Of a DNA stretch of 32,043 bases, positions 1 through 32,043 are shown one piece after another. The first letter of the stretch is position 1. Each line of letters starts with the position of its first letter. The position numbers and the translations under genes are program-made. The notes below the pieces were generated by a model, which made no database searches, had not been told where the DNA came from, and saw nothing but the letters and a program-made list of their open reading frames with translations. The DNA is from Segetibacter sp. Its GTDB lineage: Bacteria > Bacteroidota > Bacteroidia > Chitinophagales > Chitinophagaceae. Location: positions 1-32,043 of the forward strand of contig JAQBNN010000092.1 in assembly GCA_028288505.1 (NCBI GenBank), in the 5' to 3' direction.

Positions 1-776
1 CTAAGCAAACTACAGGTCAGCCTCAGACAACAAGCACAACAAACAATACCGGTGAAAAAGCAGATCAGGTGTTTGATGTAAATGCAGAGGATTTGTTGAA
101 GGACTACATGAAATGGTATACCTACACTTACTACAATGTTCGTTTAGCACAAGACTTTATTGGGCTTGATGTTGATTCAAGTGTTGCAGATAAAAGCACG
201 TTCTTATACAGGCTTTCCACGGGTACTTTTATTCCAGTAAAGATTATGACGAGGAATAACATGCCGGTTTATAAACTATACAAACCCTACAAGACTAACG
301 AAGAGATTAAGAATACCATTAAGCAAATGGCTGCAGAGGAAATCGCTCACTATAAAATGGAAGGGCAGCAACTACCTGATTATAATTTTACAGACTTGAA
401 TGGTAAAATCTATAACAAGTCAACGACAAGAGGGAAGTTAGTAGTTATTAAATGTTGGTTTATACGATGCGTAGCATGTGTAAAAGAATTTCCTGAACTA
501 AACAAACTTGTAGATGAATATAAAGACAGGAGCGATATACTATTCGTAAGCTTAGCCACAGATTCTAAAGAAGACTTACAAGCGTTCCTAAAGAAAAAAC
601 AATTCAACTATGCAGTAGTTCCGTCGAAGGAAAAATACATGCTGGAGGAACTCAACATTACTTCGTACCCTACACATATTTTAGTTGATAAAGAGGGCAA
701 AATTGTAAAGGTTGTTAATGCTATAGAAGACCTAGCCCCATTTATAAAAAGGCAAACAGGAAAGGAGCATATTTAA
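1..776 (+). CDS. TlpA-like thioredoxin-fold protein, C-terminal part (cut by window edge)
   Basis: The reading frame is open from the left edge (first full codon at base 3), so the gene begins outside the window; the GTG at 69 is probably internal. The first visible residues form a Thr/Gln/Asn-rich stretch that looks like a linker. Counting from the GTG, the C-terminal part (about residues 100-230) is a thioredoxin fold: a CVAC redox motif (C134 and C137) within a W-F-I-R-C context, and a cis-Pro loop with SYPTHILVD. This matches the TlpA/ResA group of extracytoplasmic thiol-disulfide proteins, which in Bacteroidota often carry a long N-terminal extension. The target cannot be told from sequence. 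The gene is convergent with the DUF763 gene; no clear terminator is visible between them. The family assignment is firm, the function is inferred. Confidence 0.8.
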   Translation, partial: KQTTGQPQTTSTTNNTGEKADQVFDVNAEDLLKDYMKWYTYTYYNVRLAQDFIGLDVDSSVADKSTFLYRLSTGTFIPVKIMTRNNMPVYKLYKPYKTNEEIKNTIKQMAAEEIAHYKMEGQQLPDYNFTDLNGKIYNKSTTRGKLVVIKCWFIRCVACVKEFPELNKLVDEYKDRSDILFVSLATDSKEDLQAFLKKKQFNYAVVPSKEKYMLEELNITSYPTHILVDKEGKIVKVVNAIEDLAPFIKRQTGKEHI

Positions 777-844
777 TTTATGGATTAATGAGAAAGTGAA
801 GGCGCCATAATTTTGAAGGCGATTGATGCTATGAAAAACTACCT

Positions 845-869
845 GTGAACCGAGCGTGGCAACGATGAT
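845..869 (+). repeat. Dispersed intergenic motif, GAGCGTGGCAACGATG variant
   Basis: The copy reads TGAACCGAGCGTGGCAACGA and then TGAT. It lies in the convergent gap between the TlpA-like gene and DUF763 and belongs to the family of short intergenic motifs ending in CAACGATG that recurs across the window. It is one of the more diverged copies. Confidence 0.5.
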
Positions 870-922
870 AAATAGTAGCACAAATGATGACTACCAAATT
901 TTTAAAAACCAAAGCAAGGCTT

Positions 923-2137
923 TTAAAACAATCTCAACTGCACACCTTTTTTAACTGACTTTGGAGGTTTGGCATCACCAAAAACGGTCTTGCCACCATA
1001 CTTCCAGCTATCTTCTCTTTCCTTCTCGATAAGCTGGTTAAAGTTGTTGTTAGGTACGAAGTCTTTCTCGGCGCGTGCAGCAATTGTATGCAATGCTTTT
1101 AAGGCTTGCTGCTTGTCGCTGTTGCCAAGTTTTGCTTTGTTTACAGCAGTTTGTAAAGTACTTATAGTTTCATCATATACATTAATCGGAACAGGGAAAG
1201 GATGACCGTCTTTACCTCCATGTGCAAACGAAAACCTTGCAGGATCTTTAAACCTCGATGGAGTACCATGGATAACTTCGCTCACCAAAGCAAGCGACTG
1301 AACCGTCCGCGGTCCTACGCCTTGCAACAGCAGTAACTCCTCGAAGTTTTGCAGGTTGTTTTCGTGCGCCATCCATAATATACTTCCCAGTCTTTTCAAG
1401 TCCACATCTTCCGCCCTTACATCGTGATGATTAGGCATGATAAGTTGTTGGAATTCCTGCATCATCAACTCCGGCTTTTCAATAGTTAGTTGCAACATGC
1501 CTTGCCTTGAAGGCTTTGCTTCAGCAGCTGTAAGGTTAAGCATTGGGCCAATATTAATACCGCAAACACCCGTATGAGGCTCCTCTACAAACGATGCGAG
1601 GCCGGCGGAGTGCCAATGGTACCGCCGCGCTGTTTTATTACCAGGATGCATGCCTTGTTGCACAACCGTCCATTCACCATTGCTGCCAACAATAAAGTTG
1701 TGCGTATACAATTGAAAGCCATCTTGCACGGCGGTATTATCAACCTTTGCGCTAAGCTTACTACAACGCACCAGTTCGTCGCCGTTTAATCCTGTTGTAC
1801 CAGCTATTTTTAATAGTTCGGCCGGAGCTTGTTTAGAGTGTTTGCCCTTTCCGCCGGTTATGTAAATACCTAGTTCTTTTGAGTGTGGATTAATGGCCCT
1901 TTTTAAAGCGCCCATTACCGATGTGGTTATGCCTGACGAATGCCAGTCCATACCCATTACTGCCCCAAAGCTTTGAAACCAAAAAGGATCACTGAGTCGC
2001 CTTAAAATTTCCTGCTGGCCATATTCAGTAGCAATAGATTCAGTTATGGCTAGTCCAAGCTTCGCCATACGTTCTGCCAGCCATTGGGGAACATAGCCAT
2101 AGTGTAAAGGAAGATCAGCCGAACCAGACCGTTTCAT
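923..2137 (-). CDS. DUF763 domain protein
   Basis: A 404-residue protein of the DUF763 family, found in archaea and bacteria, with no established biochemical role that I can state. The frame opens 17 codons earlier, but the ATG at 2137 gives the family's typical N-terminus, MKRSGSADLPLHYG followed by VPQWLAERM, so I chose it. Visible features are a region with LQGVGPRTVQSLALVSEV, which resembles a helix-hairpin-helix DNA-binding element (about residues 270-290), and the conserved FAHGGKDGHPFPVP segment further on. The C-terminus ends basic (KSVKKGVQLRLF). The protein is probably cytoplasmic. The helix-hairpin-helix and the neighbouring repair genes suggest a nucleic-acid role, but that is inference. 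Confidence 0.85.
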   Translation of the reverse strand: MKRSGSADLPLHYGYVPQWLAERMAKLGLAITESIATEYGQQEILRRLSDPFWFQSFGAVMGMDWHSSGITTSVMGALKRAINPHSKELGIYITGGKGKHSKQAPAELLKIAGTTGLNGDELVRCSKLSAKVDNTAVQDGFQLYTHNFIVGSNGEWTVVQQGMHPGNKTARRYHWHSAGLASFVEEPHTGVCGINIGPMLNLTAAEAKPSRQGMLQLTIEKPELMMQEFQQLIMPNHHDVRAEDVDLKRLGSILWMAHENNLQNFEELLLLQGVGPRTVQSLALVSEVIHGTPSRFKDPARFSFAHGGKDGHPFPVPINVYDETISTLQTAVNKAKLGNSDKQQALKALHTIAARAEKDFVPNNNFNQLIEKEREDSWKYGGKTVFGDAKPPKSVKKGVQLRLF

Positions 2138-2214
2138 GTATTGCGAATGTAGCAGTTGTTCCTGCAATAAAATCCTAAACAGGTACAACCACTTCTGCAG
2201 AAAAGTAAAGCAGC

Positions 2215-2343
2215 CTAAAATGCGCTGGCTGAAGGAGCCGGGACTTTATCAAGAAGCTTCTTTTTCTTCTGGCCTTTTATTATTTGTGAAATAATAACTG
2301 AGCTAAATACTAGCGTGCTGAAAAGCATGAATACATTTTTCAT
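2215..2343 (-). CDS. Possible membrane-anchored microprotein (42 aa)
   Basis: A short frame (ATG at 2343, TAG at 2215) that starts MKNVFMLFSTLVFSSVIISQ and continues with a strongly basic stretch (KGQKKKKLL) and a short tail ending in SASAF. The N-terminus reads as one hydrophobic segment or an uncleaved signal peptide; the Lys cluster after it predicts the C-terminus on the cytoplasmic side. A perfect 14-bp palindrome lies 15 bp upstream of the start. It is upstream of, and collinear with, DUF763 (78 bp gap). I recognise no family. Short hydrophobic frames can arise by chance, so this is a candidate only. Confidence 0.35.
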   Translation of the reverse strand: MKNVFMLFSTLVFSSVIISQIIKGQKKKKLLDKVPAPSASAF

Positions 2344-2358
2344 AATTATTTCTTTGTA

Positions 2359-2372
2359 GCAATACGTATTGC
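2359..2372. promoter_or_regulatory. Perfect 14-bp palindrome GCAATACGTATTGC
   Basis: The sequence equals its own reverse complement over all 14 bases. It lies 15 bp upstream of the 42-aa candidate frame and is flanked by AT-rich DNA. The placement fits an operator for a dimeric repressor overlapping a promoter. No regulator is assigned. Confidence 0.35.
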
Positions 2373-2430
2373 AAAACAGTGGCCATGCTTTTACTTAAAA
2401 CATTGTGTAGAATTAGCAATAAAAACAAAA

Positions 2431-2451
2431 AATGCTGCACGAAGCAGCATT
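2431..2451. terminator. Hairpin with 8-bp stem AATGCTGC / GCAGCATT
   Basis: Perfect 8-bp stem with a 5-base loop (ACGAA), preceded by an A-rich run. Read leftward, the A-run becomes a T-rich tail, so it could terminate a leftward transcript. No gene is seen immediately upstream on that strand. It could equally be a structured 5' leader. Confidence 0.35.
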
Positions 2452-2578
2452 ATTCAAACGGTAATCGTTCATAGGTTATAAACGGCCATACACGTTAAAC
2501 TTATTGTGATCAATTCAATCGCAGTAAAAAATAGCTCCTAAAAGGAAAGTCATTCAGGCTTTTTTTGCTATTCCCTCT

Positions 2579-2604
2579 GCTGAAAACACTTTCTGTTTTT
2601 CAGC
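2579..2604. other. Imperfect hairpin GCTGAAAACA / TGTTTTTCAGC
   Basis: Two arms of 10 and 11 bases with one unpaired base and a short loop, in the long gap upstream of the secreted PepSY-like protein. Read rightward it is followed by AAAAAT rather than a T-run, so it is not a classical terminator. Confidence 0.3.
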
Positions 2605-2873
2605 AAAAATCACTTTCGCGCATTAAAAGGATCCGCACAAATTCTTCATATTGGATATTGACGGGAGTGGTATTACAAATTGCAGGCCGCAAAAAATAAG
2701 TACCGGTTAAAAGCCATTTATAAAGGGGAAATGGCGGAGTGCCACGTTTACTTTAGCTTATTCTTAATTAAGTAAAAATGGTTAGAAGTCAGCAGAGATC
2801 CATAGTTGGTTACCGATGTAAATATACGAATTAGTAGAAAGACTTTGGTTGTGGGCATTTGTTCTTCTTTCAG

Positions 2874-2900
2874 CATCGTTGTGTCACTCACTTGTACTTT
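2874..2900 (-). repeat. Dispersed 25-bp motif, leftward copy
   Basis: On the minus strand it reads AAAGTACAAG then TGAGTGACACAACGATG. It is a full-consensus copy in the divergent gap between DUF763 and the PepSY-like gene. Confidence 0.75.
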
Positions 2901-3012
2901 TAGTTTTCTAGTCACCTTTCGTGAGAACAATTAAAATGCTTGGGAAAGGTCCTTAGCGTTGGGATTTGTACCGGCTTCGTATGGTTTTTGTTTTACTAAA
3001 AGAAAAAAGGTT

Positions 3013-3897
3013 ATGAAAGCTACATTGATTGTGTTTTTTGTTTGTCTGGGAATACTTTCTGAAGCGCAAACGACAACCAGGAAAAAGAGTGAAATTAAAA
3101 AGCAAGTAACAAGTACTTCAAGAAGGACTAATACAAGAACTATAAAAAAGCATGCTCCACCTGTTTTAAAAAGAGTTGATAGCGCCGGTACAACTACACA
3201 AAAAATACAACCACGCCCATCAATAACTGAAAGCAGGTTAAATGGTAACCGGAATAATAATTCCGGTGCTAATCAAAACGCTACCACTCCTTTTGCAGGA
3301 GGGATACATGCAGCACCAACTGCCGGCGAAAGGTTTGATACACTTAAGAACACCACTACAAATACTGTTAGTGCTGAAGCGGTAACGGTTGCAGGTGGAA
3401 ATGATACCACTTTTAATATCAACTCAATAAACCAAAATGGGGTTACTACAACTTCCGGTGCAGTTGATCGTTCAGGGCAATCGCAGTTTGGCCAAACTAA
3501 TTGGGGCAGAAACAACCGTAATACCATTGGTGAAAGCCAGTGGACTGTACCTCCTCCAATAACTGCCACTTTCAATAAAGAGTTTCCGGCAGTAAACGGC
3601 CAGTGGAGCAGGAGTGTAACCGATACATCAACTTACGCAGTTCGTTACCAGCAGGGAGCACAATGGGTAACTTCTACTTATAACGCCACTGGTCAACGGC
3701 TTGATATGCGAACAGAAATACCTTTACTACAAGCACCAAGACCAGTATCCGTTTTTACAGCTAAACAGCCACAAGGTTTTCAAATAAGCAGCATATCAAA
3801 ATTGCAGATACAGGGAAGGCCCGATGTATTTGAAATAAGAAGTGGTAACGGAAGAACCTACTATATTAATAATGATGGGATAGAGGTGAAGTTTTAA
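3013..3897 (+). CDS. Secreted protein with disordered Thr/Asn-rich region and PepSY-like C-terminal domain
   Basis: I start at the ATG at 3013, which gives a clean signal peptide (MKATLIVFFVCLGILSEAQ) after an A/G-rich AAAAAAGG leader; the longer frame adds 18 unlikely residues. About residues 20-175 are low-complexity and rich in Thr, Asn, Gln and Ser, with a basic start. From about residue 185, FNKEFPAVNGQW, YAVRYQQGAQWVTSTYNATGQ and the final FEIRSG-YYINNDG segment follow the pattern of PepSY-like (BLIP-like) domains common in Bacteroidota periplasmic proteins. Those domains are often thought to be inhibitory or binding modules, but no partner is evident here. A secreted or periplasmic location is well supported; the function is unknown. 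Confidence 0.7.
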   Translation: MKATLIVFFVCLGILSEAQTTTRKKSEIKKQVTSTSRRTNTRTIKKHAPPVLKRVDSAGTTTQKIQPRPSITESRLNGNRNNNSGANQNATTPFAGGIHAAPTAGERFDTLKNTTTNTVSAEAVTVAGGNDTTFNINSINQNGVTTTSGAVDRSGQSQFGQTNWGRNNRNTIGESQWTVPPPITATFNKEFPAVNGQWSRSVTDTSTYAVRYQQGAQWVTSTYNATGQRLDMRTEIPLLQAPRPVSVFTAKQPQGFQISSISKLQIQGRPDVFEIRSGNGRTYYINNDGIEVKF

Positions 3898-3960
3898 AAA
3901 TGCTGCCATACTTAACGAGAAAATACCTGTGAAACTGTAGATGCCATATGTATGCCGATG

Positions 3961-3985
3961 AAGTGATTGCGACGCAACGATGATG
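3961..3985 (+). repeat. Dispersed intergenic motif, TTGCGACGCAACGATG variant
   Basis: Reads AAGTGATTGCGACGCAACGA then TGATG, in the convergent gap between the PepSY-like gene and the metallophosphoesterase. This is the GCGACGCAAC branch of the family. Confidence 0.6.
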
Positions 3986-4043
3986 CTATGAAAAGATATG
4001 CTGGTATTAAAATTTGTACTTAAGGTATGGAGCATAAAAGGCT

Positions 4044-5168
4044 TTATACTTTCACGGCTGGGCTTATAATGTTTACTTTTTTAGTCATCAGTTCTGTTAA
4101 GGCAATTTGTTCTAATAGTATTCGGCAAGGCTCGTTATTCTTGTTGTATTCCCACTTAATAAGACTCATCGTTCCGTTGTCAATCTCGATGCCTGTAATA
4201 TCGCCATCGTCGAAACAACAGCAACCGCTATTAAAGTAATTAGGCTTATAAGCAGTGAAGTCAGGAATGGTTTGTCCTTCTAATTTTCTTCGCACAATCT
4301 CTGCCTGTAATTCTTTTATTGTTGCTTCATCCTTCTGCTCTCTTGCAAGGCTCAACTTGCGGTATAATCTTTCTAAAAGCGTAAGTGATTCAAAAACCGG
4401 TTGGTGTGTATGACCTGTAATTAACAGCATGTTTTCCTGTTGCGAAACCCACTCGTACATAAACCGGTTGTGGTCTGTTTTTAAATGATCCTCGTATGCC
4501 GGCGTGTTAGGGCTAATAGCAAGATAAGCTTGCATAGGCGCCCAAACATTTGCCACGAACCATTTGCTAAACCAGTTGCCATCGCTTACAGCATCGCCCT
4601 GGTGGCCGTGGGTCAAAAAAATTTCAAGAGGTGTTTCCTGTACCATTGTTTTTAAAATGACACCTTCATACACTTTAATCTTTTCGCCATAAATTTTCTG
4701 CAGTTCAAAAGGTGCTAACGGGTTATTATCCCAATCAAGATCGTGGTTGCCAAACACTTTTATGAACCGTTTTTTTTGTAGGAACAGCTTTTCTTTTTCA
4801 AACGTAGCTGTGTTGTGTTTTTTAACTGATACAAGCCTGTTCTCCCAAAGCTCCTCGCAATCGCCGAGCGAAATGTAGTTGAAATTGTTGTTGTAGTAAT
4901 AGTCTAACGCGGCCAGGTAATTTCTTTCTGCAATGGCAAAATCATCAGCACCATTCCTTGCTCCTTTATGCTGGTCGCTCAGTATAATAAAGCGATCAAT
5001 ATTCACAGCAAAATTTAGCATTGGCCCGCGGGTGCCGGGTTCATCTTTTATCTTTTTATTCAGGTCAAATAATGCCTTATGTATTTTTTCTTTATCAGGT
5101 CTTGATGAATATTTATCGGCCCATCTCTTAACCGGTTCACGTAATATTTTTTGAATGAATTTCCTCAT
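4044..5168 (-). CDS. Calcineurin-like metallophosphoesterase
   Basis: A 374-residue protein with the full metal-binding signature of calcineurin-like phosphoesterases: ILSDQHKG near the start, ISLGDCEELW, FGNHDLDWDN, THGHQGD and ITGHTHQPVF. These supply the Asp, His and Asn ligands for a dinuclear metal centre. The longer frame begins with TTG ten codons upstream; the ATG at 5168 (MRKFIQKILREP) is preferred. There is no signal peptide, so it should be cytosolic. The DQH and GHQGD variants recall family members acting on phosphodiesters or lipid-linked diphosphates, but the substrate cannot be read from sequence. It is the last gene of a leftward run with UmuC, 2H phosphoesterases and a radical SAM enzyme, about 200 bp downstream of UmuC. 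Confidence 0.85.
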   Translation of the reverse strand: MRKFIQKILREPVKRWADKYSSRPDKEKIHKALFDLNKKIKDEPGTRGPMLNFAVNIDRFIILSDQHKGARNGADDFAIAERNYLAALDYYYNNNFNYISLGDCEELWENRLVSVKKHNTATFEKEKLFLQKKRFIKVFGNHDLDWDNNPLAPFELQKIYGEKIKVYEGVILKTMVQETPLEIFLTHGHQGDAVSDGNWFSKWFVANVWAPMQAYLAISPNTPAYEDHLKTDHNRFMYEWVSQQENMLLITGHTHQPVFESLTLLERLYRKLSLAREQKDEATIKELQAEIVRRKLEGQTIPDFTAYKPNYFNSGCCCFDDGDITGIEIDNGTMSLIKWEYNKNNEPCRILLEQIALTELMTKKVNIISPAVKV

Positions 5169-5258
5169 CTCTGTTGAAAGGTAAAACTTACTGCACAATC
5201 TATACCCGCTACAATTTGTAAGTTATTTTTTGGGGACGAGCATTTGTAATTCTATGAA

Positions 5259-5287
5259 CCATTGTTGCGTCGCACACTTCAACGGCG
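5259..5287 (-). repeat. Dispersed intergenic motif, GTGCGACGCAACAATG variant, leftward
   Basis: On the minus strand it reads CGCCGTTGAAGTG then TGCGACGCAACAATGG. It lies between UmuC and the metallophosphoesterase. The 5' CGCCGTTGAA extension is shared with the copy at 16104-16134. Confidence 0.6.
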
Positions 5288-5371
5288 TTACCAAGATGAA
5301 CAGGTAGCGCCTTGATTATATTCATCTTCTGATTATTTAACGAGTAGGTTCAACTTCTCTAAAAGCCACAA

Positions 5372-6652
5372 CTACGAAACCAAGCATAGATCGTTCCACC
5401 TTGTAGTATATTTTTGCGATAGCAACTCCTGTTTCATCTTCCAAGGTCGTTGTATTCCTGATGAAGCGAACTTCACTATCTCGTTGCGCATGCTGAAATT
5501 GATGTTGTCAACCTTGTTCATTAAAGATCGTTGTTCGTTAGTAGCTGGTGGGGTAAATAAATTAGCCTGGAGGGATGAGACAGGAACAAGCTTACTAAAT
5601 ATTACACCGGCCTTTTCGTAAATAAATCCCGGTTTATAAAGCTGCTCTAATAATTCAATGGCAGGTTTAATTAAATCGTTGGTGTTACTGCTAGCTACAG
5701 GTAAATTAATGTCGAGATTAATAGGTTCGTTGGGTTTATAAATATCGCCCCTGTTCAATGCCTTTTCAATAACAAATACAGTCATTTTTTTAGCTGCACT
5801 GTTTTGCCTTCTTAGCTTTTCTGCTGCACGGCTTACGTACATTGCTACCGCTTCCTTCATCTGCGCCAGATCAGTTAACGGGTGACCAAAGCGCCTTGTG
5901 CATGAAACCATCTTTTTAGTTGTTAGCGGTTCATCTAAACCTATTGCATCAACACCATTCAACTCTTTTATTAATCGTACCCCAACTACTCCACCAAGAT
6001 GTTGCCGTGCCCATTCTTCAGGCATTTGTTTTAAGTCGTATGCTGTTTTTACTGCGAACTTTTCAAGCTTATTCGCATTTTGTTTACCTACGCCCCATAC
6101 TTCGTCAACTGGTGTTCGTTTAAGTGCTGCGTTTACTTTGCCTCCAGTATCAAGAAGAAGCATGCATTTGCTTTTTTCTTTGTTGCCTTTTGCCAGGTAG
6201 TTGCCAATTTTCGCTAATGTTTTTGTTGGTGCTACACCAATAGAAACAGGTATGCCTGTCCATTGGAAAATTCGTTCTTTCAATTCTTTTACTGTTGCAC
6301 TTAAATCGCGTGGCGGTACCTGGGAAAGATCAACAAAGGCCTCGTCCACGGAGTAGACCTCAACACAATTTGCGGGTAACATACTTTGCATTGTTTCCAT
6401 CACCCGCTTACTTAAGTCCCCGTATAAATTATAGTTAGATGAGAAGGCAGTAATGCCATGTTCTTTTAATAACGGCTTACTCAGGAAATAAGCCTGCGCC
6501 ATTTTTATACCCAACCTTTTAGATTCATCGCTGCGGGAAATAATACAGCCGTCGTTGTTGCTTAATACAACAAGAGGTGTTGTTTTTAAGTGCGGTTGAA
6601 AAAGTCTTTCACACGAGCAATAAAAATTGTTACAGTCCACTATTGCTTTCAT
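5372..6652 (-). CDS. umuC: UmuC-type Y-family DNA polymerase (Pol V catalytic subunit homologue)
   Basis: A 426-residue protein, close to the usual UmuC length. The N-terminus AIVDCNNFYCSCERLFQP carries the first catalytic Asp (D6), and SVDEAFVDL at about 101-109 supplies the Asp-Glu pair of the palm. NNDGCIISRSDESKRLGIKM is the typical UmuC fingers region. A little-finger domain and a UmuC-type C-terminal region follow. Family function: error-prone translesion synthesis past DNA lesions, in partnership with UmuD'. A UmuD-like gene lies about 2.8 kb upstream on the same strand, rather than adjacent as in the classical umuDC operon. A 12-bp inverted repeat (GCTGATTTTAGC on the plus strand) lies 30 bp upstream. 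The catalytic residues look intact. Confidence 0.93.
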   Translation of the reverse strand: MKAIVDCNNFYCSCERLFQPHLKTTPLVVLSNNDGCIISRSDESKRLGIKMAQAYFLSKPLLKEHGITAFSSNYNLYGDLSKRVMETMQSMLPANCVEVYSVDEAFVDLSQVPPRDLSATVKELKERIFQWTGIPVSIGVAPTKTLAKIGNYLAKGNKEKSKCMLLLDTGGKVNAALKRTPVDEVWGVGKQNANKLEKFAVKTAYDLKQMPEEWARQHLGGVVGVRLIKELNGVDAIGLDEPLTTKKMVSCTRRFGHPLTDLAQMKEAVAMYVSRAAEKLRRQNSAAKKMTVFVIEKALNRGDIYKPNEPINLDINLPVASSNTNDLIKPAIELLEQLYKPGFIYEKAGVIFSKLVPVSSLQANLFTPPATNEQRSLMNKVDNINFSMRNEIVKFASSGIQRPWKMKQELLSQKYTTRWNDLCLVS

Positions 6653-6682
6653 ATCTACACCCTGCAGTTTGTATATTATCTG

Positions 6683-6694
6683 CTGATTTTAGCG
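6683..6694. promoter_or_regulatory. Imperfect inverted repeat GCTGATTTTAGC upstream of umuC
   Basis: Arms GCTGA / TTAGC around two bases, 30 bp upstream of the umuC start. It resembles the GCTAA-N5-TTAGC sites upstream of the 2H pair and umuD but has shorter spacing, so membership is tentative. Confidence 0.2.
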
Positions 6695-6759
6695 GAAGAG
6701 CATTGCTGCCTTAGTCTAACAGTTACTCTCTTATTCATGGCATAGTTCCCAAATCGGCT

Positions 6760-7365
6760 TTAAAACAAAGCACCTTGTGTTGTTACAACCGGCATGTTTA
6801 AAAATTCGAAACGTTGTACTGGTTGGTAACTTTTCATTCCCTCAGGCCTTCGCAGCAGTAACATATCTTTCGCAATAAACCTTCCTGTAAAATGTTTGTG
6901 GCTGTATTCTAACCAACCTTTTTCATATTGCCAGGGCAATAATTGGCGCGCAATTGTTAACTGTGGATTGTCTACAAAGTGAGGCTTAACATCTTTTGTC
7001 TTCATTAATGGTTGAGCTGGTTTCAAGCTCTTTACCAACATTTGTATAGCTACTTTAGTATCTATATTTATGTAAATACTGTGAGATGGAAAACTGCCAA
7101 AATCTTTTAGCTCCACTTTAAAGGCTGGCATAGCCATAGCAATCATTTTTAAGCGATTTACTATTCGCTCTTCCATCATTTGTATTTGGCTAAACTTTAC
7201 TAAAGTGACCTGCGGCTTACCCCACTTAGCGGATGGTGCTTCAAACTTTTCAGCAAATTCTTCTTTTACCTTCATTACCTTATTCTGCAGTTCTTCATGC
7301 GGCTTTAGTACTATCAAGTATTCACAAACACGGTAGCCGGGAAGAGACGATAACTCGTTTGTCAT
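6760..7365 (-). CDS. 2H phosphoesterase-like protein (LigT/2'-5' RNA ligase fold) with both catalytic His replaced by Gln
   Basis: A 201-residue paralogue of the gene directly upstream. Active members of the 2H superfamily carry two H-x-T/S-x motifs that cleave or form 2',5'- or 2',3'-cyclic phosphodiesters. Here the two motif positions read KPQVTLV (Q52) and NPQLTIAR (Q135). Both codons are CAG, confirmed on the DNA. The rest of the fold is well preserved: the EYLIVLKP strand, the SHSIYINI segment, and the LLLRR strand near the C-terminus. Only 22 bp separate it from the upstream paralogue, so the two are probably co-transcribed. The likely outcome is a pseudo-enzyme that binds RNA or a nucleotide, or pairs with its active sister; this is inference. 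Confidence 0.85.
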   Translation of the reverse strand: MTNELSSLPGYRVCEYLIVLKPHEELQNKVMKVKEEFAEKFEAPSAKWGKPQVTLVKFSQIQMMEERIVNRLKMIAMAMPAFKVELKDFGSFPSHSIYINIDTKVAIQMLVKSLKPAQPLMKTKDVKPHFVDNPQLTIARQLLPWQYEKGWLEYSHKHFTGRFIAKDMLLLRRPEGMKSYQPVQRFEFLNMPVVTTQGALF

Positions 7366-7387
7366 AGCGCAAGCTTTATTAGTTAAT

Positions 7388-7990
7388 TTAATAGGGTGTT
7401 GATAAAAGGTTTATACCCGGCTGAAGGCGAAAGACATGCACCTTTTTGCATTCATCATATTGGCTGCTTCTTCTTAAGAGTACCAATTCGCTCACTATAA
7501 ACTTTTCGTGAAAGGTCTTTTGCGAATATTCCATCATCGCCTTTAAATAATCGGTTTCTGGCAGCCTTCTCGCAATAGTTAAATGCGGATTTGATACTAG
7601 CCTAACGGGCGGGCACGAGCACGAGCTTACATAATTGCTTATCACTTTAAGTTCGGTGTTAATTTGCTTAAAAGGCTCAGGATTCTGGATGCGTAGATAA
7701 ATAGTATGCGGAGGAACTCCACTGTAGTTGTTAAAGGCTACTTCAAAACTACGCTGCATACTAAAGATTCGTTCCATATAACGGATTACGGTTTCTTCCA
7801 TTGGTTCTCTCGCCAGGAAGTTAGCAACGGTAATGTGGGGTTGTGTTTTTACCGTAATCTTTTCATGATAGCTTTTAGTTAAGCTTTCCTTTTCCTTTTT
7901 TATTTTTTCGTTTACCGGAGACCCGGGCTGAACCACAAGCAAATACTCATATAATCCAACCTCTGGAGGGCTTGCTTCTAACTTTTCCAT
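7388..7990 (-). CDS. 2H phosphoesterase (LigT/2'-5' RNA ligase-like), catalytic motifs intact
   Basis: A 200-residue single-domain member of the 2H phosphoesterase superfamily. Both signature motifs are present: QPHITVANF (H52) and NPHLTIARRL (H136). The family hydrolyses 2',3'-cyclic or 2',5'-linked phosphodiesters in RNA or nucleotides; some members also ligate tRNA halves in vitro. No signal peptide is seen, so it is cytosolic. It is the first gene of a two-gene unit with a His-to-Gln paralogue. An AT-rich 15-bp inverted repeat lies 36 bp upstream of the start and resembles one upstream of umuD. The true substrate is unknown. Confidence 0.88.
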   Translation of the reverse strand: MEKLEASPPEVGLYEYLLVVQPGSPVNEKIKKEKESLTKSYHEKITVKTQPHITVANFLAREPMEETVIRYMERIFSMQRSFEVAFNNYSGVPPHTIYLRIQNPEPFKQINTELKVISNYVSSCSCPPVRLVSNPHLTIARRLPETDYLKAMMEYSQKTFHEKFIVSELVLLRRSSQYDECKKVHVFRLQPGINLLSTPY

Positions 7991-8026
7991 ACCTGATGTT
8001 TTAGATAATAAAATTAGTATTTTTTT

Positions 8027-8041
8027 GCTAAAAATATTAGC
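8027..8041. promoter_or_regulatory. 15-bp inverted repeat GCTAAAAATATTAGC upstream of the 2H pair
   Basis: Perfect 5-bp arms GCTAA / TTAGC with a 5-base spacer. It matches 11 of 15 positions with a site the same length upstream of the umuD-like gene. The position fits an operator shared by the two units. AT-rich palindromes can occur by chance. Confidence 0.35.
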
Positions 8042-8110
8042 TTCATTCCTATCGCGCAGGCTTTTGAGTTGTTAAATGCAACCGAAGCAGTAAGACTTAG
8101 TCCTTGCATT

Positions 8111-8127
8111 GTACTTTAACAAAGTAC
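8111..8127. repeat. Short inverted repeat GTACTTT-AAC-AAAGTAC
   Basis: Perfect 7-bp arms with a 3-base loop in the gap between the radical SAM gene and the 2H pair. AAAGTAC is also the first half of the dispersed 25-bp motif, so this may be a decayed relative. Confidence 0.3.
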
Positions 8128-8172
8128 CACGTGCAACACTCTTTTACTAATTGCGAGCCGGTCTATAACTCT

Positions 8173-9279
8173 CTAAAACATACTCATCTGTTGGCCCGGT
8201 CGTTTAAACTGGCTGCAGTCGAGGTCTAACCTTTCGTGGTTTAATCCATACTTGCGGGTGTATTTCCGGTATTGCATTGCTACCACCTCTGCTAGGTTTC
8301 CTGATCCGCGCATTCGTCGTCCCCATTCGCTGTCGTTTACTTTACCTCCATGACTGGCTTCTATCATATGCCACACTTTGTCTGCACGGTCTGGGAAGTT
8401 CTTATACAGCCAGTCGTGAAAGAGTAGTTTGATAGCACCGTTTAAACGAATAAAAGTATAGGCAGAAAATTGTGCACCTGCTTCGCTGGCTGCTTTAAGA
8501 ATATCATGCATCTCATGCTCGTTCAACCCCGGGATCATTGGGCCGATCATCACACCCATTCTTACACCTGCTTTGCTCATTTCTTCAATAAGGCGTATGC
8601 GTTGTTTGCCTGTTGTTGTCCTGGGTTCCATTACGCGGCGCAGCTCTTCATTAAAACTGGTGACTGACACCAATACCGAAACAAGGTTCTTCTTAGCCAT
8701 CTCCTGTAGCAGGTCTTTATCTCGCAGCATGCCTGCGTTTTTGGTAATCAATCCAACTGGTTGGTTAAACTCGTTACATATTTCAAGCAGTTGGCGGGTT
8801 AGCCGAAACTTTTGCTCCGCGGGCTGGTAACAATCGGTATTCCCGCTTAACCCAATAGGTACACATTCCCACTTGGGGTTCAGTAAAAACTTACGCAGCA
8901 GGTCAGGTGCGTTTTTCTTTACTATGATCTTTCGTTCAAAGTCGAGGCCGGCACTATAACCCCAGTATTCAAAGGAGTTGCGGGCATAGCAATAAATGCA
9001 GCCATGTTCGCAGCCCTGGTAAGGGTTCATGCTATAAAACATGCCTACATCAGGGCTTTCAACTTTGTTTACAATGCCTTTTGCATTGTCTTCAAAGTAT
9101 TGCGTCGCTTCATTTTTTTCCGTCCAGTCGTCTATGCCTTCTGCATGTTCTTTTACACGGTAGTTCTTTAAAAACTTGTTTTGCGTGTTGATCTGTGCAC
9201 CCCTGCCCTTCACGTATTCGTTAACTGGTTCCTGGATATTTTCTTGTGTTATTAAAGGTTTGTTGCTTTTCATATCCAT
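8173..9279 (-). CDS. PA0069-family radical SAM protein
   Basis: A 368-residue radical SAM enzyme. The [4Fe-4S]/SAM cluster motif is CEHGCIYC (C90, C94, C97), inside NPYQGCEHGCIYCYARNSFEY, the hallmark of the PA0069/Rv2578c family, which is distantly related to spore photoproduct lyase. The middle, including VSVTSFNEELRRVMEPRTTT, and the C-terminus GQQMSMF also fit. The substrate is not known. The GTG/ATG choice is not an issue: the ATG at 9279 (MDMKSNK) or the ATG two codons later are both possible. It sits between the UmuD-like gene and the 2H pair, all leftward, which supports a nucleic-acid repair or modification role (inference). Confidence 0.9.
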   Translation of the reverse strand: MDMKSNKPLITQENIQEPVNEYVKGRGAQINTQNKFLKNYRVKEHAEGIDDWTEKNEATQYFEDNAKGIVNKVESPDVGMFYSMNPYQGCEHGCIYCYARNSFEYWGYSAGLDFERKIIVKKNAPDLLRKFLLNPKWECVPIGLSGNTDCYQPAEQKFRLTRQLLEICNEFNQPVGLITKNAGMLRDKDLLQEMAKKNLVSVLVSVTSFNEELRRVMEPRTTTGKQRIRLIEEMSKAGVRMGVMIGPMIPGLNEHEMHDILKAASEAGAQFSAYTFIRLNGAIKLLFHDWLYKNFPDRADKVWHMIEASHGGKVNDSEWGRRMRGSGNLAEVVAMQYRKYTRKYGLNHERLDLDCSQFKRPGQQMSMF

Positions 9280-9290
9280 TATTTTAATGG
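9276..9290. promoter_or_regulatory. Inverted repeat CCATTA-TTT-TAATGG over the radical SAM start codon
   Basis: Perfect 6-bp arms with a 3-base spacer, and the start codon lies in one arm. A hairpin here could limit ribosome access, or the site may bind a repressor. Only the symmetry is observed. Confidence 0.25.
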
Positions 9291-9355
9291 CACGTCACTT
9301 TTCTCTACCGGAAGCACTTGGCAAATAGTAGTAGGTTGTTCAGTTGCTTGCTGCG

Positions 9356-9380
9356 GTACAAGAGTGCGACGCAACAATGC
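9356..9380 (+). repeat. Dispersed intergenic motif, GTACAAGAGTGCGACGCAAC variant
   Basis: Reads GGTACAAGAGTGCGACGCAA then CAATG, between the umuD-like and radical SAM genes. It joins the two branches of the family: the GTACAAG start of the main type and the GCGACGCAAC end of the variant type. Confidence 0.65.
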
Positions 9381-9464
9381 TTCATCCTTATTACTGCAGC
9401 TGGGAACAAAAAAAACTACCAGCGCTTTGGCAACGTGTTATTGATTGGTTTGCAAGTGCATAAT

Positions 9465-9893
9465 TTATACAGTATGAATTACATAAGTTACCACGCCCCA
9501 CACGCTAAAGTCGGCAAAAGGGTCTACATCAATGGGAGCCAGCTTTGTTGTTTCAGGTACAAGTCTTGTTCTATTGAAACCTTTTTCCAACCTGCGAACG
9601 AGCATTTCTCCATTTAAAACGGCTACCACTACTTTACCGTTTACGTTGGTTATGCTGCGGTCTACTATCAATACATCCTGATTAAAAATGCCTGCGCCTG
9701 TCATCGCCTCACCATTCATGCGAAAGAAAAATGTGGCAGGTTTGTTACGGATCAATTGTTCGTTCAGGTCAATACCTCGCTCCATGTATTCGTCGGTAGG
9801 GGTACTAAAGCCGGTAGCGTTGGCGCGGTGAACATCCTGTTGTGTAAAGTCTTTTGTGCCTTTATAAATGCTGTTGAAAATTTCGGGTTCCAT
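9465..9893 (-). CDS. umuD: UmuD-like S24/LexA-fold protein lacking the Ser-Lys dyad
   Basis: A 142-residue protein that aligns with UmuD along its length: an N-terminal arm, then GFSTPTDEYMERGIDLNEQL (compare GFPSPAADYVEQRIDLNQLL in E. coli), then the LexA/UmuD beta domain through GVVTYVIH at the end. In active S24 peptidases the Ser lies in a G-D-S-M motif and the Lys in T-V-K-K/R-L. Here the positions read NGEAMTGAGI (A63, codon GCG) and EMLVRRLEK (R100, codon CGC). The usual Cys-Gly or Ala-Gly cleavage point is Thr-Gly. Autocleavage to UmuD' should therefore be impossible by the known mechanism. Upstream lies a 15-bp inverted repeat. Family assignment is secure; the non-cleavable state is inferred from sequence. 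Confidence 0.88.
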   Translation of the reverse strand: MEPEIFNSIYKGTKDFTQQDVHRANATGFSTPTDEYMERGIDLNEQLIRNKPATFFFRMNGEAMTGAGIFNQDVLIVDRSITNVNGKVVVAVLNGEMLVRRLEKGFNRTRLVPETTKLAPIDVDPFADFSVWGVVTYVIHTV

Positions 9894-9914
9894 ATGATTA
9901 ATAATGTTTGTAAT

Positions 9915-9929
9915 ACTAAAATATTTAGC
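9915..9929. promoter_or_regulatory. 15-bp inverted repeat ACTAAAATATTTAGC upstream of umuD
   Basis: CTAAA / TTTAG arms around three bases, 21 bp upstream of the umuD-like start. It resembles the site at 8027-8041 in sequence, length and placement. It is a candidate operator for a shared (possibly damage-responsive) regulator. Confidence 0.35.
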
Positions 9930-10125
9930 AAAACCATGCCAAAAAAAACAACCTTAATAAGTTGTTGTAGTGTTTTTTATAGACTTTCCTGCACCTTAAC
10001 CTCCAACACCGCCTACTTAAAACACCCGGGCAAATATAAGTATTTTGAACAGCAGGAGTCTGTAAATATTCCTGATTAATACTTTTAATGCCTTTTTTGA
10101 AGCAGGCACTCGTGCTACTATTAAG

Positions 10126-10150
10126 CATCGTTGTGTCACTCACTTGTACT
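10126..10150 (-). repeat. Dispersed 25-bp motif, leftward copy
   Basis: On the minus strand it reads AGTACAAG then TGAGTGACACAACGATG, identical to the core of the other full copies. It lies in the divergent gap between umuD and the DUF5009 gene. Confidence 0.75.
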
Positions 10151-10304
10151 GTTAGTATTCTGCTCAGCGGGGGAAATAGTCCTTTCTCTTTCCATCTGAT
10201 TATTACACTTTTTTGTCGCCGGGTTATGGGGATAGGCATTCTCGAAATTGGCTATTTCTCGTATCAAATTCTAAATACTTATTTTCAAGTCTAATTAAGA
10301 TTGC

Positions 10305-11495
10305 ATGAACCGTTACTACTCTCTGGATGTATTTCGTGGTGCCACTGTGGCCCTCATGATTCTTGTAAACAACCCGGGAAGTTGGGGGCACATCTATTCG
10401 CCATTGGAGCATGCAACGTGGCACGGCGCTACACCTACTGATCTTGTTTTTCCTTTTTTCCTTTTTGCTGTAGGAAACGCAATGGCATTTGTAATGCCAC
10501 GACTAAGAGAGGCAGGCAACCAAACATTTTTATACAAAGTAACTAAAAGAGCGCTGCTCATATTTGCCATCGGCCTGTTCCTAAACTGGAACCCCTTCGT
10601 TATATGGAAAGATAATATGTTAGTGGGTAAACGGTGGGAAAACGTGAGGATCTTTGGCGTACTGCAGCGTATAGCCGTTGCCTATTTTTTTGCTTCGCTG
10701 TTGGTTTATTACCTGAAGCCAAAAGCGCTTATTATAACGTCGGCAATCATACTTGTAAGCTATTGGCTCTTGTGTTACCTGCTCGGTGCACCTGGCGATC
10801 CTTATAGTTTACCCGGCTACTTTGGAACTGAGCTAGACAAATCGATACTAGGGGTTAGTCACATGTACAAAGGTGAAGGCGTGCCCTTCGATCCTGAAGG
10901 GATTGCAAGCGCCATAGAGGCTATTGTGCAGGTTATCATCGGCTACTTAACCGGCAAGTACATACGCGAAAAGGGCAAAACAAGCATTGAAGTTGCGGAC
11001 AACAAGCCGATAGAAAAGGTTTCTTATGAAATGCTTAGTCACTTGTTTATCACTGGTAGCTTACTAGTTTTCTTTGGCTTTGCCTGGGACCTTGTATTCC
11101 CAATTAATAAAAAGATCTGGACAAGCAGCTATGTACTGTACACCTCTGGACTTGCCATTATGGTACTTGGCCTGTTGATCTATTTGCTTGAATTCAAAAA
11201 CGCTAAAGGTGCTTGGAGCCGTTTCTTTGATGTGTTCGGGAAGAACCCTTTATTCATTTTTGTACTAAGCGGTTTCTTACCTCGTATACTTGCCCTGGTG
11301 CGCTGGGTAGAAAAATATGATGACCATGGAAAACCTGTTTACACTACGCCATTTCCCTGGTTTTATAATCACATTTGCAAACCTTTTTTCGAAGAGCCAA
11401 GAGCAGGCAGCTTATTTTATGCTATTTGTATCGTTGCCTTCTATTGGTTTATAGCTTACTTGCTTAACAAGAAGAAGATTTACTTAAAGGTGTAA
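10305..11495 (+). CDS. DUF5009 / heparan-alpha-glucosaminide N-acetyltransferase-like membrane acyltransferase
   Basis: A 396-residue polytopic inner-membrane protein. The N-terminus MNRYYSLDVFRGATVALMIL, the ATWHGATPTDLVFPFFLFAVG segment with a conserved His (H40), and many hydrophobic segments through to a lysine-rich C-terminus match the DUF5009/HGSNAT-like family (NagX group). Family members are thought to pass acetyl groups across the membrane to amino sugars. Just downstream (convergent) is a MurU-like/AmgK-like cell-wall recycling pair, so an amino-sugar substrate from peptidoglycan is plausible but unproven. The start ATG follows an AT-rich leader with no strong ribosome-binding site, as is usual for this phylum. 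Confidence 0.85.
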   Translation: MNRYYSLDVFRGATVALMILVNNPGSWGHIYSPLEHATWHGATPTDLVFPFFLFAVGNAMAFVMPRLREAGNQTFLYKVTKRALLIFAIGLFLNWNPFVIWKDNMLVGKRWENVRIFGVLQRIAVAYFFASLLVYYLKPKALIITSAIILVSYWLLCYLLGAPGDPYSLPGYFGTELDKSILGVSHMYKGEGVPFDPEGIASAIEAIVQVIIGYLTGKYIREKGKTSIEVADNKPIEKVSYEMLSHLFITGSLLVFFGFAWDLVFPINKKIWTSSYVLYTSGLAIMVLGLLIYLLEFKNAKGAWSRFFDVFGKNPLFIFVLSGFLPRILALVRWVEKYDDHGKPVYTTPFPWFYNHICKPFFEEPRAGSLFYAICIVAFYWFIAYLLNKKKIYLKV

Positions 11496-11524
11496 AGTAA
11501 GTAAGCAGGAAGTTGTAAGCTATT

Positions 11525-11539
11525 GCGAAGGTACTTCGC
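11525..11539. other. Small hairpin GCGAAG-GTA-CTTCGC in convergent gap
   Basis: Perfect 6-bp stem 30 bp past the DUF5009 stop, followed by a run of CTTCGTG-like imperfect repeats to about 11600. There is no T-tract, so it is a weak terminator candidate. Confidence 0.3.
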
Positions 11540-11611
11540 GAAGAACTCTTCGTACTTCGTGCTCCTTTGAGTCTTCGTGTCTTTGTAGCTACGCCTTCAA
11601 TCCTTCATCCC

Positions 11612-12337
11612 TCAATCCTTCCACAACGCTTCTGCTTTCGAAATACTTTCCGGCTTACCTACATCCAGGAACCTGGTGCCGGTGTGGTCGTACCCTTTTA
11701 TCTCATGCTCCTGCATTAGGTCAAGGTATACATCAACCATAGAAAACTTGCCTTGTAGGGTAATTAAGGAAAAAATAGCAGGGCTTATTATATGAATACC
11801 GCTAAAGGCTTTCTGCTTTTTGTTTTTACTACCAGGCTGTGTTGCAGGTTTCTCTTCTCCTGTCTTTATGTTCCTCCAACCGCATAAAGTATCTTCTTCA
11901 TCAAACAGGAAATAGCGGGAGGTTTGCCTGTCGCTTACTGCTAATGTTGCTAAAGGGTTGTGGGTATCGTGGTATTCAAAAACGGCATCCAAATCAAGGT
12001 CAGTTAGAATATCAACATTCATTAAAACGAAGGGATCGCTATCAGTTAATAGAGGAGCAGCCTTTATAAGCCCACCACCGGTTTCAAGCACAGCATCAGT
12101 CTCATCGCTGATTACAATTGCACTTCCCCAGCCTTTATTCTTTTCTAAAGCAGCAACAATCTGGTCAGCAAAATGATGAACGTTTACAACAACTTCTTTT
12201 ATACCAAATTGTTGCAGGTACTCTATGTTTCGTTGTAGTAAGCTTTTGCCATTTACTAAAGCAAGCGCTTTGGGATGTTGGTCTGTCCATGGCTTCAGTC
12301 TTGTTCCAAGACCTGCCGCTAATATCATTGCTCTCAT
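11612..12337 (-). CDS. murU: Sugar-phosphate nucleotidyltransferase, MurU-like (MurNAc-1-P uridylyltransferase)
   Basis: A 241-residue single-domain NTP transferase. The N-terminal signature LAAGLGTRLKPWTDQHPKAL (residues about 6-25) is the nucleotide-binding loop, followed by an NVHHFADQI segment and VLMNVDILTDLD, whose Asp would bind metal. Length and motifs fit MurU, which makes UDP-MurNAc from MurNAc-1-phosphate during peptidoglycan recycling. The gene upstream on the same strand encodes an AmgK-like kinase, the enzyme that makes MurNAc-1-phosphate, and this pairing is what favours MurU over other uridylyl- or mannose-1-phosphate transferases. The two are separated by about 190 bp containing one dispersed motif, so they may not share a single tight operon. 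Confidence 0.75.
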   Translation of the reverse strand: MRAMILAAGLGTRLKPWTDQHPKALALVNGKSLLQRNIEYLQQFGIKEVVVNVHHFADQIVAALEKNKGWGSAIVISDETDAVLETGGGLIKAAPLLTDSDPFVLMNVDILTDLDLDAVFEYHDTHNPLATLAVSDRQTSRYFLFDEEDTLCGWRNIKTGEEKPATQPGSKNKKQKAFSGIHIISPAIFSLITLQGKFSMVDVYLDLMQEHEIKGYDHTGTRFLDVGKPESISKAEALWKD

Positions 12338-12343
12338 GGGAAT

Positions 12344-12380
12344 TCAAAATGTAAAATGAAAAATGCAAAATGTAGAACGT
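12344..12380. repeat. Low-complexity AAAATG-type repeats
   Basis: Short imperfect units (AAAATGTA, AAAATGAA, AAATGCAA, AAATGTAG) just upstream of the murU-like start, in the gap to the AmgK-RapZ gene. Confidence 0.5.
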
Positions 12381-12424
12381 GGCAGGCAGCGTCTTGTTAT
12401 TAAAGCTGGCTGCAAGTTGAACTG

Positions 12425-12451
12425 AAAGTACAAGTGAGTGACACAACGATG
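12425..12451 (+). repeat. Dispersed 25-bp motif, rightward copy
   Basis: Reads AAAGTACAAG then TGAGTGACACAACGATG. It sits between the AmgK-RapZ and murU-like genes. Confidence 0.75.
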
Positions 12452-12526
12452 CCGGGATAAATTACTAATGCCGGCAACCAAATAAATAACACAATTTAAG
12501 TAGGTATGAGTTAAAAAGTAACACTA

Positions 12527-14005
12527 CTACGCACCACTTTCTTCACCCTTTAGGGCCGGGGCATTCACCCAGTTCTTTGCATCCTGCACCATGTGACTTA
12601 CCTCTGTTTTTACACCGAACTTATTCTTTAAATGTCTTGCTAATGCATCAGCAGCGTATACACTTCTGTGTTGGCCACCTGTACAACCGAAGCCTACCAT
12701 AAGGCTTGCAAAACCTCGCTTAATATAATCTTCAACAGCTATGTCAACAATAGAAAAGGCGCTGTTTAAAAAGTCGGTCATCTTGGTGCGTTGCTCAAGA
12801 AAATCCTTCACTTCTTTGTCGCGACCAGTTAGTTGTTTATACTCATCGAAACGACCAGGATTTAGGATACCACGCATATCGAATAAGAAGCCGCCGCCAT
12901 TTTCGGTCTCATCTACAGGGCAGCTTTTTTTATACGAAAAGCTACTGATTTTTACAACCAATGGCGTGTTCTCATCTGCACGCACTGTTTCAAACCTTTC
13001 CACTATTTCATCGGCAACAATAAGCTTTAACAGCCTGTCGAACTCTGGTGTAATAATGTCAATCTTTTTGTTTTCTATAAAGAACTTAAGGTTGCGCAAG
13101 GCCAAAGGAATACTACTTAAAAAATGTGCCTTCCTTTCGAATAACCCCCTGAAACCATATGCACCTAAAACCTGTAATAAACGTATAAGGACATAGCCGT
13201 TGTATTGGCTATTAAATTCAGTACGATCGATTTTGTTTTTTAGTAATTGCTCTACTTCAGCAATGTAGCCGTCGAGTAGTTTATCTTTCCACTCTTCGCT
13301 TAGGTTGGCTTTTGCCTGCCACAAAAGCGATGCAACGTCGTATTGCAAAGCGCCTTTCATTCCGCCTTGGTAATCTATAAAATGAACCTTATCATTACTT
13401 ACAATAACATTGCGGCTTTGGAAGTCGCGAAACAAAAAATACTTGTGCTCGGTATCGCCTAAGTAGTTGCTCAGGATTTCGAAATCATCAAGCATTGCCT
13501 GCTTATCGTAAGGCGTTTTAAGTGTATCAAGAAAGTAGTATTTAAAGTAAAGCAGGTCGCTCATGATGGCTTGCTTACCAAACTCTTTTGCGGTTAGGCA
13601 CCAGTTATAATCAAGCCCTTTGTCGCCTTCAATTTGCACCTTTGCCAACTGCTGCAATGTCTGTTGGTATAAGCCAAAAGTATACTCGTTATGTCCATGC
13701 CTTTCCAGTTGTTCCAACAAGCTTTCTTCTCCCAGGTCTTCTTGTATGTAAATCGTTTTGTCATCGTTGGTAGCATAGATGGCAGGCATAGGTAAACCAG
13801 TTTTTAAAAAATGATCAGAGAAGTAAATAAAGGTGGCATTCTCCTTTATATTAAGATTAAACGTGGCAATGCACGTTGTTTCGTTTTTGTAGATCCTGAA
13901 ATAAATCCTGTCGCTACCGGATTGAGGAAGTTTCTCAATCCGGTCTGCTTGCGCACCGGAATAAGATTTAAATAATTCACCTATCTCCGTAACGATCGCT
14001 TCCAT
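12527..14005 (-). CDS. AmgK-like sugar kinase fused to a RapZ C-terminal domain
   Basis: A 492-residue fusion. I start at the ATG at 14005 (MEAIVTEIGELF); the frame extends 48 codons upstream through intergenic-looking sequence. Residues 1 to about 330 form an APH-type kinase: IYIQEDLGEESL, then FRDFQSRNVIV (catalytic Asp and metal-binding Asn) and HFIDYQGG. This resembles AmgK, which phosphorylates MurNAc and GlcNAc at the anomeric position. From about residue 350 the protein matches the RapZ C-terminal domain, including VGFGCTGGQHRSVYAADALA. In E. coli RapZ that domain senses glucosamine-6-phosphate and binds small RNAs. There is no RapZ N-terminal Walker domain. The murU-like gene follows. 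The kinase and RapZ identities are strong; coupling of the activities is inferred. Confidence 0.85.
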   Translation of the reverse strand: MEAIVTEIGELFKSYSGAQADRIEKLPQSGSDRIYFRIYKNETTCIATFNLNIKENATFIYFSDHFLKTGLPMPAIYATNDDKTIYIQEDLGEESLLEQLERHGHNEYTFGLYQQTLQQLAKVQIEGDKGLDYNWCLTAKEFGKQAIMSDLLYFKYYFLDTLKTPYDKQAMLDDFEILSNYLGDTEHKYFLFRDFQSRNVIVSNDKVHFIDYQGGMKGALQYDVASLLWQAKANLSEEWKDKLLDGYIAEVEQLLKNKIDRTEFNSQYNGYVLIRLLQVLGAYGFRGLFERKAHFLSSIPLALRNLKFFIENKKIDIITPEFDRLLKLIVADEIVERFETVRADENTPLVVKISSFSYKKSCPVDETENGGGFLFDMRGILNPGRFDEYKQLTGRDKEVKDFLEQRTKMTDFLNSAFSIVDIAVEDYIKRGFASLMVGFGCTGGQHRSVYAADALARHLKNKFGVKTEVSHMVQDAKNWVNAPALKGEESGA

Positions 14006-14135
14006 AGGCCATTTTATTGAGGGGCAGTAAATGTATAATAAATTGCGAGAAACGCATTTATTTTGGAGTGTATAAACTTTTAGAAAAGGAAGTATGAAAA
14101 TAATGGGCCAAGGCAGTAGGATAAGAATGTAACGG

Positions 14136-14162
14136 CCGTTGCGTTGCACTCTTGTACTTTTG
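14136..14162 (-). repeat. Dispersed motif, hybrid copy, leftward
   Basis: On the minus strand it reads AAAGTACAAGAGTGCAACGC then AACGG. It faces the rightward copy at 14280-14306. Confidence 0.6.
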
Positions 14163-14279
14163 GTACATTAAGCAACAAAAGATTATGTAGAAACTAAAAC
14201 TTTATGCAAATAATTTTTACTTCTTGCTAATACCGCTACAATCACTTTTTGAAAATGCCTTTGCTGAATACAGAAACAA

Positions 14280-14306
14280 AAAGTACAAGTGAGTGACACA
14301 ACGAGG
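14280..14306 (+). repeat. Dispersed 25-bp motif, rightward copy
   Basis: Reads AAAGTACAAG then TGAGTGACACAACGAGG, with one change in the terminal GATG. It is inverted relative to 14136-14162. Confidence 0.7.
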
Positions 14307-14402
14307 CTTAATAGTAGTACTTAGGCTAAGTACAAAAAGACCTTTTACATAAGCAACTGTTATTATCCATCATTTGTAAGTAGTTACTATCATTCATACC
14401 TA

Positions 14403-15860
14403 TTACTCACCCATCCCCTCGCTGCCTTTCTTCCTGCCTCTTGGTGGCGTGTCATCCATCTTTACAATTTTGGGCGTGAAGGTTCCAACAGTATCCACCA
14501 GCTGCTTTTGAGCGTTCATAACCTTTTGGATGTTTTTGTAAGCAAAAGGCGCTTCATCCAGGCCACCACCAATTAATTTTACGCCTTGCTTTTCCAATTC
14601 TTCTTTGAGCATTTTAGCAGTAATGTTATTCATAGCAGAAGTACGGCTCATTTGCCTTCCAGCGCCGTGAGAGGCTGAACTGATGGAAGCATTTTCACCT
14701 TTTCCCTTTACAATAAAACCGGGTGCAGTCATGCTGCCCGGAATAACACCCAGCACACCTTTACCGGCAGGCGTAGCGCCTTTACGGTGTACAATTACTT
14801 CACGTCCTTCATACATTTCTTTCCAGGCAAAGTTGTGGTGGTTTTCTACCATCTTCATCGGCTCACGACCTAATTGCTTTGCAATCTTCTCGTGAATAAC
14901 ATGGTGACAGGCACTTGCATAATCACCAGCTAGGTTCATTGCCATAAAGTATTCAATACCTTCTTCTTCGTCTAAAGTGAACCACGCAAGGTTGGCTGCA
15001 TCTGGCGGTAAATGCCTTTTGTTTTTGGCCAGTTTTGTATAGTGGTTTGCTACGTTAGCACCCACACCTCTTGAACCGCTGTGCGATAACAGGCCCAGGT
15101 ATTGGCCCGCTTCAACACCTAATACATCGTCTCTTTCTGGAATATGTACAATACCGAATTCAACGAAGTGGTTGCCGCCACCGGAGGTACCTACCTGGCT
15201 TTCGGCTCTTCCTTTTAAGCCTCGGAGGATTGGAATTTCGTTGAACTCTTTTCTGTACAAAACTTCGTGGTCGGTTTTGTTTTTAAATTCTCTTCCGCTG
15301 CCAAACAAGGTATTTTCATTTAGTTCACGGGTGAAATAATCTTTTCTAAACTCGAGTTCGTTTGGATTAATATCAAAGATGGACAGGCACATCCTGCAGC
15401 CAATATCAACCCCTACACCGTAAGGGATAATTGCGTTTTCTGTTGCCAATACACCACCTATTGGCAGCCCATAACCATGGTGAGCATCGGGCATTAAAGC
15501 GCCTGCTACTGCGATGGGTAAGCGGGTGGCACTATTCATCTGGCCCAGAGCACCTTCTTCGATAAACTCTGCACCAAAAATGTTATAAGGAACGCCTTCA
15601 GGTTTAAGATTAACCTGTGCGGCTGCTTTAGCTGATGCTTTCTCTTCTCTTTCTATTAATGCCTTTGCAATGCGCCCCAATATTTCATCCTCGGCATATT
15701 TATTTGGCCGCGCTAGTACAGCCTTTAATATGCCTAAAGCATGCTCCTTAGAATTGCGTTTATAGTTCTTCTCCATACTATCAATAGCAACACTTATTAC
15801 CGGGCTTTCGGGGTAACCAATTGCTCTCAGCTCCTTTCCTGATAGTTTTAGTTTTCCCAT
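14403..15860 (-). CDS. rtcB: RtcB-type RNA ligase (RNA-splicing ligase)
   Basis: A 485-residue RtcB homologue of full length. It shows the metal-binding GVDIGCRM motif (D152, C155), GGGNHFVEF (H231), HSGSRGVG, and SASHGAGRQMSRTSA, whose His (H398) is the residue guanylylated during catalysis. The family joins RNA 2',3'-cyclic phosphate or 3'-phosphate ends to 5'-OH ends using GTP and Mn2+, in tRNA or rRNA repair. No RtcA or RtcR gene is beside it. The two 2H phosphoesterase genes 6 kb away could act on the same cyclic-phosphate ends, but the link is only positional. The C-terminus is unusually basic (PPRGRKKGSEG). Confidence 0.95.
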   Translation of the reverse strand: MGKLKLSGKELRAIGYPESPVISVAIDSMEKNYKRNSKEHALGILKAVLARPNKYAEDEILGRIAKALIEREEKASAKAAAQVNLKPEGVPYNIFGAEFIEEGALGQMNSATRLPIAVAGALMPDAHHGYGLPIGGVLATENAIIPYGVGVDIGCRMCLSIFDINPNELEFRKDYFTRELNENTLFGSGREFKNKTDHEVLYRKEFNEIPILRGLKGRAESQVGTSGGGNHFVEFGIVHIPERDDVLGVEAGQYLGLLSHSGSRGVGANVANHYTKLAKNKRHLPPDAANLAWFTLDEEEGIEYFMAMNLAGDYASACHHVIHEKIAKQLGREPMKMVENHHNFAWKEMYEGREVIVHRKGATPAGKGVLGVIPGSMTAPGFIVKGKGENASISSASHGAGRQMSRTSAMNNITAKMLKEELEKQGVKLIGGGLDEAPFAYKNIQKVMNAQKQLVDTVGTFTPKIVKMDDTPPRGRKKGSEGMGE

Positions 15861-16103
15861 TGCTGTTTATTTTTGTTGCGCTATTATTACTGCACATGTA
15901 ATTATTAAAAGGTATAAATCAGGCAACTTTTGTGCCCCTCGATAAGTAGTTCCAGTAATGTTATAGGCAGCTGTAACCAGGCATAAAGACGAGTAATTTT
16001 AAAAATTTAGTAAGCGCCAAAAGCTGTGCACAACAAAGAGGATTTTAATATTTAGAAAGGCTGCGCAAGGGGCTTTTTTTGTTACCAGCATTAGCACTTT
16101 GGT

Positions 16104-16134
16104 CATCATCGTTGCTATGCTCAGTTCAACGGCG
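16104..16134 (-). repeat. Dispersed intergenic motif, AACTGAGCATAGCAACGATG variant
   Basis: On the minus strand it reads CGCCGTTG then AACTGAGCATAGCAACGATG. The left part matches the copy at 5259-5287, the right part the copy at 845-869. Confidence 0.55.
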
Positions 16135-16321
16135 AACCTTTTATGCAGCGTTTGCATTTGACACTGCCCTTGAGCCATACTGCTATACTGGCCATTCGTT
16201 TTAAGGCACTAGCCTATTTGTTTACTTACTATCTCTTTGTTTTTATTTTTCCTTACACCAAAGCTTACAACTTCTAGTTAACAGATTTTGAAAGTTCTTA
16301 TTTTTTTAAAAGGGTGGATAT

Positions 16322-16351
16322 AAAAAAAACCCGCGAAAGCGGGTTTTTTTT
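16322..16351. terminator. Strong bidirectional intrinsic terminator
   Basis: ACCCGC-GAAA-GCGGGT stem with a stable GAAA tetraloop, flanked by eight A on the left and eight T on the right. It should work in both directions. The nearest genes start 470-500 bp away and run away from it. Confidence 0.85.
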
Positions 16352-16592
16352 ATAATAGGTAGTTTTGGTAGTAATTATGTAAATCTTCTGGCCCTGTAAA
16401 CATACATATATCTTGCTGTTCTTAACAAATCGTTTGCAATTAAATTATTTTAACTTTTTTAAGTTTCTTTAAGGCGTTTCTGCAGAGTTTAAAGTTAGCA
16501 TTGAAGCAACATAAAATGTAAGGATACCGTCTGCTATACTAGCATAAAAACTGCGTTGTTTATTTTTTTTAAAGCTGCCATAAAAAGCTAAT

Positions 16593-16617
16593 AGTACAAG
16601 TGAGTGACACAACGATG
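16593..16617 (+). repeat. Dispersed 25-bp motif, rightward copy
   Basis: Reads AGTACAAG then TGAGTGACACAACGATG, a full core copy about 230 bp upstream of the CBS gene. Confidence 0.75.
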
Positions 16618-16845
16618 TTGATTTGAGAACTAGAGTTCGGCTACCAAAAAAATTACTGCGAGGATTGATTGAAAAAGCAAGGCTATCATTAATCTTAATG
16701 CATAGATTGTTTGGCCTTCTGCTGCATAAAAGCAAGGTGGCAACAGAATTGAAGTAACATCTGATAAAAGGAATATTTTTGAAAGAGGAAATGCTTTAAT
16801 CATTAAAAAACTAAAAGTTATATTCGAATTTATAAACTACTAACG

Positions 16846-17301
16846 ATGCGGACTGTAAAAAATATTTTAGAGCTTAAAGACGAACCGGATAATATTATTG
16901 AACCAACAATGATGGTGATTGAAGCATTGCAAAAGCTTATATCGGTAAACCTAAGTTATTTGTTGGTGCATGAGAACAATGAATTCGCTGGTATTTTTAG
17001 CGAAAGAGATTATACACGTAAACTGGTATTGCAAGGCAGATCGAGCAGGGAAACAATGGTATGCGACGTTATGACAACGGATCTTCCGGAGGTGACGTTG
17101 GAAAATACAGTGGAAGATTGTATGTACCAAATGAACAGCCGAGGCGCAAGATATTTAGCAGCTTACGATGGAGAGGAATTTGTGGGAATTATAACTATTC
17201 ATGATTTAATTCGCCAGGTGTTAGCTAACAAGCACCAGGTGTTTGATGATACGTTGACGAACTCTCTTTTGAACAACGAAGAAAGCGGAAAGATTTTTTA
17301 A
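16846..17301 (+). CDS. Tandem CBS-domain protein
   Basis: A 151-residue protein made of two CBS motifs and little else: the first around residues 12-70 (with FAGIFSERDYTRKLVLQG), the second around 78-135 (with FVGIITIHDLIRQVL). Pairs of this kind bind adenosine nucleotides and act as stand-alone sensors or subunits. There is no attached enzyme domain and no membrane segment. The upstream region is AT-rich, with TATATTCG close to the Bacteroidota TAnnTTTG promoter element. It ends 21 bp before a bidirectional terminator shared with the convergent peptidase gene. The client protein is not evident. Confidence 0.88.
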   Translation: MRTVKNILELKDEPDNIIEPTMMVIEALQKLISVNLSYLLVHENNEFAGIFSERDYTRKLVLQGRSSRETMVCDVMTTDLPEVTLENTVEDCMYQMNSRGARYLAAYDGEEFVGIITIHDLIRQVLANKHQVFDDTLTNSLLNNEESGKIF

Positions 17302-17321
17302 AGCAGTATTACAATAAAAAT

Positions 17322-17351
17322 AAAAAAGCGAAGCAGTTGCTTCGCTTTTTT
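17322..17351. terminator. Bidirectional terminator between CBS and peptidase genes
   Basis: Perfect 14-base arms AAAAAAGCGAAGCA and TGCTTCGCTTTTTT with a two-base centre. It serves the convergent genes on both sides. Confidence 0.9.
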
Positions 17352-17366
17352 ATTTTCTATTCTTTA

Positions 17367-18446
17367 TTAACTGCGCGGTGTAATTACACCAACTAGACTT
17401 CTTCCGTTATTAGCATAAATAGTTCCTCTCTTGTCAACGTACAATTGCTGGCGGTCGTCGTAAATAATGTATGGATACCTCGCATTATTAGTTGCCCCAA
17501 TCTTTGCAACCACCTGAAACCTGTTGCCATTAGCCTGAACTACATTATTACCGGAAGTAATGAAATACTGCTGCCCGTTAGCACCGTTAAACCTGATGTT
17601 ATAGATTATTGTTTGGTTGGCTGTGTTGTTACCTCTTCTGCTTTGGGTAGTTGCCCTTCCTTGTTGTTGGCTACGCTGAGCGGGGTAATTACTTCTATTG
17701 TCTCTTTGGGGGTAAGTTCTTGCATTGCCGGTAGTTGGATAATTAGTTGCACCACCACTTGGGTACGTTGTCCGTCCATTGTTGGTGGGAGTGGTTGTTC
17801 TTCCACTATTGGTTGGGGATTCGATAGCTACGTCCCTGTTCTCTATGGCTCGCGTAGTTGTATTGTTCCATCCCCTTGAAATTGCAGCAAGACGATCCTT
17901 TTGTGCCGGGTGCGTGGCACTCGCATAAGGCGAACTGATTAATTGCATTGCTAATTGCGATTGTTGTAAAGTAGCACCCATTCTCCTTAGCACCAGTCCT
18001 GAGTATTCGTCTGCTTCCAACTCCTTCGGTATCTGGCTACCTCTGCCATCCAAAGTATGCCCGTATAGGTGGTGCCCAATCTCATGCGCTAAAACACTAA
18101 TAGAAGCCCACCTGTCGTTAGCAGCGTTGTCTAGTTGGTTGATGAAATTTGGATTATATAAAATGTATCGGGTGTTCTGGTAAACAACTGCCGCCGCGTT
18201 ATTAACCTGCGTTGTAGATTGAACGGTGAAGTTTTGCTGCTTGTCGCTCACATCCATAATGTCACTGATAATAGTTCGTGCCTCACTAATAGATGAAAAG
18301 CCGGTTACCATAGATGATTTAGGCGCAAGAATAGCCGCCATATTAATGGGCTTCTGCAAGTGAAAACCCTTAGGTTGTACCTGTGCTTCTGTACCTGTAA
18401 TTCCAATTACGAAAGCGAAAGTGAAGAGGGTAAATATTCTTTTCAT
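17367..18446 (-). CDS. Secreted M48-like metallopeptidase with Asn/Arg-rich tail
   Basis: Signal peptide MKRIFTLFTFAFVIGITG followed by a probable cleavage after TEA; the ATG two codons upstream is an alternative start. The zinc site is HEIGHH at about residues 121-126 with a likely third ligand in KELEADEYSG (E142), the arrangement seen in M48-family peptidases. The catalytic domain spans about residues 35-195. It is followed by about 80 residues of low-complexity sequence rich in Thr, Asn, Arg, Gln and Pro, then a C-terminal stretch of about 85 residues with IIYNIRFNGANGQQYFITSG and a VDKRGTIYANNG motif. That end looks like a small beta domain. A periplasmic or surface role is inferred; the substrate is unknown. 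Confidence 0.8.
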   Translation of the reverse strand: MKRIFTLFTFAFVIGITGTEAQVQPKGFHLQKPINMAAILAPKSSMVTGFSSISEARTIISDIMDVSDKQQNFTVQSTTQVNNAAAVVYQNTRYILYNPNFINQLDNAANDRWASISVLAHEIGHHLYGHTLDGRGSQIPKELEADEYSGLVLRRMGATLQQSQLAMQLISSPYASATHPAQKDRLAAISRGWNNTTTRAIENRDVAIESPTNSGRTTTPTNNGRTTYPSGGATNYPTTGNARTYPQRDNRSNYPAQRSQQQGRATTQSRRGNNTANQTIIYNIRFNGANGQQYFITSGNNVVQANGNRFQVVAKIGATNNARYPYIIYDDRQQLYVDKRGTIYANNGRSLVGVITPRS

Positions 18447-18706
18447 ATACATTTAAAGTTTACAGGTTCTTTTACCTAAAAACAACGCCAGAATTAAAAG
18501 CGTTTTTTTCTTTAACAGCGATTTAAATACCAGGCCAAAGATGCGGATGAGTATTTTAAAACTAGTTACACCAGCTCGCGCTAGTGCTTTGCTAGTGTGG
18601 TTGTAGTGAGAGTATCTTTTGCTTTTGCATTGCAGATCGCTTTTTTATTTTTTTTCTTTTGGGTTGTGATTCATTGGGGTTGTAGGTTTTTCTTTGTGTT
18701 AAGATT

Positions 18707-18890
18707 GTTCTTGTCACTTTTTTTGCATTGCCCTAAAAAAGTAACCAAAAAGGTCTAGGTAAACCCGAAGGCTCCGCCCGTTTTACCTAGCCACGCGCCT
18801 TTCTGTGCGACTTCAGACATGCTTCGCTTTCTTTTCGTTCAGCCGCCTTTAAATGGTTCATGGTTTTGGATGAGGTGCAGTGTATGCTGT
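18707..18890 (+). repeat. Intergenic repeat element, copy A
   Basis: Begins TTGTCACTTTTTTTGCATTG and continues with a GTAACCAAAAAGGTC segment, CCGAAGGCTCCGCCCG, CCACGCGCC and a tail ending GTGTATGCTGT. The first 33 bases (18713-18745) can form a hairpin: GTCACTTTTT pairs with AAAAAGTAAC with one mismatch. Confidence 0.8.
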
Positions 18891-18928
18891 ATTTTTTGTC
18901 ACTCTTTTATCCTGGGATAAGTATTTGT

Positions 18929-19110
18929 TCTTTTGTCACTTTTTAGCATTGCCCTAAAAAGTAACCAAAAAGGTCTAGGTAAACCCGAAGGCTCCGCCCG
19001 TTTTACCTTGCCACGCGCCTTTCTGTGCGACTTCAGACATGCTTCGCTTTCTTTTCGTTCAGCCGCCTTTAAAATGGTTCATGGTTTTGGATGAGGTGCA
19101 GTGTATGCTG
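18929..19110 (+). repeat. Intergenic repeat element, copy B
   Basis: Nearly identical to copy A over its whole length, including the GTCAC/GTAAC hairpin head (18935-18965) and the same tail. Differences are a few single bases. Confidence 0.8.
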
Positions 19111-19510
19111 TTTACCTTGCCACGCGCCTTTCTGTGCGGCTTCAGACATATTTTCGGTTCTTTTAATGTAGGGCCATGACATAGGTTATGATGTTTGCTT
19201 TCGATAAGTTGGGACGTTGCTGTATTGAAGATGTTGTTCTTTTGTCACTTTTTAGCATTGCCCTAAAAAGTAACCAAAAAGGTCTAGGTAAACCCGAAGG
19301 CTCCGCCCGTTTTACCTTGCCACGCGCCTTTCTGTGTGGCTTCAGACATATTTTCGGTTCTTTTAATGTAGGGCCATGACGTAGGTTATGATGTTTGCTT
19401 TCGATAATTTGGGACGTTGCTGTATTGAAGATGTTGTTCTTTTGTCACTTTTTAGCATTGCCCTAAAAAGTAACCAAAAATGTCTAGGTAAACCCAAGGC
19501 TCCGCCCGTT
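19111..19510 (+). repeat. Two 200-bp tandem units (copies C and D heads)
   Basis: The block 19111-19310 is repeated at 19311-19510 with few changes. Each unit starts TTTACCTTGCCACGCGCC (first base shifted in the second), contains TTCAGACATATTTTCGGTTC and GTAGGGCCATGAC, and ends with the hairpin head (GTCAC at 19244 and at 19444, exactly 200 bp apart). The tail differs from copies A and B, showing that heads and tails have recombined. Confidence 0.8.
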
Positions 19511-19814
19511 TTAGCTTGCCACGCGCCTTGGGTGCGGGTTGCAACACTTTTGGTTTAGACGTTTTTTAAAGGCGTTTTCGTTTTTATTTTTATTAAGTTG
19601 CAATTGTGAATGTGTTGTTCTTTTGAGAGTTTTGCACTGCCCCAAACCTAGTTCTTATCATTTCATTCGGTACGATAATCACTTTAAACTCTCCCAATTT
19701 TTGTTTCTACCGATTTTTGGGAAGAGATCGATTTTTCGTGGAAATTATGTTGGGAATGGCGGTTATATTGTGAGGCAAATGAAGCAACGATTACTTCAAC
19801 AATTAAAAACAGTT

Positions 19815-20369
19815 ATGAAAATACATCCATTAGCAGATGTTCAGTCGGCAGCAATAGGAGAAAAAACAACGATATGGCAGTATGCTATTGTTTTACCCGG
19901 TGCAGTTATCGGTGAAAACTGCAATATAAATTGTCACACTTTTATTGAAAATAAAGTTGTAGTTGGAAACAACGTAACTGTTAAATCGGGTGTGCAACTA
20001 TGGGATGGAATTAGCGTAGAGGATGATGTTTTTATTGGGCCAAACGTAACGTTCACCAATGATATCGTACCCAGATCGAAAGTATATCCAGGCATATTTA
20101 AAAGTACCCTAATCAAAAAAGGGGCATCAATTGGTGCTAATTCAACTATTGTGGCGGGAGTTGTTATAAGCGAATATTCTTTGGTAGGGGCAGGAAGTGT
20201 TGTGACTAAAGATATTCCGCCCTATAGTGTGTGGTATGGTAACCCTGCAAAGCATAAAGGCTATGTAACTGCTGACGGAAAACTATTAGATTTGAATTTA
20301 AAAGACAAGGATACGAACGAACAATATCGTTTTCAAAATGAAAGGCTAGTTGTAGAAGGAACGGTTTAA
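19815..20369 (+). CDS. Left-handed beta-helix (hexapeptide) acyltransferase
   Basis: A 184-residue protein. I place the start at the ATG at 19815 (MKIHPLADVQ), which gives the family's typical beginning; the ATG at 19779 is an alternative, and the frame opens further up in repeat-like DNA. Successive hexapeptide turns follow (IGEKTTIWQYAIVLPGAVIG, VVVGNNVTVKSGVQL, VFIGPNVTF, ASIGANSTIVAGVVI, SLVGAGSVV), ending in PPYSVWYGNPAKHKGYV, the usual C-terminal element. The best fit is the WbpD/WlbB/QdtC group, which N-acetylates nucleotide-linked amino sugars for surface polysaccharides. A typical gene cluster for that pathway is not adjacent, so the sugar is unknown. It may be a solitary gene brought here with repeats. 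Confidence 0.85.
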   Translation: MKIHPLADVQSAAIGEKTTIWQYAIVLPGAVIGENCNINCHTFIENKVVVGNNVTVKSGVQLWDGISVEDDVFIGPNVTFTNDIVPRSKVYPGIFKSTLIKKGASIGANSTIVAGVVISEYSLVGAGSVVTKDIPPYSVWYGNPAKHKGYVTADGKLLDLNLKDKDTNEQYRFQNERLVVEGTV

Positions 20370-20424
20370 GCAAGGTTGTTGGTTTATTTGCCAATTATTG
20401 AAACCCTGTGATGATAAGAAAAAG

Positions 20425-20448
20425 AGCCGGTGTTTGCCGGCTTTTTTT
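20425..20448. terminator. Intrinsic terminator after the acyltransferase gene
   Basis: AGCCGG-TGTTTG-CCGGCT stem with a T-run on the right and A-run on the left. It also overlaps the end of the convergent small membrane protein gene. Confidence 0.88.
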
Positions 20449-20653
20449 ATTCTGTTTTTTTACGGGTAGTGATGTGTTTGAGTAAGAGGCTAACGAGGTA
20501 ACTTGTTGCTGCACCTATTGCAGCCATCACTACAGTGTTTACCATGCCGGAAGCACTGAGGCTAACAATGGATAAAAGAGTGCCACCCAAGGTGCCAATT
20601 ATGGATGGACTTGTATTACTCGACGGGCTTTGCATAATAGTTTTTTTAAACAT
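20447..20653 (-). CDS. Small membrane protein, holin-like
   Basis: A 68-residue protein with a polar Ser/Asn/Pro-rich N-terminus, two hydrophobic segments (IIGTLGGTLLSIVSLSASG and VVMAAIGAATSYLVSLLL) and a basic C-terminus (KHITTRKKTE). The layout is like that of small phage holins or bacteriocin-type membrane peptides, but I cannot assign a family. It lies in the same orientation as, and about 145 bp downstream of, the 251-aa protein. Alternative start at codon 7. Confidence 0.5.
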   Translation of the reverse strand: MFKKTIMQSPSSNTSPSIIGTLGGTLLSIVSLSASGMVNTVVMAAIGAATSYLVSLLLKHITTRKKTE

Positions 20654-20798
20654 TCATAATTAGGGATAGAACGAGATTAGGACAGAAGAACAGAATAAGG
20701 AAAAGCAGGAATAGTGCTTGCTTATTATTTGCAACAATTGTTGTTTGTAATACACTTTTAGTGCAGGGGCCGTTACATACCTGCTTTTCTTTATCAGT

Positions 20799-21554
20799 TT
20801 ACAGACCTTGAATTTTTACCAGGGCCATTGCATTAAATGTTCCGTTCTTTAGTGGGTACTGAGTGCCGTTTACCTCCTGCATGTACTCGATACCTAAAGA
20901 GAGCAATAACGGATTGCTATTTGCAGGTGTTAAAGTATGGGAAAGACTTATTAATGCAGTGAGGCTCGAATTGTATGGAAGGTAAATGGACTCGCTTTGT
21001 GAAGTTTCAAAAACTTCCGTTTCGAAATTAATAGCGGCTGCTTGAGAAAAAAGTCTAAAGTGTGAAGTACCTGCCGGAACAACTACCATGTTGGCAGGAA
21101 TGAAAGGTGGGATGTTTATTGCTAAAGCCCCTGCCGCCCTGTCTATTTCGGTAGTGTAAGGAGCAAAAAAAGATTTACCGAGAGACACCTTTTTGTTGCA
21201 TTCAAACCCCTGTAGCAATTCGAGTTCGCCATCTATAACATTTCTTTGGCCTCTTGCATTAGTAGAATCGAGCTTTATTACCTTGAGCATATCTGAAGTA
21301 AGGCGAGAAGTCATTCTATTGTCTGAAGCTTTTTTAATAGAATTATTAAATGCTGTACGAAGTAATTTAGTCGCCTTTCCTGCCCTGCCAAACTCCTGAT
21401 TATTTTCCCGAGTCCGCTGGTAATTAGGAGAGTTGGCTAATTTGTCGGGATCAATTACTGTTTTTTCTTTTACAAGAAAGCCGTCGGTGGTTTTGTAAAA
21501 AGTAAAGTTGCCAATGGTACCTGCAATGGGTATAATACCTGATTGTCGAGCCAT
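20799..21554 (-). CDS. Conserved Bacteroidota protein of unknown function (MARQSGII type)
   Basis: A 251-residue protein starting MARQSGIIPIAGTIGNFTFY and containing QRTRENNQEFGRAGKA, a pattern I recognise as recurring in uncharacterised Bacteroidota proteins of similar length. There is no signal peptide and no membrane segment. The C-terminal two thirds are predicted beta-rich, with alternating hydrophobic residues and many Thr/Ser/Asn, as in phage or surface structural proteins. Its neighbours are a holin-like small membrane protein and a 396-aa protein, all leftward. A link to a prophage remnant or a secretion structure is possible but not shown. Confidence 0.6.
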   Translation of the reverse strand: MARQSGIIPIAGTIGNFTFYKTTDGFLVKEKTVIDPDKLANSPNYQRTRENNQEFGRAGKATKLLRTAFNNSIKKASDNRMTSRLTSDMLKVIKLDSTNARGQRNVIDGELELLQGFECNKKVSLGKSFFAPYTTEIDRAAGALAINIPPFIPANMVVVPAGTSHFRLFSQAAAINFETEVFETSQSESIYLPYNSSLTALISLSHTLTPANSNPLLLSLGIEYMQEVNGTQYPLKNGTFNAMALVKIQGL

Positions 21555-21899
21555 AAAATTAATTTTTTATAAATTAATAAAAGTTGTTAAAAGACGCCCT
21601 CAGCGCTAAGGGCCACCTATATGTTGAAACCAAAAGTAGGAGTGGAAATAATTGTTTTTTAGTCCCGGGGGTTACAGGACGAGAGTGAAAAGCAGTATGG
21701 GCGGGCTGATAATTTTTAAAAAACCTAACTGAAGCTCAGCAGGATTTTAAGCACGTAGAAATAGGCAAGGGCTACAAAGATGGGATGTGATAATGCCCTG
21801 AATTTTACAAAAGTTACAAAAGAGGGGCTATGATAAGGCGGAGCTACGGCGCAGGTAGGAGAGAGGTACGGGTGAGCTATAAATGAAAGAAGCAGTATG
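21555..21899. other. 345-bp spacer without visible features
   Basis: Between two leftward genes of unknown function. No hairpin with T-run, repeat copy or coding signal was seen. Confidence 0.4.
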
Positions 21900-23090
21900 C
21901 TATTGTTTGTATTGACGGAGTTGGTTCATCATGGTAATGAGATAGTCTTTTATTGCATCTATAGCATTAGCTTCAGCAGTGTAAAACTTTGTGCGAAGGC
22001 TATCGGCCGAGATTGCTGCTTTCTTTGGTGTTTGAAATGATCGTGCTACCATTTTAAGAAACAAAAGCTGGTTGTTGCATTTTATTATGCCAGTATCGAC
22101 CATTAACCGGATTAAAACCGCAAGTTGAGCGACCGTGAGTTGAGTTTTGAGCATGGTATCGTCCCCCGGTAATTTGGGTAGCGGTGCATTTTTCTGGCGC
22201 TCCGTCTTTTTTTCGAGAAGTGTTATTTCAGATGCTATGGCATCCTGTAATAATTGCTTTAGTGAGGGTGAGCCTGTTATTAATTGTGCTCCAGGCTTCT
22301 CCTGAACCAATGCAATTTCTTTTTGCCTCATTGCCCATTCTTCAATTTGTTCTAACATGTCATCTTCCTGCAGTATTGCTGCTTCCATTTTTTTTACCAG
22401 AAACCTCAGCATATCGCCACTATTGACATTCATGAAAATAATGAAGTTTACTACACTACTACAGAAACAAATGTCATTGTCCATCAAAATGGTTTCTAAT
22501 TCTGAGAAGTATAGTTGGGTGTAATTGTACAAGTGGTAGTCAGGAATATAAGTGGAGGAAAGATTTATAAAATTTACAATGGGAGCAGTCATCTGATTAA
22601 TTAACTCGTGATCATGTGAGCTGGAGAGTAGTTTTGCTGATACTATTTTTAATTTTTCATCAAAGTTTTTCGCTGCCAGAACGGCGAGGGTAAGTGGAAG
22701 TTTCTGGCGACTATTAAAGTAATCAAAACAGTTTCTCTCGATGAAACCAAGCAGGTTTTCCAAGTGGAATAGAATAGAGCTGTAAGTACATTTCAGTGTG
22801 TTGCTTGTGTGCCTATTACACTCAATAGCGGGCACCTCATTTATTGCGGCGTTGATATTATTTATCAGGTTTACACAGACAGCCTGACAGGTATGAATGA
22901 AGATCTCGAGCCCTTCTTTTTCTTTAGCTGCGAAAATAGAGCTAATCAGGTACCTCCTGATGTTTTCTGCTTCTTCTGCAGCTAGGTTTAAAGCCGTTAT
23001 AAATTCTTTTAATGGTATTTCGCCTTTTATACATGCATTAGGATTGGTTGTGGTATTAACCAATTGATCCAGTTTTTCTAATGGATACAT
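21900..23090 (-). CDS. Helical protein of unknown function with RteC-like C-terminus
   Basis: A 396-residue, Leu/Ile/Asn-rich, mostly helical protein with no signal peptide. The C-terminal part, with LTVAQLAVLIRLMVDTGII, then SADSLRTKFYTAEANAIDAI and KDYLITMMNQL, follows a pattern I associate with the RteC family and related Bacteroidota proteins, where it looks like a winged-helix-type region. RteC itself controls excision of conjugative transposons, but no other transfer genes are present here. Several Cys (C48, C52 region and C-F-C in the middle) are scattered. I treat the RteC resemblance as tentative. It shares the leftward orientation with the two genes downstream. Confidence 0.55.
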   Translation of the reverse strand: MYPLEKLDQLVNTTTNPNACIKGEIPLKEFITALNLAAEEAENIRRYLISSIFAAKEKEGLEIFIHTCQAVCVNLINNINAAINEVPAIECNRHTSNTLKCTYSSILFHLENLLGFIERNCFDYFNSRQKLPLTLAVLAAKNFDEKLKIVSAKLLSSSHDHELINQMTAPIVNFINLSSTYIPDYHLYNYTQLYFSELETILMDNDICFCSSVVNFIIFMNVNSGDMLRFLVKKMEAAILQEDDMLEQIEEWAMRQKEIALVQEKPGAQLITGSPSLKQLLQDAIASEITLLEKKTERQKNAPLPKLPGDDTMLKTQLTVAQLAVLIRLMVDTGIIKCNNQLLFLKMVARSFQTPKKAAISADSLRTKFYTAEANAIDAIKDYLITMMNQLRQYKQ

Positions 23091-23655
23091 ATAGAAGAGT
23101 TAGGTTAGCGTTTGGCATTGTTAATTTAGCTTTTATATGATTTGAGCGAATGAGTATAAATGCGTAGGTTTTTGACTTGAGATATTGTTGACTTTCAAGT
23201 TCTCCATTTATTACGAGGTTTCCATGTTTCCCTGATTGCGTTTTTTTGGTGTTTTGCTTTTCCTTCTAAGAGTCACACAGTTTCAACGGAAAAACTACAT
23301 GCGGTTCTCTTACCATGTGCCTGCTTCCATGATATTTTATTAAGCACGATTTATATTATGTTTTTGCTTTTCTTTTTTTTGATGATGTTTTCATTGTGAG
23401 GCATCGAATTTGAATGACTTATGAAGCACTCTTTTTAAACTGTTTTGCTTTTTTTGTGTTGCATAAAAAGTACCAAAAAACCAGGAAGCTGTGGCGGTGT
23501 TGTTAGACACTTTGCGCCCTTGCATCATATTTTCACGACGCTTGTTTTAGGCTGAAGGTTGAGGGACATGAGGCCATGAGGTATAAAAATGCGCATATAT
23601 GCGCAGTGGGTAGGTGGGTATTTTTTTGAATTTTACTTCAATCAAAAAGCTGTTT
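23091..23655. other. 565-bp divergent gap with diverged repeat and palindrome
   Basis: Between the 396-aa gene and the CPPxCPP gene. Around 23449-23530 is a diverged relative of the 18.7-19.5 kb repeat (TTTTTGTGTTGCATAAAAAG then TACCAAAAAACC). A 16-bp palindrome lies at 23590-23605. Confidence 0.45.
23590..23605. promoter_or_regulatory. Perfect 16-bp palindrome TGCGCATATATGCGCA
   Basis: Complete self-complementarity over 16 bases, 50 bp upstream of the start chosen for the CPPxCPP protein. Candidate operator for a dimeric regulator. Confidence 0.4.
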
Positions 23656-24039
23656 ATGCTTACTAACCATGTTCCATCGAGTAATCATGTTATTTCATTG
23701 GCTGATGCAGTAACTATGACAACACGGTACAGGAAGAACCGTGAAACCGTTTTAAAAACAATCTATGTAGCAGATGCCGTTCTGCCTACCTGCGAAACGT
23801 TTAACAAAGCGGCTTTTTCTACTTATATGAATAACGAGGCCTGTAAAGCTATCAGGATCTATTACGGAATGGATGAAGATCTTTGTTTGCATGCTATATT
23901 AGTTGGCGTAAATGAAGATAATGAAGATATGGTTGAGACTGAAAGCCTGTTGGAAGCCGACGATGAAGTAATACTGGAGGAAGGGCAAAGATGTCCACCG
24001 ATGTGTCCTCCTGCTTCTGTATTGAACGAGCCGCAATAA
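23656..24039 (+). CDS. Small cytosolic protein with C-terminal CPPxCPP motif
   Basis: A 127-residue acidic protein; I start at the ATG at 23656 (MLTNHVPSS), 14 codons inside the longer frame. Segments ISLADAVTMTTRYRKNRETV, IRIYYGMDEDLCLHAILVGV and NEDNEDM recur in short Bacteroidota proteins of unknown function that I recognise by pattern. The C-terminus QRCPPMCPPASVLN carries two Cys in a compact CPPxCPP element, suited to binding metal or forming a disulfide. There is no signal peptide. A 16-bp palindrome lies upstream. The signalling operon starts 257 bp downstream on the same strand. Confidence 0.7.
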   Translation: MLTNHVPSSNHVISLADAVTMTTRYRKNRETVLKTIYVADAVLPTCETFNKAAFSTYMNNEACKAIRIYYGMDEDLCLHAILVGVNEDNEDMVETESLLEADDEVILEEGQRCPPMCPPASVLNEPQ

Positions 24040-24216
24040 GCTTTGTGGACATTCGTGACAGGGTGCGGATGAACAATGAATGTTTGCAGGGCGTTTGTGC
24101 AGGGCCTGGTGTTGATGCTAATTAGGAGCACTTTGTATTTTTCAATTGGGGGAGCAGGGGTTAAGAGACGGGATGTAGTTTTGTATGATGATTTAAGGTG
24201 TGGAATAGGCTTACAG

Positions 24217-24243
24217 AAAGTACAAGTGAGTGACACAACAATG
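24217..24243 (+). repeat. Dispersed 25-bp motif, rightward copy
   Basis: Reads AAAGTACAAG then TGAGTGACACAACAATG, one base different from the main form. It lies about 55 bp upstream of the 7-TM gene. Confidence 0.72.
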
Positions 24244-24296
24244 TTTGTAAGAGAAATGAGGGATGAACAAAAGAAAGAAAACTTAAGTAAAAGAAG

Positions 24297-24950
24297 TTGA
24301 TATATTATATAGCACTTGGTTGTAGTTACACTATACTACTTGCGGTAGTTGCGGGGATTTGCCGTTATAAGTATATTCTAAAGAATTACCGGCCATTTAT
24401 ATTTTGTACCTGGGTAGCTTTTTGTAACGAGGTACTTACGACCTGGCTGAATATGCATAAGACCACAGACGCCTTAATTACCAACGTTTTTGTACTTGCA
24501 CAGGGATTACTATTGGTATTGCAGTTTAAGGGATGGGATATTTATGAAAAGCGAAAGCGGTACTTTAGAGTTACAGGGGTGATGTTGTTGCTTGTATGGT
24601 TGGTTGAGCATGTATTTTTAAAGAACATACACGAGGTGACCCATATATACAGGGTATACTATTCTCTGGTACTTGTTTTCCTGAGCCTAGAGGAGATAAA
24701 TACCCTGTTTATTGCTGAGAGAAAGCACCTATTATTTAATTCTAAATTCATTTTGTGTGTGACCTTTATCGTATATTTTCTTTACAAAGGACTTATTGAG
24801 ATTTTTTTCATGTATGAGTTAACGGCGAGTACAGACTTTTCGCAGAATCTCTACCTGATCTTTATAGTGATCAATGTATTTTGTAATCTTAGCTATGCAT
24901 TAGCGATCATATGGATGCCTTCGAAACAAAAGTTTATACTGCCATACTAA
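24297..24950 (+). CDS. Seven-transmembrane protein preceding a histidine kinase
   Basis: A 217-residue membrane protein starting with TTG (MIYYIALGCSY); an in-frame TAA lies three codons upstream and the next Met is 52 codons in, which fixes the start. Hydrophobic segments at about residues 2-23, 34-52, 59-77, 91-107, 119-138, 149-171 and 184-207 predict seven membrane spans. Its end overlaps the kinase start by 40 bp, a sign of translational coupling. I know no named family. The arrangement suggests it supplies the membrane sensing part for the short-sensor kinase downstream. Confidence 0.75.
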   Translation: MIYYIALGCSYTILLAVVAGICRYKYILKNYRPFIFCTWVAFCNEVLTTWLNMHKTTDALITNVFVLAQGLLLVLQFKGWDIYEKRKRYFRVTGVMLLLVWLVEHVFLKNIHEVTHIYRVYYSLVLVFLSLEEINTLFIAERKHLLFNSKFILCVTFIVYFLYKGLIEIFFMYELTASTDFSQNLYLIFIVINVFCNLSYALAIIWMPSKQKFILPY

Positions 24951-25668
24951 CTGCGGCGATCGTCCAAGCTATCTTGTTAGTATATTTTGTTATTATGTTG
25001 GTGCGGAATTATAGAAAGCACACATGGTTGTATAAGAAGGGTCTCTTTGCCGAAATAACGGCGCTAGATAATGAAAGAAGGCGGATGTCGAATGAACTAC
25101 ATGACGGGTTAGGCTCATTGCTAACAGGTGTAAAAGCGCAGATACATGGTTTGGAAACTGCTGAAACTGGGAGGGCGGAAATTGCAGCAAGGTGCCAGGC
25201 TTTATTAGGAGAGGCCCAGGAGCAAGTAAGAGAAATATCTTATAACCTTATGCCCAAGAAGCTTACTGATTATGGTTTATGTGCAGCCATAAGAGATTTT
25301 GCAGAGAAGGTTACTGCCGGAACAGATACACAGATCTGCTTCATGCCCATGAATGAACCTTTTTCTTTTTCCCGAGTACAGAAGTCCATATTTACCGGAT
25401 CTTTCAAGAGTTGATCAATAATGCTTTAAAGCATTCAGAAGCCACCAAAATTGTTTTCGGGATAGAACGTTTTTTAAATTACATAGTACTTGAGATTAAG
25501 GATAACGGAAAGGGGTTTTCGTACCCCGACATCGTAAAAAGAGGTAAAGGAAAAGGATGGGAAAACATTACGAACCGAGTGGAGGTAATGAACGGAGATA
25601 TTTTTGTTGATACATCTCCGGGTAAAGGAGTAAGCGTAACTATACAATTGCCACTAACAACGTCGTAG
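24911..25668 (+). pseudogene. NarL-type sensor histidine kinase split by a single-base frameshift
   Basis: Two adjacent frames make one kinase. The first (24911-25414) has one membrane span (about residues 9-31) and the HisKA_3 phosphoacceptor box NELHDGLGSLL (H64). The second frame, open from at least 25372, gives STEVHIYRIFQELINNALKH (N-box), IKDNGKGFSYPD (G1 box) and GKGWENITNRVEV. The two meet only if one base is restored in the T/C-rich tract at 25361-25373, for example a fourth C. Without it, translation stops at 25414 and the ATPase domain is lost. This may be a real mutation, a sequencing error in a homopolymer, or, less likely, a minus-one recoding site. The stop is 4 bp before the response regulator. 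Confidence 0.85.
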
Positions 25669-25672
25669 TTTT

Positions 25673-26317
25673 ATGATAAGAGTCTTGTTGGCCGATGATC
25701 ATCCTGCAATAGTAGAAGGTTTACTACATCTGTTTCAAAAGTATGCGGAGATAGCTGTAGTGGGAACAGTTAATAATGGAACTGATTTGCTAAACCTAAC
25801 CGCAGTTTTAACACCTGATGTAATAATTACAGATATTGATATGCCAGGATTAGAAACGAGGGCTGTAAGCGAGGAAATAGTTAATACGTTTCCGTTGACA
25901 AGTATGATTGTATACAGTTTGTACGACAAAGAATATTTAATAGCCGATTTTATGCAGGCCGGGGTATTGGGATACGTTTTGAAAAGTGATGCGATTGAAG
26001 ATTTAGTTACGGGACTGCATAAGGTATATAATGGGGAATGTTACTATAGCCCGACCATTAGAAAGAAAGCACAAAAGATAATGCTTAATCCAAAGCAGTA
26101 TATAAGTAAAAAAGGGTTGTTTACTGACAAGGAGGTTGAAGTAATACGATTGTTATACGAGGAAAAGACCTCTGACGAGATAGGTAAAGAAATTTATAGC
26201 GCTAAGAGGACAATAGACGGTTTGAGAAGAAGGATCATGGAAAAGATGAAAGTGAGAAGTGTACAAGGAATACTGAAATATGCCATTGAACACGGGCTGT
26301 TTGACAGGAAGGGTTAG
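25673..26317 (+). CDS. NarL/LuxR-type response regulator
   Basis: A 214-residue two-domain regulator. The receiver domain has the acidic pair in VLLADDHPAIV (D8, D9), the phosphoacceptor in IITDIDMPG (D54) and a conserved Lys in YVLKSDAIED. The C-terminal helix-turn-helix runs through FTDKEVEVIRLLYEEKTSDEIGKEI and KRTIDGLRRRI. It starts 4 bp after the kinase stop, so it is the cognate partner of that kinase. If the kinase frameshift is real, this regulator has lost its partner, though other kinases or small phosphodonors might act on it. Targets are not evident; a first guess is the operon itself. Confidence 0.93.
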   Translation: MIRVLLADDHPAIVEGLLHLFQKYAEIAVVGTVNNGTDLLNLTAVLTPDVIITDIDMPGLETRAVSEEIVNTFPLTSMIVYSLYDKEYLIADFMQAGVLGYVLKSDAIEDLVTGLHKVYNGECYYSPTIRKKAQKIMLNPKQYISKKGLFTDKEVEVIRLLYEEKTSDEIGKEIYSAKRTIDGLRRRIMEKMKVRSVQGILKYAIEHGLFDRKG

Positions 26318-26602
26318 GTGGGTGTTATGGGGGTTGATAAATGGCTAATTCAAGGAGTTAAAGATTTATGGATTGAGGGTTTGAGCAATTTGAAAATCGT
26401 AAGCCTGGATAAGCATAATGACAAGGTTGTTATAGGAGAAGAATAGTTGCGGACAAGGCGGATGAGTTTACTGGTGAAGGAATGAAGCAAAGTTGAAACA
26501 GAAGACGACCTATTAGCCTGTTATTTAATACTATTGACCGTTGTTCATCTCCCCATAGTTGAGAATTGCAAGTGTTCTTTTAAATATATTGAAATATATT
26601 TT

Positions 26603-27592
26603 ATGGAAATAAGTATTCAAAATGAGGGCAGTACTAACGGCATTGGTGAAAGTTTTGAAATAGCAGGCCGCAATTATGCAGTAGACCAACAGGAAATAGT
26701 GAAGGGAGTATGGGGTGAATACATGTTTAGAAGAATAAAAGGGAGTGGTTATACAATGTGGTTTAATAATATTAAACCTACGAAGCGAATAAGCGTTACG
26801 TCACGGTACAAAGGACCTTTCTTAGGGCTTGCGGTGAACTATAAGAGCGAGTTTTCCTTTTCTATTCAAGGAAGCGTTTACCAAGTAAATAGTGATCAAC
26901 ATTTTCTTGCTTACCTACCTCTTGCTAATGTGCAGCTAAGCTTAATGAATGATAAGGAGTACGGTGTATTTAGTGTACATTATTCATGCTGCCTCATTAG
27001 GAAGCTGATGAAAGATCTCCCCAGTGAATTGCAGGAACTTTTACATGCGGCTAAAGGCTCGAAAAGTAACCTGGTAATGGACCGGAAATTTTTTCAAGAT
27101 GCTTCCATTAAAAGAGTTGTAGATGAAATTGTTTATAACCGTTTTGGCAGAATGCGGATCCCCCTTCTGAATTTAAAAGCGCAGGAATTATTGTACAAAG
27201 CGATTGATCAGATAGATGTTGAGAATAATAAAACCGCTGGACAATTAAATGAATTTGATAGAGCAGCAGTTTTGAAAGTACAGCAATTGTTGTTGAAGGA
27301 TATAAGTATACATTATACTGTTGCTGCCCTAGCTAAGGAAGCTTGTATGAATAAAACCAAGCTTCAAAAAATTTTCAAATTGCTTTTCAAGGAAACAATA
27401 AAGACCTACCGTGAACGTGCTAGGATGCACAAGGCTAAGGAATTGTTAGAGAGTGCTGATACGAGCTTACTTTCGATAGCAGATAAAGCAGGATATAGTG
27501 ATGTTCCTTCTTTTTCCAAAGCCTTCAAACGTTATTATTCGGTTACTCCAGGGCAGTGGAGAAAGGTAGGCGGGGTGACTGCATGTGATTAA
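26603..27592 (+). CDS. AraC-family transcriptional regulator
   Basis: A 330-residue protein. The ATG at 26603 (MEISIQNEG) is chosen over a TTG 23 codons earlier, whose extension looks non-coding. The C-terminal about 100 residues carry two helix-turn-helix units: HYTVAALAKEACMNKTKLQK and LSIADKAGYSDVPSFSKAFK with YYSVTPGQWRK, the standard AraC ending. The N-terminal about 200 residues are beta-rich, with no clear effector motif, as in many Bacteroidota regulators. It lies 288 bp upstream of mauE on the same strand, and that gap holds a terminator and a long inverted repeat, so it may control the redox group downstream (inference). Confidence 0.9.
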   Translation: MEISIQNEGSTNGIGESFEIAGRNYAVDQQEIVKGVWGEYMFRRIKGSGYTMWFNNIKPTKRISVTSRYKGPFLGLAVNYKSEFSFSIQGSVYQVNSDQHFLAYLPLANVQLSLMNDKEYGVFSVHYSCCLIRKLMKDLPSELQELLHAAKGSKSNLVMDRKFFQDASIKRVVDEIVYNRFGRMRIPLLNLKAQELLYKAIDQIDVENNKTAGQLNEFDRAAVLKVQQLLLKDISIHYTVAALAKEACMNKTKLQKIFKLLFKETIKTYRERARMHKAKELLESADTSLLSIADKAGYSDVPSFSKAFKRYYSVTPGQWRKVGGVTACD

Positions 27593-27725
27593 TACAGGCG
27601 CAGCTAATGTATAGAGTGAAGGAGCCAAAATGCGGGTATTAACTTAGGTTATAGGTGAATTTTGAGAGGTTTTCCTGAACCTGATCAGGATGAGTGAAAA
27701 AAATACATAATAGAACAAATTATGC

Positions 27726-27750
27726 ACCCGTTTGAACAACGGGTTTTTTT
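27726..27750 (+). terminator. Intrinsic terminator downstream of the AraC gene
   Basis: ACCCGTT-TGAAC-AACGGGT stem followed by a T-run. It separates the AraC gene from the mauE gene. Confidence 0.85.
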
Positions 27751-27789
27751 GTTTGTATCGGAGATTTGTGACAGTTACACTTCGACCAC

Positions 27790-27829
27790 TTATTGTGCCA
27801 CCTTACTTATGCCATTTTTGGCACAATAA
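27790..27829. promoter_or_regulatory. Perfect 11-bp inverted repeat upstream of mauE
   Basis: TTATTGTGCCA at 27790-27800 and TGGCACAATAA at 27819-27829 with an 18-bp spacer that includes a further ATGCCA. It ends 51 bp before the mauE start, directly after the terminator. Candidate binding site for a regulator or a structured leader. Confidence 0.55.
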
Positions 27830-27880
27830 CGGGTTTTAGATAAGTTAAACCAGGTTTTTATAAATAAAGGGACACTGCGT

Positions 27881-28315
27881 ATGCCAGGGATTAAAATGCA
27901 AGTAAAACCTCCTGTAGCTAGCACAATAGTATGTATGCTGTTGATTGTACTTTTTGTTTATACAGGTACAAGCAAGTGGTTAAATATGCGGAATTTTTTA
28001 GTGGATCTCAATAACCAACCTTTTGCTGATAGCTTAACACCCTTAATAGCTATCGTACTACCATTTAGCGAAATAACCACTGCCTTTTTATTGCTGTTCG
28101 ATAGAACCAGGCTAGCAGGTTTAATTTTTTCGATGACTTTAATGAGCGTGTTTACCATTTATACGATTTTGATTTTAAGCAATGTGTTTGCAGAGGTGCC
28201 TTGTGCATGTGGCGGATTAATAAAACAACTGACTTGGGAACAGCACCTTGTCTTTAACGTGTTTTTTTATTTGCTATTGTTATTGCTTTTAAAAAGGAGA
28301 GGAGGCAATAGATGA
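27881..28315 (+). CDS. MauE/DoxX-family redox-associated membrane protein
   Basis: A 144-residue protein with four hydrophobic segments (about residues 13-33, 52-73, 78-104, 121-137) and a PCACGG motif (C108, C110) before the last one. This is the pattern of MauE/DoxX-type proteins, which are related to DsbD/VKOR-like electron carriers and thought to move thiol electrons across the membrane. An AAAGGG element lies upstream of the ATG. Its neighbours are a small secreted two-Cys protein and a TlpA-type thioredoxin, which makes a small extracytoplasmic thiol-redox group likely. Confidence 0.82.
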   Translation: MPGIKMQVKPPVASTIVCMLLIVLFVYTGTSKWLNMRNFLVDLNNQPFADSLTPLIAIVLPFSEITTAFLLLFDRTRLAGLIFSMTLMSVFTIYTILILSNVFAEVPCACGGLIKQLTWEQHLVFNVFFYLLLLLLLKRRGGNR

Positions 28316-28392
28316 ACGAAGTACGTTGAAAAAAGCAGGGGTTATGTAATAAGAGGGGCAATATTAGGGATGGTTAACGCAAGGAGAGAGCT

Positions 28393-28506
28393 ATGAATTT
28401 AACTAGAGATATTGTTGCAACAACGCCTTACTGCAGTGGGGCAAACAGGAAGATGCCGAAAAAACTGTATAAGAGAGTAGGCGTTAAATTAAAAATAAGG
28501 TTATGA
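28393..28506 (+). CDS. Possible 37-aa leader peptide coupled to the DUF6520-like gene
   Basis: A short frame (MNLTRDIVATTPYCSGANRK then a basic tail ending KLKIRL) with a clear AAGGAGAGAG ribosome-binding site 6 bases before its ATG, which is unusual for this phylum. It overlaps the next gene by four bases (ATGA), a classical coupling arrangement. The peptide is basic and has one Cys. It may be a real small protein or an upstream frame that feeds ribosomes to the DUF6520-like gene. No family is recognised. Confidence 0.4.
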   Translation: MNLTRDIVATTPYCSGANRKMPKKLYKRVGVKLKIRL

Positions 28507-28763
28507 AAAAGTTCAGGTTAATGATAATGATGGCAGCCTTTGTTGTTTCGATAGGGGCGGCCTTTGCCTTTAAGGCGCAAGAGGAATGGTACATAATTGA
28601 AGATGGCCAGGTGCAGTTGTACAACGGTCAGCCCGGGGACTGCTTACCCAGCAGTGTAAACTGTTTTTATACGCTAAAGAGCGGTGCTGCACCTGGTTCT
28701 GATGATCCCAATGATTATGAGGGTGTACCGAGCCATGCGAACGAGGTATTTGTAAGGCCTTAA
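28503..28763 (+). CDS. Small secreted DUF6520-like protein with one Cys pair
   Basis: An 86-residue protein with a signal peptide (MKKFRLMIMMAAFVVSIGAA, likely cleaved after FAFKA). The mature part of about 60 residues has exactly two Cys, in GDCLPSSVNCFYTLKSG (C47, C54), and ends NEVFVRP. N-terminus, size and Cys placement match the DUF6520-type small exported proteins of Bacteroidota as I remember them; the family is uncharacterised. It follows mauE and is convergent with a TlpA-type gene, so its Cys pair is a plausible client of those redox proteins. The start overlaps a 37-codon frame by ATGA. Confidence 0.7.
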   Translation: MKKFRLMIMMAAFVVSIGAAFAFKAQEEWYIIEDGQVQLYNGQPGDCLPSSVNCFYTLKSGAAPGSDDPNDYEGVPSHANEVFVRP

Positions 28764-28768
28764 AGAGA

Positions 28769-28793
28769 AATAACCGGCGAAGAGCCGGTTATT
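28769..28793. terminator. Bidirectional terminator between the DUF6520-like and TlpA genes
   Basis: Perfect 10-bp arms AATAACCGGC / GCCGGTTATT with a 5-base loop. It serves both convergent genes. Confidence 0.85.
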
Positions 28794-28804
28794 TTATTTA
28801 TATT

Positions 28805-30289
28805 TCATTGCATTGCTTTTTTTACCTGCTGTAAAAAAACTGCTGTTGAAGGTTCATCGATTGGGCGTGATGGGAACATTGTAACAAGCCGTCCCTCGGT
28901 ATTAATAATCATCTGTGCGGGCATAGCAGCATAATTATAGTACATCATAAAAGGATGATCGAGTCCTTTTCCTCCTGTAAAAAGGTTTACATTCTCCTTT
29001 TCGGTAAAGATGCCCCTGTTGACACTACTGACCCACAAGTCCCTATCTCTATCTACACTTACCGTAACGAATACAACCGGCCCCAGCGCTTCAATTGATT
29101 TTTTTATTTCCCTCATTCTTGTTGCCAATTCTACGCAGTGATAGCAGCCGGAGGTCCATAGGTTAACTACTACTGCTTTGCCTTTAAAGTCTGCAAGCTG
29201 TACTGTTCTTCCCTGTTCGTTTAGGAACTCAAAATTTACCACAGGCGATCCCGGACTTTTTGCAGATTTTAACCGCACCAACATTTCTTTGTATGGGCTG
29301 TAAACTTTTCCTTTTAAGTATTGCTGCAGTATTCCGGCAGCATCTTCATTTTTATGAAAAAGCTCTATGCTTGCAACAGTAACCAGCTTATCTTTAAGCA
29401 GGCCCGTGTAATTGACCTTGATATGATTGACCAGTCTTTTTAAGGTTGCGTGATTCCCTTTTCCCTCACTTAAATAAGCATTCACCCATAGGTCGGATTT
29501 CAATTTCTGAATAACCAAGGCTGTATAAGACCGAGAGGTTACGTGGTTTGCACCCTTTATACCGAATGTTCTTTTGGCGTAAAAGTCCCTGTAGGCCCGC
29601 GCTTCCACTTTCTGTATGGAATCGTGAGAGTAATACAGACTACCGAAAGTTTGTTCGTACAGCCCGAGGTAGAGATCGGACAAGCAGTCGAGCTGCAACT
29701 GCTGGTATGCCAGGGGCGACAGGTACGCCTTATACCTGTTAATGACGTCCTTCCTAATGAGTGATAAAGAATCCGCTTTATGGAGCTGCCATTTTTTTCT
29801 TTGGTATTTAGTAAGGTCTGTGGTTAGTTTCGGATCTCCTTTAGTATAATATTGTTTTGACAGCGCATACAGCTCCTGCTGACACTGCATTTTCCTGCCA
29901 TCCTTGCCGGCAAACGTGAGCTTACCCCTCGTGTATTCTACTTGCACGTGATCGCCCGGTTCGATAAAATATAATACCGACCTTCTCCCGATCTTAGGAA
30001 TTAGGGAGATTGACATATAAGCCGGTTTAACTATTGGCGGTACAGTAATGGAGAACTTACCGTGAAGGGCTCTAGCGCTATAAGTACTTGCATCCTGGTC
30101 GTCGCGAGAAATGAAATAATCGTAAAAAATCTTCACTTCCACTGTTGTGTCGGGAATGCCGCTTGTGCCAGTAATGGTAAAGCCTGTTTTTTTTGAACCT
30201 GTTGGGCCTGCAAGAGCATAAGAAGTAAGTAACAGGGCAGCGATGAAGGAGAGGAGCTTTAAAGTGCGAAGGTGGGAGGTTAGAGACAT
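28805..30289 (-). CDS. Secreted TlpA-type thioredoxin protein with DUF4369-like N-terminus
   Basis: A 494-residue exported protein: a hydrophobic N-terminal segment with an AGP junction (about residue 28), a beta-rich domain of the DUF4369 type (about 35-135), a helical middle (about 140-340) and a TlpA/AhpC-TSA thioredoxin domain (about 345-494). The redox motif is SGCYHCVEL (C382, C385), and a cis-Pro loop lies in YAAMPAQMIINTEG. This architecture is common in Bacteroidota periplasmic or lipoprotein thiol-disulfide proteins. The Cys of a lipobox is not seen. It is convergent with the DUF6520-like gene and near mauE, which supports a shared redox job. Confidence 0.85.
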   Translation of the reverse strand: MSLTSHLRTLKLLSFIAALLLTSYALAGPTGSKKTGFTITGTSGIPDTTVEVKIFYDYFISRDDQDASTYSARALHGKFSITVPPIVKPAYMSISLIPKIGRRSVLYFIEPGDHVQVEYTRGKLTFAGKDGRKMQCQQELYALSKQYYTKGDPKLTTDLTKYQRKKWQLHKADSLSLIRKDVINRYKAYLSPLAYQQLQLDCLSDLYLGLYEQTFGSLYYSHDSIQKVEARAYRDFYAKRTFGIKGANHVTSRSYTALVIQKLKSDLWVNAYLSEGKGNHATLKRLVNHIKVNYTGLLKDKLVTVASIELFHKNEDAAGILQQYLKGKVYSPYKEMLVRLKSAKSPGSPVVNFEFLNEQGRTVQLADFKGKAVVVNLWTSGCYHCVELATRMREIKKSIEALGPVVFVTVSVDRDRDLWVSSVNRGIFTEKENVNLFTGGKGLDHPFMMYYNYAAMPAQMIINTEGRLVTMFPSRPIDEPSTAVFLQQVKKAMQ

Positions 30290-30299
30290 GAGTTGTGTT

Positions 30300-30405
30300 G
30301 AATTATGAATTATGAAATATGAGTTATGAGTAATGCGTTATGTTGAATGATGGATGATGGGAGTTAGAGTTATGAGTGATGAATGTTGAATCAATGGCCG
30401 TTACT
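30300..30405. repeat. Low-complexity ATGA-rich repeat, left arm
   Basis: Contains GAATTATGAATTATGAAATA, then GTTGAATGATGGATGATGGG and GAGTTATGAG. The same words recur at 30682-30765. Confidence 0.6.
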
Positions 30406-30461
30406 TAGGCCACTGTTCCAAACCAGGATCTAATTCCAAGCCTTTTTTGGACGCGGGATTT

Positions 30462-30495
30462 GTCACTTTCTTTTTCTTGAAAAAAAAGAAAGTAA
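30462..30495 (+). repeat. Diverged hairpin head of the 18.7-kb repeat family
   Basis: GTCACTTTCTTTTT and AAAAAGAAAGTAAC arms around a short centre give a stem of about 13 bp with one mismatch. The flanks after GTAACCA differ from the copies at 18.7-19.5 kb. Confidence 0.5.
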
Positions 30496-30681
30496 CCACA
30501 GAAAATTATTCGCCTCACTTTAGTTTTTACGGGTGCTCATGAACTTCGTTTCAAGAAAGGAACGGTTTACACCGCGTTCCTTTCTTTGTTCCCTTATTTA
30601 GGTGCAGTGCTACTGTGAATTCGGCATTTGTATTTCATGCCTGTTCGCTTCTTTTGTTCCTTTCATTGTTCCTTGATTTTT

Positions 30682-30765
30682 GAATGGTGAATGTTGAATG
30701 ATGAATGATGGGAGATTGGAGTTATGAGTTATCTGGAATGTTGAATGATGAGCGTTGTGAGTTGT
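30682..30765. repeat. Low-complexity ATGA-rich repeat, right arm
   Basis: Contains GTTGAATGATGAATGATGGG and GAGTTATGAGTTAT, near-copies of words in the left arm. Confidence 0.6.
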
Positions 30766-30829
30766 GGTGTGTTTTTTACCTTCCGGGTGAGCAGGGTTAT
30801 TTTACCCTGCTTCCGGAGTGGGTGGGGAT

Positions 30830-31267
30830 TTATCGAGGATTTTGCTGGATACCAGATAGCTTGATTTCTGCATCGGGTATTGGGAGTGTATATTTTTGGT
30901 GATTGGGAGGTAGGGTAAAAGTTATACCATTAAGTACCCTTACCAAGGTAGTAGAAAAGCGGCTGTCGATATTGAGTCTCCTGAGATCGGACCAACGTAG
31001 TGCTGCTGTAAAGGGCAATTCTTTTCTTCTTTCCTTTAAAATGAGGGAGAGTGCATCAAACTGTGTAGTGGCATTAAAGGGAGTGTAAGTTCCGGTTTTC
31101 CATCTTTTACTTAGTAGCGTATTGAGGTCGGCCAGGGCACCGGCAAGGTTGCCAGTACGAGCTTTTGCTTCTGCACTTATCAAATAAACTTCATTAACAT
31201 TGGTTCCAATTTGCGCTTCTCGCATTTTGTTCTTTGTTTCTTCAAAATGAGTATATCCTGGTTTTCT
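30830..31267 (-). pseudogene. C-terminal remnant of a SusD/RagB-type outer-membrane nutrient-binding protein
   Basis: The frame is open from an upstream stop (TGA, ending near 31268) to 30830 and encodes about 145 residues. It carries the conserved SusD C-terminus: NVNEVYLISAEAKARTGN, ALADLNTLLSKRW, ILKERRKELPFTAALRWSDL and the end IPDAEIKLSGIQQNPR. Full SusD homologues have about 500 residues with a lipoprotein signal; about 350 residues, the signal and any promoter are missing, and no SusC/TonB receptor gene is nearby. It is therefore a decayed fragment, lying next to low-complexity repeats. The first ATG in the frame is at 31225, but expression is unlikely. Confidence 0.85.
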
Positions 31268-31550
31268 TCACATAGCACTTTTTATAAATTAGCCTAAGGT
31301 TAAAAAATGTAAATAGATCAACTCTACTCTTTGAAGGAATAAATTGGTGTGTGCTAACCGGTTGTTTGTGTGTTACCGCCCTGTGGGTTAACAAGCTTTC
31401 TTTTAATCGAGCAACATGATTAGTAAGAAATGTTGAAGGTTGTTGATATTGAACCTGTCAAAAATACTGTGACGAGAGTAGTATAATTACTGCAACTTTA
31501 AAGGGAAGGTAGAGTAAACAGCAAAGGCAAGAGTAGGTAAGGTATTATTG

Positions 31551-32043
31551 TTATTCATCTCCCACTGCTTCTGCTTTCTTTGCATAGAATGAAACTAGGC
31601 GTTTTCGCCCTGTTTCTTCTGTAGCCGGCCATTTTTTTACCTCTCCTTTAATGATCCAAAGCCTGGTTGAACTCTTCAGTGATAGCAGATAAACCAATAT
31701 AAAAAAGGAAGCCACCAACACAACCACGGTTGAAGTGGTACCAAGTACCTGCAGGAAGAAAGCACTGGTGATACTTACGCAGGTGGTAATTGCACAAGCG
31801 TACACCACAGAACGATGGTTAAATCCCCGATCGAGTAATAAATGGTGAATATGGTTGCGATCGGGACTAAAAGGGGAACGGCCCTGGAAAATGCGGGTAG
31901 TAAACACCCTTAACGTGTCCATGAGTGGCAACAAGATAATGGCAAAGCCCACGGCAGCAGGTGCAGTTACAGGTAGCACACTATGAGAACTGCCGGTTTG
32001 CTCAAATTTAATGAGAAGGATGCTATTAACCAGGCCAATCATA
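31551..32043 (-). CDS. WecA/TagO-type polyprenyl-phosphate sugar-1-phosphate transferase, C-terminal part (cut by window edge)
   Basis: The frame is open through the right edge, so the N-terminus lies outside. The visible 163 residues have hydrophobic segments and the diagnostic cytoplasmic loop GRSPFSPDRNHIHHLLLDRG, with the HIHH motif of the WecA/TagO/MraY family. These integral membrane enzymes transfer a sugar-1-phosphate from a UDP-sugar to undecaprenyl phosphate, the first step of surface polysaccharide assembly. The C-terminus is a short polar tail ending in AVGDE. Which sugar is used cannot be read from this part. Confidence 0.88.
   Translation of the reverse strand, partial: MIGLVNSILLIKFEQTGSSHSVLPVTAPAAVGFAIILLPLMDTLRVFTTRIFQGRSPFSPDRNHIHHLLLDRGFNHRSVVYACAITTCVSITSAFFLQVLGTTSTVVVLVASFFILVYLLSLKSSTRLWIIKGEVKKWPATEETGRKRLVSFYAKKAEAVGDE

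Follow-up and report, generated by a model that had tools for sequence, protein, structure and literature searches.

The window, by which we mean the whole 32,043-nucleotide stretch of a Segetibacter contig that was analysed, carries umuD, a PA0069-family radical SAM gene, a tandem pair of genes for 2H-fold proteins and umuC, all on one strand (Table 1). We call the upstream member of the pair the H copy and the downstream member the Q copy, after the residues at their two catalytic positions; the motifs read QPHIT and NPHLT at residues 52 and 136 of the H copy, and KPQVT and NPQLT at residues 52 and 135 of the Q copy. An earlier note on this DNA had described the two genes as tandem paralogues, the upstream one with H-x-T twice and the downstream one with Gln in place of both histidines, and the reading frames and codons bear this out, since both ORFs are intact, 22 bp apart, and the Q copy has CAG on the DNA at both positions. 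Aligned over 169 residues, the two proteins are 30% identical (E 2e-25), and they are true paralogues.

Table 1. Features of the umuDC/2H locus, in window coordinates
Feature	Position	Strand	Remarks
umuC, Pol V	5372-6652	minus	internal QANLF at 5555-5569
Q copy, 2H-fold protein	6760-7365	minus	201 aa; Q52 and Q135 in place of the catalytic histidines
QGALF, C-terminus of Q copy	6763-6777	minus	residues 197-201; matches the QxxLF clamp consensus
Codon of Q135, second catalytic position of Q copy	6961-6963	minus	CAG
Codon of Q52, first catalytic position of Q copy	7210-7212	minus	CAG
H copy, 2H-fold protein	7388-7990	minus	200 aa; both H-x-T motifs (H52, H136); C-terminus without the clamp motif
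Catalytic codons of H copy	7835-7837 and 7583-7585	minus	CAC and CAT
CTAA-N5-TTAG site CTAAAAATATTAG	8028-8040		37 bp upstream of the H copy start
PA0069-family radical SAM gene	8173-9279	minus	C-terminal QMSMF at 8176-8190, a match to the clamp motif
umuD, S24 peptidase, Pol V subunit	9465-9893	minus	
CTAA-N5-TTAG site CTAAAATATTTAG	9916-9928		22 bp upstream of the umuD start

Both copies exceed the Pfam gathering score for PF13563, and the structure models of both (pLDDT 89.3 for the Q copy and 88.4 for the H copy) have the two-lobed fold of the 2H superfamily. The structure-database comparison was made with the Q copy model, which matches 2H folds (Foldseek E 4.8e-10 to YjcG), and the H copy model was compared with it by the order of its elements, the helices and strands following one another in the same way. 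The Q copy has kept the fold, as the earlier note supposed. The two H-x-T/S motifs of a 2H enzyme are present in the H copy, as H-I-T and H-L-T; the Q copy has Q-V-T and Q-L-T instead, which makes it a member of the superfamily by fold that lacks the active site. Neither copy reaches the cut-off of TIGR02258 (ThpR/LigT; 65.7 bits, with scores of 17.6 and 26.6 bits), and both lie far below the curated cut-off of PRK13679/NF010223, which we take to be the YjcG group (129 bits, with scores of 26.8 and 39.2 bits). The closest solved fold to the Q copy is that of Bacillus subtilis YjcG (PDB 2d4g; Z 19.2, rmsd 2.1 over 163 residues, 18% identity), a protein that is a weak match in sequence (E 0.0048) and presumably has two H-x-T motifs. 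LigT/ThpR (PDB 5ldi-5ldq, 4qak) has the fold in common with the Q copy at Z about 16.5, but the Q copy differs from it in the absence of both histidines and in the presence of an SOS operator and a clamp-like tail. At an E-value of 0.01, PADLOC and PHROGs models returned no family for either copy, and a phage or defence role was dropped on this ground.

The relatives of the two genes were collected as a sample and not as a census. The best 80 of 146 related loci were taken, the genome searches supplied up to 30 loci per search and 20 further regions, and 20 regions were taken for a control group. The resulting 251 ORFs were reduced to 199 distinct ones, from which L154, being cut off, was dropped, and L161 was reassigned to the third group. 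The catalytic positions were counted in a first census of 158 distinct ORFs and then by group, with 129 Q-group and 48 H-group sequences fetched from Chitinophagaceae and 21 third-group sequences; the third, or control, group (20 or 21 sequences, depending on the count) is a small mixed set of 2H genes lying away from umuDC and picked by weak similarity. Among the genomes searched, high-scoring relatives of either copy were confined to the window's own family, no match in another family of the order being stronger than E 1e-13, and the named related records are from Chitinophagaceae or from Bacteroidetes placed no closer by their titles. Within the genus the identity of the Q copy is 66-78% and that of the H copy 46-66%, and the Q copy occurs without the H copy at 77 of the 129 loci. 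Since the Q copy is both better conserved and often alone, the H copy looks, from these sequences, like a faster-evolving extra gene.

Loss of the catalytic histidines turned out to be a recurrent feature of both groups. His/His is the commonest state in the Q group, with 72 of 129 sequences, so that catalysis may matter in many lineages; another 42 members keep one histidine and 15 keep none. The H group has His/His in 20 of 48 sequences, and the third group in 18 of 20, the two exceptions there representing one event. Parsimony on a tree built without the two catalytic columns, counting changes per site, gives 23 and 24 loss changes at the two sites in the Q group, 11 and 8 in the H group, and 1 in the third group. 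When branches with SH-aLRT below 80 are collapsed, 21, 19, 10 and 8 changes remain, 58 in all, as a lower bound; below 95, where most of the tree collapses, the counts are 6, 6, 2 and 3, or 17 changes, with polytomies resolved in the cheapest way and a few reversals compatible with either count. Nine species of the window's genus display seven states of the Q copy (QQ, HY, HH, HH, QY, QF, NH, QH and QH), and the H copy is also damaged in three of the nine. Assembly error was rejected as the source of the losses, which also occur in 7 of 15 records titled as cultured strains. At one locus (L158, 3970-5309) a tandem pair has lost all four catalytic histidines (V/R and L/K) with both genes open, and the second gene ends in QQSLFEA.

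These counts bear directly on the relationship between the two copies. It could be hypothesized, along the lines of the earlier note, that they form a heterodimer of a catalytic H copy and a pseudo-enzyme, the Q copy, that regulates it; the window pair is one of the 8 out of 46 pairs in which the H copy alone is intact, and in all 46 pairs the two genes lie on the same strand with the H copy upstream. However, the Q copy alone is intact in 9 of the 46 pairs and neither copy in 18 (both are intact in 11), 27 of the 77 single-copy loci have lost a histidine as well, and Gln/Gln was found only in the window genome among those read. Q/Q is therefore not a constant companion of H/H, and the active/inactive heterodimer is not a common theme of these loci; the idea of an active enzyme and a dead partner working as a unit was dropped on the table of 46 pairs, and we regard the heterodimer as distinctly unlikely. 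Duplication as the driver of loss was rejected in turn. The raw counts speak for it, with at least one histidine lost in 26 of the 46 Q copies that are paired and in 27 of the 77 that stand alone, but a tree-aware test, with only five supported contrasts, gave no significance. A composite site formed by complementary loss was rejected as well. The pairs of the Niastella/Longitalea clade look complementary, since the first histidine is kept in the Q copy and the second in the H copy (save in L070), but these pairs have lost the motif threonines too, and in other genera most pairs are not arranged in this way.

The fate of the motif residues next to the histidines indicates what was lost together with them. 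In the Q group the motif Thr/Ser is lost with its histidine in 20 of 36 cases for the first motif and 21 of 36 for the second, and despite a kept histidine in 14 of 93 and 8 of 93, as would follow if constraint had been lifted from the pocket and not from the protein as a whole. In the window the Q copy retains T54, T137 and R140, the last corresponding, by its place five residues after the second catalytic position, to Arg130 of LigT (LigT residues as given in PMC5283653), and on account of these residues the Gln/Gln protein may bind a ligand without cleaving it. One could thus envision a nucleotide or RNA-end trap, a binder or sensor in which the loss of the acid/base histidines leaves a damage-linked ligand held and uncleaved. 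There is a precedent in human Usb1, a 2H-fold protein whose inactive H208Q form, with a His-to-Gln change at a catalytic position, was solved with uridine-adenosine according to the title of PDB 6d2z, although that Gln is a laboratory mutation and the Gln of the Q copy is the natural state. The replacements are also biased by site, with Gln prevailing at site 1 (14 of 34, as compared to 3 of 32 at site 2) and Tyr/Phe at site 2 (19 of 32, as compared to 8 of 34 at site 1; p 0.004 and 0.005, in a post hoc test based on parsimony). The frequent loss of the motif Thr/Ser along with the histidine, on the other hand, argues that pocket binding is not general, and we consider the trap unlikely. Even less probable, to our mind very improbable, is that these proteins are still enzymes that work through one histidine or through another residue with a different chemistry. 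A candidate would be H95, which is invariant in 129 of 129 Q-group sequences, and 42 of these keep one histidine; yet 15 of the 129 keep neither, and where a histidine is lost its motif threonine is often lost too.

The persistence of the histidine-lost copies is the next question. In a codon model, omega is 0.062 for the Q copy and 0.100 for the H copy in the Niastella/Longitalea clade, where every copy lacks at least one histidine, as compared to 0.070 in a Lacibacter control set that is labelled HH (seven members, one of which, L052, is H/V). The dN/dS check proposed in the earlier note gives 0.077 for the Q copy of the window's genus and 0.130 for the H copy, values that are rough because the synonymous sites are near saturation (tree length 10-15). 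P93, H95 and F159 are invariant in all 129 Q-group sequences, and the histidine columns rank only 109th and 110th of 216 by conservation, a total that includes residues upstream of the start codon. Relaxed selection and decay, with catalysis unnecessary and the genes eroding, would explain the many different replacements at both sites, the faster evolution of the H group seen in its omega within the genus, and the fact that members lacking a histidine are less conserved in the rest of the protein (mean 0.610 vs 0.686, and 0.549 where both are lost), which fits some relaxation. It would also agree with the congener assembly G007 (92% complete, 760 contigs), in which neither copy nor the radical SAM family was matched. 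Against decay stand the omega values of 0.06-0.10 in the histidine-lost clade, the absence of internal stops from the Q-group matches listed, the invariant positions and the kept tail, and the present data already point to histidine-lost copies staying intact over long times; we therefore judge decay quite improbable. The Q copy is an open frame in nine of the ten genomes of the genus, namely the window genome and eight others, G007 being the tenth, so that the proviso that it might simply be decaying can be set aside. Stops inside the matched stretch were seen in five H-group matches (G033, G016, G077, G012 and G070), but both motif positions are contained in their frames, which are about 200 aa long, and we read these stops as lying near the end. 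Selected loss of catalysis, as the earlier note had it, survives in part; a selected non-catalytic role is the better reading, and the pairing logic attached to it does not hold against the table of 46 pairs.

The setting of the genes suggests where such a role may lie. CTAA-N5-TTAG is given as the SOS operator of Bacteroidetes, Chitinophagaceae included, in PMC8565304, and the 32 kb of the window contain exactly two such sites, where 0.9 would be expected by chance. The palindrome CTAAA-N3-TTTAG that we found between umuD and the 2H gene, exact in 56 of 99 intergenic regions against 0.27 in shuffled ones, is this published operator, and at 111 of 123 loci an operator lies no more than 250 bp upstream of the first 2H gene, against 0.55 expected. 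By these sites, and by those at 8028 and 9916 in the window, the 2H genes would belong to the Bacteroidetes SOS regulon, which thereby gains a predicted member. No match to lexA (TIGR00498) in the assembly exceeded the cut-off, the one weaker match being UmuD, in line with the statement in PMC8565304 that the phylum lacks a canonical LexA. A 15-base version of the operator, with one mismatch allowed, was rarer than its reversed control in all five whole genomes searched, which hold three exact matches, two of them at the umuDC/2H locus (G054 and G080); in these five genomes the longer, looser pattern outlined no wider regulon.

The usual layout in relatives has umuC and umuD on one strand and, divergent from them, either a single 2H gene of the Q group or a pair in the order H, Q, with the radical SAM gene next in line. 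A divergent umuD is found at 89 of 108 Q-group loci with enough upstream sequence, and the radical SAM gene lies downstream of the Q-group gene at 104 of 111 loci with enough downstream sequence. The radical SAM family was matched in 107 of 148 genomes and the Q copy, counting any match, in 72 of 148, and two genomes (G033 and G053) have the 2H gene of the umuDC locus with no radical SAM match; hence the association of the 2H genes with the radical SAM gene is not obligatory. The Bacteroidetes SOS study names umuDC and an splB-type radical SAM gene, and the words "phosphoesterase", "phosphodiesterase", "LigT", "RNA ligase" and "COG1514" are absent from its main text (PMC8565304), which was the only paper retrieved on umuDC and radical SAM in Bacteroidetes. 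Our literature searches found no paper on the PA0069 radical SAM family and none joining 2H phosphoesterase with pseudoenzyme, and among the 2H phosphoesterase matches listed, none concerned this locus by title and start of abstract. A search for further conserved neighbours was dropped, as the displayed clusters were, judged by position, mostly opposite-strand frames of known genes. Three smaller observations concern individual loci. A DUF72 protein (PF01904) lies beyond umuC at 2003-3406 of L066, and likewise in other loci, its cluster occurring at 33 of 61 loci with shadow frames possibly included; a second Q-group copy lies elsewhere in the genome of G054, on contig 30 (L160, 3515-4129), beside a second, divergent umuDC-like pair; and in L030 (5833-6891) the 2H reading frame continues without a break into the first part of the radical SAM protein, where the contig ends, possibly as a fusion or through a stop lost in a low-coverage assembly.

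A feature that separates the Q group from the other 2H genes is its C-terminus. Bacterial proteins that bind the clamp generally follow the consensus Q-x-x-L-F, in which positions 1, 4 and 5 are the important ones (PMC12309361), and in the Q group the corresponding Q197, L200 and F201 are conserved at 98, 95 and 91%. Residues 193-201 of the Q copy model have a pLDDT below 50, which places the motif in an accessible segment. Scored as Qxx[LM]F within the last 15 residues, the tail is found in 117 of 129 Q-group, 1 of 48 H-group and 0 of 21 third-group sequences, and in 0 of 104 UmuD proteins; the 812 other ORFs, some of them spurious frames, have it in 33 cases. It is common in every state of the active site (67 of 72 with His/His, 39 of 42 with one histidine, 11 of 15 with none); among the 12 members without it, which include 4 of the 15 double-loss members, several come close to it, for instance with QGELLF. 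Of the radical SAM proteins, 96 of 111 have Qxx[LM]F, and 90 of 101 have Q-x-x-L/M-F as their very last residues. Among 76 UmuC proteins, 66 contain QxxLF within the last 110 residues, mostly as QGNLF, and in 63 of the 66 the motif stands at a constant distance of 64-65 residues from the C-terminus, as compared to 32 of 269 other long ORFs with QxxLF in the same stretch. The UmuC motif at this place binds the clamp in Escherichia coli. Although QGxLF differs from the best consensus, QL[S/D]LF, its fixed occurrence in UmuC suggests that it may be the clamp dialect of this lineage. The motif common to UmuC, the radical SAM protein and the 2H protein leads to the prediction that all three dock on the clamp, the PA0069 family being an uncharacterised one.

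Fold, repeated histidine loss, purifying selection, tail, operator and synteny can all be read from the sequences, and what they point to, with a slightly better than even chance in our estimate, is that the protein would be an SOS-induced, clamp-tethered accessory of translesion synthesis or repair, in which the 2H fold serves mainly as a binding scaffold. The 2H pair would be part of a Chitinophagaceae SOS module together with UmuDC and the PA0069-type radical SAM protein, with the Q-copy orthologue as its core member. This orthologue would be induced from the CTAA-N5-TTAG operator and would dock on the sliding clamp through its C-terminal QxxLF tail, presenting the 2H fold at the damaged fork as a scaffold for nucleic acid, nucleotide or protein, where it would probably position the radical SAM repair enzyme or Pol V. 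As phosphoesterase chemistry would not be required for docking or for a scaffold, it could be dispensable, and the catalytic histidines would be shed repeatedly, in both paralogues and in single copies alike. A more specific version can be put forth, which we think possible though on balance doubtful. The 2H fold may have become a clamp-docked adaptor that unites the tailed radical SAM enzyme and Pol V on one clamp, a new class of SOS accessory from which catalysis was discarded tens of times; where both copies are present, docking would fall to the Q copy with its tail, and the H copy, which has none, would be carried on it. If that were true, the locus would encode a clamp-loaded lesion-processing complex in Bacteroidota.

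As an analogy of role, the closest to the Q copy is ImuB, which is described as a dead polymerase and the clamp-bound hub of the mutasome (PMC10421592, PMC3901139). The likeness is in role only, to an SOS-controlled, inactive relative of an enzyme that serves as a clamp-binding hub; the Q copy has the 2H fold and not that of a Y-family polymerase, its partners are predicted, and its active site was lost many times within this one family. Structural use of the 2H fold has a precedent in the trypanosomatid mitoribosome, where a 2H-fold protein (6hiw_DQ and 7ane_ar; Z 13.4 and 13.2 to the Q copy) sits inside a large RNA-protein complex, although it has no link to DNA repair and is likened here by fold, not by catalytic residues. 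A 2H protein that is tied to DNA alkylation repair is ASCC1, in which we know of no clamp motif. Its 2H domain (8tuk, 8tly) matches the Q copy at Z 13.7 and 12.1, but it is eukaryotic and is accompanied by a KH domain.

Studies of pseudo-enzymes usually have a single loss, or a handful, to work from. In this one family both paralogues have lost the active site independently, tens of times in all, while the positions that selection keeps stand out clearly, and this combination should allow the non-catalytic function to be mapped from sequence.

Two further observations were made elsewhere in the window. The protein of a DUF763 gene (923-2188, minus strand) ends in QLRLF (926-940), a match to the clamp motif, and the one other full-length DUF763 copy ends in QLTLF, so that two of two have the motif. 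On the same strand, a 540-aa ORF at 12527-14149 combines an APH-type phosphotransferase domain with a RapZ C-terminal domain, and a nucleotidyltransferase gene lies beside it at 11612-12337.
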